A stretch of DNA of 64,000 nucleotides from Arcticibacter pallidicorallinus (GTDB lineage Bacteria; Bacteroidota; Bacteroidia; Sphingobacteriales; Sphingobacteriaceae). Position 1 is the stretch's first letter; each line of letters begins with the position of its first letter. The notes under the pieces are model-generated. The model saw only the letters and a list, made by a program, of their open reading frames with translations. It was not told where the DNA came from and ran no database searches. Where the stretch lies: positions 1 to 64,000 of the forward strand of contig NZ_PVTH01000002.1 of the NCBI RefSeq assembly GCF_003002875.1. The letters are read 5' to 3'. The position numbers and the translations under genes were made by a program. Shown here one piece after another: positions 1-64,000 of the stretch.

Positions 1-44
1 CCGATGGTACTGCAGTAACATGTGGGAGAGTAGGTCGGTGCCAA
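1..44 (+). rRNA. rrf: 5S ribosomal RNA, 3' end (partial)
   Basis: The first ~44 bases match the conserved 3' third of bacterial 5S rRNA (CCGATGGTACTGC..., GGGAGAGTAGGTCGGTGCC). The rest lies before the window, so this is the end of an rRNA operon read on the plus strand. A strong terminator follows directly. The exact mature 3' end (about 42-45) is estimated. Confidence 0.9.
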
Positions 45-54
45 ATCTTAAATC

Positions 55-88
55 AGCCCGGTAGTTTCAGTACTACCGGGCTTTTTTG
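55..88 (+). terminator. Rho-independent terminator of the rRNA operon
   Basis: An 11-bp perfect stem (AGCCCGGTAGT at 55-65 with ACTACCGGGCT at 72-82) and a 6-nt loop run into a T tract. It sits about 10 bases after the 5S end and closes the rRNA operon. Confidence 0.9.
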
Positions 89-122
89 TGCGTTAGATCC
101 TGGCATTTTCGTATTTTTGGAC

Positions 123-782
123 ATGGGAGAGAGAGTAGTGGAGTGGGAGTTGCAAGGTGAGCGTCTCTTACTTCTTCCGGAAAAGGCAATATTTTGGGCA
201 GAACAACAGATACTCATCGTCTCCGATCTGCATATCGGTAAAGTTGGACATTTCAGGAAAGCCGGAATAGCCATTCCCAAGTTGCTCGAACAGGAAGAGC
301 TGTCGGTTCTCTCGGATCTTATTGAGCAATATCAGCCAAGGCGAATCATTTTCTTAGGCGACCTGTTTCACAGTGAGCATAATGATGACTGGAACTGGTT
401 GGTTCTTTGGTGTGAGTTGTTTCCCGGAGTGGAAATGATACTCGTTAAAGGTAACCACGACATCCTTCATCGCGACTATTATACCAACGCCGGCTTTAAG
501 GTGCATGATGAGCTTGTGATGGGGCCATTTAAATTCACTCATGAACCCCGGGCAGAAGACTGTCAGGGAGAGTTCTATTGCATAAGTGGACATATCCATC
601 CTGCGGTAAAACTTCGGGGGGCTGGACGGCAATCAACAGTTCTCTCCTGTTTCTATTTCAAGAAAAATCAAGCTATCCTGCCTGCTTTCGCGAGGTTTAC
701 GGGTAAGTACTGTCTGCAGGCGGCGGAGTCTGTAGATATCTTTGGAGTATTAGGGAGTAAGGTACTTCATCTTAACGCTTAG
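123..782 (+). CDS. pdeM: PdeM-like metallophosphoesterase (ligase-associated DNA damage response endonuclease)
   Basis: A calcineurin-like phosphoesterase of about 219 residues. The metal-binding motifs appear in order: SDLHIGK, GDLFHSEH, KGNHD and SGHIHP. The length and the N-terminal pattern (QGERLLLLPEKAIFW) fit the PdeM family, which in many bacteria is encoded beside a DNA ligase D-type/helicase repair set. Here it stands alone between an rRNA operon and sdhCAB, so a repair role comes from family knowledge and not from context. The open frame extends to a TTG at 117. I take the ATG at 123; a GTG at 138 is also possible, because a TAnnTTTG-like box at 112-119 would put the transcript start very close to the ATG. 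The family call is solid and the start uncertain. Confidence 0.85.
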   Translation: MGERVVEWELQGERLLLLPEKAIFWAEQQILIVSDLHIGKVGHFRKAGIAIPKLLEQEELSVLSDLIEQYQPRRIIFLGDLFHSEHNDDWNWLVLWCELFPGVEMILVKGNHDILHRDYYTNAGFKVHDELVMGPFKFTHEPRAEDCQGEFYCISGHIHPAVKLRGAGRQSTVLSCFYFKKNQAILPAFARFTGKYCLQAAESVDIFGVLGSKVLHLNA

Positions 783-851
783 ATTGGTTCTAAATTAGGT
801 AAATAAGCCGTTTATTAACGAAATACGTTATATTATTGTCTTAGTATTAAA

Positions 852-859
852 TACTTTTG
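852..859 (+). promoter_or_regulatory. Candidate -7 promoter box of the sdh operon
   Basis: TACTTTTG fits the Bacteroidota -7 consensus TAnnTTTG and lies 28 bases before the sdhC start. No convincing -33 TTG is seen at the usual spacing. A small inverted repeat, TAACG-N5-CGTTA (816-830), lies just upstream and could be a regulator site. Confidence 0.45.
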
Positions 860-887
860 CACTTCTACATAAAATTCAAGAAAGGAA

Positions 888-1673
888 ATGGGCAGTTTAA
901 GTAAAGGTTTCTCCTCTACCCTGGGGAAGAAGTTAATAATGGGATTGACAGGTTTATTTCTTAGCCTGTTTCTCGTCATCCATCTTATTGGTAATCTCCA
1001 GCTTTTTAATGATGATGGAGGAAAAGCGTTTAATGAGTATTCGTACTTTATGACTCATTTTCTGCCAATCAAAATAGTATCGTATGCGTTGTATCTATCA
1101 ATCATACTTCACGCAGTGTACGCTGTTATTATAACCATGCGTAATAACAAAGCGAGGCCTGTTGGATATGCCCAGGTTAACGGCGCGGCTAACAGTACCT
1201 GGAGCTCACGCAATATGGGAATATTGGGGACAGTGATTCTTGTGTTTATTGTTATCCACATGAAAACATTCTGGGCGGAGTACCATTGGGGCGGCCTTCC
1301 CTATGTGCAATATGAAATGAGCCTGCAAAATCCAGAGGTTGTTCGTGTAACGCAGCTTCCATTTGATGGAAACCCTTTAGTGCACACGAAGTTCGTCGAT
1401 GTGCAGAACCAGACGGAAGTGGTGGTAGCTAAAGATCTTTATTTTGTTGTTCAGCAAGCCTTTCAACAAGAATGGTATGTGATACTGTATGTCATTTCTA
1501 TGATCGTCCTGGGTTTTCATTTGTATCATGGATTTCAAAGCGGTTTCCAGACTCTTGGATTCGATCATGTAAAGTACAAGCCGATCATCGATTTCGTTGG
1601 TCTGTGGGTATTTAGTATAATCATTCCCGCGGTGTTTGCTTTAATGCCGATTTACATGTATTTCGCTCACTAA
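888..1673 (+). CDS. sdhC: Succinate dehydrogenase/fumarate reductase cytochrome b subunit (b558 type)
   Basis: A 261-residue membrane anchor of the b558 family, in which one fused five-helix subunit replaces separate SdhC and SdhD. Hydrophobic segments are visible at about residues 15-36, 62-85, 108-126, 195-215 and 235-257, with histidines near helix ends (VIHLIGN, IILHAVY, VIHMKTF, GFHLYHGF) suited to di-haem ligation. It anchors SdhA and SdhB to the inner membrane and passes electrons between succinate/fumarate and menaquinone. It is the first gene of an operon, 39 bases before sdhA. The central loop (about residues 140-185) is longer than in minimal anchors, as is usual for this family. 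Confidence 0.9.
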   Translation: MGSLSKGFSSTLGKKLIMGLTGLFLSLFLVIHLIGNLQLFNDDGGKAFNEYSYFMTHFLPIKIVSYALYLSIILHAVYAVIITMRNNKARPVGYAQVNGAANSTWSSRNMGILGTVILVFIVIHMKTFWAEYHWGGLPYVQYEMSLQNPEVVRVTQLPFDGNPLVHTKFVDVQNQTEVVVAKDLYFVVQQAFQQEWYVILYVISMIVLGFHLYHGFQSGFQTLGFDHVKYKPIIDFVGLWVFSIIIPAVFALMPIYMYFAH

Positions 1674-1712
1674 GATGAATCCTTCCCTAAAGGGATAAAA
1701 TATAATTTTGAA

Positions 1713-3647
<1,935 letters not shown>

Positions 3648-3670
3648 TTTAAAAGAAATCTAGAGAAGCC

Positions 3671-4441
3671 ATGAGTGGAAACATGAATTTAACCCTTAAG
3701 GTCTGGAGACAGAAAAATGCTACAGAGAAGGGGAAATTTGTAACATATAAAGCAGATGATATATCACCGGATATGTCATTTCTAGAAATGCTCGATGTTG
3801 TAAACGAGCGTTTGGTAAAAAAGAAAGAAGATCCTATTCACTTCGATCATGATTGTCGTGAAGGTATTTGCGGAATGTGCTCCCTGTATATCAATGGGCG
3901 GCCACATGGTCCTAAGCGTGCGATCACGACTTGTCAGCTGCATATGCGTAGCTTCCATGATGGTGAAACGATCACGATCGAGCCTTGGAGAGCTACGGCG
4001 TTTCCTGTGATTAAAGACCTCGCGGTAGACAGATCTGCATTTGATCGCATTCAGCAGGCTGGAGGATATGTTTCGGTAAATACGGGAGGTGTTCCGGATG
4101 CGAATGAAATTGCAATTCCAAAGGTTATAGCTGACGAAGCGTTCAATTCCGCTACATGTATTCAGTGCGGTGCTTGTGTGGCTGCATGTAAGAATGCATC
4201 GGCATCTTTGTTTGTATCAGCAAAAATTTCACAGCTTGCATTATTACCGCAAGGTCAGCCGGAACGTTACCGTCGTGTTCAGGCAATGGTAGCGCAGATG
4301 GACGAGGAAGGTTTTGGAAACTGTACCAATACAGGAGCGTGTGAAATAGAATGTCCGAAGGAAATTTCTTTAACAAACATCAATAGAATGCGTCGCGATT
4401 TTTATAACGCTAAGTTTTTTAAAGAAGAAGAAATTAATTAA
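3671..4441 (+). CDS. sdhB: Succinate dehydrogenase/fumarate reductase iron-sulfur subunit
   Basis: A 256-residue electron-transfer subunit. The N-terminal ferredoxin fold carries the [2Fe-2S] motif CREGICGMC with a further Cys at TTCQLH. The C-terminal domain carries [11 protein letters not shown] and [14 protein letters not shown] for the [4Fe-4S] and [3Fe-4S] clusters. It links the SdhA flavin to the SdhC haems. It is the last gene of the operon and is followed by a strong terminator. Confidence 0.95.
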
Positions 4442-4479
4442 TTATTTTTGTGCCACGAGGCAAGGAGATATTGTGAGAA

Positions 4480-4510
4480 AGGCCCAGTTGCGAAAGCACT
4501 GGGCTTTTTT
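4480..4510 (+). terminator. Terminator of sdhCAB
   Basis: GCCCAGT (4482-4488) pairs with ACTGGGC (4498-4504) around a 9-nt loop, followed by six Ts. It lies about 40 bases after the sdhB stop. Confidence 0.85.
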
Positions 4511-4574
4511 ATTTCGGGGTTTACAGAACATATGTTTTCGTGTCTTGTTGTCTGTGAAATTTTAGATCACATAC

Positions 4575-5975
4575 ATGACGGTAACTTTTCACGGTGGAGC
4601 TGGCACTGTTACAGGTAGCAAGCATCTTATACAATTAAAAAACGGGACACAGATCTTGCTGGACTGCGGAATGTTTCAGGGTCTTGGCGAAGATACAGAG
4701 GAACTGAACGGGCATTTTGGATTTCATCCTGCTAAGGTTGATTACCTGATCTTATCACATGCACATATCGACCATTGTGGATTGATTCCACGTATGGTAG
4801 CCGAAGGTTTCAAAGGGACCATCTTTTCAACCGCTCCAACTATGGATCTGGCGAGGGTTTTGTTGAACGACTCAGCAGGCATTCAGCAGAGTGATGCAGC
4901 GTATATGAATCGAAGGAGGGAAAAGCGGGGGCAGGCACCCATAAAGCCTCTTTATACTGAAGATGATGTTGTCGAGGCAATGCGACTCTTTAAGATCGTT
5001 GACTATAACGAGGACTTCGAGATAGATCCTCGTATTACCCTATGTTTTACTGATGCCGGACATATTGTGGGAAGCGCGGCAGTGCATCTGTCCTTACTGG
5101 AGGACGGGAAGTACACCCGACTGACTTTTAGCGGTGATGTCGGAAGATATGGGGATATGCTGCTCAAGAGTCCGCAAACCTTTCGTCAGGCTGATTATAT
5201 TATTCTTGAATCGACATACGGGGACTCCTATCACAAGGATCTCGAACCAATTGAGCGTCAGCTGCAGGAGATCATCCACCAGACTTGCATACTTAAAAAT
5301 GGGAAGGTTATCATCCCGGCGTTTAGTGTGGGTAGAACCCAAGAGCTGTTATTTGCGTTAAACGCACTTGAGTTGAAGGGGATTCTACCCGATGTGCCGT
5401 TCTACGTGGACAGTCCGTTATCCGAAAAAGCGACGATGGTTCTGAAGGAGCATACAGATGTTTATAACAACAGGGTGCAACAGATTTTAAAGTATGACGA
5501 CGACGTATTCCAATTCAAGGGCTTAAAATTTATACATTCAGTAGAGGAATCAATAGCACTGAATGAGGATCCCCGCCCCTGTGTGATTATATCCTCATCG
5601 GGAATGGCAGAGGCTGGCAGGGTTAAGCACCATATCAGAAACAGCATCTCAAACGATCGGAACACCATCCTGCTGGTGGGATATTGTGAACCGAGGTCGC
5701 TGGGCGGGCAGCTGACGGCCGGTAAGAAGGTTGTAGAGATTTTCGGTGACGAGTACGACGTCAGATCTGAAGTTCGCGTAATCAGATCCATGAGTGCCCA
5801 TGGTGACAGTGATGATTTGCTTAAGTTTTTATCATGTCAGGATCCAACACAGGTGAAGCGAATCTTTCTCGTGCATGGAGAGGATGACGTACAGCGGATA
5901 TTTGCTGGTAAGTTAAGGGATGTCGGATTCAAGAACGTGGCGATTCCAGAACAGCACCAAAGCATTGATCTTTAG
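4575..5975 (+). CDS. MBL-fold metallo-hydrolase with beta-CASP RNA-specificity domain
   Basis: A 466-residue protein of the CPSF73/YSH1-like branch of the metallo-beta-lactamase superfamily. The zinc motif SHAHIDHCG lies near residues 59-67, and FSGDVGRYG and a late VHGEDD motif supply further ligands. The central beta-CASP part contains ESTYGD, IPAFSVGRTQELL, YVDSPL and the SSSGMAEAG and MSAHGDSDD segments typical of RNA/DNA-acting members. The role is probably exo- or endoribonuclease in the cytoplasm, but the substrate cannot be read from sequence. It is shorter than RNase J (about 550 residues) and lacks that protein's C-terminal domain. It is a single-gene unit, ending 3 bases from a convergent small ORF. 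Confidence 0.85.
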   Translation: MTVTFHGGAGTVTGSKHLIQLKNGTQILLDCGMFQGLGEDTEELNGHFGFHPAKVDYLILSHAHIDHCGLIPRMVAEGFKGTIFSTAPTMDLARVLLNDSAGIQQSDAAYMNRRREKRGQAPIKPLYTEDDVVEAMRLFKIVDYNEDFEIDPRITLCFTDAGHIVGSAAVHLSLLEDGKYTRLTFSGDVGRYGDMLLKSPQTFRQADYIILESTYGDSYHKDLEPIERQLQEIIHQTCILKNGKVIIPAFSVGRTQELLFALNALELKGILPDVPFYVDSPLSEKATMVLKEHTDVYNNRVQQILKYDDDVFQFKGLKFIHSVEESIALNEDPRPCVIISSSGMAEAGRVKHHIRNSISNDRNTILLVGYCEPRSLGGQLTAGKKVVEIFGDEYDVRSEVRVIRSMSAHGDSDDLLKFLSCQDPTQVKRIFLVHGEDDVQRIFAGKLRDVGFKNVAIPEQHQSIDL

Positions 5976-5978
5976 GTT

Positions 5979-6164
5979 CTACCACAGTCGGCAATTCACA
6001 CTCCCGTTAAGCAGCCCTTTGAAGGCAGGTACGCTGAGGAAGCTAAAGGTATTGGCTTCTTCGTTACGGCTTTCTACGGTTTGACCAAGGGTAACCAGCA
6101 TGGCGATAAGAGCTGGGACCAATAACATAATAAATGGCGAGATAGCGTTTGATTTGGTTTTCAT
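5979..6164 (-). CDS. Small hypothetical membrane protein (61 residues)
   Basis: A short open frame starting MKTKSNAISPF and followed by a hydrophobic stretch (about residues 11-27, IMLLVPALIAMLVTLGQ), consistent with one membrane helix, then a polar tail. The basic start plus hydrophobic core looks like a real small membrane protein and not an antisense shadow, and no other frame here encodes anything better. Its stop lies 3 bases from the stop of the convergent beta-CASP gene. The upstream 100 bases are AT-rich, as is usual for starts in this genome. I do not recognise a family. Confidence 0.45.
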   Translation of the reverse strand: MKTKSNAISPFIMLLVPALIAMLVTLGQTVESRNEEANTFSFLSVPAFKGLLNGSVNCRLW

Positions 6165-6264
6165 GTTTCTAATACTTGAATCAAATCAACACTATCTTTT
6201 CTAGCATTTAAAATTAATTAGACTAATAGCCTTAAATAATCGATGAACAGGCTGTACGGCCTTT

Positions 6265-7290
6265 TTAATATTTTGAGTTGTTTACAATTAATTGAGTTTG
6301 CAGAATCCTCGTCTCAAATTCGGTAACGGGCATTTTACTTTCAATCAAGTGAATGAGTAACTCCATGGCGGCTTGCCCCATTTCGAAGGCCGGCTGTCTG
6401 ACAGCTGTGATTGGCGGATTAAACAGATCGACGACATTGGAATTGGTAAAACCCGCTATCTTAATTCCTGTGAAGTAATCTGGAGCTATTTTCTTTATGG
6501 CATGGAGGCAACCAGTGCTTAACTTATCCTGCGCAATGAATATGGCATCGGGTCTTTCATTGAGCGCCAACAGTTCTTTGGTAGCGTCATCTATTTCTTC
6601 CTGATTAATTCCACCATGACCGCAGAACTTTACAAAGTCTTCATTGAAAGGGATACCATGATCCCGCAATGCAGCTTTGTATCCCTCAAGCCTTTCTCCG
6701 GTAACCGACAGGTGTGCCGAACTCGTAAAATGCGCGATTCGTTTATGCCCTAATTTAATGAGATAGTCTGTAGCGTCATAAGCCCCTTTAAAATTGTCGG
6801 CGATCACTTTATGGGTGTCAATTTCAGAAGTTACCCGATCGAAAAGGACAATAGGCAGGCCCTTTTTATGCAGGTCTTTCAGATAGGAAACGTCGGCACT
6901 CTCCGAGGAGAGGGAAATTAATAAGCCGTCAACCGAGCGTGAAGCCAGGTGTTCAACGTTCAGTACTTCACGATCGAATCGTTCGTGACTCTGGGTAATT
7001 GTTACATTATATCCCGCTGTATATGCGACAGATTCCATTCCATTTATCGCCTGAGAGAAAAAATTATTGGCGATTTCACATACAACGATTCCTATGGAAT
7101 AGCTTCGGCGTTCTTTCAGGCTAAGTGCGATAGGATTGGGACGGTAATTAATTTTCTCCGCATATTCGGTTACAGTCTTCTTTGTTTCCTCACTTATCTC
7201 ATAACCTCCGCGCAGTGCCCGTGAAACGGTTGATGTTGAAAGGCCCAGCGCTTTGGCTATGTCCTTAATTGTTACTGTATTAAATCTCAT
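6265..7290 (-). CDS. LacI-family transcriptional regulator
   Basis: A 341-residue regulator. The N-terminal helix-turn-helix (TIKDIAKALGLSTSTVSRALRGG, about residues 7-29) is followed by a hinge (NPIALSLKERRSYSIG) and a periplasmic-binding-protein-like effector domain to the C-terminus. It diverges from the pectate lyase operon, so it probably controls the adjacent pectin/galacturonate genes in response to a sugar acid or its breakdown product such as KDG; this is inference from position. A candidate operator shared with two other intergenic regions of the locus lies 114 bases upstream of its start (7404-7420), suggesting autoregulation. The family call is sure and the effector unknown. Confidence 0.9.
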   Translation of the reverse strand: MRFNTVTIKDIAKALGLSTSTVSRALRGGYEISEETKKTVTEYAEKINYRPNPIALSLKERRSYSIGIVVCEIANNFFSQAINGMESVAYTAGYNVTITQSHERFDREVLNVEHLASRSVDGLLISLSSESADVSYLKDLHKKGLPIVLFDRVTSEIDTHKVIADNFKGAYDATDYLIKLGHKRIAHFTSSAHLSVTGERLEGYKAALRDHGIPFNEDFVKFCGHGGINQEEIDDATKELLALNERPDAIFIAQDKLSTGCLHAIKKIAPDYFTGIKIAGFTNSNVVDLFNPPITAVRQPAFEMGQAAMELLIHLIESKMPVTEFETRILQTQLIVNNSKY

Positions 7291-7403
7291 TTTTTACCTG
7301 ATTTAGGACAATGATATTATACGGCTAAGATACTTAATATAATGAGTTCCTTCGAGATGAAACAAATATGATAGGAAAGGCAGGTTTGGAGTTTGTTATC
7401 GTG

Positions 7404-7420
7404 TTCGGGAACGATTGCAC
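7404..7420 (-). promoter_or_regulatory. Candidate LacI-family operator, site 1
   Basis: Read on the minus strand the site is GTGCAATCGTTCCCGAA. It matches sites at 24366-24382 and 13431-13448 in the pattern GCAAWCGTTNYCG. It lies within a wider ATCGT-N8-ACGAT inverted repeat (7398-7415), between the LacI-type gene and the pectate lyase operon. Binding is inferred. Confidence 0.45.
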
Positions 7421-7543
7421 AAAAATAAGGCCGCAAAATCTGCTTATTAAGTAGGGCTGTTGTTATATTGCGGCTCGATACCAATAATATATAACAACCT
7501 GTTTAAAGTAGCTTATTCTGAGCGGTAACAGTGAACCGGAATT

Positions 7544-8887
7544 ATGAAAAAATCTATAGTGCCCATTCTCTTCTTAGTTTGTGCTGCGATTTTCTATACA
7601 GAAAGTTGTTTTGGCCAAGCTTTGGCGTTCCCAGGTGCGGAAGGCTATGGAAAGTTTACAAGCGGCGGGCGGGGTGGTAAGATTATGAAGGTAACCAATC
7701 TGAATGACTCTGGAGAAGGTTCATTAAGAAAGGCGATTCAGGCAAAAGGCCCCAGGATAATTGTCTTCGAAATTTCCGGAACGATCTCTTTGGATAGCCC
7801 ACTTGATATTAATAATGGAGATCTCACCATTGCAGGTCAGTCGGCACCCGGAGATGGAATTTGTATAAAGAACTACCCCTTTTCTATAAAAGCGAATAAT
7901 GTGATTGTTCGTTACCTCCGTTTCCGGATGGGAGATGAAAAGTCGGTGCAAGGTGATGCCCTGGGTGGAACCAAAGGGGTAAGGAATGTAATAGTGGACC
8001 ATTGCTCGATAAGCTGGGGCACGGATGAGTGTGCTTCGTTTTACGGCAATAGCGACTTTACTCTTCAATGGTGCATTGTTTCAGAGAGTTTAAATTCTTC
8101 TGTACATGAGAAGGGGCAGCATGGGTACGGTGGGATCTGGGGAGGCAAGGGTGCTACATTTCATCACAATCTTATTGCCAGCCATCACAGCCGAATGCCC
8201 CGATTCAGTGGTTCATCATCCACTCTCAATTCGGAGGATGAACTGGTTGATTTTCGCAATAACGTTATTTTTAACTGGGAAATCAACAATATATATGGTG
8301 GAGAAAAGGGTAAATATAACGTAGTAAATAATTACTATAAGCCAGGTCCTGCGACGCCTAGAAGCAGACTAGAGAGGCTTCTAAATCCATCGGTTCCTTA
8401 TGGAAAGTTCTATGTGGCGGGAAACATGATCGAAAGTAATATTCGGATTTCTAAGGATAACTGGCTAGGAGGGGTGCAGTGCGATAGTCCGGACGCTGCA
8501 AGAGCTCTTACACCTTTCAAAACTATTGAGCTGAAAGACGTCAGCGCCCAGGAAGCTTATATGGCGGTACTGCAGTATAGCGGTTCATCACTCAGACGGG
8601 ATGCTGTTGATAGCCGCCTCATTGAAGGAATGAGGTCAGGCCGGTCAAAGGTCGGAAAGAGGAACGTCGGCATTATCGACTCGCAAGCGGAGGTTGGCGG
8701 CTGGCCTGAGTTGAGGTCATCTGAAGCACAGAAAGACTCTGACGGGGATGGAATGCCTGATAAATGGGAAATGGAGAATGGATTGGATGCACGGAATGCA
8801 CAAGATGGGAATGAGTTAAAAGTGTGCGGGGACTTTAGCAATATTGAGGTTTATTTAAATAGTTTAGTAAAACAAGATTTTTATTAG
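7544..8887 (+). CDS. Secreted pectate lyase (polysaccharide lyase family 1-like)
   Basis: A 447-residue right-handed beta-helix lyase. The N-terminal signal peptide ends near residue 25 (SCFGQA). Family features include FPGAEGYGKFTSGGRGG, VTNLNDSGEGSLRKAI, IVFEISGTI, NVIVRYLRFRMGD and VIVDHCSISWGTDE. A C-terminal DSDGDGMPDKWE stretch resembles calcium-binding repeats often found at the end of Bacteroidota pectate lyases. It should cleave homogalacturonan by beta-elimination outside the cytoplasm, giving 4,5-unsaturated products for the KduI/KduD and GH105 enzymes encoded nearby. It is the first of three tightly packed genes (2 and 3 bases apart). No type IX secretion C-terminal domain is apparent. 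The exact PL1 subfamily is not assigned. Confidence 0.9.
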   Translation: MKKSIVPILFLVCAAIFYTESCFGQALAFPGAEGYGKFTSGGRGGKIMKVTNLNDSGEGSLRKAIQAKGPRIIVFEISGTISLDSPLDINNGDLTIAGQSAPGDGICIKNYPFSIKANNVIVRYLRFRMGDEKSVQGDALGGTKGVRNVIVDHCSISWGTDECASFYGNSDFTLQWCIVSESLNSSVHEKGQHGYGGIWGGKGATFHHNLIASHHSRMPRFSGSSSTLNSEDELVDFRNNVIFNWEINNIYGGEKGKYNVVNNYYKPGPATPRSRLERLLNPSVPYGKFYVAGNMIESNIRISKDNWLGGVQCDSPDAARALTPFKTIELKDVSAQEAYMAVLQYSGSSLRRDAVDSRLIEGMRSGRSKVGKRNVGIIDSQAEVGGWPELRSSEAQKDSDGDGMPDKWEMENGLDARNAQDGNELKVCGDFSNIEVYLNSLVKQDFY

Positions 8888-8889
8888 AG

Positions 8890-9648
8890 ATGATCGGAAA
8901 AATTCAGAAGTTGAAGTGGCTATTGTTCACTGTTGTATTTATGTCGTTTACATTACCTGCGGATAAGGGTATAACGGTATATCTCGTTGGGGACTCCACC
9001 ATGTCCCAAAAGCAAATAAAGGCATATCCTGAAGCGGGCTGGGGCATGCCGTTTGCATTTTTCTTTAAGCCGGAGGTGCGTGTGGATAATCGTGCGCAAA
9101 ACGGGCGTAGCACAAAGTCGTTCTTAAAGGAAGACAGATGGTCTTCTGTGATGGACAGTTTGAGAGAGGGGGACTATGTCATGATCCAGTTTGGACACAA
9201 TGACGAGATTCAAACCAAAAAGAACGCAACAACAGAGGCGGAGTTCAGGACTAACCTTATCCGGTTTGTGAAAGACGCAAGAAGCAAGAAAGCCAATCCG
9301 GTTCTGATAACGGCCGTAGCGAGAAGGAAATTTGATCCTGCTGGAAAGCTGGAGGACACACATCGCGTTTACTCCGAAATCGTTAGACAAGTTTCCAGAG
9401 AGACTAAGGTTCCTTTAATCGATCTGGATAAGAGAAGTCAGGCTTTATTAATTGAAATGGGTCCTGAAAAATCCAAATTTCTATATAATCACCTCATGCC
9501 CGGCGAGCACCCCAATTACCCTAACGGTAGTGAAGACGATACGCATTTTAACGAATTTGGAGCAAGAAAGATGGCTCAATTGGTGCTTGCCGAAATCCGT
9601 TCTTTGAAGTTAGGGTTAGCTGATCATATCACTGTCAAAAGCAAGTAG
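8890..9648 (+). CDS. Rhamnogalacturonan acetylesterase-like SGNH hydrolase (CE12)
   Basis: A 252-residue secreted esterase with a signal peptide (hydrophobic residues about 9-23). Block I is VGDSTMS with the nucleophile Ser36; block III is FGHND; block V is DDTHFNEFGA with the Asp/His pair. This set is typical of CE12 rhamnogalacturonan acetylesterases. It would remove acetyl groups from the pectin backbone so that lyases and hydrolases can act. It lies between the pectate lyase and the pectin methylesterase in one operon, with a 2-base gap upstream. Confidence 0.85.
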   Translation: MIGKIQKLKWLLFTVVFMSFTLPADKGITVYLVGDSTMSQKQIKAYPEAGWGMPFAFFFKPEVRVDNRAQNGRSTKSFLKEDRWSSVMDSLREGDYVMIQFGHNDEIQTKKNATTEAEFRTNLIRFVKDARSKKANPVLITAVARRKFDPAGKLEDTHRVYSEIVRQVSRETKVPLIDLDKRSQALLIEMGPEKSKFLYNHLMPGEHPNYPNGSEDDTHFNEFGARKMAQLVLAEIRSLKLGLADHITVKSK

Positions 9649-9651
9649 CTC

Positions 9652-10614
9652 ATGGGGATGAAAAGTTTTTTACTGACAATCAGTTTGTTGGTGTGCCTTA
9701 TCAGTGTGGTAACCGGACAGGAAAAGGTCGATTTCGTTGTTGCTGCCGATGGTACCGGAGATTTTAAGACCGTTCAGCAAGCGATCAACGCTGTCCCGGA
9801 TTTTCGAAAGAATATCACGGTCATCTATATCAAGAACGGTGTGTATAAGGAGAAACTTGTTCTTGCAGGTTCAAAAGCGAGGGTAAAGCTTATTGGTGAA
9901 AGCGTTGAAAAGACGATTTTGACATACGATGACTATAATGCCAAAAAGAATGTATTTGGAGAAGATATGGGTACCTCAGGCTCATCCAGTTTCTATGTCT
10001 ATGGAGATGAGTTTGGTGCCGAAAATATTACGTTTCAAAATTCGTCAGGGCCTGTTGGTCAGGCCGTAGCCGTTTGGGTTGCAGGAGACAAAGTTCAGTT
10101 TAAAAATTGCCGGTTTTTGGGTTTTCAGGATACACTCTATACGTACGGGTATAAAAGCAGGCAATATTACAAGGACTGCTATATTGAAGGGACTGTAGAC
10201 TTCATATTTGGTTCCTCCACTGCTGTATTTGAGAATTGTGAGATCTTCTGTAAAAAGGGTGGTTACATTACTGCTGCTTCTACACATGACAGCACTTCGT
10301 ATGGTTATGTTTTTAAAAATTGCCGGATAACGGGAGATGGGGGTTCAGGCAGTTTTTATCTGGGCCGTCCATGGCGACCATACGCAAAAACTGTTTTTAT
10401 CAGATGTGAAATGGGCAATATCATTCATCCCGATGGATGGAATAACTGGGGGAAAGAGTCAAATGAGACAACAGCATACTACGCAGAATATAGGAATACC
10501 GGTCCTGGTTTCAGACCTGGAAAGCGCGTAAAGTGGTCTCATCAGTTGACAGACCTACAGGCTGCAGATTATGAGTTAACGAAAATATTTGACGGCTGGC
10601 TTCCTGAGAAATAA
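9652..10614 (+). CDS. Pectinesterase (pectin methylesterase, CE8)
   Basis: A 320-residue beta-helix esterase with a signal peptide ending near residue 22 (VVTGQ). The catalytic Asp160 lies in QDTLYTYG, the second Asp183 in VDFIFG, and Arg239 in LGRPWRPYA; Gln in GPVGQAVAV completes the oxyanion site. It removes methyl esters from homogalacturonan, making the substrate for the pectate lyase two genes upstream. Start codons at 9652 and 9658 are both possible (MGMKSF). It is the last gene of the three-gene operon and is followed by a hairpin shared with the convergent dehydrogenase gene. Confidence 0.93.
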   Translation: MGMKSFLLTISLLVCLISVVTGQEKVDFVVAADGTGDFKTVQQAINAVPDFRKNITVIYIKNGVYKEKLVLAGSKARVKLIGESVEKTILTYDDYNAKKNVFGEDMGTSGSSSFYVYGDEFGAENITFQNSSGPVGQAVAVWVAGDKVQFKNCRFLGFQDTLYTYGYKSRQYYKDCYIEGTVDFIFGSSTAVFENCEIFCKKGGYITAASTHDSTSYGYVFKNCRITGDGGSGSFYLGRPWRPYAKTVFIRCEMGNIIHPDGWNNWGKESNETTAYYAEYRNTGPGFRPGKRVKWSHQLTDLQAADYELTKIFDGWLPEK

Positions 10615-10616
10615 AG

Positions 10617-10641
10617 AAGGCCAGCATGAAATGCCGGCCTT
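10617..10641. terminator. Bidirectional terminator between pectinesterase and SDR genes
   Basis: AAGGCCAGCAT and ATGCCGGCCTT form an 11-bp stem with one mismatch and a 3-nt loop. It lies between convergent genes, with short T/A runs on both sides. Confidence 0.65.
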
Positions 10642-10668
10642 TGATAAGGGAAGATGCCCAACGTTAAC

Positions 10669-11457
10669 TTACTCGTTTGCGGCTTTTCCTAAAGAGGCAA
10701 GTATTCCACCGTCTACATACAGGATATGTCCATTGACAAAGTCTGATGCTTTGGATGACAGGAATATTGCAGCTCCTTGCAAGTCATCTGTTTCTCCCCA
10801 GCGAGCGGCCGGGGTACGACTGATGATAAAATCATTAAAAGGGTGTCCATCTACACGGATAGGCGCGGTTTGAGAAGTAGCGAAATAGCCGGGTCCAATT
10901 CCATTCACCTGTATATTGAAAGGTGCCCATTCGGTCGCCAGATTCTTCGTTAGCATTTTTAGTCCGCCTTTTGCTGCGGCATAAGCACTTACTGTATTTC
11001 TTCCGACCTCACTCATCATGGAGCACATATTGATGATCTTACCTGCGCGGCGTTCGATCATCTGGCGGCCAATGTGTTTTGCCATGATAAACGGACCAGT
11101 AAGGTCTATTTTCAATACTTGTTCCCAATCAGCTACTTCCATGTCTATTACCGGAATTCGCTTTATGATACCTGCGTTATTAATCAGGATATCAATGGGA
11201 CCTACCTCTTCTTCAATTTTTGCTACGTTAGCTATTACAGCGGCTTCATCCGTTACGTCGAAAAGATATCCTTTGGCATCGATGCCCATTTTGTTATACT
11301 CTTCAATAGCCTGATCCAGCTTTTCTTGTGAAATATCATTGATGATTAGTTGAGCACCTGCGTTTGCAAGACCGGCAGCCATTGACATACCTAAGCCATG
11401 TGTCGCTCCGGTTACCAGGGCTCTTTTTCCTGTGAGGTCAAATAAAGAAATGGACAT
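10669..11457 (-). CDS. Short-chain dehydrogenase, gluconate 5-dehydrogenase / KduD-like
   Basis: A 262-residue classical SDR. The cofactor motif TGATHGLGMSMAAGLA lies near residue 17, NNAG near residue 92, the catalytic Ser in MCSMMSEVG, and YAAAKGG supplies the YxxxK pair. IMAKHIGRQMIERR and TPAARWGETDDL resemble the gluconate 5-dehydrogenase/KduD branch. In a pectin locus the expected reaction is reduction of 2,5-diketo-3-deoxygluconate to KDG, or interconversion of related sugar acids. A second SDR of the same branch diverges from it across 236 bases, so which is the true KduD cannot be decided from sequence alone. Confidence 0.8.
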   Translation of the reverse strand: MSISLFDLTGKRALVTGATHGLGMSMAAGLANAGAQLIINDISQEKLDQAIEEYNKMGIDAKGYLFDVTDEAAVIANVAKIEEEVGPIDILINNAGIIKRIPVIDMEVADWEQVLKIDLTGPFIMAKHIGRQMIERRAGKIINMCSMMSEVGRNTVSAYAAAKGGLKMLTKNLATEWAPFNIQVNGIGPGYFATSQTAPIRVDGHPFNDFIISRTPAARWGETDDLQGAAIFLSSKASDFVNGHILYVDGGILASLGKAANE

Positions 11458-11661
11458 TATTATTTAATTATATGTGAAATGATTATTCTTTGAAGTATTG
11501 CAAGTTTGTAAATAAATGTCATCGAAAAAATGATCTTAGTCATCCCCGGTGTTTTTTGGTCCTCCACGGAATTTATGCTCTTCAAAAATGTGTTTATTTG
11601 CATGCATCTGGCCATATTTCAAATAAGCAAGGAAGGCATTAGTTAATTTGTGTATAAACAG

Positions 11662-11669
11662 TAGTTTTG
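11662..11669 (+). promoter_or_regulatory. Candidate -7 promoter box of the kduD-kduI operon
   Basis: TAGTTTTG fits TAnnTTTG exactly and lies 24 bases before the SDR start. A TTTG at 11647-11650 is too close to be a normal -33 element. The 236-base divergent intergenic region has no match to the GCAAWCGTTNYCG motif. Confidence 0.45.
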
Positions 11670-11693
11670 CAGCACATTTTATCTTAAAAAGTA

Positions 11694-12464
11694 ATGGGCA
11701 ATAATTCTTTATTTGATTTATCGGGCAAAGTTGCTCTGGTAACGGGGTGCAATCGTGGCATTGGAAAAGCCATGGCTGAGGCGCTTGCAGAAGCGGGGGC
11801 GGATATTATTGGGGTTTCGGCTACGCTAGAACTTACGGGAAGTGAAACGGAGAATGCTGTACGTGCGTTAGGAAGAAATTTTAAAGCATATCAGTGTGAC
11901 TTCAGTAATCGCACTTCAGTGAAGGATTTTTCGAGGAAAGTGCTTGCTGAAAATGAGGTGATAGATATCCTTGTTAACAATGCCGGGACTATTCTGAGGC
12001 AGCCGGCAGCTGAACACTCCGACGAGTTTTGGGATAAGGTGATTGAGATTAATCTGAACAGCCAGTTTTTAATCAGCCGTGAGATCGGGGGAAGAATGAT
12101 TGAGAATGGATCCGGCAAGATTATTTTTACCGCTTCTCTGCTGACGTTTCAAGGCGGTATCAATGTTCCGGGGTATGCTGCTAGCAAGGGTGCTATCGGC
12201 AGTTTGATTAAAGCATTTTCGAATGAATGGGCTTCTAAAGGAATCAACGTGAACGGAATAGCGCCTGGTTATATATCGACGGATAACACTGAAGATCTGA
12301 GAAACGATGAGGAGAGGAGTAGATCAATACTAAGCAGGATACCTGCGGCCCGCTGGGGTGAGACGGAAGACTTTAAAGGTCCGGTTGTTTTCCTGGCATC
12401 GAAGGCTTCTAATTATGTACATGGAACCATCCTGACTGTCGACGGTGGTTGGATGGGACGTTAA
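11694..12464 (+). CDS. kduD: 2-deoxy-D-gluconate 3-dehydrogenase / 2,5-diketo-3-deoxygluconate reductase (KduD-like SDR)
   Basis: A 256-residue classical SDR with TGCNRGIGKAMAEALAEAG at the N-terminus, NNAG near residue 95, a catalytic Ser in TASLLTFQGG and YAASKGA as the YxxxK motif. The C-terminus ends in DGGWMGR, which is characteristic of KduD. It lies 25 bases upstream of kduI in the same operon, which strongly supports the step 2,5-diketo-3-deoxygluconate to KDG in the breakdown of unsaturated uronates released by pectate lyase. The paralogue on the opposite strand shares the same branch. Confidence 0.85.
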   Translation: MGNNSLFDLSGKVALVTGCNRGIGKAMAEALAEAGADIIGVSATLELTGSETENAVRALGRNFKAYQCDFSNRTSVKDFSRKVLAENEVIDILVNNAGTILRQPAAEHSDEFWDKVIEINLNSQFLISREIGGRMIENGSGKIIFTASLLTFQGGINVPGYAASKGAIGSLIKAFSNEWASKGINVNGIAPGYISTDNTEDLRNDEERSRSILSRIPAARWGETEDFKGPVVFLASKASNYVHGTILTVDGGWMGR

Positions 12465-12489
12465 AGTTTAAAACTAATAACTCTGAATT

Positions 12490-13326
12490 ATGATAATGAA
12501 TCAACGGTATGCACAAGGTCCTAAAGAAGTAGCATCTTTAGGAACGTCAGAACTTCGTGCAAATTTTTTGTTAGAAGACCTCATGCAGGCAGGTCAATTC
12601 AATTTTACCTACTCTCATTACGATCGTGCAATAACCGGAAGTGTGGTTCCGGTAAATGAGGAGCTGGAACTCCCTGTTTACGAAAATCTGCGCGCAGACT
12701 ATTTTCTAGAAAGACGTGAGCTTGGTATTATAAATGTGGGAGGAGATGGAAAGGTGTCTGTTGACGGTACCACGTACGAGGTTAACAGGTTAGATGCAGT
12801 TTATGTAGGCAAGGGCTCGAAATCAGTCGTGTTTTCAAGTGTTTCAGCTGAAAATCCTGCGAAGTTCTTCCTTTACTCTGTTCCAGCTCATAAAGAATAT
12901 CCTCATCAGCTTGTGAAGAAGGAGAATGCCTTCCCGACTACTGTTGGAAGCAAAGATACTGCTAACGAACGCACCATATACAAGTATATACATATGGAAG
13001 GCGCGAGAAGTTGTCAGATGGTAATGGGACTTACTATTTTAAGTACAGGATCTGTGTGGAATACCATGCCATCACATGTTCATGACCGTAGGATGGAGTC
13101 GTATTTTTATTTCGACGTTCCGGAAGATCAGGTGGTATTCCATTTTATGGGACAGCCTCAGGAGACTCGTCACCTGGTAGTTCAGAATCACCAGGCAATT
13201 ATTTCACCTCCCTGGTCAATTCATTCAGGAGGTGGTACATCGAACTACGGATTTATATGGGCGATGGCTGGCGAGAACCTGGTCTATTCTGATATGGATG
13301 CTGTGGCAATTAAAGATCTGAGGTAA
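12490..13326 (+). CDS. kduI: 5-dehydro-4-deoxy-D-glucuronate isomerase
   Basis: A 278-residue KduI-family cupin. The zinc-binding pattern SHVHDRRMESYFYF and the later HSGGGTSNYGFIWAM are diagnostic. It converts 5-keto-4-deoxyuronate, the spontaneous product of unsaturated galacturonate, into 2,5-diketo-3-deoxygluconate, which the kduD product reduces. The start at 12490 (MIMNQRY) has an alternative ATG six bases on. A strong terminator follows. Confidence 0.95.
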   Translation: MIMNQRYAQGPKEVASLGTSELRANFLLEDLMQAGQFNFTYSHYDRAITGSVVPVNEELELPVYENLRADYFLERRELGIINVGGDGKVSVDGTTYEVNRLDAVYVGKGSKSVVFSSVSAENPAKFFLYSVPAHKEYPHQLVKKENAFPTTVGSKDTANERTIYKYIHMEGARSCQMVMGLTILSTGSVWNTMPSHVHDRRMESYFYFDVPEDQVVFHFMGQPQETRHLVVQNHQAIISPPWSIHSGGGTSNYGFIWAMAGENLVYSDMDAVAIKDLR

Positions 13327-13376
13327 TAAAGATCATCCGATCGGGTGTTTCTAATCATAAAAAAGGCATCCTGATG

Positions 13377-13410
13377 AAGGGGATCCGGCGATAGTCGGAT
13401 CCCCTTTTGT
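13377..13410 (+). terminator. Terminator of kduD-kduI
   Basis: AAGGGGATCCG (13377-13387) pairs perfectly with CGGATCCCCTT (13396-13406) around 8 nt, followed by TTTTGTTTTTT. Confidence 0.88.
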
Positions 13411-13430
13411 TTTTTCTATCCACATCGTTA

Positions 13431-13448
13431 CCTCCGATAACGTTTGCG
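13431..13448 (-). promoter_or_regulatory. Candidate LacI-family operator, site 3
   Basis: Read on the minus strand the site is CGCAAACGTTATCGGAGG. It matches GCAAWCGTTNYCG but differs from sites 1 and 2 at two core bases. It lies 170 bases upstream of the GH28 start, in the 291-base gap that holds the kduI terminator and presumably the promoter of the large galacturonate operon. Confidence 0.35.
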
Positions 13449-13617
13449 TAAATTTATATTCTCAATTCATCTCTTTTTCAGGCTAAAGTCTGTAATCTTG
13501 CTTAAATCGTTTATACTAACCACATAAAGATTAGATAATTGAAACATTAGCTGAATGAGTAAGAGGGGGGAACCTCATATCTGAAAATGGTATATCGTTC
13601 GGTGATTAATAGGAAAC

Positions 13618-15297
13618 ATGAACAACACACGGAACTTAAAGGTAGCGATCGTTGCCTCGATTTTACAGTTGACTGGCTTTCAGTCGTTTTCCCAGCTTCA
13701 GTCGCCCTCTTGGCCAATCAATGTTCTACCCATAGTTGAGAAGCCGGTCTTTAAGGCCGATACCTTTAATATTGTTAAGTATGGAGCCATTAATGATGGC
13801 TTGACCTTGAATACGAAAAGTATTAATGCCGCAATTGAGGCCTGTAGCGCAAATGGTGGCGGCGTTGTTCTTGTACCAGCAGGTCTTTGGTCAACCGGTC
13901 CGGTTGAACTGAAGAGTAACGTTAACCTGCATCTTAAAAGTGATGCTGTTTTAAGCTTCAGTCGCGATAAATCCCAATACAAGTTAATTGAAGCAAACTG
14001 GGAAGGTCTTGCTGCAGTAAGAAACCAGCCTCCGATATCGGGTACCGGTCTGGAAAATGTTGCTATCACCGGTAAGGGAATCGTCGACGGTAACGGCGAT
14101 TCCTGGCGAATGGTAAAACGTGAAAAGCTAACCGCCAATCAGTGGGAGAAGCTGATTTCATCAGGCGGAGCGCTGGATCAAAGTGGAAAAATATGGTATC
14201 CATCAGCGAGCTCGCTTAAGGGATCTCAAACTAATAACGCGGGTGCTATAGCTCCTGGAAAGACGGCAAAAGACTACGAAGACATCAAAGATTTTTTAAG
14301 GCCGAATCTGCTCGTTCTTACAAAAACCAAGAACATCCTGTTAGAGGGTGTCACCTTTCAGAATTCACCTGCATGGAACGTCCATCCCATAATGTGCGAA
14401 AATATCATTATCAATAATATCGTGGTGAGAAATCCATGGTACGGGCAAAATGGCGATGGTCTGGATCTCGAATCATGTAAAAATGTGGTGGTAGAGAACA
14501 GCGTGTTTGATGTGGGAGATGATGCGATATGCATTAAGTCAGGAAGAGACGAGGAAGGCCGTAAAAGAGGCATTCCTACAGAAAACGTTCTTGTTAAAAA
14601 CTGTACTGTTTATCATGGACATGGTGGCTTTGTTGTAGGTAGTGAAATGTCGGGAGGGGCTAAAAACTTATTTATAACGGATTGCACTTTCATTGGGACC
14701 GATATTGGCTTGAGGTTCAAGACCACTCGTGGGAGAGGCGGTGTTGTGGAAAAAGTGTACATCAAGAACATTACAATGAAAGACATCCCCGGGGAGGCTG
14801 TTTTGTTTGACATGTACTATGGTGCAAAAAGTCCGGTATTCATAAACGATGGCGGGGCTAAGATGCCTAAGGAGGCTATAGTACCGGTGAACGAAGGGAC
14901 GCCGCAGTTTAAGGATATCCATGTAAATAATCTGGTGTGTGACGGGGCTGCGCGAGGCATTTTCGTAAGAGGCTTACCGGAAATGAATATCCAGAATATA
15001 CACCTGGAGAATATTACCATCCAGGCGAATAACGGTATTCAGATACAGGATGCTAAACGTATCCACTTTAGAAATGTTAATTTGATTGTCAAGAACACGC
15101 AACCTGTGGTCGATATAATGAACAGCAGCGGCTTGACTTTCGACGGTCTTAAATACAACGAAGGAGCAGAGCTTATCTTTGATGTGAAGGGAGAAAGAAG
15201 CACCAATATCACTCTGAGAAACGCTGAGCTAAAAAGCGCAAAGAGCATCGCCGACTTTAAGTATGGAGCGACCAAAAAAGCGTTAAAAACCCAATAG
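13618..15297 (+). CDS. Secreted polygalacturonase-like glycoside hydrolase (GH28)
   Basis: A 559-residue beta-helix hydrolase with a signal peptide to about residue 25. The catalytic aspartates are visible as NGDGLD (Asp280, Asp283) and the pair Asp301-Asp302 in VGDDAICIKSG; the HGHGGFVVGSE segment gives the conserved His, and RFKTTRGRGG the substrate-binding Arg/Lys region. An insert at about residues 160-225 is longer than in fungal endo-enzymes and suggests an exo-acting or rhamnogalacturonan-type GH28. It is the first gene of a six-gene operon with GH105 and the galacturonate pathway and probably acts in the periplasm on pectic oligomers. Confidence 0.9.
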   Translation: MNNTRNLKVAIVASILQLTGFQSFSQLQSPSWPINVLPIVEKPVFKADTFNIVKYGAINDGLTLNTKSINAAIEACSANGGGVVLVPAGLWSTGPVELKSNVNLHLKSDAVLSFSRDKSQYKLIEANWEGLAAVRNQPPISGTGLENVAITGKGIVDGNGDSWRMVKREKLTANQWEKLISSGGALDQSGKIWYPSASSLKGSQTNNAGAIAPGKTAKDYEDIKDFLRPNLLVLTKTKNILLEGVTFQNSPAWNVHPIMCENIIINNIVVRNPWYGQNGDGLDLESCKNVVVENSVFDVGDDAICIKSGRDEEGRKRGIPTENVLVKNCTVYHGHGGFVVGSEMSGGAKNLFITDCTFIGTDIGLRFKTTRGRGGVVEKVYIKNITMKDIPGEAVLFDMYYGAKSPVFINDGGAKMPKEAIVPVNEGTPQFKDIHVNNLVCDGAARGIFVRGLPEMNIQNIHLENITIQANNGIQIQDAKRIHFRNVNLIVKNTQPVVDIMNSSGLTFDGLKYNEGAELIFDVKGERSTNITLRNAELKSAKSIADFKYGATKKALKTQ

Positions 15298-15301
15298 GAC
15301 T

Positions 15302-17215
15302 ATGAAGAAAGTAGCTTTAATAATTGTTCTGGCTGTTGCATTTTTCTTTCCCGGGCCTGAGGTTACTGCCCAGTCGGTGCCTCTTTCTGAAAGGATGACT
15401 GCAACCGTACTGGATATTTGGGCTGACTCTCTGTGGACTGGTCGCCCTTTTAAGTGGACCTACGACCAGGGAGTTGTCCTGGAGGGTGTATCGGCAGTGT
15501 GGCAGCGTACTGGCAACAAAAAATACTTCGAATACATCAAGAAAAGTATGGACCACTTTGTCGGCGAAGACGGCAACATTCGTACTTATGACAAGAGCTC
15601 TCACAATATTGACAATATAAAAAACGGGAGATCGCTGCTGTTGCTTTATCAGGTAACGGGTCAGCAGAAATATTTGAAAGCTGCACAGGTCCTTCGTCAT
15701 CAATTGGATGAGCACCCGCGTACAAAAGAAGGCGGATTTTGGCATAAACGCATCTATCCTTATCAGATGTGGCTTGACGGTCTTTATATGGGACAGCCGT
15801 TCTATGCCGAATATTCTGCAATAACGAACGACACGAAAGCGTTTGAAGATATTGCAAACCAGTTTATCTTCATGGAAAATAATACCAGAGATACTAAGAC
15901 TGGATTACTATACCATGGCTGGGATGAATCCAGAGAGCAACGTTGGGCGAATAAAGCGACAGGGCGTTCTCCGCATGTATGGGGCAGAGCAATGGGTTGG
16001 TACGGTATGGGACTTGTAGACGCTCTGGAATATTTCCCTGCGAGCCATCCTGGGAGGAAAAAGCTAATTGATATACTAAACCGGTTTGCGGAAGCTGTTT
16101 CGAAGGTACAACAGCCTTCAGGCCTGTGGTATGATATCATCGATGTACCAGAAGGTAAGGGCAATTACCTCGAGTCTTCTGCTGCAAGTATGTTTGTATA
16201 TGCTATAGCAAAAGGTGTGAGACAAGGGTATCTTCCTGAACGATACTTTTCAGTAGCAAAAAAGGGTTTTGAAGGCATGAAAAGGGAGTTCGTTGAAGAA
16301 GTGAACGCTGAAAAAATCAACTTTAAAGGGACCGTTAGTGTTTCGGGACTAGGTAGTAAACCTTACCGTGATGGAAGCTTTGAGTATTACATGAGTGAGA
16401 AGGTTATCACAAACGATCCCAAGGGTGTAGGTTCTTTCATTAGTGCGTCAAATGAGATGGAGCTTGCAGCATTGCCTAAACCTGGTCTTGGAAAAACTGT
16501 CACTCTGGATTATTATTTTAATAATGAACGCAAGAAAGGACCCTTCGGACAAGAAATTCGCTATCATTATGCCTGGGAAGATCAGGCGAATAGTGGATTT
16601 TGGTTCTGGAAGAATCTTTTCAAAAACGCGGGAGCAAGCACCACCAGTCTCGAAGAAGCTCCTTCAGCATCCAATCTGACAAATTCATCCGTATATATCA
16701 TTGTTGATCCGGATACGGAAAAGGAAGCTGCGAAACCTAATTTTGTGAGCCAAAAGGATGTAGCCGAAATCACTGCTTGGGTGAAATCAGGAGGTGTTCT
16801 GGTGTTGATGTCTAATGATATAGGTAACTGCGAATTTAAGAACTTCAACAGGTTGGCACAGGCGTTTGGTATCACTTTTAATGAAGACCAGCGAAATACG
16901 GTTAAAGGCAAGCAGTTTGAGATGGCTGCCATCAATGTTCCTTCGGGAAATCGTATCTTTAAGACAGCAAAGAAGTTGTATATAAAGGAATTGAGTACTT
17001 TGAAACTGACAGGAAAAGCTGAGCCGGTTATAACTGAAAAAGGAGATGTTATCATGGCCACTTCAAGACTGGGTAAAGGAATAATCTTCGCTGTTGGTGA
17101 TCCCTGGTTGTATAATGAATACGTCGATGGTCGTAAGTTGCCAGCCAATTTTGATAATTTTGCTGCAGCGAATGATCTGGCCCAATGGCTGTTGCAGCAA
17201 TCAGCAAAAAAATGA
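15302..17215 (+). CDS. Unsaturated rhamnogalacturonyl hydrolase (GH105) with fused C-terminal domain
   Basis: A 637-residue secreted protein (signal peptide ending about residue 24, VTAQS). Residues about 30-375 form a GH105 (alpha/alpha)6 domain with the expected catalytic Asp159 in YPYQMWLDGLYMGQPF and the conserved HVWGRAMGW segment. This would hydrate and cleave the unsaturated uronic acid at the end of lyase products. Residues about 400-637 form a second domain (DYYFNNERKKGPFG, YIIVDPDTE, VKSGGVLVLMSND, GKGIIFAVGDPWLYNEY) resembling DUF4350/amidotransferase-like alpha/beta folds; no catalytic triad is obvious. GH105 enzymes of about 370 residues lack this part. It starts 4 bases after GH28 and is followed 36 bases later by uxaC. 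Confidence 0.88.
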   Translation: MKKVALIIVLAVAFFFPGPEVTAQSVPLSERMTATVLDIWADSLWTGRPFKWTYDQGVVLEGVSAVWQRTGNKKYFEYIKKSMDHFVGEDGNIRTYDKSSHNIDNIKNGRSLLLLYQVTGQQKYLKAAQVLRHQLDEHPRTKEGGFWHKRIYPYQMWLDGLYMGQPFYAEYSAITNDTKAFEDIANQFIFMENNTRDTKTGLLYHGWDESREQRWANKATGRSPHVWGRAMGWYGMGLVDALEYFPASHPGRKKLIDILNRFAEAVSKVQQPSGLWYDIIDVPEGKGNYLESSAASMFVYAIAKGVRQGYLPERYFSVAKKGFEGMKREFVEEVNAEKINFKGTVSVSGLGSKPYRDGSFEYYMSEKVITNDPKGVGSFISASNEMELAALPKPGLGKTVTLDYYFNNERKKGPFGQEIRYHYAWEDQANSGFWFWKNLFKNAGASTTSLEEAPSASNLTNSSVYIIVDPDTEKEAAKPNFVSQKDVAEITAWVKSGGVLVLMSNDIGNCEFKNFNRLAQAFGITFNEDQRNTVKGKQFEMAAINVPSGNRIFKTAKKLYIKELSTLKLTGKAEPVITEKGDVIMATSRLGKGIIFAVGDPWLYNEYVDGRKLPANFDNFAAANDLAQWLLQQSAKK

Positions 17216-17251
17216 GAACACACTTCTTAAGAGGTTTAATACATAGAGAAC

Positions 17252-18652
17252 ATGAAACAGTTTTTAGACGACAATTTTTTATTAACTAACCGCACGGCTG
17301 AGCGTCTTTATCACGAGTACGCAAAAGAGATGCCTATTATAGATTATCACAATCACTTAATTCCTGAGCAGATAGCGAACGATGTCAGCTTTGAGAATCT
17401 TACTCAAGTATGGTTGTATGGTGATCATTATAAGTGGCGTGCAATGCGGACCAACGGTGTTAATGAGGATTACATCACCGGCGGTAAGAGTGATTTTGAA
17501 AAGTTTGAAAAATGGGCTGAAACCGTTCCTTATACAATGAGAAATCCTCTTTACCACTGGACTCATTTGGAACTGCGTCGTTATTTCGGTGTGAATGATA
17601 TTCTATCAGGCAGCACCGCCAGGAAGGTGTATGATGCATGTAATGCGAAGCTGGTAACTCCCGAGTACTCAGTAAGAGGCCTTTTGAACAAGATGAAAGT
17701 CGAAGCTGTTTGTACCACGGATGATCCTATAGACTCTCTTGAACATCATCAAAAGATTGCGGCAGAGGGAATAGCTCTACAGGTTCGACCAACGTTTCGT
17801 CCCGATAAAGCAATGGCTGCCGAAGATGTGGCCAGCTTGAACGATTATATCAACAAGGTTGAAAAAGTAACGGAATTGAGTATTTCAGATTTTGATACCT
17901 ATCTGAAGGCTTTAAAGCAAAGACACGACTATTTCGATGCAAATGGCTGCCGCGTATCGGATCACGGTCTTGAGCAAATTTATGCTGAGGACTATACTGA
18001 CGAGGAGATAAGCAAAATCTTTTCCAAGATAAGAAGTAACGGTGCACTTACAGAACTAGAGGTACTTAAGTTTAAGTCTGCAATGCTGGTTCACTTTGCG
18101 AAGTGGGACCATGAAAAAGGATGGGTTCAGCAGTTTCACTTAGGCGCTTTAAGAAATAACAATCGCCGTATGCTTTCCATTTTAGGTCCGGATACAGGTT
18201 GGGATTCTATTGGTGATTTCAGTCAGGGAAGGCAGCTATCTAAATTTTTAAATGGTTTGGACACCAGCGATCAGCTTGCAAAGACGGTAATTTATAACCT
18301 GAATCCTGCGGATAATGAGCTTATAGCAACGATGATCGGCAACTTCAATGACGGTTCTGTCGCTGGTAAAGTGCAGTTTGGTTCTGGCTGGTGGTTCCTT
18401 GACCAGAAAGACGGGATGATTAAGCAAATGAACGCTCTATCCAATATGGGTTTGATAAGCCGTTTTATCGGAATGCTTACTGATTCAAGAAGCTTCCTTT
18501 CTTACCCGCGACATGAGTACTTCAGAAGGATTCTTTGTAATCTTTTCGGTGAAGAAGTGGAGAACGGTGAATTGCCGAATGACATAGAATGGATAGGCAA
18601 GATGGTGAAGGATATTTGTTATTATAACGCAAAAAATTATATAAGCTGGTGA
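17252..18652 (+). CDS. uxaC: Glucuronate/galacturonate isomerase
   Basis: A 466-residue uronate isomerase with the metal-binding DYHNHL near the N-terminus and family segments WKWRAMR-like (HYKWRAMRTNGV), TTDDP, RPTFRPDKA and FGSGWWF. It converts D-galacturonate to D-tagaturonate, or glucuronate to fructuronate, in the cytoplasm, as the first step of the Ashwell pathway. It is encoded between secreted GH105 and a KDG kinase, and its stop codon overlaps the kinase start by 4 bases, implying translational coupling. Confidence 0.95.
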   Translation: MKQFLDDNFLLTNRTAERLYHEYAKEMPIIDYHNHLIPEQIANDVSFENLTQVWLYGDHYKWRAMRTNGVNEDYITGGKSDFEKFEKWAETVPYTMRNPLYHWTHLELRRYFGVNDILSGSTARKVYDACNAKLVTPEYSVRGLLNKMKVEAVCTTDDPIDSLEHHQKIAAEGIALQVRPTFRPDKAMAAEDVASLNDYINKVEKVTELSISDFDTYLKALKQRHDYFDANGCRVSDHGLEQIYAEDYTDEEISKIFSKIRSNGALTELEVLKFKSAMLVHFAKWDHEKGWVQQFHLGALRNNNRRMLSILGPDTGWDSIGDFSQGRQLSKFLNGLDTSDQLAKTVIYNLNPADNELIATMIGNFNDGSVAGKVQFGSGWWFLDQKDGMIKQMNALSNMGLISRFIGMLTDSRSFLSYPRHEYFRRILCNLFGEEVENGELPNDIEWIGKMVKDICYYNAKNYISW

Positions 18653-19671
18653 TAAGTAAAGTATTGTGCTTTGGAGAATTGTTGTTAAGGGTTTCTCCAT
18701 CTTCTGGTGATGAAGCAGAAAAACACCCTTTCCTATTGTATGTCGGTGGAGCAGAGGCTAACACAGCTACGGCTTTGGCAGGCTGGAACATTCCTGTGAA
18801 GTACTGTACGGTTTTGCCCGACAATTTCATGTCAAAGTACGTTACGGATTACCTCGAATACAAAGGCATCTATACCTCCTCTGTAATTTTTGCAGGTGAT
18901 CGGATAGGTGTTTATTACCTCGACAGAGGTGCTGATCTGAAAAGTAGTGTCGTTTATGACAGAGAGCATTCATCATTCGCTAATTTAAAAAGGGGAATGA
19001 TTGATTGGGACAAAGTTTTACGCGACGTATCCTGGTTTAATTTCACTGCAATAAGTCCGGCTCTTAATGCGAATGTGGCTGACGTTTGCCTCGAGGGCCT
19101 GGAAGCTGCATCGCGGAAAAATATACGCATATCGGTGGATCTTAATTACCGTTCGCGTCTCTGGAAGTATGGCAAGGAGCCAATTGAAGTGATGCCAAAG
19201 CTGGTGGAATATTGTGATGTTGTCATGGGCAATATATGGTCTGCCAATAGCTTGCTCGGCACATCAATTGACGATAACATTCATGAAAAGGGAACAAAGC
19301 AGGCGTATCTCGATCACGCTAAAAGCACTTCTATGGAAATAATGGATCTCTTTCCAAAATGTAAAGCAGTAGCAAATACTTTCCGTTTTGATAGCAATAA
19401 GGTAGATCTCTTATATTATACAAGTCTGTACACCGATGGTAAGCAATACAATTCACCTGAGTATAGAACTGTTGGCGTAGTAGACCGGTCTGGCAGCGGA
19501 GATTGTTTTATGGGTGGTCTAATCTACGGATCTTATTTGCAGCATGACCCACAGGAGACTTTAAACTATGCTACTGCCGCAGCTTTCGGTAAACTGCAGG
19601 AGAAAGGAGATGCCACTGGACAGGATATTCTCAGAGTAGCAAAAATCAATAAAGAGAGTCAAGAAGATTAA
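18649..19671 (+). CDS. kdgK: 2-keto-3-deoxygluconate kinase (PfkB family), operon copy
   Basis: A 340-residue ribokinase-like kinase. The start codon is GTG at 18649, overlapping the uxaC stop (GTGA). GGAEANTATALAGW is the N-terminal PfkB signature, and DRSGSGDCFMGGLIYG carries the catalytic Asp of the GSGD motif. Context (uxaC upstream, uxaB and uxaA downstream) points to KDG phosphorylation to KDPG. A second kinase of the family is encoded at 23232-24257; the two differ in the ATP/lid region (here NTFRFDSNK against STLRESHSAS), so they may differ in substrate or regulation. Confidence 0.85.
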   Translation: MISKVLCFGELLLRVSPSSGDEAEKHPFLLYVGGAEANTATALAGWNIPVKYCTVLPDNFMSKYVTDYLEYKGIYTSSVIFAGDRIGVYYLDRGADLKSSVVYDREHSSFANLKRGMIDWDKVLRDVSWFNFTAISPALNANVADVCLEGLEAASRKNIRISVDLNYRSRLWKYGKEPIEVMPKLVEYCDVVMGNIWSANSLLGTSIDDNIHEKGTKQAYLDHAKSTSMEIMDLFPKCKAVANTFRFDSNKVDLLYYTSLYTDGKQYNSPEYRTVGVVDRSGSGDCFMGGLIYGSYLQHDPQETLNYATAAAFGKLQEKGDATGQDILRVAKINKESQED

Positions 19672-19692
19672 TTAAGTAAGATAAAATAACAT

Positions 19693-21138
19693 ATGCAATT
19701 AAATAAAAAGGTCTATTCGGACTACACTAACCGTCCGGAAAAAGTACTTCAGTTTGGAGAGGGTAACTTTCTACGTTGTTTCGTAGATTGGATGTTCCAC
19801 GAGTTAAATAAGAAAACAGACTTTAACGGTTCTGTTATTGCGGTGCAACCTATTGACAAAGGGATGGTGGATATGCTGAACGAACAGGACGGCCTCTATA
19901 CCCTTTATCTTAGAGGGCTGAAAAACGGAAAGCCGGAAAGTATACATGAAACGATAGATGTTATCAGTCGGGGTATCAATCCCTACACTCAGTTCCAGGA
20001 ATATCTTAAGACTGCTGAGCTTCCTGAAATGCGGTATATTATTTCCAACACCACAGAAGCAGGTATTGCTTATGATGACCAGGATGAAGCTGGTGCTACT
20101 CCTCCAAACTCTTATCCGGCAAAGCTGGCTGTTTGGTTAAAACATAGATTTGAAACATTCTCTGGAGATCAGGCTAAGGGTGTTCATATCATTCCTTGCG
20201 AGCTTATCGAAAAAAATGCTGACAACCTTAAGCGCATTCTTCTTCAGCTAGCTCAGAAATGGGATTTTGGAGCCGAGTTTATTAATTGGCTGGAATCAGC
20301 GTGTACCTTCAGCAATACACTTGTTGATCGGATTGTGCCGGGATATCCAAGAGAGAGAATTGCCGAGATCACTGAAGAATTAGGCTACGAAGACAAGCAA
20401 GTTGTAGAAGGAGAGCACTTCCATTTATGGGTAATTGAAGCTCCGGAATCTCTTCAAAATGAGCTTCCATTCCCGTCTATTGGCCTGGATGTGCTATATG
20501 TAAAAGACATCACACCTTACCGTACCCGTAAGGTTAGAATCTTAAATGGTGCGCATACTACCCTCGTCCCTGTTGCATATCTTTATGGTATTGATACCGT
20601 TAGAGAAGCGGTAGAACATCCCGTTGTAGGAAAATTTATCAAGGAAGCTATCTTTGATGAAATCATCCCGACCTTAGATCTTTCAAAAGAAGAGCTGGAG
20701 AAGTTTGCAGGAGAAGTGATCGACAGGTTCAGAAATCCATATATCAAGCATTTGCTTATGAGTATTTCTCTGAATTCGTTCCCTAAATTTGAAACAAGGG
20801 TACTTCCATCTGTTTTGGAATTTATTAGACGTGAAGGAAAAGTTCCTCAGAAGCTGGCTTTCTCTCTGGCTGCAACCATTGCATTTTACAGAGGCAAGAG
20901 AGGTGAAGAAGAGATTTCTCTTAACGATGACGCGGCGATTCTTGTATTGTTGAAGAATGCATGGAGCAAGTATGACGGAACAGATGAGTCAATAGAGGAC
21001 GTAGTGAGAGAAGTGTTAGGTTACGAAAAGAACTGGAAGTTAGATTTAAACAGTGTTGAAGGTCTGACTAAGTCGGTAACCGGCCATTTGGTGAATATCA
21101 CCAAAAATGGAATGGAAAAAGCCATCGAGACGGTATAA
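19693..21138 (+). CDS. uxaB: Tagaturonate reductase (altronate oxidoreductase)
   Basis: A 481-residue member of the mannitol dehydrogenase family: QFGEGNFLRCFVDWM at the N-terminus forms the NAD-binding turn, and LNGAHTTLVPVAYLYG contains the conserved Lys/Asn/His region typical of UxaB. It reduces D-tagaturonate from UxaC to D-altronate. It lies 21 bases after kdgK and 18 bases before uxaA in the same operon. Confidence 0.93.
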   Translation: MQLNKKVYSDYTNRPEKVLQFGEGNFLRCFVDWMFHELNKKTDFNGSVIAVQPIDKGMVDMLNEQDGLYTLYLRGLKNGKPESIHETIDVISRGINPYTQFQEYLKTAELPEMRYIISNTTEAGIAYDDQDEAGATPPNSYPAKLAVWLKHRFETFSGDQAKGVHIIPCELIEKNADNLKRILLQLAQKWDFGAEFINWLESACTFSNTLVDRIVPGYPRERIAEITEELGYEDKQVVEGEHFHLWVIEAPESLQNELPFPSIGLDVLYVKDITPYRTRKVRILNGAHTTLVPVAYLYGIDTVREAVEHPVVGKFIKEAIFDEIIPTLDLSKEELEKFAGEVIDRFRNPYIKHLLMSISLNSFPKFETRVLPSVLEFIRREGKVPQKLAFSLAATIAFYRGKRGEEEISLNDDAAILVLLKNAWSKYDGTDESIEDVVREVLGYEKNWKLDLNSVEGLTKSVTGHLVNITKNGMEKAIETV

Positions 21139-21156
21139 TAAGGTAAAGGGCAAATA

Positions 21157-22644
21157 ATGAAAGAGCTAATTAAAATACATTCCCGTGATAACGTAGTTAT
21201 CGCTCTGAGAAATTTCAGTCAGGGAGAAACGATAGAGGTAGAGGGAACGACCATTGAACTGCTCAATGATATTGAGCGGGGGCATAAGATAGCGTTAGTC
21301 GATATTCCTGAAGGTGGCGACGTGCTGAAATATGGTTACCCAATCGGTAAGGCTACTGCAAATATTAAAATGGGAGAGCATGTTCACGTTCAGAACGTGA
21401 GGACTAAATTAGGAGAGGTTTTCGATTACTCCTACAATCCTTCACTTCACGAATTGGCGCATCCTCAGCGTAATATGACCTTTGATGGTTACAGACGCAA
21501 GAATGGCGATGTTGGTATTCGTAATGAAATCTGGATCGTGCCCACTGTTGGTTGCGTAAACGGTATTGCTGAGCAGATTATTCGCGAGTTCAAGGCCGAA
21601 GTTAACCCTACCGACATCGAAGGTATCGAGGTGTTTAAGCATAGTTACGGTTGTTCTCAATTGGGTGATGACCATGAGAATACACGAGCAATACTTTCAG
21701 ATATTGCTTTGCACCCCAACGCTGGAGGAGTGCTTGTATTAGGCTTAGGATGTGAAAACAACCGTATAGATGAATTCGAAACAGGTCTTGGAGACTATGA
21801 CAAAAGCCGTATCAAGTTTCTTTCCAGCCAGAAGGTTGGAGACGAAGTGGAGGCTGCGATCGAGCTTTTAAAAGAAATTTATGCTGAAGTACGTCAAGAC
21901 AGAAGAGAGCCTATTTCGATATCTGAGCTGAAAGTTGGGTTAAAATGCGGAGGTTCGGATGGTCTATCCGGGATAACGGCTAACCCGCTGGTGGGATATT
22001 TCTCGGATTTTCTGATCAGTCAGGGAGGAACAACGATTCTTACCGAAGTTCCTGAAATGTTTGGAGCAGAGACAATTTTGATGGATCGTTGTATTAACGA
22101 GAACGTTTTCGAAAAGACCGTTCACCTCATCAACGACTTTAAACAGTACTTCATTGACCAGAAGCAGCCTATTTATGAGAACCCCTCTCCAGGTAATAAG
22201 GCTGGTGGTATTTCGACTCTTGAAGATAAGTCACTTGGTTGCACCCAAAAGGGCGGTATAGCAAACGTTGTGGATGTACTGAAATATGGCGAACGTTCTA
22301 AAGAAAAAGGGCTCAACTTACTTAGTGCGCCAGGGAATGACCTGGTAGCGACTACTGCTTTGGGAGCTTCCGGATGTCATATTGTTCTGTTCACAACAGG
22401 TCGGGGTACCCCATTCGGTAGCTTTATTCCAACATTGAAGATCGCTACCAATTCTGATCTTGCATCTAGAAAACCACATTGGATTGACTATAATGCCGGA
22501 CCGCTTGCGGAGGATAAGACCTTCGATGAGGCCCTGGAAGAATTTGTAGATAAAATAGTGCGCGTCGCCAGCGGTGAGAAAGCACATCACGAAAACTCTG
22601 GCTTCCGTGAGATTGCTATCTTCAAGACGGGCGTAACATTGTAA
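21157..22644 (+). CDS. uxaA: Altronate dehydratase
   Basis: A 495-residue protein with an N-terminal SAF-type domain (residues about 1-95) joined to the large altronate/galactarate dehydratase domain (GYRRKNGDVGIRNEIWIVPTVGCVN onwards; FKHSYGCSQLGDD; LKCGGSDGLSGITANP; CHIVLFTTGRGTPFG). Conserved cysteines in these segments suit an iron cofactor. It dehydrates D-altronate to KDG. It is the last gene of the galacturonate operon and is followed by a perfect 17-bp inverted repeat. Confidence 0.94.
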   Translation: MKELIKIHSRDNVVIALRNFSQGETIEVEGTTIELLNDIERGHKIALVDIPEGGDVLKYGYPIGKATANIKMGEHVHVQNVRTKLGEVFDYSYNPSLHELAHPQRNMTFDGYRRKNGDVGIRNEIWIVPTVGCVNGIAEQIIREFKAEVNPTDIEGIEVFKHSYGCSQLGDDHENTRAILSDIALHPNAGGVLVLGLGCENNRIDEFETGLGDYDKSRIKFLSSQKVGDEVEAAIELLKEIYAEVRQDRREPISISELKVGLKCGGSDGLSGITANPLVGYFSDFLISQGGTTILTEVPEMFGAETILMDRCINENVFEKTVHLINDFKQYFIDQKQPIYENPSPGNKAGGISTLEDKSLGCTQKGGIANVVDVLKYGERSKEKGLNLLSAPGNDLVATTALGASGCHIVLFTTGRGTPFGSFIPTLKIATNSDLASRKPHWIDYNAGPLAEDKTFDEALEEFVDKIVRVASGEKAHHENSGFREIAIFKTGVTL

Positions 22645-22653
22645 CTTTCCAAG

Positions 22654-22697
22654 TTCAAAAAAAAGACCGGTTCGTAAGAGCCGGTCTTTTTTTTGAA
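22654..22697. terminator. Bidirectional terminator between uxaA and the yhcH-like gene
   Basis: A perfect 17-bp inverted repeat (22654-22670 with 22681-22697, core GACCGG/CCGGTC, flanked by 8 A and 8 T) with a 10-nt loop. It has U-tracts in both directions and separates convergent operons. Confidence 0.93.
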
Positions 22698-22711
22698 TTG
22701 TCAGTCGATCG

Positions 22712-23161
22712 CTAGTCTTTTCTGACTTTTATAACCAGCTTCTTAATCACACCATCTCCGATCATAGGAGCATGTACATCTTCAGGGAAGAAGATCGCAA
22801 ATTGGCCCGCTTTTAACTCAAAGTACATTCCAGGTTTATCATTGAAGAATATGACATCTTTTTCAGCGTTGTAAGGATCTTTGGGATCTGTACACTGGCT
22901 GCGGGTACTCCATCCCATTTTTTCGTTTTCAGAAATACAAACCTGAATGTCAATGAAATTGTTGTGTGCCTCAAACTTAGCAACTTCAGGAGTAACACCT
23001 TCCTTAGCAGACACCGCGGCATGTAGATCCGCTCCATCAATCTGGAATTTGCTTACTTCTAGTGCGTTAAGATCCTGAGATTTCAGGAACTCGAAAGCCT
23101 TTTCGAAACGGGGATGAACGCTATAATATTTTGATGCGTTCTCTAAAGAATCTATGATCAT
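22712..23161 (-). CDS. YhcH/YjgK/YiaL-family cupin-like protein
   Basis: About 149 residues of the YhcH/YiaL (DUF386) family, recognisable by FEAHNNFIDIQVCI-type metal-site residues, the GMYFELKAGQFAIFFPEDVHAP segment and the basic C-terminus. The open frame reaches 23260, but homology begins at MIIDSLENASKYY, so I place the start at 23161. That also leaves room for the hairpin after kdgK. Family members cluster with sugar-acid genes; an isomerase or mutarotase-like role on uronates has been suggested but is not proven. It is encoded downstream of the second kdgK on the same strand. Confidence 0.8.
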   Translation of the reverse strand: MIIDSLENASKYYSVHPRFEKAFEFLKSQDLNALEVSKFQIDGADLHAAVSAKEGVTPEVAKFEAHNNFIDIQVCISENEKMGWSTRSQCTDPKDPYNAEKDVIFFNDKPGMYFELKAGQFAIFFPEDVHAPMIGDGVIKKLVIKVRKD

Positions 23162-23178
23162 AAAATTGGTTTTAAATG

Positions 23179-23213
23179 AAAAATCCGCCATTAAAATATT
23201 AAGGCGGATTTTT
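23179..23213. terminator. Hairpin between kdgK (minus copy) and the yhcH-like gene
   Basis: AAAAATCCGCC (23179-23189) and GGCGGATTTTT (23203-23213) pair perfectly around 13 nt. It can terminate on either strand and may partly uncouple the yhcH-like gene from kdgK. Confidence 0.65.
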
Positions 23214-23231
23214 TCTATGAATAATTTGATT

Positions 23232-24257
23232 TTATCTCTGAACCCGGCCTGAAGCGTCACCTTTCATCAAGGTGCTTACTTCTGAAAGAGTAGCGTGGTT
23301 AAGATCACCAGGAATAGTGTGTTTCAATGCAGAAGCTGCAACTCCAAACTCAGCAGCCTCGTTCATAGGCAGGCCAGTCACCAAACCATAGATGAAACCA
23401 CTTGCAAAAGAGTCTCCACTACCTACGCGGTCAACGATACGTACTTCGTATTGCTTGGTATGATAGAACTCATTACCATCGTATACCAGCGCAGACCATC
23501 CGTTGTCAGATGCACTGTGACTCTCGCGAAGCGTTGAAGCGATATATTTGAAGCCAAATTTTTCTTTCATTTGCTTGCAAACATCCTTGTATCCGTCCAG
23601 GTTTAATTCCCCTTTCGTAATGTCTGTACCTGCACTCTTGAATCCTAAAGAGGTCTCCGCATCTTCTTCGTTTCCGATACAAACGTCAACGTATTTACAA
23701 AGCTCAGTCATTACTTCCTGTGCTTTTTCTTTACTCCAAAGTTTCTTACGGTAGTTAAGGTCGATACTTGTTGTAATTCCCTTTGCTTTAGCCGCTTTTA
23801 AAGCAGCAAGCGTTAAGGCAGCAGCTTTATCACTTAAAGCAGGCGTGATGCCTGTAGTATGGAACCAATCAGCACCTTCGAATATAGCATCGAAATCAAA
23901 TTCAGAAGCATCAACTTCAGCGATTGAGGCATCAGCACGATCGTAGATAACTTGTGAAGCACGTGCAGACGCGCCAGTCTCAAGGAAATAGATACCTAAT
24001 CTTTTGCCACCGCGAGCGATATGTTGAGTATCAACGCCATAACGACGGATGTGATTTATAGCAGCTTGACCTAATGCATTATCAGGCACCTTACTTACGA
24101 ATACTCCATTAAGACCATAATTAGACACAGCAACAGCTACGTTTGCCTCACCACCGCCATAAGTAACATCGAAAGAATCACTTTGGACAAAACGCTCAAA
24201 TCCTGGAGTGGAAAGACGCATCATGATCTCTCCTAGGGTTACAACTTTTTTTGACAT
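23232..24257 (-). CDS. kdgK: 2-keto-3-deoxygluconate kinase (PfkB family), divergent copy
   Basis: A 341-residue ribokinase-like kinase: VTLGEIMMRLSTPG and GGGEANVAVAVSNYG at the N-terminus, and DRVGSGDSFASGFIYG with the catalytic Asp at the C-terminal side. It closely fits the KdgK branch. It diverges from eda, so the two consecutive steps KDG to KDPG to pyruvate plus glyceraldehyde-3-phosphate share one regulatory region with a candidate LacI-type operator. A candidate -7 box lies 46 bases upstream. Confidence 0.9.
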   Translation of the reverse strand: MSKKVVTLGEIMMRLSTPGFERFVQSDSFDVTYGGGEANVAVAVSNYGLNGVFVSKVPDNALGQAAINHIRRYGVDTQHIARGGKRLGIYFLETGASARASQVIYDRADASIAEVDASEFDFDAIFEGADWFHTTGITPALSDKAAALTLAALKAAKAKGITTSIDLNYRKKLWSKEKAQEVMTELCKYVDVCIGNEEDAETSLGFKSAGTDITKGELNLDGYKDVCKQMKEKFGFKYIASTLRESHSASDNGWSALVYDGNEFYHTKQYEVRIVDRVGSGDSFASGFIYGLVTGLPMNEAAEFGVAASALKHTIPGDLNHATLSEVSTLMKGDASGRVQR

Positions 24258-24303
24258 CTTAATACTATAAATTAATATTATAAAGGTTTGATAATAGAAT
24301 GAT

Positions 24304-24311
24304 CAAAAATA
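24304..24311 (-). promoter_or_regulatory. Candidate -7 promoter box of the minus-strand kdgK
   Basis: On the minus strand the bases read TATTTTTG, a full match to TAnnTTTG, 46 bases before the start. No clear -33 element is seen. Confidence 0.4.
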
Positions 24312-24365
24312 CTTTAATAAAGTCAGACCATACCCACCTTTGATGCTTCTTTTATGAAAATATTA

Positions 24366-24382
24366 CGCAATCGTTTCCGAGG
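24366..24382 (+). promoter_or_regulatory. Candidate LacI-family operator, site 2
   Basis: CGCAATCGTTTCCGAGG, nearly identical in its core to site 1 upstream of the pectate lyase. It lies midway in the 303-base intergenic region between kdgK (-) and eda (+), which otherwise holds AT-rich sequence and the box at 24304. Confidence 0.45.
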
Positions 24383-24508
24383 AAAGTAAAAAGATTAAAG
24401 ATTTAGGTTTTTTTTAAATATGGCAATAGAACTGTTCATTTCTTATGAAAATTGCAAATTTAGGCCGCATTATAATATATGACGCTCGTCATCTTTAAAA
24501 TAAACACA

Positions 24509-24523
24509 GTATAAAATTTATAC
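24509..24523 (+). other. Short palindrome ahead of eda
   Basis: GTATAAA-A-TTTATAC, a 7-bp inverted repeat around one base, ends 5 bases before the first possible eda ATG (24528). It may be a promoter element or a regulator site; the sequence is AT-rich and could be chance. Confidence 0.3.
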
Positions 24524-24560
24524 ATTTATGCTAAATATATTTCCTAGAAAATTTAAAAAA

Positions 24561-25220
24561 ATGAGCAAGAAAGAAGAAGTTTTAAAAGTGATTCCTGAGC
24601 AGGGAATTTTGCCCCTTTATTTCAACAAAGACGCCCAGGTAAGCATCGATTTACTGAAAGCATTATATAGCGCGGGAATAAGGGCAGTTGAATATACAAA
24701 CCGCGGTGAGGCTGCTTTGGAGAACTTCAAAAAAATGCGTGAGGTTATTGATGCTGAGATGCCTGGTATGTATCTGGGTGTTGGTACCATCAAAGACGCT
24801 GCTTCTGCGCAGGCTTTTATTGACGCAGGAGCTGATTATATTATCAGTCCGGGACTTGTGGATGACGTAGCGGAAGTGTCTGATAAAAACGGAATGCTTT
24901 GGGTGCCAGGCTGTATGACTCCTACTGAAATTATCAAAGCAGAGAAAATGGGTGCTAAGTTTGTAAAACTTTTCCCGGGAAATATTTTAGGCCCGTCATT
25001 TTTATCTGGAATTAAGGAGTTATTTCCGAACTTGTTGTTTATGCCTACCGGTGGTGTTGATTTGGGTCGTGATAATATCCAGGGTTGGTTTAAAGCTGGG
25101 GTCTGTGCCGTTGGTATGGGAAGTAAGCTTGTTACCAAAGACATCATGGAAAATAAAAAGTATGATGAGCTAGTTGCACTGACCAAGGAAGTAATTGAAA
25201 CAATTAAGTCTGTTAGATAA
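24561..25220 (+). CDS. eda: KDPG / 4-hydroxy-2-oxoglutarate aldolase
   Basis: About 219 residues of the KDPG aldolase family. The conserved Glu lies in VEYTNRGE, and the Schiff-base Lys in GAKFVKLFPGNILGP; GTIKDAASAQAFIDAGADYIISPG is diagnostic. It splits KDPG to pyruvate and glyceraldehyde-3-phosphate, the last step of uronate breakdown. An in-frame ATG at 24528 would add 11 residues (MLNIFPRKFKK); homologues start near MSKKEE, so I use 24561. It is 32 bases from the transporter gene and likely co-transcribed with it. Confidence 0.93.
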   Translation: MSKKEEVLKVIPEQGILPLYFNKDAQVSIDLLKALYSAGIRAVEYTNRGEAALENFKKMREVIDAEMPGMYLGVGTIKDAASAQAFIDAGADYIISPGLVDDVAEVSDKNGMLWVPGCMTPTEIIKAEKMGAKFVKLFPGNILGPSFLSGIKELFPNLLFMPTGGVDLGRDNIQGWFKAGVCAVGMGSKLVTKDIMENKKYDELVALTKEVIETIKSVR

Positions 25221-25252
25221 GCAGATTGCCAATAAACACTAAATTAAACTAA

Positions 25253-26695
25253 ATGGGTACTAAGAAAGTAAGTAACTACAGATGGACAATTTGTTCCATG
25301 TTGTTTTTTGCTACAACAATCAACTATCTGGACAGGCAAGTTCTTTCTCTTACATGGAAAGATTTTATCGTTCCGGAATTCCATTGGACCAATAATGATT
25401 ACGGTAATATCACCGCGTTATTTTCCATTTTTTATGCAGTAAGTATGTTATTTGCAGGCCGGTTTGTCGACTGGATGGACACTAAGAAGGGATTTCTCTG
25501 GGCTATCGGAGTTTGGTCTATTGGTGCCTGTTTACACGCTTATTGTGGAATTGCAACTTCCGGTATCCTTACGGGAAATTGGTTTGTTGGTTTTGAGGGC
25601 GCAAAGGAATCGATTGCCATGGTTGATAACACAGCAATGGTTATCAGCACCAGTGTTACTTTATTCATCTTTGCCCGTTTCGTTTTGGCGGTTGGAGAGG
25701 CAGGGAACTTCCCGGCAGCTATCAAAGCGACTGCAGAGTATTTTCCAAAGAAAGACAGAGCGCTGTCAACCAGTATTTTCAATGCAGGAGCGACTGTTGG
25801 TGCCTTGGCTGCTCCGATCACTATTCCTTTTATCGCTAAGGCCTGGGGATGGGAAATGGCATTCCTTATTATCGGGGCATTGGGATTTGTGTGGATGGGT
25901 GCCTGGATTTTCTTGTATAAGAAGCCTGAGCTTAATCCTAAGGTTAACGCAGAGGAGCTCGCATACATTCAACAGGATGTTGATGTAAGCACAATGACGC
26001 TTGCCGACCCTGCGGAAGAAGCTGCCAGAAAGATCTCGTTTAAGGATTGCTTTAAATATAAGCAAACCTGGGCGTTCGCCTTTGGTAAATTCATGACAGA
26101 CGGCGTTTGGTGGTTCTTTCTGTTCTGGACTCCGGCTTACCTGAGTTCCGTATACGGCATGGATACAACCGAAAGTGCGCTCCCTCTCTTCGTACTGTAT
26201 ATGATAACACTCCTTTCGATCATTGGTGGGTGGTTACCCTCTTACTTTGTGGATAAGAAAGGGATGAATCCTTACGACGGCCGGATGAGAGCGATGTTAA
26301 TCTTTGCATTTTTCCCATTGCTAGCCCTGCTTGCACAACCTCTGGGTCAAGTGACTTATTGGTTACCTGTTATCATTATCGGTATTGCGGGAGCCGCTCA
26401 CCAAGCGTGGTCAGCCAATATATTTTCAACAGTTGGTGATATGTTCCCGAAGAAAGCAATCGCAACCATTACCGGTATTGGTGGTATGGCAGGAGGTGTT
26501 GGTGCTTTCCTGATCAACAAAGGATCGGGTGTTCTTTTCGATCATGCCGGACAGACACAGATGGTTTTCATGGGCTTTAAAGGTGAAGAAGCGGGATATT
26601 TCATCATCTTCTCAATTTGTGCGGTATCTTACCTCATCGGTTGGGTAGTTATGAAAACGCTTGTTCCTGTATATAAGCCAATTACGGATTTGTAA
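25253..26695 (+). CDS. exuT: Hexuronate transporter, MFS (ExuT-like)
   Basis: A 480-residue major facilitator of the anion:cation symporter group. The first helix carries INYLDRQVLSLTW, typical of ExuT and related sugar-acid permeases; VGEAGNFPAAIKATAEYFPKKDRA is the loop after helix 4. There is an insertion at about residues 105-130 between helices. It probably imports galacturonate or unsaturated uronates across the inner membrane for UxaC/KduI. It is co-transcribed with eda and followed by a terminator. Confidence 0.88.
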   Translation: MGTKKVSNYRWTICSMLFFATTINYLDRQVLSLTWKDFIVPEFHWTNNDYGNITALFSIFYAVSMLFAGRFVDWMDTKKGFLWAIGVWSIGACLHAYCGIATSGILTGNWFVGFEGAKESIAMVDNTAMVISTSVTLFIFARFVLAVGEAGNFPAAIKATAEYFPKKDRALSTSIFNAGATVGALAAPITIPFIAKAWGWEMAFLIIGALGFVWMGAWIFLYKKPELNPKVNAEELAYIQQDVDVSTMTLADPAEEAARKISFKDCFKYKQTWAFAFGKFMTDGVWWFFLFWTPAYLSSVYGMDTTESALPLFVLYMITLLSIIGGWLPSYFVDKKGMNPYDGRMRAMLIFAFFPLLALLAQPLGQVTYWLPVIIIGIAGAAHQAWSANIFSTVGDMFPKKAIATITGIGGMAGGVGAFLINKGSGVLFDHAGQTQMVFMGFKGEEAGYFIIFSICAVSYLIGWVVMKTLVPVYKPITDL

Positions 26696-26723
26696 CGTGT
26701 GTTAATACATTCAAGATAATCTC

Positions 26724-26756
26724 AAAACCCCCGGCCACAAGTCGGGGTTTTTTTTT
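26724..26756 (+). terminator. Terminator of eda-exuT
   Basis: AAACCCC pairs with GGGGTTT around CGGCCACAAGTC, followed by a run of Ts. It lies about 30 bases after the transporter stop. Confidence 0.85.
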
Positions 26757-26911
26757 ATTGATACAGTGCCTCATTTGGCGTCTGTTAGTGACTTATTAAC
26801 CTATTGTTCTTTGGAGTTTTCAGCAGATGTTTTATCTCAGGCCAGATGTAAATAGCGTAATTAATACTTATCTTCGGGTGAGAGAGCGCTCTTTTAACTA
26901 ACCCATTTTCC

Positions 26912-29900
26912 ATGTTCGCGAGGACTTTTACATTTATTTCCGGCCTGCTTTGCTGCGTAGCGGTCTGGGCGCAATCTCCTAAGTACCAGTTTTCGCAATT
27001 GAACATTTCTTCCGGCCTTTCACATAACCAGATAAACAGTATTTTAAAGGACAGCAAAGGTTTCATGTGGTTCGGTACACTATCTGGCCTGAACAGATAC
27101 GATGGCTATACCTTTAAGGTATTCAAATGTGTCGCAAGCGACTCAACCACAATAAGCGATGACAACGTCTTGAATATCCAACCCGGGCCCGATAAGAAAA
27201 TTTGGATAAACACCCGCGCGGGTTATGCAATTTATGACCCTGAGAAGGAGACTTTCGATAGAAACCCGCAAAAGTATCTGGATTCCAAAGCAATCAAAGG
27301 TTCATTGACGGATATTCGGGGTAATGGGAAAGGTCTCTTTTATGTGATCACATCAGCAGGCTTGTACGAGATTGATGAGAATAGTTCGAGGGCGAGACTA
27401 ATAGTAAGAGCTGGTTCATATCCGTTTACATCTGTCGCAATAGCTAGTAGCGGTTCTATATGGACATCAGATGCATCGGGGAAAGTCGAACAGTATACCG
27501 CTGGAGCTCATTCAAGAGTTTACAGCAAGCGGATTGCCGATGCAGCTAACTACAAAATCTTTATCGATAGGGATGACGATGTATGGGTCTATTCGGTAGA
27601 TAAGCCGAAAGGTGTATATCTGATAAGCATGACCGATCTATCTGTAAAACGTTATTCCATAACTAGTCTCCCAAGACTGAATACCAATAATATTTATAGC
27701 GTCAATCAAGATGAGAAAGGGATCATGTGGCTCGGAACAGATCATGGGGGCATCAATCTTCTGGATAAGAGAAGAAATTCGTTGAGCTTCCTGGTGAGTC
27801 GCGAAGCTGATGAAAAGAGCATCGCTCAAAACAGCACACCTGTGATCTATAGAGATGATACAGGCATTATGTGGATAGGAACCTTCAAGAAGGGGTTGAG
27901 TTATTACCATGAAAGTATCATCAAATTTGCTCATTACAGGCATAATCCTTTAGAGATCAACAGCCTCCCCTACGATGACGTAAACCGATTCCTTGAAGAT
28001 AACTCGGGCAACCTATGGATTGGTACCAACGGAGGCGGACTGGTTTATTTTAACAGGAAGAAAAATACATTTAAAAGGTATCGGCATCGTCCCGGGGATA
28101 GAAATACACTCAGTAACGATGTGGTGGTAAGTCTATGGTTGGACAAAGACGGAATACTCTGGATCGGAACCTACTTTGGCGGGCTTGATTCTTTCGATGG
28201 CAAAAGATTCACTAATTACCGTCACAGTGAGAGCGATGCGTCCAGTCTTTCAGACGACCGTGTCTGGGAAATCATGGAAGACTCTGAGCGGAACCTCTGG
28301 GTGGGAACCTTACATGGCGGATTGGATCTGTTTGACAGGAAGACAAGAACCTTCAAACATTTTCGGTCTGGCGGACAGAACTCAGTGAAGTCTGATTATA
28401 TCAATGCATTGCTCGAGGATAAAGCCGGGAATATCTGGGTTGGAACGGATGCTGGAGTAGATGTTTTGCAGAGAAAGACAGGACGTTTCGAGCATTATTC
28501 TGGATCAAAACACGGGAAACTTGTTTTGGGCAACAACAATGTATTTTCCTTGATGGAAGACAGCAGGGGGCTTATCTGGATAGGAACCCAAGACGGAGTG
28601 ACGCTGTTTGATCCATCCAGCGCCAAATTCCAGGTTTTAAAGATTCAGAACGGCTTACCCGACAACACAATTCTTACGATTCTGGAGGATAAAAGCGGAC
28701 ATGTTTGGCTCAGTACGACTAAAGGGATTTCGCGACTTACGCTAAGTAATGGTGGCGACAACTGGAAGATTCGTTTCCAGAATTACGACGATCTTGATGG
28801 ATTGCAGGGCATGGAGTTTAATGAAAACGCTGCACTGAGAACTAGCCGCGGAGAACTTATTTTCGGCGGAGCAAACGGGTTCAATTTATTTGATCCGCAG
28901 ACTATTAAACAAAACGGGCTATCACCAGTAGTGGTTTTTACCGACTTTCAGTTGTTTAATACCAGTGTTAAACCCGGTCAGCTGATTAAGGGTAAGACTA
29001 TATTAGATAGATCAATATCTCTCACCGATGACATACAGCTGAACTATGATCAGAACTTTTTCTCCATAGAATTTGCGGCACTTAATTTCGCGAATGCAAC
29101 GAAGAGTAAGTATGAATATATGCTTGAAGGTTTTAACGACCGGTGGTTCACTACCAACAGTAAAGACCGCAAAGCAACTTTCACCAACCTGGATCCGGGA
29201 GAATACACCTTTAAGGTAAGGGCAGCCAATGATAATGGAGTATGGAGCTTAGGAGCAGTCTCTTTGAGAATCAAGATTTTACCGCCCTTTTGGAAAACGG
29301 CTCCCGCTTATTTTCTGTACTTTTTGGGGGTTTCGGGGTTTTTGTACTATCTGAGAAAGAGGGGGATAAAAAAGCTAAAAGCGCAGTTTGCGCTTGAGCA
29401 GGAACGTAAGTCGGCTCAGCAGATGCATGAGCTGGACATGATGAAAATCAAGTTCTTCACTAATGTAAGTCATGAATTCCGTACACCGCTGGCGCTGATC
29501 CTCGCGCCGCTAGACAAGCTACTCAAAGAGAATCCAGAAGAAAATGCTAAGATTCATTTAACGCTTATACAGCGAAACGCCAGGCGACTTCTTAATCTGG
29601 TAAATCAACTGTTGGACTTTAGGAAGATGGAAGTTAAAGAGTTGAAGCTGCAACTACTTGAAGGTGATGTTATTAGCTTTGTGTATGAGAGCTTCCAGTC
29701 TTTCACAGATCTGGCAGAGAAGAAAAATATACGTTACACCTTTCACTCGAATCTCAGCACATTTGTTGCAAACTTCGATCAGGACAAGCTGGAGCGTATT
29801 CTCTTCAATCTGCTGTCTAACGCTTTTAAATTCACTTCTGAAGGGGGGCAAATTAGTATGAGCGTGAACTGTGAGCTGATAGAAGATCAGACTTCCGATG

Positions 29901-31033
29901 TAGAAATCAGGATTGTAGATACCGGAATAGGGATTTCGGCTGATAAGCAGGACAAAATCTTCGAGCGGTTTTTCCAAAATGACGTTCCTGGCTCGATGGT
30001 CAATCAGGGGAGCGGTATAGGCCTTTCTATAACAAAAGAGTTTGTCCAGCTACATAAAGGAACCATACGAGTTGAGAGCGAACAGGGTAGGGGTAGTTGT
30101 TTTATTGTGAATCTACCCCTCATGCCTATATCTGCCAATGGAAGCAGCGCTTACTATCAGGATAAGTCGATTATAGTGAATAAGTTAGATTTGTGTCCGC
30201 GGAGCAACGACGAGAGGCAAATGAAAATCAGTCAGAAAAAGCCTACCATTTTGTTAATTGAGGACAACGACGACTTCCGGTTTTATTTGAAAGACAATCT
30301 CAAGCAGGTTTACAACATAGTAGAATCGACAAATGGCAAGTCTGGTTGGAACAAAGCCCTGGCAATGCATCCTGATCTGATCGTCTCAGACGTTAGTATG
30401 CCTGAACTGAACGGTATCGACTTCTGCGTTAAACTGAGGAGGGACAGCCGCACCAGTCATATTCCTATTATCTTGCTAACTGCCTTGGTTGGGGAAGAGC
30501 AGATTCTGCGCGGCATCGAAACGGGTGCTAACGACTACATGACTAAACCTTTCAACTTCGAAATTTTAATGTCTAAGATCAGAAACCTGCTTATCCGTCA
30601 GGAATCAATGCGAAAGACCTATCAGAGGCAAGTTGAAGTAAAGCCGACCGATATAGAGGTGGAGTCTGCAGATGAGCGTTTTATTCAGCAAGCACTGAGG
30701 ATTACCGAAAAAAATATTTGTAACTCCGATTTCTCCGTCGAGGAGTTTGCTAGAGAAATGTCCATGAGTCGGGTCGCCCTGTATAAAAGGCTTCTACATT
30801 TGACACGTCAAACTCCGATCGAATTTATCCGGAGCCTACGCCTCAAGAGGGCAGCAAGACTACTAGAAAAGTCACAACTTACCGTGGCTGAGATTGCCTA
30901 CGAGGCAGGCTTTAATAATCCGAAGGCCTTTGCTAAGTACTTTAAGGCTGAGTTCGGCATGCTTCCTTCATCTTACCTTAAAGCTCACTGTCTTCCGAGC
31001 AGGCCAGGGGAAGTGGAACAAGCTGATAAATAA
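26912..31033 (+). CDS. Hybrid two-component system sensor kinase/response regulator (HTCS)
   Basis: A 1373-residue single-chain regulator. In order: signal peptide (to about residue 20); a large periplasmic sensor of two beta-propellers with repeated GLxRYDG, DKxGxxWIGT-type motifs (to about residue 680); a Y_Y_Y domain (about 690-785); a membrane helix (about 797-815); HisKA with His854 in NVSHEFRTPL; HATPase (LLSNAFKFT, DTGIGIS, GSGIGLSI); a receiver domain with Asp1160 in IVSDVSMPELNG; and a C-terminal AraC-type helix-turn-helix ending near residue 1360. Such proteins bind an oligosaccharide in the periplasm and activate the adjacent locus. The neighbouring GH31-susCD operon, with tandem repeats in its promoter, is the likely target. 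Confidence 0.95.
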   Translation: MFARTFTFISGLLCCVAVWAQSPKYQFSQLNISSGLSHNQINSILKDSKGFMWFGTLSGLNRYDGYTFKVFKCVASDSTTISDDNVLNIQPGPDKKIWINTRAGYAIYDPEKETFDRNPQKYLDSKAIKGSLTDIRGNGKGLFYVITSAGLYEIDENSSRARLIVRAGSYPFTSVAIASSGSIWTSDASGKVEQYTAGAHSRVYSKRIADAANYKIFIDRDDDVWVYSVDKPKGVYLISMTDLSVKRYSITSLPRLNTNNIYSVNQDEKGIMWLGTDHGGINLLDKRRNSLSFLVSREADEKSIAQNSTPVIYRDDTGIMWIGTFKKGLSYYHESIIKFAHYRHNPLEINSLPYDDVNRFLEDNSGNLWIGTNGGGLVYFNRKKNTFKRYRHRPGDRNTLSNDVVVSLWLDKDGILWIGTYFGGLDSFDGKRFTNYRHSESDASSLSDDRVWEIMEDSERNLWVGTLHGGLDLFDRKTRTFKHFRSGGQNSVKSDYINALLEDKAGNIWVGTDAGVDVLQRKTGRFEHYSGSKHGKLVLGNNNVFSLMEDSRGLIWIGTQDGVTLFDPSSAKFQVLKIQNGLPDNTILTILEDKSGHVWLSTTKGISRLTLSNGGDNWKIRFQNYDDLDGLQGMEFNENAALRTSRGELIFGGANGFNLFDPQTIKQNGLSPVVVFTDFQLFNTSVKPGQLIKGKTILDRSISLTDDIQLNYDQNFFSIEFAALNFANATKSKYEYMLEGFNDRWFTTNSKDRKATFTNLDPGEYTFKVRAANDNGVWSLGAVSLRIKILPPFWKTAPAYFLYFLGVSGFLYYLRKRGIKKLKAQFALEQERKSAQQMHELDMMKIKFFTNVSHEFRTPLALILAPLDKLLKENPEENAKIHLTLIQRNARRLLNLVNQLLDFRKMEVKELKLQLLEGDVISFVYESFQSFTDLAEKKNIRYTFHSNLSTFVANFDQDKLERILFNLLSNAFKFTSEGGQISMSVNCELIEDQTSDVEIRIVDTGIGISADKQDKIFERFFQNDVPGSMVNQGSGIGLSITKEFVQLHKGTIRVESEQGRGSCFIVNLPLMPISANGSSAYYQDKSIIVNKLDLCPRSNDERQMKISQKKPTILLIEDNDDFRFYLKDNLKQVYNIVESTNGKSGWNKALAMHPDLIVSDVSMPELNGIDFCVKLRRDSRTSHIPIILLTALVGEEQILRGIETGANDYMTKPFNFEILMSKIRNLLIRQESMRKTYQRQVEVKPTDIEVESADERFIQQALRITEKNICNSDFSVEEFAREMSMSRVALYKRLLHLTRQTPIEFIRSLRLKRAARLLEKSQLTVAEIAYEAGFNNPKAFAKYFKAEFGMLPSSYLKAHCLPSRPGEVEQADK

Positions 31034-31059
31034 GCCTTTTCTGCAATCTTCGGGCGCTT

Positions 31060-31098
31060 GTTAACATTATCATACCTAAATGTTAACATTTCCATACC
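31060..31098 (+). repeat. Tandem direct repeats, candidate HTCS binding site
   Basis: GTTAACATTATCATACC (31060-31076) and GTTAACATTTCCATACC (31082-31098) agree at 15 of 17 positions and start 22 bp apart, about two helical turns. They end 21 bases before a -7-like box of the GH31 gene, taking the place of a -33 element. This arrangement suits an AraC-type activator dimer. Confidence 0.65.
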
Positions 31099-31119
31099 CT
31101 GCAGGGGATCGCCATCTTA

Positions 31120-31127
31120 TAGTTTTA
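31120..31127 (+). promoter_or_regulatory. Candidate -7 box of the GH31-susCD operon
   Basis: TAGTTTTA matches TAnnTTTG except for the last base and lies 40 bases before the GH31 start. The lack of a -33 and the upstream repeats suggest an activator-dependent promoter. Confidence 0.45.
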
Positions 31128-31167
31128 CAACACAAATTATAACCAGTATTTATCCTAACCAATTGCT

Positions 31168-34017
31168 ATGCACAAGAATATCTTAGTTGCTATCTTATTC
31201 TGTTCGTTATTTTCTGTATTTGTTTCTGCTCAAGACACTGACGTAAAGAAACTTAGTGACGGCGTCATTATCACCTTGAACGATAAAGCCGCTGCCCTGG
31301 GGCAGACTATAACACTCAAGGTTTTATCAGACAAGATCATCCGGGTCACTTCGGCTGCTTTGGGAGCGCCCACCCTACATAAGAGTCTGATGGTTTCTGA
31401 TAATTTGTTATCTGCAGGAACTCCCACCTGGGATATGACGCGAGACGCTGAAAAGATAACTCTTAAAACAAGTTCTATGCAGGCCGTTGTTAAATTAACT
31501 GATGGAATGATAAGTTTTACTGATGCAGCCGGTAAGCCAATCGTATCTGAACAGAGAAGGGATGCCGGTACTTTCATAGCAGACTCTCATTCCGGCGATT
31601 CGTTTTACAAAATTCGGCAGGGCTTTGAAGTGGGCGAGACTGAAGGCTTCTATGGGCTCGGCCAGCATCAGAATGGTGTAATGAATTATCGTGGTCATCA
31701 AGTTGAGCTGTTGCAGTATAATACGGATGTGGCCATTCCTTTTGTGATATCCACGAATAACTACGGTATACTTTGGGATAATTACTCCATCACAAAGGTA
31801 GGCGACGTCCGCACTTTTCGACCTTTGTCTGGCTTAAAGTTGTACTCAAAATCGGGGGAGGTTGGCTGGCTGACCGCTACTTATTCTGATCTGAAAGACA
31901 GTCGCAATACGATCAGTCGTGCCGAGTCAGATATTGATTATTCCTTTTTGAAGGATTTGAAAAACTTTCCGGATAGCTTTAAGCTCGTCAATGGTAAAGT
32001 CCGTTGGGAGGGCGATATCGAATCTCCTTATTCCGGTTTGCATACTTTTCTGTTTAAATATGCTGGCTATATCAAAATATGGGTAGATGGGAAGTTGCAG
32101 GCCGACAGATGGCGGCAGCCGTGGAACGCCGGTGCGATAGAGCTCCAGGTTCTTCTCGAGGATAAGCGCAAATACTCACTGGTAATTGAATGGTTACCAG
32201 ACGGCGGCGAATCATATTTGTCGTTTAAATGGCAAAGTCCAATACCTCAGAATGAAAAAAACGATTTTTCGTTCCTATCTGAGGCAGGAGACCAGGTGGA
32301 TTATTACTTAGTTTCAGGAAAAGACCTCGACGAAGTAATTGCGGGCTATCGCCTACTAACAGGGAAGGCGTCTATCGTACCTAAATGGGCCATGGGTTTC
32401 TGGCAAAGCCGCGAGCGATACAAGACCCAGGACGAAATCTTGAGCACAGTAAAGACTTTTCGCGACAGGAAGATTCCTTTGGATAATATTGTGCTGGATT
32501 GGTCTTACTGGGAAGAGAATCAATGGGGGAGTCAGGAATTCGATACGGAGCGTTTCCCTTCAGCTGAACAGATGATTTCCGATCTGCATGATAAGTACAA
32601 TACCAGGCTCATGATCTCTGTATGGCCGAAATTTTACGAAGGAACTGATGCTTATAATTCTTTTGCAAAAAAAGGGTGGCTATACAGACGTAACGTTGAA
32701 GACGGCAGGAAGGATTGGATAGCAAAGGGTTACAAGTCAACTTTTTATGACCCTTTTAATCCGGAAGCAAGGGTTGGTTTCTGGAACTTGCTGAATGATA
32801 AATTATACAAGAAGGGTATTGATGCCTGGTGGCTTGACGCAACAGAGCCGGATATACATTCCAATCTGTCTGTAGAAACACGAAAGAGCATTTTTACGCC
32901 ATCTCTTGGTTCAGGGGCCCGATATTTTAACGCTTTTCCATTGTTAAATGCAAAAGGGATCTACGAGGGTCAGCGTAAGGAAAATCCTAATGACAGGGTC
33001 TTCATCCTGACTCGTTCTGCTTATGGCGGCCTTCAACGCTATGCCACCGTTACCTGGAGCGGTGATATATCATCCCGCTGGCATGATATGCGAGATCAAA
33101 TTTCAGCAGGAGTAAACTTTTCTATGTCCGGACTTCCATACTGGGCCATGGATATCGGAGGCTTCTCCGTCGAACGCCGTTTCGAGAATGCTAAGGGAGA
33201 CGATTTGAAAGAGTGGCGCGAGATGAACACACGTTGGTATCAATTTGGTGCCTTTACTCCAGTTTTCAGAGTACACGGACAATTTCCATTCAGGGAGATT
33301 TATAATATTGCTCCCGAAGGCCATCCGGCGTACAGCAGTATGTTGTATTACAATAAGCTACGTTACCGCCTTATGCCTTACATCTATTCTCTGGCCGGGC
33401 AAGCTTACCATCAGCATTATACCATTATGCGTGGCTTGGTGATGGATTTTCCTCATGATGATGCTGTTAGGAATATCGATAATCAGTTTATGTTCGGGCC
33501 GTCGTTATTGATCAATCCAGTTTCAGAATATGAAGCGAGGAGCAGAAAGGTATACCTTCCTAAAGGAATTGGCTGGTATGATCTGTACACAGGAACCTAT
33601 TTTAAGGGCGGGCAAAACATCAATGCTGAGGCTCCTTATGAGAGAATGCCGCTCTTTGTAAAAGAGGGGTCTATTCTAACTTTCGGTCCGGAGCTGCAGT
33701 ATACCTCCGAAAAGCCTGCTGATCCCATCAGACTGTACGTGTACACCGGAAGAGATGCTTCTTTTAATCTCTATGAAGATGAAGGAACAAATTACAATTA
33801 TGAGAGGAATGCCTTTTCCAACATCCCTATAAGCTATAACGAAAAAGACAAGACGCTCACGATAGGGCAGCGGGAGGGCAGCTTCGAAGGAATGCTCCGG
33901 AACCGTACGTTCGAAATTTTCGTGGTGACTCCTCGCGCTAAACGTAGCTTATCTTTTGATTCGCCAGCAAAGCAAAAGCTGCGCTATAGCGGACAAAAGC
34001 TGAGCGTTAAAATCTGA
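31168..34017 (+). CDS. GH31 alpha-glycosidase with PA14 insert, probable alpha-xylosidase
   Basis: A 949-residue secreted enzyme (signal peptide MHKNILVAILFCSLFSVFVSA). An N-terminal beta-sandwich (GFYGLGQHQNGVMNYRG) is interrupted by a PA14-like domain at about residues 260-357. The (beta/alpha)8 catalytic domain follows, with nucleophile Asp557 in WWLDATEPD and acid/base Asp633 in WSGDISSRW; then the C-terminal beta domains. A PA14 insert at this place is known from alpha-xylosidases of xyloglucan loci, so I favour removal of terminal alpha-xylose from xyloglucan oligosaccharides; alpha-glucosidase is the alternative. It is the first gene of the operon with susC, 25 bases downstream. Confidence 0.88.
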   Translation: MHKNILVAILFCSLFSVFVSAQDTDVKKLSDGVIITLNDKAAALGQTITLKVLSDKIIRVTSAALGAPTLHKSLMVSDNLLSAGTPTWDMTRDAEKITLKTSSMQAVVKLTDGMISFTDAAGKPIVSEQRRDAGTFIADSHSGDSFYKIRQGFEVGETEGFYGLGQHQNGVMNYRGHQVELLQYNTDVAIPFVISTNNYGILWDNYSITKVGDVRTFRPLSGLKLYSKSGEVGWLTATYSDLKDSRNTISRAESDIDYSFLKDLKNFPDSFKLVNGKVRWEGDIESPYSGLHTFLFKYAGYIKIWVDGKLQADRWRQPWNAGAIELQVLLEDKRKYSLVIEWLPDGGESYLSFKWQSPIPQNEKNDFSFLSEAGDQVDYYLVSGKDLDEVIAGYRLLTGKASIVPKWAMGFWQSRERYKTQDEILSTVKTFRDRKIPLDNIVLDWSYWEENQWGSQEFDTERFPSAEQMISDLHDKYNTRLMISVWPKFYEGTDAYNSFAKKGWLYRRNVEDGRKDWIAKGYKSTFYDPFNPEARVGFWNLLNDKLYKKGIDAWWLDATEPDIHSNLSVETRKSIFTPSLGSGARYFNAFPLLNAKGIYEGQRKENPNDRVFILTRSAYGGLQRYATVTWSGDISSRWHDMRDQISAGVNFSMSGLPYWAMDIGGFSVERRFENAKGDDLKEWREMNTRWYQFGAFTPVFRVHGQFPFREIYNIAPEGHPAYSSMLYYNKLRYRLMPYIYSLAGQAYHQHYTIMRGLVMDFPHDDAVRNIDNQFMFGPSLLINPVSEYEARSRKVYLPKGIGWYDLYTGTYFKGGQNINAEAPYERMPLFVKEGSILTFGPELQYTSEKPADPIRLYVYTGRDASFNLYEDEGTNYNYERNAFSNIPISYNEKDKTLTIGQREGSFEGMLRNRTFEIFVVTPRAKRSLSFDSPAKQKLRYSGQKLSVKI

Positions 34018-34042
34018 ATTAACTATAAACCTATAAATTGCG

Positions 34043-37000
34043 ATGGAACGAATTACTACAAAGAAAGAAAGGAAAGTCCTGTTATGGGCATTCATATCCT
34101 TGATGCTGTGTAGCATCCAGGGATATACGCAGGTCCGTACCATCACCGGCAGGGTAGCCGGAGTATCAGATGGGCAGCCGGTACCTTCCGCAGCGGTAAA
34201 AGTAAAGGGTAAGCAGGGAGGTACCAGCACCAATTCACAAGGTACATTCAGCATCAGTGCAGCTACAGGAGATGTGCTTGAAATTACCTCAATAGGCTAC
34301 CAACGTAAAGAGGTGAGGGTAGGTCCGAGTAATGTGATTGATGTTCAGTTGGAAGATGATGTGAAGGCACTCGAAGAAGTGGTAGTAGTAGGTTATGGCG
34401 TTCAGAAAAAGAAGCTCGTGACGGGAGCTACAGCTCAGGTGAGGGGCGAAGATCTCCAAAAGCAGAGCACGACGAACGCTTTGCAGGCTTTGCAAGGGCA
34501 AGCTCCAGGAATTCAGATTGCTTCTACATCCGGACAGCCCGGAGAAAGTATGAGGGTAATTATCAGAGGTGTCGGTACGATAGGTAACTCCGGTCCGCTT
34601 TATATCGTTGATGGCGTACAGACGCCAAATATCAATTATCTGAACCCTTCTGACATTGAAGCGATCGATGTACTGAAAGATGCTGCCTCAGCTGCCATCT
34701 ACGGATCGCAGGCGGCTAACGGTGTTGTGTTGGTGACAACCAGAAGTGGTAAACGAGGGCAATCTGCATCCGTCACAATTGATTCTTACCTGGGTATGCA
34801 AGATGCTGCTCGTAAAGTCGAGATGTTAAACTCACAGCAATATGCTTCGATTATGAATGAAGCGGCCGTAAATGCAGGCAAGTTGCCCCGCTTTAGCCCT
34901 CAGCAGATTGCCGGAATGGGAGCCGGTACCAACTGGATAAATGAGATGTTTGTAAATGATGCGATCACCCAGAATCATGTTATAGGTGCTCAGGGTGGTG
35001 GCGAATCATCTACCTTTTCAACATCTTTATCTTACACCGGGCAGGAAGGGATAGTAGGAGGGAAAGATCTGTCCAACTATGATCGTTATAATTTTCGGAT
35101 AAACTCTGAGCATAATCTCTATAATGATCTATTGAAAGTCGGACAACATTTGACATTTAATTACATCACCAGCAACGGTATTGGCGTGGGTAACCAGTAT
35201 AGCAACTCGCTGAGAGGAGCTTTCAATACCAGTCCTTTTGTGCCTATGTATGATGAAGCAGGTAATTTTTTCAACAACAAAAATTCGACCTGGTATAATG
35301 GTGAGTCTAACCCTTACGCCGCGATGGTGTACGGCAACCAGAATGACCGGAATAACCAACGACTTATTGGAGACCTGTATCTGGAAGTTGAGCCTATTAA
35401 AAATCTGAAGTTTCGAACTAGCCTGGGCATCGATTATTTTGCAGAAGAGAGCCGGTCTTTTACTCCAATTTATGAGCTGTCTATTTATTCATTCAGTGAT
35501 TTGACGAGGGTAGACCAATCCATGGGGAAAGGGAAGACTTTGTTATTTGATAATTTGTTGAGCTATAATTTTAATGTCAACACCGATCACCATATTGAGT
35601 TGCTGGCGGGATCGTCAACGTTCCAGTCTGATCGTTCGGTGATCTGGGGGGTGAATACTGATCTTATTTTTAATGATTTGCAACATGCATGGCTATCTAA
35701 TGCATTGAATACAAACGGGGCAACAATTTCAGTAGGAGGCGGACCGACCAACCGTCCCGGTAACCAAGGTCCTACTGTATTCGAAGAAAAGCGACTTTCA
35801 TACTTCGGGCGATTGAACTACAATTATAAAGAAAAGTACCTTTTAAACATGACATTCCGCGCAGACGGCTCGTCAAAGTTCTCCAAGGAGAATCGATGGG
35901 GTTATTTTCCCTCTGTGTCAGCAGGGTGGGTACTCACTAACGAGTCTTTCCTGGCTCCGACAAACAAGTGGCTGAACTTCCTCAAACTGAGAGCAAGCTG
36001 GGGACAGGTGGGTAATCAGAACATTATCGCTTTCCAATACCTTGCACCGGTTGTGTTTTCCAATACAAATTACAGTTTCGGTAATGCGGAAGGAGAACTT
36101 ACACCAGGCGCCTATCCGAGTAGGCTGGGTAATCCTGACCTGAAGTGGGAAACATCCGAGCAGCTTAACCTGGGATTTGATTCCCGCTTATTTCATGACA
36201 AAATTAATCTCACGTTCGACTGGTACACGAAAACCACCAAGGATTGGTTGATCGCTGCTCCTATTCTGGCAACAGCGGGCGCTGACGCGCCGTACATTAA
36301 CGGGGGTAATGTAGAAAATAAAGGTATAGAACTCGGACTTTCCTTCGACGGTGTTGCTGGTGACTTCAGGTATACTATCGGAGTAAACGGTGCTTACAAC
36401 AAAAATAAGGTTACAGAAATCCCGACATCTGATGGGATTATCCATGGCGCTACTAATCAGCTCTTTGACAATTCAGGCGAGTTTTACCGCGCGCAGACGG
36501 GATTTCCCATTGGCTACTTCTGGGGATTGACAACAGCGGGAATTTTCCAGTCTGAACAAGAAGTAAACGCTCACCGGTCATCTCAAAACCTGCTTATCCA
36601 GCCATCCGCTCAGCCTGGTGACGTTCGATACGTAGACTCGAATGACGATGGCATTATTAATGACCTTGACAGGGGTATGATTGGGGACCCAAATCCTGAC
36701 TATACCTATGGTATTAACCTGTCGGCCGGTTATAAAGGCTTTGACTTCTCGCTCCTCGCATCGGGCGTAGTCGGCAACGAAATTGTACAGTCTTACCGTA
36801 ATCAGGCGAATCAGTATGCCAATTATACCACTTCTATTTTAGGTCGCTGGCATGGACCAGGCTCATCGAATACATTACCAAGAGTGACCGAGAATTCAAC
36901 TAACTGGATCAACTTCTCTGATCTGTATGTACACCAGGGAGATTACCTGCGTATTAGCAACATTACTTTGGGTTATGATTTTGGAAAAGTGCTGAAGAAA

Positions 37001-37192
37001 GGTTATTTGCGTCAAGTAAGGATCTATGCATCAGCACAGAACCTTTACACATTTACCAAGTACACCGGAATGGATCCTGAGATTGGGTATGGAATTGATA
37101 ATGGAGAGAGAGACAGATTCTCATCTGGGATAGATCTCGGTTATTACCCCCGGCCGAGAACTTTTCTTTTGGGTGCTAACATTCGTTTTTAA
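34043..37192 (+). CDS. SusC-like TonB-linked outer-membrane transporter
   Basis: 1049 residues. In order: signal peptide (to about residue 29, QGYTQV), a carboxypeptidase regulatory-like domain (TITGRVAGVSDGQPVPSAAV), a Ton-box region (EEVVVVGYGVQKK near residue 110), a plug domain (RIRGVGTIGNSGPLYIVDG-type segment, to about 235) and a long beta-barrel ending in an aromatic residue (LLGANIRF). There is no N-terminal STN extension, so it is not an anti-sigma-factor-linked receptor. It imports oligosaccharides through the outer membrane together with the SusD-like lipoprotein encoded 17 bases downstream. Confidence 0.95.
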   Translation: MERITTKKERKVLLWAFISLMLCSIQGYTQVRTITGRVAGVSDGQPVPSAAVKVKGKQGGTSTNSQGTFSISAATGDVLEITSIGYQRKEVRVGPSNVIDVQLEDDVKALEEVVVVGYGVQKKKLVTGATAQVRGEDLQKQSTTNALQALQGQAPGIQIASTSGQPGESMRVIIRGVGTIGNSGPLYIVDGVQTPNINYLNPSDIEAIDVLKDAASAAIYGSQAANGVVLVTTRSGKRGQSASVTIDSYLGMQDAARKVEMLNSQQYASIMNEAAVNAGKLPRFSPQQIAGMGAGTNWINEMFVNDAITQNHVIGAQGGGESSTFSTSLSYTGQEGIVGGKDLSNYDRYNFRINSEHNLYNDLLKVGQHLTFNYITSNGIGVGNQYSNSLRGAFNTSPFVPMYDEAGNFFNNKNSTWYNGESNPYAAMVYGNQNDRNNQRLIGDLYLEVEPIKNLKFRTSLGIDYFAEESRSFTPIYELSIYSFSDLTRVDQSMGKGKTLLFDNLLSYNFNVNTDHHIELLAGSSTFQSDRSVIWGVNTDLIFNDLQHAWLSNALNTNGATISVGGGPTNRPGNQGPTVFEEKRLSYFGRLNYNYKEKYLLNMTFRADGSSKFSKENRWGYFPSVSAGWVLTNESFLAPTNKWLNFLKLRASWGQVGNQNIIAFQYLAPVVFSNTNYSFGNAEGELTPGAYPSRLGNPDLKWETSEQLNLGFDSRLFHDKINLTFDWYTKTTKDWLIAAPILATAGADAPYINGGNVENKGIELGLSFDGVAGDFRYTIGVNGAYNKNKVTEIPTSDGIIHGATNQLFDNSGEFYRAQTGFPIGYFWGLTTAGIFQSEQEVNAHRSSQNLLIQPSAQPGDVRYVDSNDDGIINDLDRGMIGDPNPDYTYGINLSAGYKGFDFSLLASGVVGNEIVQSYRNQANQYANYTTSILGRWHGPGSSNTLPRVTENSTNWINFSDLYVHQGDYLRISNITLGYDFGKVLKKGYLRQVRIYASAQNLYTFTKYTGMDPEIGYGIDNGERDRFSSGIDLGYYPRPRTFLLGANIRF

Positions 37193-37209
37193 CTACAAAC
37201 CTGAACAAA

Positions 37210-38796
37210 ATGAAAACTTTAAAGATATATATGCTTTCTCTGGCTCTTTTATCGGCTGGGGGCTGCAAGGATTTCCTCGATGTAGAGCCCATCACATCGG
37301 TAACTGAAACCAATTATTACAAAACGCCCCAAGATGCATATAAAGCTTTAGTGGGTTGTTATGACGGGTTACAAACGGTGTGGGGAGAAGGGATGAGCTT
37401 TCCGGTTGCCTCTGAGATCATGTCTGATAATTGCTTCGGTGGAGGGGGAGCTTCAGATAGTTACAATTATCAGATGGTTGATGAGTTTGACAAGCTACGT
37501 TCGCCTTCCGATCAGAACAACTTTGGTCCGAACTGGATTGCTTACTACAAGGCTATCTATCGTGCTAATGTGTTGATTAGTAAGATGGATCAAATAGAGT
37601 GGGGCGCAGATGCAGCATTAAGGAGCATCTATGAATCTGAAGTACGGTTTTTAAGGGCTTACCTCTACTTTGATATGGTAAGGCTTTTCGGTAATATTCC
37701 GCTTCTCGTCAGCCCTTCGGCCGAGAATCTGTCACAGTCTGCTCCAGACGAGGTGTATAAAGTCATTGCGTCAGACCTGAAGTTCGCAGCCGACAATTTG
37801 CCTGCCATTGCCTACAACGCACAGCCAGTTGCTAACCATGGAAGGGTAACTAAGTACGCCGCGGCGGCATTGTTAGCCCGGGTGTTTCTTTATTATACCG
37901 GATATTATGCAAAACCTGACCTTGTTGGCCTAGTTAGTAAAGCAGAGGCTCTTGCCTATCTGGAAAATATCATTTCCACCGGGGGGTACAGTCTGGTAAG
38001 CAATTTTGCTAATCTATGGCCTTCATCTTTAACAGCCTACGAAGGCGAAGATAACAAGGAAACGGTATTTGCGATAAAATATACCTATACCAGTGATTAT
38101 GATGGAAATACCGATGGAAACCACTGGATGGTCATGTTTGGAATGCGCGAGCAGTTTGTTTTTCCTTACGGAAATGGCTGGGGATTTGGCACGGTAAATC
38201 CGAAGCTTTATAATGCTTACACCGCCAGCGATAGTCGTAGGGCACCTTCAATAATTGCCGTAGCCGCGGAGAATGTTGGCTTCACAAACCAAAGCAAGCA
38301 AAGAGAATATTCCGGATTTTACGTTGAAAAGTATTCACCCCTGGTAGATGAGGCAGGGAATAGTGTTTCAGTAAACAAAGGTGCAGTTAACTTTATGATC
38401 GGCCAGTTTCAGGACTATGTTTCCATACGCTACTCTGATGTCTTGTTGATGGCTGCGGAACTAGGAAGTGCAAACGCACAAACGTATTTTGATGATGTCA
38501 GAAAACGTGCTTATCAGGAGGCGTTCACTCCGCTGCCCGTTACGCAAGATAACCTTATGAAAGAGCGGCGATTAGAGTTTGCTTTTGAGGGTATACGCTA
38601 TTGGGACCTTCTGCGACGTGGTGTTAACGTTGCTGCGCAGGAAATTGCAGAAAATACAACCCTGCTGAGTGCCGGTCAGAGTGCTCCGAAAGTTATATCT
38701 GCATCTAAAATTGTGGAGACGGGAGGATTGCAGCAAATTCCCTATACGCAGATTACGCTGTCTGACGGTGTTTTAAAACAGAACCCAGGTTGGTAA
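37210..38796 (+). CDS. SusD/RagB-like surface glycan-binding lipoprotein
   Basis: A 528-residue lipoprotein with a lipobox ending in Cys19 (LLSAGGC) and then KDFLDVEP, the common SusD start. The helical TPR-like core contains FLRAYLYFDMVRLFGNIPL, and the C-terminal RLEFAFEGIRYWDLLRRG is the family hallmark. It caps the SusC-like barrel and binds the incoming glycan. It is encoded directly after susC. Confidence 0.95.
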   Translation: MKTLKIYMLSLALLSAGGCKDFLDVEPITSVTETNYYKTPQDAYKALVGCYDGLQTVWGEGMSFPVASEIMSDNCFGGGGASDSYNYQMVDEFDKLRSPSDQNNFGPNWIAYYKAIYRANVLISKMDQIEWGADAALRSIYESEVRFLRAYLYFDMVRLFGNIPLLVSPSAENLSQSAPDEVYKVIASDLKFAADNLPAIAYNAQPVANHGRVTKYAAAALLARVFLYYTGYYAKPDLVGLVSKAEALAYLENIISTGGYSLVSNFANLWPSSLTAYEGEDNKETVFAIKYTYTSDYDGNTDGNHWMVMFGMREQFVFPYGNGWGFGTVNPKLYNAYTASDSRRAPSIIAVAAENVGFTNQSKQREYSGFYVEKYSPLVDEAGNSVSVNKGAVNFMIGQFQDYVSIRYSDVLLMAAELGSANAQTYFDDVRKRAYQEAFTPLPVTQDNLMKERRLEFAFEGIRYWDLLRRGVNVAAQEIAENTTLLSAGQSAPKVISASKIVETGGLQQIPYTQITLSDGVLKQNPGW

Positions 38797-38830
38797 GCAC
38801 AAAATAGGATGGATATTAAAAGATAAAGAC

Positions 38831-40198
38831 ATGATACGCTTTAATAAAATATGGAAAACTCTCCTTTTGCCATTCATCGTCATGATGTCATGCCAGAAGG
38901 AGAATTATAATTTGGAGCCGGCGATAGACAAGTCGGGCGTAAAATTCACCGTAGTTCAGGATTTAGCTGTGGACCCTGGAGGTAATACAGTGATCCTTAC
39001 AAATGAGACCCAGGGTGTCCTGCCGATATGGGATTACGGCACGGGGCGGTCTACCAGAATGCGAGATACGGTCAGGTTTGCCTTTAAAGGGAATTATATG
39101 GTCAAATTCTCAGTACTTTCCGGCGGGATGGAGGTTAAGATGGACTCCGTTCCTATTGTGGTTTCTGCTGACAATCTGAGCTACGTCCAGGATAAGGAAT
39201 GGATTGACCTGACTGGCGGACCTGGTAACGAGAAAGTCTGGCTGTTGGATACGGAGGGTAAAATGGGCGCAGGGCCGATAACATTTCTTAACCCCGCTAA
39301 CTTAAGCGAGGTATGGTGGTGGCCCGGACCAGCGGATGTTTATCCCGGTGTTATGGCGCCGGGTGATTACGGCTCAATGACTTTCAGCCTCATGGGCGGG
39401 CCTTTCTTCAGAAACGAGAAGCTAATAGAAGGAGGGATGAAGGAAAATGGAACTTTCTCTCTGAGCATCGCAACAAAAACGCTTACGCTCAATGGCGCAA
39501 CCATCCTGCGTTCGTACAAGCCTTCCAAAAACGGAATTACAGGTGTAAGCAACTGGTCTAAATACGACATAATAGAGGTGAGCGAGAATAGTCTTCGCCT
39601 GGGAGTCTTACGCGACAAGGACGTCGATGGGGAAGGTCCTGCTATTTTAGTCTATAATTTCATTTCGAAAGAATATTCAGATAACTGGGTTCCTGTGGAA
39701 ACCGGCCCGGATGAAGGTTTTAATCCGACGTTTAAGCGCGGGGAACTGCTAAGTATGCTGGCGGGCAGCAGTGCGTCTGGAAGAATCTGGCTCCTGGATG
39801 GCAGCGGTAATGCGGTTGACTGGATTGGAAAGGGCAAGGGCTGGACAAAGTCGTCAAACGACTCAAGAGACTGGGGCTGGAATGACTCCTGGGATGCGGT
39901 AGCCGGCAACTCCTGGATTTTGTTTGATCGCCTTGGTGGTCAAAATTATACCCGTAATCAAAATGGTATTTACACAAGAGGGCAGTTCACCATCAATGAG
40001 GAAACGAATGAAGTGACCTTGGTTGGTAACACGCTTATTCAAAATCCGGATAGTTGGATGAACCCGGTAAAAAATGTGTTTAAGGTTGTTAAGGCTTTCC
40101 CAGGCAAGGAAGCTAGCAAAGGCATCTGGTTGGGTACTTCCTATACTGCTGAAAAGGATGAATGGTTTGCGTTTCATTATGTGTTAGGTTCAAAGTAA
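38831..40198 (+). CDS. Surface glycan-binding lipoprotein of the PUL (SGBP-like)
   Basis: A 455-residue lipoprotein (lipobox Cys at MMSC, about residue 21). After a PKD/Ig-like N-terminal part (about residues 35-120; WDYGTG, RFAFKGNYMVKFSV) there are two similar regions with KVWLLD and RIWLLDGSG, each followed by WG/WND aromatic clusters, suggesting an internal duplication of a sugar-binding beta-sandwich. It occupies the SusE/F or SGBP position after susD. There is no catalytic motif. The ligand is unknown, but the tryptophan-rich stretches (EVWWWPGP, WGWNDSWD) suit glycan stacking. Confidence 0.8.
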   Translation: MIRFNKIWKTLLLPFIVMMSCQKENYNLEPAIDKSGVKFTVVQDLAVDPGGNTVILTNETQGVLPIWDYGTGRSTRMRDTVRFAFKGNYMVKFSVLSGGMEVKMDSVPIVVSADNLSYVQDKEWIDLTGGPGNEKVWLLDTEGKMGAGPITFLNPANLSEVWWWPGPADVYPGVMAPGDYGSMTFSLMGGPFFRNEKLIEGGMKENGTFSLSIATKTLTLNGATILRSYKPSKNGITGVSNWSKYDIIEVSENSLRLGVLRDKDVDGEGPAILVYNFISKEYSDNWVPVETGPDEGFNPTFKRGELLSMLAGSSASGRIWLLDGSGNAVDWIGKGKGWTKSSNDSRDWGWNDSWDAVAGNSWILFDRLGGQNYTRNQNGIYTRGQFTINEETNEVTLVGNTLIQNPDSWMNPVKNVFKVVKAFPGKEASKGIWLGTSYTAEKDEWFAFHYVLGSK

Positions 40199-40217
40199 TT
40201 GGTTTAGTTGGTTAGTA

Positions 40218-40247
40218 GATCCCTGTTCCATTGCAGGGGTCTTTTTT
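40218..40247 (+). terminator. Terminator-like hairpin inside the PUL
   Basis: GATCCCTG pairs with CAGGGGTC (one G-T pair) around 8 nt, followed by six Ts. It lies between the glycan-binding lipoprotein gene and GH2, whose ATG is 19 bases further on. It may end most transcripts and reduce GH2/GH43 expression. Confidence 0.75.
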
Positions 40248-40265
40248 ATTTAAAATTCCTGCGCT

Positions 40266-42695
40266 ATGTTCAAAGTTTTGCTTTTACTGGTTCTTTGTGT
40301 TTCGCAAACGCTGTTTGCCGGCGAGCTCCCCCGGCAGGTTATTGACTTCAATCATTCCTGGAAGTTTCATCTGGGAGATGTTCCTGAAGCTTCAAATCCC
40401 TTGTTTAAGGATGATGCCTGGCGATCGTTGAACTTGCCCCACGATTGGAGCATTGAAGGCGATTTTAGTAAAATTCACCCTGCTACGCCGGGTGGCGGGG
40501 CTCTGCCGGGAGGGATCGGCTGGTACCGCAAGAGTTTTGATGTTCCGGCATCGGACAAGAGCCGTATACTGTATATAGATTTCGATGGGGTATATCAAAA
40601 CAGTGAAGTCTGGATAAACGGTCACCACCTCGGCAAGAGACCTAATGGATATATTTCATTCAGGTACGAATTGTCCCGCTTTCTGCGATTCGGCAAGAGA
40701 AATGTTATCTCTGTGAAGGTGGATAACTCCCGGCAGCCTAACTCAAGATGGTATTCGGGATCGGGGATTTACCGGAGGGTTCGCCTCGTCAAGGTAAATC
40801 CTTTACATGTGCCTCAGTACGGTACTTTCGTGACAACTCCTGTTGTTTCTAAAGAGCGGGCAGACGTTTCGATAGAAACAACCGTTCTGAATGCTTCCGA
40901 TAAAAGAGCTGCGGTGAAATTAAATACGATAATCAGAGATGGCGAAGGAGTAGAAGTTACCTCTGTCTGGCATACTCAGCCAGTTGAGCCTGGAAAATCT
41001 GTACTTTTCAATCAAAAAACGGAGCTTTTAAATCCGCAGTTATGGTCGGTTGAAACGCCAGAGCTATATACCGGGGTGAGTCGCATATACATAGGCAATA
41101 AGTTGATGGATACCTATGAAACGAAGTTTGGTATTCGGACATTCCATTTTGACTCTGAAAAAGGTTTTACGCTGAATGGGGTTCCGGCCAAGATCCAGGG
41201 AGTTTGTAATCATCATGATTTAGGAGCACTTGGCTCTGCGTTTAACAGGCGTGCAGCGGAACGTCAATTGGAGATCCTAAAGGGAATGGGTTGTAACGGC
41301 ATTCGTACAGCTCATAACCCTCCTGCACCTGAGCTTCTCGAGCTCTGCGACAGGATGGGCTTTATCGTGATGAATGAAGCTTTTGACATATGGAAGAAGC
41401 AGAAGAATCTTTTCGATTATCATCTCGATTGGGAACAGTGGCACCGGAGGGATTTGGAGGACTTGGTCCGCCGTGACAGAAATCATCCCAGCATTTTTGT
41501 GTGGAGTGTCGGAAATGAGATTCAAGAGCAATGGGGAGACGAGGCGAAAGGTGATACTGTAGGGCGGGTGATTGCACGGGAACTTATCGCAATTGTCAGA
41601 GATCTGGACACTACCCGTGCGATTACCACGGCTAATAACGAGATAAATACATATAACAACCTGCTTAAATCCGGTGCCTTCGACTTGATCGGGTATAACT
41701 ACAACCATCGGCTTTGGAAAGATTTTCATAAGCGCTGGCCAGGGAAGAAGTTGGTCGTGACGGAAAGTACATCAGCTTTACAAACGAGAGGGCATTATGA
41801 TTTGATTCCTTTTGATACTATTCGCCGGTGGCCGGAGGCTTGGGATAAGCCTATCAAAGGGGGAGGGAATACAGACTTTACGGTTTCTGCATACGATCAT
41901 GTAAGCGCGCCCTGGGGTTCCACGCATGAGGAAAGCTTAAAAGAGCTTCATTATAGTCCCCATGTTTCTGGTATGTATGTATGGACTGGTTTTGATTATC
42001 TGGGCGAACCGACTCCATATACCTGGCCGGCCAGAAGCTCTTACTTTGGTATTGTGGATCTGGCAGGTTTCCCAAAGGATGTGTATTGGCTTTATAAAAG
42101 TGTGTGGACGGAAAAGCCCGTGCTTCATGTTTATCCGCACTGGAACTGGAAGGCAGGCGACACTGTGGATGTTGTGGCTTACTATAGTCAGGCCGATGAG
42201 GTCGAACTCTTTCTGAATGGAAAATCGCTTGGCTCTAAAAACAAAACTGGTCGTGTCATGCATGTAAAGTGGCGTGTGCCCTTTGAAAACGGGCATTTAT
42301 ATGCTGTTTCACGGAAGCAGGGGGCGGAGGTTTTAACAAAGGAGCTTCACACAGCCGGTAAGCCTGCTAAAATTGAGCTGATTGCAGACAGAAGTAGTAT
42401 CGGGGCAGATGGAAAGGATCTTTCTTTTATCACTGTTAAGATTCTGGACGATGAGGGAATTGTCGTACCGTCTGCGGACAATCTGATCAAATTTAAGGTG
42501 ACGGGACAGGGATTTCTGAATGCCGTGGATAATGGCAGTCCAACCAGCCACGAGCGGTTCAAGACTGACAGCCGAAAGGTCTTTAACGGGCTGGCTCTCG
42601 CAATTGTTCAGTCGTCTGGAGCAATAGGCGATATTAAGGTAGAGGCAACGTGTGCAGATTTACAGTCGGCTAAACTTGTTATAAAGGCTCAGTAG
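40266..42695 (+). CDS. Secreted GH2 glycosidase, probable beta-galactosidase
   Basis: An 809-residue enzyme with a signal peptide (to about residue 18, LFAGE). In order: the sugar-binding jelly roll (PHDWSIEGDF, GIGWYRKSF), Ig-like domain, (beta/alpha)8 barrel with acid/base Glu418 in WSVGNEIQEQ and nucleophile Glu500 in VVTESTS, a DUF4982-like domain (EVELFLNGKSLGSK) and a C-terminal Ig-like domain (IELIADRSSIGADGKDLSFI). This architecture is that of many PUL beta-galactosidases, including those of xyloglucan loci. Other GH2 activities such as beta-glucuronidase cannot be excluded. Confidence 0.88.
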   Translation: MFKVLLLLVLCVSQTLFAGELPRQVIDFNHSWKFHLGDVPEASNPLFKDDAWRSLNLPHDWSIEGDFSKIHPATPGGGALPGGIGWYRKSFDVPASDKSRILYIDFDGVYQNSEVWINGHHLGKRPNGYISFRYELSRFLRFGKRNVISVKVDNSRQPNSRWYSGSGIYRRVRLVKVNPLHVPQYGTFVTTPVVSKERADVSIETTVLNASDKRAAVKLNTIIRDGEGVEVTSVWHTQPVEPGKSVLFNQKTELLNPQLWSVETPELYTGVSRIYIGNKLMDTYETKFGIRTFHFDSEKGFTLNGVPAKIQGVCNHHDLGALGSAFNRRAAERQLEILKGMGCNGIRTAHNPPAPELLELCDRMGFIVMNEAFDIWKKQKNLFDYHLDWEQWHRRDLEDLVRRDRNHPSIFVWSVGNEIQEQWGDEAKGDTVGRVIARELIAIVRDLDTTRAITTANNEINTYNNLLKSGAFDLIGYNYNHRLWKDFHKRWPGKKLVVTESTSALQTRGHYDLIPFDTIRRWPEAWDKPIKGGGNTDFTVSAYDHVSAPWGSTHEESLKELHYSPHVSGMYVWTGFDYLGEPTPYTWPARSSYFGIVDLAGFPKDVYWLYKSVWTEKPVLHVYPHWNWKAGDTVDVVAYYSQADEVELFLNGKSLGSKNKTGRVMHVKWRVPFENGHLYAVSRKQGAEVLTKELHTAGKPAKIELIADRSSIGADGKDLSFITVKILDDEGIVVPSADNLIKFKVTGQGFLNAVDNGSPTSHERFKTDSRKVFNGLALAIVQSSGAIGDIKVEATCADLQSAKLVIKAQ

Positions 42696-42787
42696 CGTTT
42701 ATAACAAGTGCTAATGAATAAAACGGTATGATTATTATCGAATTTCTGATAACTTGCCTCTTCAACGACTAATGAAAAACTGCTATT

Positions 42788-43708
42788 ATGAAAGGATTCT
42801 GTTCTCTCCTGCTATTGTTTTTAACTTTTTCTGCCCTTGCCCAAGACGATAAAATTTATATGTTTTCCTATTTCAAAGGTAATGGGGAAGACGGTTTGCA
42901 TCTTGCATACTCTAGAGATGGTTACAAATGGGAGGCCTTGAAAGATGATCAGCCTTTCCTGTCACCTCAGGTTGGTAAAGATAAACTTATGCGCGATCCT
43001 TGTATAATAAGAGGAGGAGATGGGAAATTTCACATGGTTTGGACTGTTAGCTGGACGGATAAGGGTATTGGCTACGCCACCTCGGTAGATCTGGTTAACT
43101 GGTCCGATCAGAAGTTTATTCCTGTGATGCAACATGAAGAAGGTGCCAGAAACACCTGGGCACCTGAGATTACCTACGACAGTAAGTCGAAGACGTATAT
43201 GATTTACTGGGCAACTACGATAAGTGGGCGTTTTCCGGAGACTCAGGTGACCGCAGATGATGGTTATAATCACCGCATGTATTACGTTACTACCAGCGAT
43301 TTTGAATCCTTCAGCGACACGAAGTTGTTATACGACCCCGGCTTTAATGTTATAGATGCGTCTATCGTTAAGAATGGGAAGAGATGGGTCATGTTTCTTA
43401 AAGATGAAACACGTGAGCCTGCACAAAAAAATTTAAAATTAGCTTTTGCTAAACATCTTACCGGCCCATATACAAAGGCGGGTGAGCCGATCACTGGCAA
43501 TTACTGGGCTGAAGGGCCTACGGTACTCAGGCAGGGAAAGCGATGGCTTGTTTTTTTTGATAAATACAGAGATCATAGGTATGGAGCTATTGCCTCAACC
43601 GATTTAAATAGCTGGGAGGATGTGTCAGAGAAGATAAGTATGCCTAAAGGAATCAGACATGGCACCATCTTCACGATAACAGAAGCAGAATTTGCGAAGA
43701 TCAAGTAG
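42788..43708 (+). CDS. Secreted GH43-like five-bladed propeller glycosidase
   Basis: A 306-residue protein with a signal peptide (to about residue 19, SALAQ). The pattern MRDPCII with Asp70, NTWAPEITYD, and YWAEGPTV with Glu242 as probable general acid fit GH43/clan F. The catalytic base expected near the N-terminus is not clear: the place holds GNGEDGLHLAYSRDG, without a classic ADP motif. The activity may be alpha-arabinofuranosidase or beta-xylosidase/galactosidase. It is encoded 92 bases after GH2 on the same strand. Confidence 0.78.
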   Translation: MKGFCSLLLLFLTFSALAQDDKIYMFSYFKGNGEDGLHLAYSRDGYKWEALKDDQPFLSPQVGKDKLMRDPCIIRGGDGKFHMVWTVSWTDKGIGYATSVDLVNWSDQKFIPVMQHEEGARNTWAPEITYDSKSKTYMIYWATTISGRFPETQVTADDGYNHRMYYVTTSDFESFSDTKLLYDPGFNVIDASIVKNGKRWVMFLKDETREPAQKNLKLAFAKHLTGPYTKAGEPITGNYWAEGPTVLRQGKRWLVFFDKYRDHRYGAIASTDLNSWEDVSEKISMPKGIRHGTIFTITEAEFAKIK

Positions 43709-44079
43709 GCCGACTATAAGCTATCTGTTTCTTCCGCTGTCTGATGCACCGATACATATATGTACCACACTCCAGGTGCGAAGACCGTTATTCTCCAGTT
43801 TTCGCCCCTGAATATTATACTTTAGTTCATAGCTTAAAGCCGAATTTTAGGTGGAGGAAACGAGTAAATCACTGATAATCGGGTGCAGACACAAATAATA
43901 AATAATTATGTATTAATTAGAGAAATATTCCTACTTTGAGGCGCAGAAATTTATGGTGTTTATCGGACACTTACTAACACACACTTTGGAATTTGTTGGA
44001 GGTCATTATTGAAAGGAATGACGACCTTACGAGCCACAATGAGGCATATTGTAAATAATTAAACAGATATATAAACCAG
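43709..44079. other. 371-base intergenic region upstream of the sodium/sugar symporter
   Basis: No gene is seen. A TACTTTG box (43932-43938) resembles TAnnTTG promoters and would give a leader of about 135 bases. That leader holds a hairpin at 44000-44027 (AGGTC with GACCT, or the inner GTCATT with AATGAC) around ATTGAAAGG. No known riboswitch was recognised. Confidence 0.4.
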
Positions 44080-45759
44080 ATGAATACGCTTGACACGAAG
44101 GATTACATTGTTTTTCTTATCTATTTTGTGATAGTAGCAGGTTATGGACTGTGGATCTATAACCGTAAAAAAGCCGCGAGCATGGGCTCAAAGGACTACT
44201 TCCTCGCAGAAGGATCTTTAACCTGGTGGGCAATTGGTGCCTCCCTTATCGCATCAAATATTTCTGCTGAGCAATTTGTAGGGATGAGTGGCTCTGGTTT
44301 CCAAATCGGATTAGCTATTTCTGCATACGAGTGGATGGCTGCACTGACGCTCATTATCGTCGCGGTCTTCTTCATTCCGGTTTACTTGAAGAATAAGATT
44401 TTTACTATGCCCCAGTTCCTCCATCAGCGGTACAATGGAACAGTGGCGATGGTTATGGCCATTTTCTGGCTACTGCTGTATGTGGTGGTAAACTTAACTT
44501 CAATTTTGTACCTGGGAGCTATTGCTGTTAGTGCCATATCCGGTATTAGCTTAACGGTCTGTATGTATTTCCTGGCCTTTTTTGCGATCATCATCACACT
44601 AGGGGGTATGAAAGTTATTGGGTATACAGATGTTATTCAAGTATTCTTCCTAATCCTGGGTGGTTTGGCCACTACTTATCTGGCACTTAATCTGGTTGCT
44701 GAGCATTATGGTAGTTCCGGTGTATTAAGCGGATTTAGCCTTATGATGGACAAGGCTCCTGAACATTTTGAAATGATTCTGCATCAGGATAATGAAAACT
44801 TCCTCGATCTGCCGGGTCTGACTGTATTACTTGGTGGTCTATGGATTGTGAATCTGAACTATTGGGGATGTAATCAGTATATCGTTCAACGTGCTTTAGG
44901 TGCAGATCTTAAGACTGCACGCGAGGGTATCCTATTTGCGGCATTCTTGAAATTACTTATGCCGGTTATCGTGGTTCTTCCTGGTATCGCTGCATATATT
45001 CTTTTCAAAGAAGGATCAGGCACCTTCCCTACGGATATGACTATGAATGGTGAAGTCAATCAGGACAGAGCTTATCCTGTGTTGTTGAATTTACTTCCTC
45101 CAGGGCTTAAAGGTTTATCTTTTGCGGCCTTAACAGCTGCGGTTGTGGCGTCGCTTGCGGGTAAGGCAAATAGTATTGCTACGATCTTCACGCTGGATAT
45201 TTACCAAAAAGTATTTAATACCCAGGCTAGTGAAAAAAGATTGGTGAACGTTGGTAAGTTAAGTGTTGTTATTTCTATGATTCTGGGTGTTATTATTGCC
45301 CCACATTTGGGAATCGATAAAAAAGGTGGATTCCAATACATTCAGGAATATACAGGCTTTGTGTCTCCAGGTATCTTTGCCATGTTTATTCTTGGCTTCT
45401 TCTGGAAAAAAGCAACTTCAAGTGCTGCTTTGTTTGCAACGGTTGGTGGTTTCTTGTTCTCATTGGTGTTCAAATTCATGCCTGAATGGGTTGACTTAAG
45501 CTTCCTGATTCCTTACGGATTTGCAGTTAAGAGTGCTGCTTCAGGTCTGGTTGAAATTCCTTTCTTAGACAGGATGGGATTTGTATTTGTAATTTGTATG
45601 GTGGGTATGTACCTGATCAGTATGTACGAAAGCAGAAATGGTGTTAAACCTGTTTCTCTGGAAGTAGATACCAAGATGTTCAAAGCACATCCTGCATTTA
45701 TTGCAGGCTCAATCCTGGTTATCGGTATCCTTACTGCACTGTATACGATATTCTGGTAA
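44080..45759 (+). CDS. Sodium/sugar symporter (SSS family, SGLT-like)
   Basis: A 559-residue membrane protein with about 14 helices. SLTWWAIGASLIASNISAEQFVGMSGSG is the SSS signature close to the sodium site, and WGCNQYIVQRALGA and PGLKGLSFAALTAAVVASLAGKANS are typical of the vSGLT galactose/glucose branch. It carries a released monosaccharide across the inner membrane with sodium. It lies after the GH2/GH43 genes but has its own 371-base leader and terminator, so it is a separate unit that may serve the PUL sugars. Confidence 0.88.
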   Translation: MNTLDTKDYIVFLIYFVIVAGYGLWIYNRKKAASMGSKDYFLAEGSLTWWAIGASLIASNISAEQFVGMSGSGFQIGLAISAYEWMAALTLIIVAVFFIPVYLKNKIFTMPQFLHQRYNGTVAMVMAIFWLLLYVVVNLTSILYLGAIAVSAISGISLTVCMYFLAFFAIIITLGGMKVIGYTDVIQVFFLILGGLATTYLALNLVAEHYGSSGVLSGFSLMMDKAPEHFEMILHQDNENFLDLPGLTVLLGGLWIVNLNYWGCNQYIVQRALGADLKTAREGILFAAFLKLLMPVIVVLPGIAAYILFKEGSGTFPTDMTMNGEVNQDRAYPVLLNLLPPGLKGLSFAALTAAVVASLAGKANSIATIFTLDIYQKVFNTQASEKRLVNVGKLSVVISMILGVIIAPHLGIDKKGGFQYIQEYTGFVSPGIFAMFILGFFWKKATSSAALFATVGGFLFSLVFKFMPEWVDLSFLIPYGFAVKSAASGLVEIPFLDRMGFVFVICMVGMYLISMYESRNGVKPVSLEVDTKMFKAHPAFIAGSILVIGILTALYTIFW

Positions 45760-45790
45760 TATTAATAAGGACAACGATAAATTGTAAGAG

Positions 45791-45826
45791 AAGGGCTTCC
45801 TCGCTTTAGCGGGGAAGCCCTTTTTA
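45791..45826 (+). terminator. Terminator of the symporter gene
   Basis: AAGGGCTTCC (45791-45800) pairs with GGAAGCCCTT (45813-45822), with an inner CGCT/AGCG pair, followed by Ts. Confidence 0.85.
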
Positions 45827-45948
45827 TTTGATCCTGGCCAGCAAGACGTGAGATTGCCTACGAAGATTACTTCTTTATTGCCTAAAAGCACTCGTTGTAA
45901 ATGGATAGAGCAGAAATCGGGGTGCCTGATTTGAGGACCAAGCGTCAA

Positions 45949-45980
45949 TAAAAAAGCCGAACCTTCAAAAAGGCCCGGCT
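45949..45980 (-). terminator. Terminator of the fucP-lactonase-dehydrogenase operon
   Basis: On the minus strand AGCCGGGCCTT pairs with AAGGTTCGGCT (two G-U pairs) around a 4-nt loop and is followed by a T run. It lies 20 bases after the dehydrogenase stop. Confidence 0.85.
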
Positions 45981-46000
45981 CTTACTTATCATATTGAAGA

Positions 46001-47014
46001 TTACATTTCAATCATAGCTTTTATAACACCGTTTTTCGGGTCCAGCCATGACTCAAACTGATCTTTAACTTCATCGAACTTAACCCGGTGAGTGATGTAA
46101 GTAGCAGGATTAACCAATCCGTCTTTCATAGACTTGATAACATGTTCGAAGTCTTCCCGATGAGCATTTCTGCTGCTCATTAGCGTTCCTTCCCGCTTAT
46201 GGAACTCAGGATGACTAACAATAAGTTCGCCCTTCTGAAGCCCCACCAATACGTAGCGTGCCCCATGAGCCATATACATAAATCCGTTATTTATGGCTCG
46301 CTGACTTCCTGTAGCATCAATAACTACAGTAGGGTAGTCTCCGTTTGTTATCTCCTTAAGCTTAGCGTCAACATCATCACTCAAAGGATTGATTGTATAG
46401 TCAACCTTTAGTTTATCTTTGCAGAAGGTGAGTCTGTTATCGTTGATGTCCATTGAAATCACTTTGCCGCCTGCAATACGTGCAAATTCCATGATGCCCA
46501 GACCAATCGGTCCAGCGCCGATTACCAGCACAAATTCTCCTGGTTTTACATCCGCTCTGCTAACACCGTGAGCGCCAATTGCCAAAGGCTCTACAAGAGC
46601 AAGCTCATCTTCGCTAAGCCCCTCGCCGTGTATAAGTGAGTAGGAGGGAACCGACAAATATTCAGCCATTCCACCATCGATATGCACGCCGCAAACTTTA
46701 ATGCTGGTACAGCAGTTGCCTTTACCTGAACGACATGCAATGCATTCGCCGCAATTGAAGTAAGGTATAAAAGTAACTCTTTCCCCAGGAGTGAATCCCT
46801 CAGCATTGTCACCTTCAATAAACTCTGCAGCAAGCTCATGGCCTAGAACTCTTGGATATTCAAAAAATGGCTGTGAACCTTCAAATGCATGCAGATCCGT
46901 GCCGCAAATTCCAATACGCGTGATTTTAAGAATGGAATAATTCTTCCGTTGTGCAGGATATTCGCCATCCTGATAGCTGAAACTGCCAGGAGTCGTACAA
47001 ACTAATTTTCTCAT
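46001..47014 (-). CDS. Zinc-dependent medium-chain alcohol/sugar dehydrogenase
   Basis: A 337-residue MDR enzyme. The catalytic zinc site has RIGICGTDLHAF and GHELAAEF; the structural zinc site has CGECIACRSGKGNCC; GAGPIGLGIMEFA and the acidic SMDIND indicate an NAD cofactor. The open frame reaches 47086, but family homology starts at MRKLVCTTPG, so I use the ATG at 47014. Encoded with a fuconolactonase-like protein and a FucP-like importer, it may oxidise L-fucose or a related deoxysugar, or act later in that pathway. Sorbitol/galactitol-type dehydrogenase is the alternative. The substrate is inferred from context only. Confidence 0.85.
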   Translation of the reverse strand: MRKLVCTTPGSFSYQDGEYPAQRKNYSILKITRIGICGTDLHAFEGSQPFFEYPRVLGHELAAEFIEGDNAEGFTPGERVTFIPYFNCGECIACRSGKGNCCTSIKVCGVHIDGGMAEYLSVPSYSLIHGEGLSEDELALVEPLAIGAHGVSRADVKPGEFVLVIGAGPIGLGIMEFARIAGGKVISMDINDNRLTFCKDKLKVDYTINPLSDDVDAKLKEITNGDYPTVVIDATGSQRAINNGFMYMAHGARYVLVGLQKGELIVSHPEFHKREGTLMSSRNAHREDFEHVIKSMKDGLVNPATYITHRVKFDEVKDQFESWLDPKNGVIKAMIEM

Positions 47015-47046
47015 TAATAATAATTGAACAGCAAATCTAAAACAAA

Positions 47047-47880
47047 TTAATCTATAGCGTAAAAACGAGCAGCGTTGCCACCCCAAAATAATGCTTGCTG
47101 GTCTGCCGAAAACTGAGACACATAGCTTTTTACCATGTCAGTAGCAGCAGAATAACCACCGGCTACATTACATACCGGCCAATCGGAGCCAAACATGAGT
47201 CGCTCAATGCCAAAAGAATCAAATATAACATCGAGGTACGGATAGAAGTCTTCATTCTTCCAGTTCTGCCAATCTGCCTCAGTGACCATTCCCGACACTT
47301 TGCAATAAACATTTTGGTTTTTTGCCAACTCTTTTATGCCCGGAACCCAGTCATCTTTAGCTCCGTTCTGGATTTCCGGCTTCGCTATGTGATCCAACAC
47401 AAAACTTTGCTCCGGAAACGAAGCGCATAACTCTGAAGAATAGAATAATTGGTCTCTGAAAATTAAAAGATCGTAAGTAAATCCGAACTTCTTTAAAAGC
47501 CCAATTCCCCGCTTAAATGCGGGTTCCAGCATCAAAGCCCGATTCGATTCGCCTTGTAAAACATGCCGAAATCCTCGCATGACTTTGTATTGGCTATAGA
47601 ATTGCAGGGTTTCATCGATGTTTTCCGCCTGGAGGTCAACCCACCCCACGATTCCTTTGATGAAAGGATGCATAGACGCAAGTTCTATCAGGAAAGCGTT
47701 ATCCGCTTCAGATTGGTCTGATTGCACTGCAATACAGCCATCTATGGATTGCTTATCAAGCTCAGTCTTCAGGTCTTCTGGAAGAAAATCACGCTGAATT
47801 GCACGCATGTTATCGTCAATCCATGCATCTCGCACTGGATCAAAACGCCAGAAATGCTGATGAGAATCTATTTTTAACAT
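47047..47880 (-). CDS. Amidohydrolase-family lactonase (L-fuconolactonase/L-rhamnonolactonase-like)
   Basis: A 277-residue amidohydrolase_2 protein. IDSHQHFWRF gives the first metal ligands, LDHIAKP the middle His, and FGSDWPVCN the final Asp. This pattern is typical of sugar 1,4- or 1,5-lactonases (COG3618). It would hydrolyse the lactone made by a sugar dehydrogenase to the free acid. It starts 2 bases from the importer gene and lies 32 bases before the dehydrogenase, which supports one pathway. Confidence 0.85.
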   Translation of the reverse strand: MLKIDSHQHFWRFDPVRDAWIDDNMRAIQRDFLPEDLKTELDKQSIDGCIAVQSDQSEADNAFLIELASMHPFIKGIVGWVDLQAENIDETLQFYSQYKVMRGFRHVLQGESNRALMLEPAFKRGIGLLKKFGFTYDLLIFRDQLFYSSELCASFPEQSFVLDHIAKPEIQNGAKDDWVPGIKELAKNQNVYCKVSGMVTEADWQNWKNEDFYPYLDVIFDSFGIERLMFGSDWPVCNVAGGYSAATDMVKSYVSQFSADQQALFWGGNAARFYAID

Positions 47881-47882
47881 AT

Positions 47883-49145
47883 CTATTTATTTTCAGTTGA
47901 TATTTTATGTCCTTTAATACCAAAATACAAAATGAACAGAAAGCATAAAATAGGTACGATATAAGCAACTTGAATACTTCCTGTCTGGTCAGATATGTAT
48001 CCCATAATTGTTGGGATAATAGCACCGCCTATAATGGCCATTACCAGGAACGAGGATGCAATTTTAGTTTCTTCACCGAGCCCTTTAATGCCTAAGGCAA
48101 ATATCGTAGGGAACATAATAGACATGAAGAAAGGAACTACCGACAGCGCGTAAAGAGCTACGCTACCCTCAAAGGCGACGGAAACTATCAGAAGCAAAAT
48201 GCTGATGACCGAATAAAGGCTCAATAACTTGGCTGCTTTGACGTACCGCATCAGGAAAGTCCCGACGAAACGGCCGACCATAAAACCTACCATTGCCAAC
48301 GAGCCCCATATAAACGCCGCGTCCCTTTCGTTGACATCGGCTACGAATTTGGCATATCTTATGAAAAAGCTACCGATTCCAACCTGTGCACCTACATAAA
48401 GTAACTCAGCAAATACTGCCCAGGAAAGGTGTTTATGCCGCAATACTTTCACAGAAAAGCTTGAAGGAGCTCCGTGCAGTTCGCTATCATCTGCTTTAAC
48501 TTCCGGCAGTTTAACAGCGAGAAACAGGATAATCAACAAGGCCACAATTCCAGCTATGATGAGATAGGGTATCTTAACACTATCTGCCTCATATTGAAGA
48601 TACTGGTTTAGCTGAGTTGCCGTCATTGCACTTAACTCTTCCGGTGTATGTTCAATGCCGGATAGGATCACCTGCCCACCCACAATAGGTGCCAAAAATG
48701 CCCCTACACCATTAAAAGACTGTGCAAAGTTTAGTCGTTGTTCAGAGGTGTCCTTATCTCCAAGAACGGAAATGTAGGGGTTTGCCACAGTTTCCAAAAA
48801 CGTCGCACCGCTTGCAATGATGAAGAATGCAGTGAGAAAGAAGATGTAATCTCTGGAAGAAGCGGCTGGAATAACCAATAAGGCGCCAATCACATATAAC
48901 ACTAATCCGGTGATAATACCTTTTTTATAGCCAAACTTATGCATGAACAAACCTGCTGGTATAGCAATGACAAAATATGCCACGGCTACAGCAACGTCAA
49001 TATAGGATGACTGGGTGTCATTTAATTGTAGTGCCTTCCGCAAATGAGGAATGAGTATGGGATTTATGTTGTGTAACAGAGCCCATAAAAAGAATAAAGA
49101 AGTAACAAGGATAATTGGAATGAGGTATTGATTTCTCTTAGCCAT
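47883..49145 (-). CDS. fucP: FucP-like sugar:proton symporter (MFS)
   Basis: A 420-residue permease with 12 predicted helices. LFFLWALLHNINPILIPHLRKAL is the FucP start; AYFVIAIPAGLFMHKFGYKKGI follows helix 2, and ASGATFLETVANPYISVLG is diagnostic of the fucose/glucose/galactose permease group. It imports L-fucose or a related hexose/deoxyhexose with protons. It is the first gene of a three-gene minus-strand operon with its own -7 box in the 58-base gap behind the TonB receptor gene. Confidence 0.85.
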   Translation of the reverse strand: MAKRNQYLIPIILVTSLFFLWALLHNINPILIPHLRKALQLNDTQSSYIDVAVAVAYFVIAIPAGLFMHKFGYKKGIITGLVLYVIGALLVIPAASSRDYIFFLTAFFIIASGATFLETVANPYISVLGDKDTSEQRLNFAQSFNGVGAFLAPIVGGQVILSGIEHTPEELSAMTATQLNQYLQYEADSVKIPYLIIAGIVALLIILFLAVKLPEVKADDSELHGAPSSFSVKVLRHKHLSWAVFAELLYVGAQVGIGSFFIRYAKFVADVNERDAAFIWGSLAMVGFMVGRFVGTFLMRYVKAAKLLSLYSVISILLLIVSVAFEGSVALYALSVVPFFMSIMFPTIFALGIKGLGEETKIASSFLVMAIIGGAIIPTIMGYISDQTGSIQVAYIVPILCFLFILYFGIKGHKISTENK

Positions 49146-49182
49146 TTAACAATAATTGAATTTATAAGAAAGTTTATGGGCC

Positions 49183-49190
49183 CAAATGTA
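49183..49190 (-). promoter_or_regulatory. Candidate -7 promoter box of the fucP operon
   Basis: On the minus strand it reads TACATTTG, an exact TAnnTTTG, 37 bases before the start. It is immediately followed by a GGCCC palindrome (GGGCCC). It implies a transcript independent of the upstream receptor gene. Confidence 0.5.
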
Positions 49191-49203
49191 TACAATAAAC
49201 TGA

Positions 49204-51684
49204 CTAAAATTCTTCACCTGATGTATCAATTTGCTGTTCTTCCTGTTTCCTCTTCCTTTGTTGATTGTCTGAATTACCAAACCGATAGCTAAACGTCAGT
49301 GTACTCATTCTGCCCATCATCCGTCTTCTGAATTCCCTGTTGAAGTCTGCAGTCTCAGTGATTCCTCCCCATCTTCGGCTGTTGAAGATGTCTCGCATGT
49401 TAAATGACACACTACCCTTTTTCCTCAGCACATCCAGCTTCAGTGCTGCGTCCGTACCGAATACTTCCCTTCCGCGGCCCTGAGCCGTTACTCGTCTGGC
49501 CATATATTCCATGTTGATTTGAGCCGACAGGCTTGGTAGTATCTGCGCATTTGCCATCAGTTTTGCATTCCAATTGATACCATCATTGCTGGCTATATTA
49601 AGCTCTTCACTGCCGGAAAAATTATTATAAAAAAAGTTTAAATTTCCGGTGACGTTGAAACCCTTAAAAAGATCAGCTTTAGATATCAGCTCCAGTCCTG
49701 TAGCTCGGTTTCTTGCAAGATTGGCAAATTGGGTGAGGGTAGTGGTACTGTCTACGCGCTGCTGAATACCCTGAACGACATCATTCACCTGTCTGAAGTA
49801 GAGAGATGAGGTAAAGGTTACAGCTTTCCAGTATTTCATATGACTAAATTCAAAGGAATGGATATCCTCAGGTCTTAGATTGGGATTACCTACACGAATA
49901 TTGTTGGGATCGGCGATGTCTCTGAACGGGTTGATCTGCCATCCCCTCGGGCGATTAACCCGGCGTGTATAGCTTAACTGCAACTGGTTGTCATTCTTTA
50001 ATTTTTGTGTTAAGAAGAGGCTGGGATAGATGCGGAAATAGTCCAGTTTCCCTTCAGCCATAGCTGGCTCCAGAGATGCCGGATCCAGGCTTTTATAAAC
50101 AGTGTTCAGGTTAGCCTGCTCGGCCCTTAGCCCAAACTGGAAGCCAAATTTTTCCGTGATCTGATTCTGGTAGTTTCCGTATAAGGCATGCACCTGATCG
50201 TCCATGTCGAAGTCGTTGGTAAGAAAGTAGTCTCGCTCAAAACCCTGTGTTAGGCGGTTAAACCTGTCAGAAACCTGCGACTCTGTATTTTTCCGCAAGC
50301 TTCCCCGGTACCCTGCTTCCAGCTTTTGATTACTATTGAAAGGTAAAATATAATCAATCTGAAAGTTGTAGTTATCCCGGCTTTGCCCGTTTGCAGTGGT
50401 TCTGCGATCCAGCGTATCCTTTAGCATTCCTCCGAAAGTGTAAAAGTCCTGATTGAAAAACTGGTTTTCATCCTCGGTGCTTCTTCCGTAGGAAAGGTTG
50501 GCGGAGAGTTCTTCCCCTTGGCGGGCGAATTTTCTGATAAAGTCCAGGCTCAGATCGTAACCCTTGTCTTTCTCCGTTTCATCTGCACTTCTAAAGCTTG
50601 TGCCATCAAGGACACTTGAATAATTCTGATAAAGGTAATTGATATTTTCGGTGTCGTCTCCCGACCGGTAATTTACGTTTCCTGAAACTCCAAGAGTAGT
50701 TTTGTCATTTATATAGTAATCCAGACCAAGTTTTGCAGTATTCCCCGCATTGTGACGGTTCGATGAAGTTGTATTGTTTAGAACACTGTTGTTGTCTAGA
50801 AAATAAGTGTTGTTAAAGCCTGAACCCTCCCGGTTTGAATAGCGATAGCTATGGTTCCCATATAGATTTATCTTGCCATCGCGATAGCTTAAATTCGTAT
50901 TTACGTTATAATTATCCAGCGTTCCGGCAGAAACAGAAAATCCACCATTGAAACCTACCCGTTGATTTTTCTTCAGAATGATGTTGATAATTCCCGTTTG
51001 TCCCTCAGCATCATATTTTGAAGACGGATTGGTGATAAGCTCAACCGTCTCTATTGAACTCGCCGGGAGGGATTGCAGCAGACTGGCGATATCTCCACCT
51101 CCTATAGCGGAGGGACGGCCGTCAATAAGAATGCGCACATTGCTTGTTCCGCGAAGACTAACATTGCCATCAATGTCTACAGATAGGGTCGGAACGTTCT
51201 CCAGAATGTCAGTGGCTGATCCTCCGGCACTGACCAGGTTCTGCTCGACGCTAAACACCTTGCGATCCACGCCCAACTGTATTGTGCTTTTTTTCGCCTC
51301 AACCACCACTTCTTTCAGCACGCTAGCCTTTCCCATAGCTAGTTTTAGGATTCCCAGATTAACGTCCGGCTTTGGTTGAGTCAGGGAGATACCTTCTCTG
51401 TCCAGGGGTTGATACCCGAGGAAGGAAACCTTAAGGGTGTAAGTCCCCAAAGGAAGAGCTCTAAAAGCAAAGCTTCCGTCGGCAGCAGACTGCCCCCCCT
51501 TTACTGTCTTTCCGCTTACTGCATCAACAAGAGCCAGCGACGCGAAATCAACCGGTTTGCCGCTCACAGCGTCGGCCACTTTCCCGCTAATGACTCCATT
51601 TGCCCCAGTTTGTGCAAAAAGAACATTCGCGACGGAGAGTAAAAAAAAAATAATTCCTAATGATCTCATAAATAGCCTATTCAT
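49204..51684 (-). CDS. TonB-dependent outer-membrane receptor (outer membrane beta-barrel family)
   Basis: An 826-residue receptor: signal peptide (to about residue 25), carboxypeptidase regulatory-like domain (GVISGKVADAVSGKPVDFASLAL), plug domain (DILENVPTLSVDIDGNVSLRGTS, about 140-230) and a 14+ strand barrel. The barrel ends in TLTFSYRFG, followed by a short charged tail rich in Lys, Glu and Gln (RKRKQEEQQ) that is unusual after the last strand. It belongs to the non-SusC group often linked to metal or peptide uptake; the ligand is unknown. No SusD partner is encoded next to it. Confidence 0.88.
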   Translation of the reverse strand: MNRLFMRSLGIIFFLLSVANVLFAQTGANGVISGKVADAVSGKPVDFASLALVDAVSGKTVKGGQSAADGSFAFRALPLGTYTLKVSFLGYQPLDREGISLTQPKPDVNLGILKLAMGKASVLKEVVVEAKKSTIQLGVDRKVFSVEQNLVSAGGSATDILENVPTLSVDIDGNVSLRGTSNVRILIDGRPSAIGGGDIASLLQSLPASSIETVELITNPSSKYDAEGQTGIINIILKKNQRVGFNGGFSVSAGTLDNYNVNTNLSYRDGKINLYGNHSYRYSNREGSGFNNTYFLDNNSVLNNTTSSNRHNAGNTAKLGLDYYINDKTTLGVSGNVNYRSGDDTENINYLYQNYSSVLDGTSFRSADETEKDKGYDLSLDFIRKFARQGEELSANLSYGRSTEDENQFFNQDFYTFGGMLKDTLDRRTTANGQSRDNYNFQIDYILPFNSNQKLEAGYRGSLRKNTESQVSDRFNRLTQGFERDYFLTNDFDMDDQVHALYGNYQNQITEKFGFQFGLRAEQANLNTVYKSLDPASLEPAMAEGKLDYFRIYPSLFLTQKLKNDNQLQLSYTRRVNRPRGWQINPFRDIADPNNIRVGNPNLRPEDIHSFEFSHMKYWKAVTFTSSLYFRQVNDVVQGIQQRVDSTTTLTQFANLARNRATGLELISKADLFKGFNVTGNLNFFYNNFSGSEELNIASNDGINWNAKLMANAQILPSLSAQINMEYMARRVTAQGRGREVFGTDAALKLDVLRKKGSVSFNMRDIFNSRRWGGITETADFNREFRRRMMGRMSTLTFSYRFGNSDNQQRKRKQEEQQIDTSGEEF

Positions 51685-51746
51685 ATCAAAACGCAGGATG
51701 CAAAGAAAGGTGATTTGAAAATGAATAGATCCTGGTAACTATTTTA

Positions 51747-52043
51747 TTACTCGACGCTTACGGTGAGGCCTTCTTGCTTAAGGATTTTTCTATAAACCTC
51801 TACTTCCGTAAAGGAACCTTCCAGAATAGCGCATTTCCCATCAGTGTGTACAGTCCAGGCTATTTTTTCAGCCTGTTTTTCAGAGTAATCCAGATACTTG
51901 ATCAGGCACGATATCACGTGCTCAAAAGTGTTAACTTCGTCATTCCAGAGTATTAACTTACGGCTGGGCCTTAGCCCGGCTAATACTTCTTTCAGAGTAA
52001 AACTCTCCACTTCAGTCTCTGTTTCGGCAAAACGAATCTTCAT
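51747..52043 (-). CDS. clpS: ATP-dependent Clp protease adaptor ClpS
   Basis: 98 residues from the ATG at 52043; the frame extends to 52181, but the extra N-terminus overlaps a different gene and is not conserved. LILWNDEVNTFEHVISCLIKYL contains the conserved ND and the N-degron pocket residues, and AWTVHTDGKCAILEGSFTEVEVYRKIL the conserved His and C-terminal helix. It delivers N-degron substrates to ClpA-type unfoldases. A hairpin and a -7 box lie immediately upstream. Confidence 0.93.
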   Translation of the reverse strand: MKIRFAETETEVESFTLKEVLAGLRPSRKLILWNDEVNTFEHVISCLIKYLDYSEKQAEKIAWTVHTDGKCAILEGSFTEVEVYRKILKQEGLTVSVE

Positions 52044-52046
52044 AAT

Positions 52047-52070
52047 AGCCAAATTTAGTGAAATATGGCT
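52047..52070 (-). other. Hairpin and -7 box directly upstream of clpS
   Basis: AGCCA-ATTT and AAAT-TGGCT arms (one mismatch) around a 4-nt loop end 3 bases before the clpS ATG. The same bases contain TAAATTTG on the minus strand (52050-52057), a full TAnnTTTG match. If used, the mRNA would begin almost at the start codon. Confidence 0.4.
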
Positions 52071-52116
52071 GTTTTTGAAAGTTGAATAGACCCAAAAGGT
52101 TAACTGCTGAATTGCT

Positions 52117-54813
52117 CTATTTGACCGTGTACTTGAAAATTTTTCTAAATAAGCCTCCTTTGCCGTCGAGCCCTTCCGCAACGACCTTGTATACTCCAGG
52201 GTTGTCAGACGTAAAATAGCTCATCTGTGCCTCTCCCGATGCATTGCTGAGACTATTCGGTACCCATAATATCGTGGTCCGAAGATCAGGCAGGGATTTA
52301 TTGGTGTCAGGACTATCATATTTTGGAGAGTAAAATTGCCGCGCTATATGGTAGCCTCGGGGATTATAAGTAATGATTCCTGGCGTATAATTATTGTAAG
52401 AGTAATTAGGCTCGCCGCGTCTGGTGTTGATAACGAGTACGCCACCGCCACCTCGCATCCCATAGATAGCGGTATTTCCAATCGTTCTTAGCACTTCTAC
52501 CGACTCCACGTCAAAGGGTTGAAGCATAGATAAGTATTCAGGCTCAACATACATCCCGTCAATAATGATCTGCATAGGGGTATTCATGCTTCTGGTAGAA
52601 TATGCGATGCCGTTCTGAAATATAACCCCTGCGACAAGGCCCTGAAGACACTGCTCAAGAGTCACGCAGTTCTGCAATTTGTCCGCCGTAATAACTGCGT
52701 CTGCTCGCCCTGCGCCGTTCAGATTACTCGAGTTCTTGACCGGGGGCTTCTTTTCCGATACCCGCACTTCGTCGAGCACGATATTCCGCCTTACCAGCCC
52801 CAGTTTCCTCAGTTCAGTATATTCATCTCCTCTCACCCGTAGATATGGCAGTATCGATTCATTAACATTTAAGATGATCTCAGGACTATTTTTACTTTTG
52901 GTGACGAGTTGGGGAGGCACACGATCCAGTTCAATCTCCACATGCTTTTTGTCTTTCGCATTTCGTGCCTGAATAACAAAGCGGGTGCTGTCCGTAAAAT
53001 TTAAATTGTCGAAGCTGAACCGCCCATCCGGCCCTGTAAGCGTGTCGAGGAGAATTCCGCTGCCTTTAGATGCCAGCATCATTACCTTGCCATTTGCTAC
53101 CGGCTTACCACCGGGCGTCTTAACAGTTCCGCTGATGGATATCCCCGTCTCAGGCTGGAAGACGACGCCGGGTAAGGTGCCGGCCAAAGTGTTTTTCCAT
53201 GTGAACCTGCTCCATCCCTGCGTCATCATTAGAAGATCCAGATGACGGTCTTTTGCCTCGCTTACAGAAGAAAAGTAATAGTTCGGCTTCTCAATGTAGC
53301 CTTTCAAATCTGAACTCAAAAGAAGGTTGGACAGGATAGTGGTCTCATCATCCTCATCACAGGGGATCTTGCTTTCGTTTATCACAGCCAGCGAAAAGGC
53401 GCTGGCCACAGGTGCTTTCGCGCTATCCTGAACCATAATAGACATGTCCACTTTTTCTCTAAGTCCATATGTGGGTTTATTATTCGTTATGCTCATTTCA
53501 AGAGACGGCGCGTGACGAATAAAGACCAGTCTCTCTGCCACTGGTTGAAAGTCTTCTGAAAATAGGGTCAGACGCACTATCCCTGTTGGGAATCTGCTCT
53601 TGGGTATCGAGGCAGCCATATTTCCCTGGCTCAACGTGTTTCGCCCAACAAACTTTATCACTCCGTTTGACTCGGCAATTAAAGTCACCCGAGAGGCAGC
53701 TGTCAGGCCGGTATTCACAGAGATGCTGACGTTCAAATTAGCATCATCTTCGTTGTTCACAAACAAATTATATCCGGATGTCTGTGCGGCTGGCAGTTTA
53801 AAGCTTTTTTCAGATCCATCTTCAAGAGTGACAAAGGCTGTGTAAGTTCTGCCTGGAGAGGGTTTGAAAATGAAAGTACCCATTCCCGCGTGCTCGGTTT
53901 TAAATTCCTTGATTACAACACCACTGTCATCTCTCAATACGCCCGAAATAGACCGGCTTAATCCATCAGGAGCCACAGCTTTGAAAGCAACCCTTCCACG
54001 AAGACCTTCAATAAGTTGTCCGCTCTCAGGAAAGAACTGCACGTCAACTTCTGCATTAGTCGATTTAATGATGAAAGATTTATTCTGGAATGCCTTGTCT
54101 CCCGTGGCAATCTGGGTGGAGATTCTGCCAGACTTCAGCAAAAACGATTGTTTGTTCGTAAACTCGATGGTCAGCCTGCCGCTCTGGTCTGTTACGCCTT
54201 TCCCCTTTGATATTACCCGGCTATTTAGTTCGATACTATAGCTCACCTCACGCGAGGAAACTGCATTGCCTTCGTGGTCTTTATACAGAATGTCGGCCTT
54301 GACATGTTCATCTGTGCCGGATTTGCTGAAGGTATAACTCACAGCGGCATTAATCTGATTGGGCATGGATCTGCCGATTTTGATCACCTTGTCGAAGTAA
54401 TATTCTTCGCCAAAGTTGCGCATCCAGTTGGTGTAAGCCCTCAGCCGGTAATTGCCTTCAGTTAGTGAGTCTGTCAAAACCATATCTCCCCAGGCTAAAC
54501 CCAAAACAGCAGGAATGCGGAGCGACTTCTTTACAGAATCGCGATCATTGATAAGATCTACATACAAGATCTTGCTCAGGTTTGAGAGTTCATTTTTTTC
54601 CGAATTTACAATGTACCCTTTCAACCAGAGGCTGTCACCAACCACATAATACGGCTTGTCGGTATGGATATGGACTTTTTCCTGAGGATAATCGCTTGAA
54701 ATTTTCTGAAGTTTGCTGACCAGGCCATTCAAGGGATCCTCCTGTGCCGCCAACTTAAAACCTGTAGCAGAAAATAATATAAGAGCACAAAAGAGGATGG
54801 TGGAGCGCTTCAT
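52117..54813 (-). CDS. Large secreted protein with MG2-like and TonB-receptor plug domains but no barrel
   Basis: About 898 residues from MKRSTILFCALILFSATG (signal peptide); an ATG 24 bases upstream would give MGSELNPV first. In order: a macroglobulin-like MG2 domain (KVHIHTDKPYYVVGDSLWLKGY, about 38-130), several beta domains, a carboxypeptidase regulatory-like domain (GISISGTVKTPGGKPVANGKV, about 554-605), and a plug domain (about 690-800; MQIIIDGMYVEPEYL, DVESVEVLRTIGNTAIYGMRGGGGVLVI). It ends with a beta domain (ASGEAQMSYFTSDNPGVYKVVAEG) in place of the beta-barrel that follows plugs in receptors. It probably stays periplasmic or surface-bound. The function is unknown, perhaps in envelope assembly or peptide handling. 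Confidence 0.82.
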   Translation of the reverse strand: MKRSTILFCALILFSATGFKLAAQEDPLNGLVSKLQKISSDYPQEKVHIHTDKPYYVVGDSLWLKGYIVNSEKNELSNLSKILYVDLINDRDSVKKSLRIPAVLGLAWGDMVLTDSLTEGNYRLRAYTNWMRNFGEEYYFDKVIKIGRSMPNQINAAVSYTFSKSGTDEHVKADILYKDHEGNAVSSREVSYSIELNSRVISKGKGVTDQSGRLTIEFTNKQSFLLKSGRISTQIATGDKAFQNKSFIIKSTNAEVDVQFFPESGQLIEGLRGRVAFKAVAPDGLSRSISGVLRDDSGVVIKEFKTEHAGMGTFIFKPSPGRTYTAFVTLEDGSEKSFKLPAAQTSGYNLFVNNEDDANLNVSISVNTGLTAASRVTLIAESNGVIKFVGRNTLSQGNMAASIPKSRFPTGIVRLTLFSEDFQPVAERLVFIRHAPSLEMSITNNKPTYGLREKVDMSIMVQDSAKAPVASAFSLAVINESKIPCDEDDETTILSNLLLSSDLKGYIEKPNYYFSSVSEAKDRHLDLLMMTQGWSRFTWKNTLAGTLPGVVFQPETGISISGTVKTPGGKPVANGKVMMLASKGSGILLDTLTGPDGRFSFDNLNFTDSTRFVIQARNAKDKKHVEIELDRVPPQLVTKSKNSPEIILNVNESILPYLRVRGDEYTELRKLGLVRRNIVLDEVRVSEKKPPVKNSSNLNGAGRADAVITADKLQNCVTLEQCLQGLVAGVIFQNGIAYSTRSMNTPMQIIIDGMYVEPEYLSMLQPFDVESVEVLRTIGNTAIYGMRGGGGVLVINTRRGEPNYSYNNYTPGIITYNPRGYHIARQFYSPKYDSPDTNKSLPDLRTTILWVPNSLSNASGEAQMSYFTSDNPGVYKVVAEGLDGKGGLFRKIFKYTVK

Positions 54814-54878
54814 AACTGGGTTTAATTCTGACCCCAATTTAGTAATTAATACGCCCTTTCACGCAATAAAAGAGATAC

Positions 54879-55415
54879 TTAGAACGTATTTTTCCACATC
54901 ATGCTTTCAACAGGCCTGGTCGTTTTTCTACTGTATTTAGCATTGTCTTTGGTGTTGTATAAGGTCTCAATTTCACCCTCTACCACAAAGTAGATCAGCT
55001 GGCCGATCGGCATTCCCGGATAGATCTTCACCGGCTGCGTTACCGAAATTTCCAAAGTCCAGGTGTTACAAAATCCAACGTCACCCTTACCTGCCGTAGC
55101 ATGAATATCGATTCCCAATCTGCCTGTACTCGACTTTCCTTCCAGAAAAGGAACATGACTATGCGTCTCGGTGTACTCCACGGTTACCCCCAGATAAAGT
55201 GTGTTCGGTTGAAGGACATAGCCGTCTTTCGGTATCTCAAAATGAAAGATTTCGTTATGTTCCCTTGCATCCAGAACCCTTCTGTTATACGTTGCCAGAT
55301 ATTTTCCAAGGTGTACGTCGTAGGAATTGGTTCCCAGGCACTCCCTTTTGAATGGCTCGATAATAATGCTTCCCTTTTCTATCTCTTCTAAAATGCGTTT
55401 GTCCGACAGGATCAT
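54879..55415 (-). CDS. dcd: dCTP deaminase
   Basis: A 178-residue trimeric deaminase: FKRECLGTNSYDVHLG, EGKSSTGRLGIDIHATAG (with the conserved Arg and Glu) and GMPIGQLIYF are family signatures. It converts dCTP to dUTP for thymidylate synthesis. It is divergent from the phosphopantetheinyl transferase gene across a 205-base region with two hairpins. Confidence 0.93.
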   Translation of the reverse strand: MILSDKRILEEIEKGSIIIEPFKRECLGTNSYDVHLGKYLATYNRRVLDAREHNEIFHFEIPKDGYVLQPNTLYLGVTVEYTETHSHVPFLEGKSSTGRLGIDIHATAGKGDVGFCNTWTLEISVTQPVKIYPGMPIGQLIYFVVEGEIETLYNTKDNAKYSRKTTRPVESMMWKNTF

Positions 55416-55440
55416 ATTTTGAAACTTTCGCCGAAATTAG

Positions 55441-55473
55441 CCATTATTTAGATTTTTTACCTAAATATTATGG
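55441..55473. other. Inverted repeat in the dcd/PPTase divergent region
   Basis: CCATTATTTAG pairs with CTAAATATTATGG with a 2-nt bulge, around 9 nt. It is a possible operator or transcript hairpin close to the dcd start (26 bases). Confidence 0.4.
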
Positions 55474-55520
55474 CTTGTACTCAATATTGAAACCCTTTTG
55501 TCTTAATATTGTATATCCTC

Positions 55521-55549
55521 CATACAGGCTCTCAAGGGCGGTCTGTATG
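55521..55549. other. Second hairpin in the dcd/PPTase divergent region
   Basis: CATACAG (55521-55527) and CTGTATG (55543-55549) pair perfectly around a 15-nt loop rich in C and G. It lies about 70 bases upstream of the PPTase start. No known riboswitch was recognised. Confidence 0.4.
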
Positions 55550-55620
55550 CCAGTGGCATTTTGCGCTTAAATAACGTGTGCTGCAACATCAGGTGCATCA
55601 AATAAAAATAAAATCATAGA

Positions 55621-56325
55621 ATGGGACTAGCTTATCACAAGCAAATTGATTCTAAGACCAGCTTCGCAGTTTGGAAGATCGAGGAGTCAGCCGAAGATCT
55701 ATATTCCCGCCTGCAATTAAATGACAGGGAGAACGCTTACCTCGACCGTTTAAATAGCGGAAAACGGAATCTGCACTGGCTAAGTACACGCAACCTCCTT
55801 CGTAAGATGTTAAACACCAGTCTGTATATCGACTGCCAGGTGGACGATCACGGGAAACCTTATCTGATTAATTTTCCGCACCATATATCATTCAGCCATT
55901 CTTTTGACTACGCTGCCGTTATGATCAGCGAAGATAAACCGGTGGGTATCGATATCGAGCTGGTAAAGAGTAAAATAACAAGAGTAGCGAAAAAGTTCAT
56001 GTCGCCGGAAGAGCTTGCTTTTATCAATTCTGAAAATCAGATTCCGCATCTCTACACCTGTTGGTGCGCTAAGGAAGCGATCTATAAGCTTCATGGCAAG
56101 CCAAACGTGTCGTTCAAGGATCATATTCGTTTGCGTCCTTTCGATTACAAAGGGGAGGGATGTTTCCAAGCCACCTTGAAGACAGACGACGAAATGAGCT
56201 TTGATGTACACTATGAATGTTTTGCCGATTACATGATCGGTTATGTAGCTGGCTTTACGCCTGTCAACAACACTGGGGTAGCCTCATTACCATTAAAAGC
56301 AAATAAACTGTTTGATGAAAAATAA
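55621..56325 (+). CDS. 4'-phosphopantetheinyl transferase superfamily protein
   Basis: A 234-residue Sfp-type transferase. ISFSHSFDYAAVMIS, VGIDIELVK (Mg-binding Asp/Glu) and WCAKEAIYKLHG (conserved Lys-Glu) are the three family motifs. It transfers phosphopantetheine from CoA to carrier proteins, and with no other carrier-protein gene nearby, acyl carrier protein is the likeliest target. The stop overlaps lipB by 11 bases, suggesting coupled expression of two cofactor-attachment steps. Confidence 0.9.
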   Translation: MGLAYHKQIDSKTSFAVWKIEESAEDLYSRLQLNDRENAYLDRLNSGKRNLHWLSTRNLLRKMLNTSLYIDCQVDDHGKPYLINFPHHISFSHSFDYAAVMISEDKPVGIDIELVKSKITRVAKKFMSPEELAFINSENQIPHLYTCWCAKEAIYKLHGKPNVSFKDHIRLRPFDYKGEGCFQATLKTDDEMSFDVHYECFADYMIGYVAGFTPVNNTGVASLPLKANKLFDEK

Positions 56326-57019
56326 TAGAGTAAACTTCCATGATTGGGGACTCGTAGATTATCAGGAGGCCTGGGACAGGCAGGAGAGTCTCTTTTCAGA
56401 AATTGTTGCTTTGAAAACCGCCAACAGGGATAATCAAACAACTACTCCCACACATAACCACCTCGTTTTCGTGGAGCATCCACATGTTTACACCCTGGGC
56501 AAGAGTGGAAAGCCCGAAAACCTGCTACTTGATGGGAAAGGGCTAGAAGAAAAGGCGGCCTCATACTACAAGATCAACAGGGGAGGAGATATCACCTATC
56601 ATGGCCCCGGGCAGATAGTTGGCTACCCTATTATCGATCTGGATAATTTCTTCACAGACATCCATCTTTACCTGCGCACTCTGGAAGAAGCGGTCATTCA
56701 GACTCTTGCCTCTTACGGAATCCCGGCGGGCCGTTTCCCAGGCTACACCGGAGTATGGCTCGATGCCGATAACGAAAATGCAAGAAAGATCTGCGCAATG
56801 GGTGTCAGATGTAGCAGGTGGGTTACCATGCACGGGTTTGCTTTCAATGTAAATACAGATCTCGGATATTTCAAAAATATCGTGCCTTGCGGAATTGATG
56901 ACAAAGACGTAACCTCCATGGCTCGCGAGCTGGGGCATTCTCTGGATATTGAAGAGGTTAAAGCAGTTTTGAAGGGAGAGATCGCCAAGTTGTTTAGCAT
57001 GGAAATCATTAACCAGTAG
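56315..57019 (+). CDS. lipB: Octanoyl-[ACP]:protein N-octanoyltransferase
   Basis: 234 residues from the ATG at 56315; the open frame begins at a TTG one codon earlier. NRGGDITYHGPGQIVGYPI is the LipB signature, and the catalytic Cys192 lies in IVPCGIDDK with the probable partner Lys158 in ARKICAMG. It transfers octanoate from ACP to lipoyl domains of 2-oxoacid dehydrogenases. It overlaps the end of the PPTase gene by 11 bases. The next gene is convergent, 11 bases away, with no terminator seen. Confidence 0.94.
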   Translation: MKNNRVNFHDWGLVDYQEAWDRQESLFSEIVALKTANRDNQTTTPTHNHLVFVEHPHVYTLGKSGKPENLLLDGKGLEEKAASYYKINRGGDITYHGPGQIVGYPIIDLDNFFTDIHLYLRTLEEAVIQTLASYGIPAGRFPGYTGVWLDADNENARKICAMGVRCSRWVTMHGFAFNVNTDLGYFKNIVPCGIDDKDVTSMARELGHSLDIEEVKAVLKGEIAKLFSMEIINQ

Positions 57020-57030
57020 GAGCAGTCTAT

Positions 57031-58176
57031 CTAGACCTTTTGTAGCTTCTCCGCTGCTCTCTCCAAGGTCTCATCTTTCTTTGCAAAACAAAAGCGAACG
57101 ATTCCAAAATCACTGCCCTTCGCGTAGAAAGCGGAAACAGGAATAGCAGCGACACCAAACTCAGTCGTCAGACGTCTTGCAAACTCAGTATCTCTTTCAC
57201 CTGAAATACGATCAAACCGCGCAGTCTGGAAATATGATCCTTCGCATTCAAGCAACTTAAACCGGCTTCCCTGCATTAATTCAGCAAAGAAGTCCCGCTT
57301 GGCCTGATAAAATGCACTCAGTCCCTCATAATGCGATTCGTCTGCTAGATAGTTCGCAATCGCATGTTGCACGGGAGTGTTTACACTAAAAACCTGATAC
57401 TGATGAACTTTTCTAAATTCATCCGTGAGCGTTGCAGGTGCCATGCAATATCCGGTCTTCCATCCCGTGTTATGAAATAACTTGCCGAAGGAGGCGCATA
57501 TTAAACTTCTCTCCTGCAATTCAGGATACCTGGCCATACTCAAATGTTGCCGCCCGTCGTAAATCATATGCTCATATACCTCGTCGCTCAGTATTAGTAT
57601 GTCGGTATTGCGGGTAATGGCGATAAGCTCCTGAATATCTTCTTCTTTTAAAGTAGTTCCCGTCGGATTCTGAGGCGTATTCAGTATGATCATGCGCGTG
57701 TGGGCGGAGATCAGCTTCCGTACTGCCTTCCAGTCGATCTTATAGATGGGCGGACTCAATTCGTAAGACTTTACAAAGCCTCCGACTAATTTAACCGCCG
57801 GTGCATATGAATCATACGCGGGGTCAAAAACGATAACTTCATCGTTTGGATGAACCAGCGCGGCAATAGCGGTAAATATCGCCTGTGTCCCTCCCGCAGT
57901 AACCGTTACTTCAGTTTCCGGATCATAGCTGGCTCCATACAACCTGTTTACCTTCTCTGAAATGCGCTCCCGCAGCATATCTACACCTGCCATCGGTGCA
58001 TACTGGTTATGTCCTGCTCTCATGTGCTTGTTTACCAGGTTGATGAGCTCCGGATTGCAGTCGAAATCAGGATATCCCTGAGAAAGATTAATAGCGCCGC
58101 TTTCATGCGCAAGCTTCGACATTACGGTAAATATGGTAGTGCCCGAAGAAGGTAGCTTAGAGGTAAGATGTATCAT
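57031..58176 (-). CDS. Methionine aminotransferase-like PLP enzyme (class I/II)
   Basis: A 381-residue fold-type I aminotransferase. I use the ATG at 58176 (MIHLTSKLPSSGTTIFTVMSKL), as homologues of the YbdL/MtnE group start there; the frame goes to 58212. NLSQGYPDFDCNPELI, NTPQNPTGTTL, LSDEVYEHMIYD and SFGKLFHNTGWKTGY (PLP Lys) are visible. It probably transaminates methionine or an aromatic keto acid, as the final step of methionine salvage or general amino-acid metabolism. Confidence 0.87.
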   Translation of the reverse strand: MIHLTSKLPSSGTTIFTVMSKLAHESGAINLSQGYPDFDCNPELINLVNKHMRAGHNQYAPMAGVDMLRERISEKVNRLYGASYDPETEVTVTAGGTQAIFTAIAALVHPNDEVIVFDPAYDSYAPAVKLVGGFVKSYELSPPIYKIDWKAVRKLISAHTRMIILNTPQNPTGTTLKEEDIQELIAITRNTDILILSDEVYEHMIYDGRQHLSMARYPELQERSLICASFGKLFHNTGWKTGYCMAPATLTDEFRKVHQYQVFSVNTPVQHAIANYLADESHYEGLSAFYQAKRDFFAELMQGSRFKLLECEGSYFQTARFDRISGERDTEFARRLTTEFGVAAIPVSAFYAKGSDFGIVRFCFAKKDETLERAAEKLQKV

Positions 58177-58232
58177 CAGGGCTAAAATAGCAGGAAATGG
58201 CCTTTTCTTCAAGAAATATCATCACATATGCA

Positions 58233-58256
58233 GCTGAAATTATGCACAATTTCAGC
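58233..58256. other. Perfect hairpin between divergent aminotransferase and galM
   Basis: GCTGAAATT (58233-58241) and AATTTCAGC (58248-58256) form a perfect 9-bp stem with the loop ATGCAC. It lies between two divergent genes, so it is not a terminator for either and could be an operator. Confidence 0.4.
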
Positions 58257-58300
58257 CTCTATTAAATGATCAAACCTGCGGGTTAATATATTAAAAAAGT

Positions 58301-58308
58301 TAAATTTG
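58301..58308 (+). promoter_or_regulatory. Candidate -7 box of galM
   Basis: TAAATTTG, an exact TAnnTTTG match, lies 35 bases before the galM start. No clear -33 element is visible. Confidence 0.5.
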
Positions 58309-58343
58309 ATGCTGAACTACAAATTTAAATCACTTTATACGAA

Positions 58344-59516
58344 ATGAAAATCCAACTAAAAACACCCTGGCTTTATGCGGCGTGCCTTCTTGCGATGGGC
58401 GCATGCGCGAATTCCACAAATCAAAACCAAACCACTGATATGACTGATAGTACACAGGCGGTTATCCCTGCCAAAGAGTCTTTCCAATCGACCATAGATG
58501 GAAAGAAAACTGATCTCTACATTCTAAAGAATAAAAACAATGTGCAAGCGGCGATAACAAACTACGGCGGCCGCCTGGTCAGCCTGCTGGTACCCGACAA
58601 GAGCGGTAAGTTTCTGGATGTTATTGCCGGCTTTGACAATGTGGACGATTATACCAAAGGTCCTGACACCTACTTCGGTGCAACCATCGGCCGTTTCGGT
58701 AACCGTATCGCTAAAGGGAAGTTTAGTATTGATGGAACTGAATACACTCTGGCCACCAACAACGGAGCAAACCATCTTCACGGAGGTCCTAAAGGGTTCT
58801 CAAGGGTGATATGGGATGCTAAGCAGACGGCCGAAAACCAGCTTGAGTTAAGCTACCTGTCAAAAGACGGCGAAGAAGGCTATCCAGGCAACCTCACTGT
58901 AAAGGTGACTTATACATTAACTGACGATAACGAAGTAAAGATTGATTACCTGGCAACTACAGACAAGAAAACTGTTGTGAACCTGACAAACCACTCATTC
59001 TTCAACCTGAACGGAATAGCCAGTGGATCAATCAACGAGCACCTGCTTCAAATCAATGCCGAGGAATTTACGCCAGTAGACTCTACCCTGATTCCTACAG
59101 GAAAGAATGAGAAAGTGGAGGGAACCCCGTTCGACTTCAGAAAACCTGTAACTATCGGATCCCGGATTGATGCTGACCATATTCAGTTGAAATACGGAAA
59201 CGGCTATGATCATAACTTCGTACATGCAAACAAGAAATCGGCTAACCTGGAAACTCTGGCTATCGCTACGGGTGACAAGTCGGGCATCGTAATGGAGGTA
59301 CTTAGCAATGAGCCCGGAGTACAATTCTACGGAGGGAACTTTCTTGAAGGCGGCAACACCTTAAAACAAGGTATCAAAGATGAGTTTAGAACATCGTTCT
59401 GTCTTGAAACTCAGCACTTCCCTGATTCGCCGAACCAGCCTAACTTTCCATCAACTCTTCTGAATCCTGGAGATACATACAAAACTACAACGGTTTATAA
59501 GTTTACCGCCAAATAA
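58344..59516 (+). CDS. galM: Aldose 1-epimerase, secreted lipoprotein
   Basis: A 390-residue mutarotase with a lipobox (LLAMGAC, Cys21) and a Thr/Gln-rich linker before the catalytic domain. GRFGNRIAKGKF, NHLHGGPKGF and HSFFNLNG carry the conserved His residues, and FCLETQHFPDSPN contains the catalytic Glu. It interconverts alpha and beta anomers of galactose or glucose, here probably outside the cytoplasm, where sugars are released by the GH enzymes. It is a single-gene unit with its own terminator. Confidence 0.92.
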   Translation: MKIQLKTPWLYAACLLAMGACANSTNQNQTTDMTDSTQAVIPAKESFQSTIDGKKTDLYILKNKNNVQAAITNYGGRLVSLLVPDKSGKFLDVIAGFDNVDDYTKGPDTYFGATIGRFGNRIAKGKFSIDGTEYTLATNNGANHLHGGPKGFSRVIWDAKQTAENQLELSYLSKDGEEGYPGNLTVKVTYTLTDDNEVKIDYLATTDKKTVVNLTNHSFFNLNGIASGSINEHLLQINAEEFTPVDSTLIPTGKNEKVEGTPFDFRKPVTIGSRIDADHIQLKYGNGYDHNFVHANKKSANLETLAIATGDKSGIVMEVLSNEPGVQFYGGNFLEGGNTLKQGIKDEFRTSFCLETQHFPDSPNQPNFPSTLLNPGDTYKTTTVYKFTAK

Positions 59517-59541
59517 TCAAATCGGCTGCAATTACAAAAAG

Positions 59542-59573
59542 AAAGCCCTGACGCGTATCGCATCAGGGCTTTA
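59542..59573. terminator. Terminator between galM and groEL
   Basis: AAAGCCCTGA (59542-59551) pairs with TCAGGGCTTT (59563-59572) around 11 nt, between convergent genes. It can serve both. Confidence 0.8.
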
Positions 59574-59613
59574 TATTTATAGTGTATCGAAAGATACAGA
59601 CTAATGATGTTGA

Positions 59614-61251
59614 TTACATCATGCCGCCCATACCGCCACCCATCGGAGGCATACCAGCACCGCCTTTTTCCTCTTCAGGATCATCAGCAAGTACAACCTC
59701 TGTAGTTAACAGCATAGCAGCGATAGAAGCAGCGTTCTCTAATGCTACACGACCAACCTTTGTAGGATCGATAACACCAGCACCGATTAAGTTTTCGTAA
59801 ACATCAGTACGAGCATTGTAACCGAAGTCAGCAGTTCCTTCTTTTACTTTTTGAACAACGATAGAACCTTCGATTCCAGCGTTCTCGCAGATCTGGCGAA
59901 GAGGCTCTTCGATAGCGCGACGAATGATCTGAATACCGGTGTTTTCGTCCTCGTTAGCACCCTTAAGGTCAGCTAAAGCAGCAACCGCACGGATAAACGC
60001 AACACCACCACCAGCAACGATACCTTCTTCAACCGCAGCACGGGTTGCATGTAAAGCATCATCAACGCGGTCTTTCTTCTCTTTCATCTCTACTTCAGTA
60101 GCAGCACCTACGTAAAGAACGGCAACACCACCAGCTAATTTAGCCAGACGCTCCTGCAATTTCTCGCGGTCGTAGTCAGAAGTAGTTGCGTCAATCTGAG
60201 ATTTGATCTGTGCAACACGAGCTTTGATATCATCAGAGCTACCAGCGCCATTGATCACAGTAGTATTGTCTTTGTCAATAACTACTTTCTCAGCCTGTCC
60301 TAAGTAAGTGAGATCAGCATTTTCCAGCTTGTAACCTCTTTCTTCAGAAATAACAGTACCACCAGTTAAGATAGCGATGTCTTCCAGCATAGCTTTACGA
60401 CGGTCACCAAATCCTGGAGCCTTCACAGCAGCAACTTTCAGAGATCCACGGATCTTATTCACTACAAGTGTAGCAAGAGCTTCACCATCTAAATCTTCAG
60501 CAATGATCAATAGAGGCTTACCAGTCTGAACTTGTTTTTCCAATACAGGAAGTAACTCTTTCATGCTGCTGATCTTCTTGTCGTAGATCAGGATGTAAGG
60601 GTTCTCTAGTTCAACTTCCATTTTATCAGAGTTGGTAACGAAGTATGGAGACAGGTAACCACGGTCAAACTGCATTCCTTCTACAGTCTTTACTTCAGTT
60701 TCAGTACCCTTAGCTTCTTCAACAGTGATCACACCGTCTTTGCCAACTTTAGCCATTGCTTCAGCGATCAAAGAACCGATAATCTCGTCGTTGTTTGCAG
60801 AGATAGAAGCAACCTGTTTGATCTTATTATTGTCTTCTCCAACAGTTTGCGACTGCTCTTTCAGATTAGCAACAACAGCAGTAACAGCCTTGTCAATACC
60901 ACGTTTTAAATCCATCGGATTTGCGCCCGCGGCAACGTTTTTAACACCTGCAGTAACGATAGCCTGAGCCAGTACAGTAGCAGTTGTAGTTCCGTCACCT
61001 GCAATATCAGCAGTTTTAGAAGCTACTTCCTTCACCATCTGAGCACCCATGTTCTCAAGGGGATCTTTCAGGTCAATTTCTTTTGCAACAGTTACACCGT
61101 CTTTTGTGATCGCAGGTGAACCGAATTTTTTATCAATAATAACGTTACGACCTTTTGGTCCTAACGTAACCTTTACTGCGTTAGCTAATGTGTCAACACC
61201 TTTTTTCAGGGCGTCGCGCGCTTCAACATTGTATTTAACTTGTTTTGCCAT
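59614..61251 (-). CDS. groEL: 60-kDa chaperonin GroEL
   Basis: A 545-residue chaperonin with the full family sequence: [48 protein letters not shown] and the C-terminal GGM-rich tail (GGGMGGMM). It folds cytoplasmic proteins as a double heptamer with GroES, encoded 34 bases upstream. Confidence 0.98.
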
Positions 61252-61285
61252 TTCTATTGAATTATTTTAATAAATAATTTAGGGA

Positions 61286-61561
61286 TTATAAAATCGCGTA
61301 GATATCAGATTCACGCATAATCAAATATTCCTTACCTTCATAGGTAATCTCAGTACCGGCATATTTGCCATATAAAACCTCGTCTCCAACTTTGACAGTT
61401 AAAGGCTCGTCTACTTTACCACCACCAACTGCAACGACAGTACCTCTTTGAGGTTTTTCCTTTGCGGTATCCGGAATGTAGATACCAGATGCTGTTTTCT
61501 CTTCAGCAGGAGCAGCTTCAACTACTACTCTATCTGCGATTGGTTTAATATTTAATGCCAT
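61286..61561 (-). CDS. groES: 10-kDa co-chaperonin GroES
   Basis: 91 residues; the N-terminal [25 protein letters not shown] contains the mobile loop that docks on GroEL, and [15 protein letters not shown] the conserved core. It is the first gene of groES-groEL. The 163 bases upstream show no CIRCE element (TTAGCACTC-N9-GAGTGCTAA) and no exact TAnnTTTG box. Confidence 0.97.
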
Positions 61562-61672
61562 TTTTAATGAATATTAGTTTTGCCCTTAAGCAGTCAGATT
61601 CTATGCCAAAGGCTCAAACGGTGTCATGCTGTCAGTGTTGTCAGCTAAGCCCTGAAAAAATGTTCTGAAACG

Positions 61673-61701
61673 AAAAAAGACTGCATCCTTGCGGTGCAGC
61701 C
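61673..61701 (-). terminator. Terminator downstream of secG
   Basis: On the minus strand a GGCTGCACC/GGATGCAGTC stem (one mismatch) with loop GCAA is followed by six Ts. It closes the lptE-TPR-secG operon before groES. Confidence 0.75.
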
Positions 61702-61724
61702 TTTCTCTATGGGAATAATGCTTG

Positions 61725-62072
61725 TTATCTTTTTGAAGTGTCAGGCAAGCCTGGAAGTGGAGTTGCTGCCGGGGCAACAGGAGCCGGAGCGTTCGATCCT
61801 TTGTTAATCTGATTTTGAATCTCCTGAGCTTCTCTGCTCTGAGACGCCCCCTGAGGAACAACTACGTTAGCAAATAATACAAGTACCATCAGGCTGATTG
61901 TCAAGATCCAGGTTCCCTTTTCCAGGAAGTCTCCGGTTCTTTGCACACCCATAATATTGTTAGATCCAGCAAACCCGGAAGTCAATCCTCCGCCTTTTGG
62001 CTCCTGAATTAAAATGATCAATCCCAAAAGGATACAGATGATAATGGCAACAATGATGATAACGTAAAACAT
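61725..62072 (-). CDS. secG: Preprotein translocase subunit SecG
   Basis: 115 residues with two membrane helices: FYVIIIVAIIICILLGLIILI and LTISLMVLVLFANVVV. The loop between them, KGGGLTSGFAGSNNIMGV, is the SecG signature. A Pro/Ala-rich C-terminal tail of about 35 residues (NAPAPVAPAATP) is longer than in E. coli and common in this phylum. It assists SecYEG. It starts 9 bases after the upstream TPR-protein gene. Confidence 0.92.
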   Translation of the reverse strand: MFYVIIIVAIIICILLGLIILIQEPKGGGLTSGFAGSNNIMGVQRTGDFLEKGTWILTISLMVLVLFANVVVPQGASQSREAQEIQNQINKGSNAPAPVAPAATPLPGLPDTSKR

Positions 62073-62081
62073 ATCTTATAA

Positions 62082-63467
62082 TTAGCTGATTCTCTTTTCT
62101 AAATTCTGAATTTGGCTTGCAAAGTAACTACTTTTATCCGGATATTTCAAACTTAATTTCCTGTACGTCTCAATTGCTTTGTCGAAGAGCATCTGATCCG
62201 TATATATTTTAGCTAAGGTTTCCGAAACCAGCTCCAGATTGTCTTCCGAACTTTTCCTGGCCTTGTTCTCCGTATCGACCTTTGCGGTGCTTGGAGGCTT
62301 GATCTGTGGTTCTTCCTTAATGAATTTCTCAATAATAATATCTTCCTTTCGCTTTAACTCAAACTCAACCGTTGCGTTCGCGGCAATCGTGTTCAACTCC
62401 GGCTGAATATGGAAAATATTCTCGATGATTTGCTGGTTCAGCAGGGGCGAAGCTACCGCTGTGCTAGTTCTTCTGCCAGGTGCTTTTGGCGCATAAGGCT
62501 GATAGGTCTCCTCAAACTCCTTACGGGTTTTATGTAACCACCATAAGAAACTGTAAGGAAGGGAATCATCGTCGTATCTGGACACCTCCTCTTTTTCTTT
62601 CTCAGCCAAAGGCTCTTTTTTTACAGCGCTTAGCTCTGTCTTAAGGGGGTCGATGGCAGATTTGTTAAATGTAAAGTAGTCGGATGACGCGATGCTTTCT
62701 ACCGCTACATGATTCGCCGCCGCTTCTTCTTGCAGGGCCTCTTCCGCTGCTTCCTGAACCGGAAGTTCAGATTCAGGGATCACCGTTTCAATAAGTTCAT
62801 CAGGATCTTGTTCAACCCAATCGTCCCCTGCCGTTGGTTCTTCCTGAACAGCTTCTTCGACGGTGCTTTCTGCAACGGAAAGTTTCGCAGGCGAATCCTG
62901 CTCGCTGCTAAGTTCTTCCGACTCGTCTTGTTCTATATATTCTTCTATCAGCAGATCGTCTGTGCGTTCTTTGGGCGCAGATCCTGTCTCGTTATCTTGC
63001 TCCTCAATCGTCCCTTCCTGTCCAAATTCTGACCTTTCCGCCTCTACAAACTCCTCTATATCTGATTCGTGTCCTTCAATTGCTGCCGCCTCTGTTTCCG
63101 GGGTAACCGTTTCTATATCATGATACACTACTTCTCTCGCAATGGTTGGTGCCGAAAGTTCAGGCAGGCGGATATCTTCGCTTTCGTCTGACAAGTCAAA
63201 GTCCGGCTGGAAATACTGCGGTTCGTTCATGAACCGGTAAAGTACATCCCTTCTGGGAGCATATAGGGAAGCCTTTTTTAGATAACTTTCATAAGTGGAC
63301 TGATCCTCCGTGCGCAATGCAGAGGCATGTGCAAAATGTAGCGGCTGACAGTAAGGAAACTTTAAAACAAGGTATTTCAGTGCCGCCCTGTCTGCGTCCG
63401 TCCACTTTTCCGAGGGCGACAAAAACTTTAAAAATTCCTTGTTTCCTGATGCCTGAAGTTTTTCCAC
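62082..63467 (-). CDS. Hypothetical acidic protein with C-terminal TPR-like repeat
   Basis: 461 residues without signal peptide. The N-terminal helical part (about 1-95; WTDADRAALKYLVLKFPYCQPLHFAHA) is followed by a long, strongly acidic low-complexity stretch (about 100-290, rich in Glu, Asp and Ser) and a C-terminal part with a TPR-like motif (LAKIYTDQMLFDKAIETYRKLSLKYPDKSSYF). The position between lptE and secG is typical for Bacteroidota. The function is unknown; a cytoplasmic scaffold for envelope or secretion proteins is possible but not shown. It is not a known enzyme. Confidence 0.78.
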   Translation of the reverse strand: MEKLQASGNKEFLKFLSPSEKWTDADRAALKYLVLKFPYCQPLHFAHASALRTEDQSTYESYLKKASLYAPRRDVLYRFMNEPQYFQPDFDLSDESEDIRLPELSAPTIAREVVYHDIETVTPETEAAAIEGHESDIEEFVEAERSEFGQEGTIEEQDNETGSAPKERTDDLLIEEYIEQDESEELSSEQDSPAKLSVAESTVEEAVQEEPTAGDDWVEQDPDELIETVIPESELPVQEAAEEALQEEAAANHVAVESIASSDYFTFNKSAIDPLKTELSAVKKEPLAEKEKEEVSRYDDDSLPYSFLWWLHKTRKEFEETYQPYAPKAPGRRTSTAVASPLLNQQIIENIFHIQPELNTIAANATVEFELKRKEDIIIEKFIKEEPQIKPPSTAKVDTENKARKSSEDNLELVSETLAKIYTDQMLFDKAIETYRKLSLKYPDKSSYFASQIQNLEKRIS

Positions 63468-63496
63468 GTTGTTTCGTTAAAGAGTAAATGCTTTGA

Positions 63497-63991
63497 TTAC
63501 CAGTTTGCAAAAGCCTTATTGAAGATATCTTCAGTAAGTAATTGATTGATCTCACGTATGGCAGACTGTTCCTGCGCCTGTACGTTACTTCCCGGTAGCT
63601 CCTTAAAACGCGTAAAGGATTGTTCAAAGCTGTTTTCATCATCGACGGAATTTACATATTTGACCTGAACCGTAATGCTGATCCGTGTCGCCTCTGCAAT
63701 TTCATTGCCGGTTACGGCAACGGGTCTGATGCTGTAATCTGTTATCCTTCCTTCAAAGTTTCCATCTCCATTATCCCTGGTGATGCTGAGGCTCGACTGA
63801 TTTCTGATCCTTTCTTTAAGCGCTTCAGTGAACTGCTGACTTAATCCAGGAACCACCAATGGCGCACTGTTTTCAAAAAACTGTACAGAGACGGTTTTCA
63901 TTCCCTCAGTCGAAGCTCCCGTAAAAGAGTATATTCCGCACGACTGAAATTGTAATAACAGCGGAATAAGAAAGAGGTAAGTTCTTTTCAA
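63497..63991 (-). CDS. lptE: LptE-like LPS-assembly lipoprotein
   Basis: A 164-residue lipoprotein with lipobox Cys18 (LLLQFQSC) and GIYSFTGASTEGMKTVSVQFFEN, the LptE start in this phylum; LSQQFTEALKERI and EGRITDYSIRPVAV continue the fold. It plugs the LptD barrel for LPS export. The C-terminus is intact. Its upstream promoter lies beyond the window. It precedes the TPR-protein gene by 29 bases and probably shares an operon with it and secG. Confidence 0.9.
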   Translation of the reverse strand: MKRTYLFLIPLLLQFQSCGIYSFTGASTEGMKTVSVQFFENSAPLVVPGLSQQFTEALKERIRNQSSLSITRDNGDGNFEGRITDYSIRPVAVTGNEIAEATRISITVQVKYVNSVDDENSFEQSFTRFKELPGSNVQAQEQSAIREINQLLTEDIFNKAFANW

Positions 63992-64000
63992 TAATACGTT

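Follow-up and report, generated by a model that had tools for sequence, protein, structure and literature searches.

Hybrid two-component systems (HTCSs) serve as the principal glycan switches in Bacteroidota, and few of their operators have been located. A similar arrangement is found in E. coli, where AraC at araI1-I2 occupies directly repeated half-sites of 17 bp, spaced by about two turns, with the proximal one at the upstream element of the promoter. The repeat pair described here resembles araI1-I2 in its direct half-sites about two helical turns apart and in the placement of the proximal one at the expected upstream promoter element. The settings differ, however, since E. coli AraC is a soluble protein with an arabinose arm and a sigma-70 promoter (-35/-10), whereas our locus combines an HTCS with a Bacteroidota promoter of the -33/-7 type.

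Similar systems are described in gut bacteria. The site descriptions of Ravcheev 2013 (PMC3878776) include predicted direct repeats for 16 of the 36 B. thetaiotaomicron HTCSs, at an average distance of 21 bp, and the proposal that HTCS dimers bind on one DNA face, two turns apart. Further, the binding experiments described in PMC11253607 show by EMSA that HTCS receiver-DBD fragments bind the bt4114 and bt4662 susCD promoters, which contain predicted sites. The pair in our locus shares with the B. thetaiotaomicron operators the direct two-site repeat, the distance of about two helical turns and the location at a susCD-type promoter beside the HTCS gene, and in both cases related HTCSs share similar motifs (PMC3878776, site descriptions). 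On the other hand, it has another sequence, belongs to another bacterial family and shows a spacing of 22 instead of the average 21 bp; moreover, the site descriptions in PMC3878776 draw no relation to a -7 box, whereas in the clade studied here the offset to this box is fixed. In comparison to bt4114 and bt4662, regulators and sites are different, and the evidence is experimental there (PMC11253607) but comes from sequence comparison here. Since the operator kind is already known from these two studies, the pair is very probably a well-supported new example of it. Our search of the openly licensed literature turned up neither an HTCS motif from Sphingobacteriaceae nor a fixed distance between HTCS site and -7 box nor a clade-specific, turn-phased promoter geometry.

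The repeat pair and its locus

The window, by which we mean the whole analysed stretch of 64,000 nt of Arcticibacter pallidicorallinus DNA, contains the following features relevant to the repeat pair.

26912..31033, + strand: HTCS of 1373 aa, proposed binder of the repeats (Pfam, translation)
31034-31167: gap of 134 nt between the HTCS gene and the GH31 gene
31059..31076, + strand: upstream half-site TGTTAACATTATCATACC (sequence; present beside relatives)
31081..31098, + strand: downstream half-site TGTTAACATTTCCATACC, in register with the first at 22 nt and adjoining the place expected for the -33 region (sequence; present beside relatives)
31120..31127, + strand: -7 box TAGTTTTA, at offset 60 nt relative to the half-site 1 start (preserved in 33 regions, the window's among them)
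31168..34017, + strand: GH31 with PA14 domain, first gene of the proposed target operon (Pfam, structure match)
34043..37192, + strand: SusC-type TonB-dependent transporter (Pfam)
37210..38796, + strand: SusD-type protein (Pfam)
38831..40198, + strand: 455-aa protein with no Pfam match, presumably occupying the position of a surface glycan-binding protein
40266..42695, + strand: GH2 glycosidase (Pfam)
42788..43708, + strand: GH43-like arabinosidase with BT_3657-like N-terminal domain (Pfam)

The initial annotation placed an HTCS gene with an AraC-type end directly upstream of the repeats. Indeed, Pfam assigns to the product of 26912-31033 a Reg_prop propeller, Y_Y_Y, HisKA, HATPase_c and receiver domains, followed by HTH_18/HTH_AraC at the C-terminus. 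The solved structure nearest to the GH31 protein is the alpha-xylosidase BoGH31A (5jou, E 5.9e-297), followed by 7kmp and Xyl31A (2xvg), and a sodium:solute symporter gene stands after the GH43-like gene. The gene set of a xyloglucan locus is thus present (GH31 of the alpha-xylosidase type, GH2, GH43 and SusC/D under an HTCS), while no GH5 or GH9 endo-enzyme was found among the nine genes scanned at the locus. From its gene content, it would most naturally be read as a xyloglucan-type utilization locus.

The two 17-bp direct repeats noticed in the initial annotation, GTTAACATTATCATACC (31060-31076) and GTTAACATTTCCATACC (31082-31098), agree in 15 of 17 positions, in line with its coordinates and identity. 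Its distance of 22 bp holds when counted from start to start, as 5 nt lie between the 17-mers. A preceding T extends each to 18 nt, so that the half-sites as 18-nt words are identical in 16 of 18 positions at a start-to-start spacing of 22. When the 134-nt gap was shuffled with a first-order Markov model, a 15/17 match at any lag of 17-30 appeared in 8 of 20000 shuffles, and along the window such a pair was found in one of 954 segments of 134 nt, namely that of the HTCS-GH31 gap. The repeat had not been seen elsewhere in the window, and our scan agrees with this: there is no other good copy, but three further half-site matches with 3 mismatches each. Including both copies this makes 5 half-site matches, where 1.9 are expected and at least 5 were reached in 3 of 100 shuffles. 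A second pair, before the HTCS gene or elsewhere in the window, was not detected apart from a weak match at 13436 and an overlapping reverse match at 31087, which bears on the question of autoregulation. In the whole genome (4.1 Mb) the paired core has one perfect match, and one more with 3 mismatches, which equals the control count of 1. Single half-sites with at most 3 mismatches occur 144 times genome-wide as compared to 113 for the reversed control, a small excess.

According to the promoter description in PMC7366714, primary-sigma promoters of Bacteroidota consist of a -33 TTTG element and a -7 box TAnnTTTG. The sequence TAGTTTTA matches this -7 consensus in 7 of 8 positions and starts 21 nt after repeat 2, exactly as annotated initially. 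The stretch from repeat 2 to the box does not contain TTTG in the window, and the -33 element would be expected where repeat 2 ends. A perfect palindrome, CCCTGCAGGG, is present as well at 31097-31106, between that repeat and the -7 box; it is missing from the other genus orthologs compared.

Conservation of the pair beside HTCS relatives

Relatives of the HTCS were collected as matches from 6 genus genomes and 301 family genomes. For a blind test, in which no motif was given, 90 regions were used: those of the five genus orthologs, the window among them, another 25 loci, and the 60 entries that came next in list order; the best 17-nt self-match per lag of 10-44 was compared with 100 shuffles per region. 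The strongest lag was 22, with a summed z of 8.2 and z above 2 in 17 of the 90 HTCS 3' regions. Lags 10, 11, 15 and 21 were also raised (z 4.0, 3.8, 3.9 and 3.2), and the z values are uncalibrated. Expectation-maximisation on the same regions yielded the consensus GTTAACATTTG....CCTATTT..aACA with the box further down, and 56 of the 90 regions scored above 15.

For scoring, the best 80 named loci (from Mucilaginibacter, Pedobacter, Chitinophaga, Pinibacter, Dyadobacter, Solitalea, a few Bacteroidales and others) were added, which resulted in 153 distinct regions after those with identical first 200 nt were dropped. With a degenerate consensus derived from part of the same regions, a threshold of 18 and allowed spacings of 19-24, a pair was found in 93 of the 153 regions and in 6 of 765 shuffles. 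The spacing is 22 in 77 of these pairs and 21 in 16, so all 93 preserve the direct repeat at two helical turns that was proposed initially. The other 60 of 153 regions yielded no pair at threshold 18, perhaps because their operators have diverged or are located elsewhere. All five genus orthologs including the window have the pair at spacing 22, with consensus scores of 25 to 29 of 30. Consensus-free scoring returned spacing 22 for four of them and missed it in one (L012), where a 19-nt pair was picked; at this locus a third word resembling a half-site, GCGAACATTTCGTATGC, precedes the pair by 19 nt. Of 25 regions next to more distant HTCS paralogs from the genus, scoring was possible for 23, all of which stayed below 18. 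In the initially suggested search of related genomes, pairs were thus found beside relatives of this regulator and, at this threshold, beside none of the 23 distant paralogs, and the operator type appears to be specific to an HTCS subgroup.

A search for the repeats before other PUL genes had been proposed as well, and one such case exists. In the sister genome G002 of the genus, the PUL is collinear with that of the window except for one extra gene of 575 aa between HTCS and GH31. This genome harbours one pair after the HTCS gene (before the extra gene) and another directly before GH31. The third, which deviates from the pattern at 3 positions, lies on a different contig, immediately behind a GH9 gene and before GH31b-GH3, a glycosidase operon; the ORFs in the surrounding 9 kb include no HTCS. 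All three pairs have a box at exactly 60, and the reversed control pattern had no match in the 6 genus genomes. This unlinked site, with its 3 mismatches, stands alone as an example and is missing from the window's genome, in which neither GH31b nor GH9 of G002 was found at E 1e-60, so that this genome offers no second target. The inserted 575-aa ORF is located at L231:13468-15195 (- strand); it has its own operator copy and no Pfam match, and looks glycosidase-like by eye. Stricter near-consensus patterns detected 12 plus 6 sites in 201 family genomes, by their coordinates all beside the gene of this HTCS, with none for the reversed control. The site of the window itself escapes these narrow patterns, so this result says only that near-consensus sites are not scattered.

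Distance between the pair and the -7 box

The box pattern TAnnTT[TCA][AGC] was sought over 45 positions. Spacing-22 pairs have it at offset 49 in 35 regions and at 60 in 33 (window included), while 13 matches are at other offsets (35, 59, 55, 66, 65, 34). With a background density of 0.0056 per position, 0.43 matches are expected per offset in the 77 regions. The spacing-21 pairs (21-type) show the box at 58 in 14 of 16 and at 59 in one of 16. Altogether, 9 of 93 pairs fall outside the 49, 60 and 21-type box positions; in three of these nine, from Dyadobacter, CACATTTG can be read by eye at 60. The median pairwise identity of the spacers between repeat and box is 0.286 for the 60-type and 0.308 for the 49-type. 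Since composition alone gives 0.27, it is the distance that is kept, without the sequence.

The two main offsets are 11 nt apart, which corresponds to one helical turn, and the two types also differ in the sites themselves. In the 49-type, the proximal half-site retains only its 5' part, and between the two types ATACC gives way to CCCC in the 3' half-site portion. In a quick tree of 93 regulator C-terminal parts, the 49-type regulators form one side of a branch (SH-aLRT 99). The 60-type and the 49-type are separated by one change on this tree, and all four labels need 6 changes, as compared to 45.8 in shuffles. Eight of the 12 columns which best separate 60-type from 49-type regulators are at positions 74-90, in the region of the second HTH. 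This is what one would expect if the second HTH touched the half-site in its 3' part; however, because the types differ by one tree change, the HTH columns and the half-site change amount to a single event and not to a correlation.

Based on these observations, it is tempting to speculate that the HTCS of this clade fixes both the operator sequence and the promoter geometry, with two box positions one turn apart, a strictly phase-dependent contact to RNA polymerase and two contact modes separated by one ancestral switch; we consider this conceivable, with the odds somewhat against it. The 49 position would then be accompanied by the changes in the second HTH and by a proximal half-site that has lost its 3' part. 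For paralogs outside the clade, 13 of 25 regions contain some pair with at least 12/17 matches (spacing 22 in 5, 21 in 3 and other spacings in 5). Since a box at a matching offset was found for L026 only (offset 37 relative to where the second site begins), no general rule of spacing or offset is claimed for other HTCS families. L026, at the end of a distant HTCS gene, has its own pair, TGTAACTATAGTGAACT/TGCAACTATAGTGTACC, at 21 nt, and its box, 37 nt from the second start, is at the offset of the clade's 21-type.

Proposed operator function and its alternatives

We regard it as highly likely that the repeat pair is the operator of the adjacent HTCS, contacted by AraC-type domains arranged head to tail, with the proximal one by the -33 region. 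This reading is well supported because the paired words recur beside many relatives at set distances from the promoter. Those parts of the initial reading that are open to comparison all held, namely the direct repeat at two helical turns, the location just ahead of a -7 box and the association with the HTCS. Since the site adjoins the HTCS gene, its tracking of the regulator phylogeny may on the other hand reflect plain co-inheritance. By analogy with the HTCS family, the periplasmic propeller would sense a glycan fragment, probably derived from xyloglucan, and this would lead to phosphorylation of the receiver domain. The AraC-type domains of two subunits could then bind the half-sites head to tail on one DNA face, two turns apart. 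In the manner of a class II activator, the proximal subunit, beside the -33 region and 21 nt upstream of the -7 box, would recruit RNA polymerase, and the GH31-SusC-SusD-GH2-GH43 operon would be turned on.

Alternatively, the pair could serve another regulator acting in trans (another HTCS, a free-standing AraC or a LacI-type protein), while the adjacent HTCS controls something else. Each half-site contains a palindrome, TGTTAACA, that a symmetric dimer could read, and orphan cross-regulation among HTCSs exists in principle. However, the palindrome is broken in relatives, with GTTGACA in many 49-type sites and GGTTAAC in most genus orthologs, and despite this loss the asymmetric 3' part and the direct orientation are kept. 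Moreover, the near-consensus sites in the 201 genomes stand only beside this HTCS, and none was found in the 23 paralog regions, so that we judge such a regulator improbable.

An RNA element was considered too, in which the repeats in the HTCS transcript fold as a hairpin that attenuates or terminates readthrough. A 10-bp stem between TGTTAACATT and AATGTTAACA can form in the window's gap, with an energy (z -1.87) that 13 of 200 shuffles equalled. In relatives, nine of nine stem pairs are retained in 3 of 33 60-type sites and in none of 35 49-type sites, with paired cells at 62.6 percent and 56.2 percent, respectively. We found neither a terminator-like site nor an Rfam match, and the constant distance to a -7 box speaks for DNA located upstream of the start. 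The hairpin was rejected on account of the poorly kept stem pairing and the lack of terminator-like site and Rfam match; its chances are minimal. Short families of two copies are often due to chance and the repeat is unique in the window's genome, which would suit a fortuitous or decaying duplication without function. Against this stand the 8 of 20000 shuffles that were as good and the retention of the pair across genera with saturated flanks, which leave such an origin extremely unlikely.

With the pair as a candidate HTCS operator placed to the base, and with relatives that keep the promoter offset while the spacer sequence randomises, the key base pairs and the helical face become directly testable. 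The two geometries one turn apart provide a natural contrast for studying how an HTCS may touch RNA polymerase. Last but not least, the motif opens the way to reading the regulon in many Sphingobacteriaceae and their relatives.
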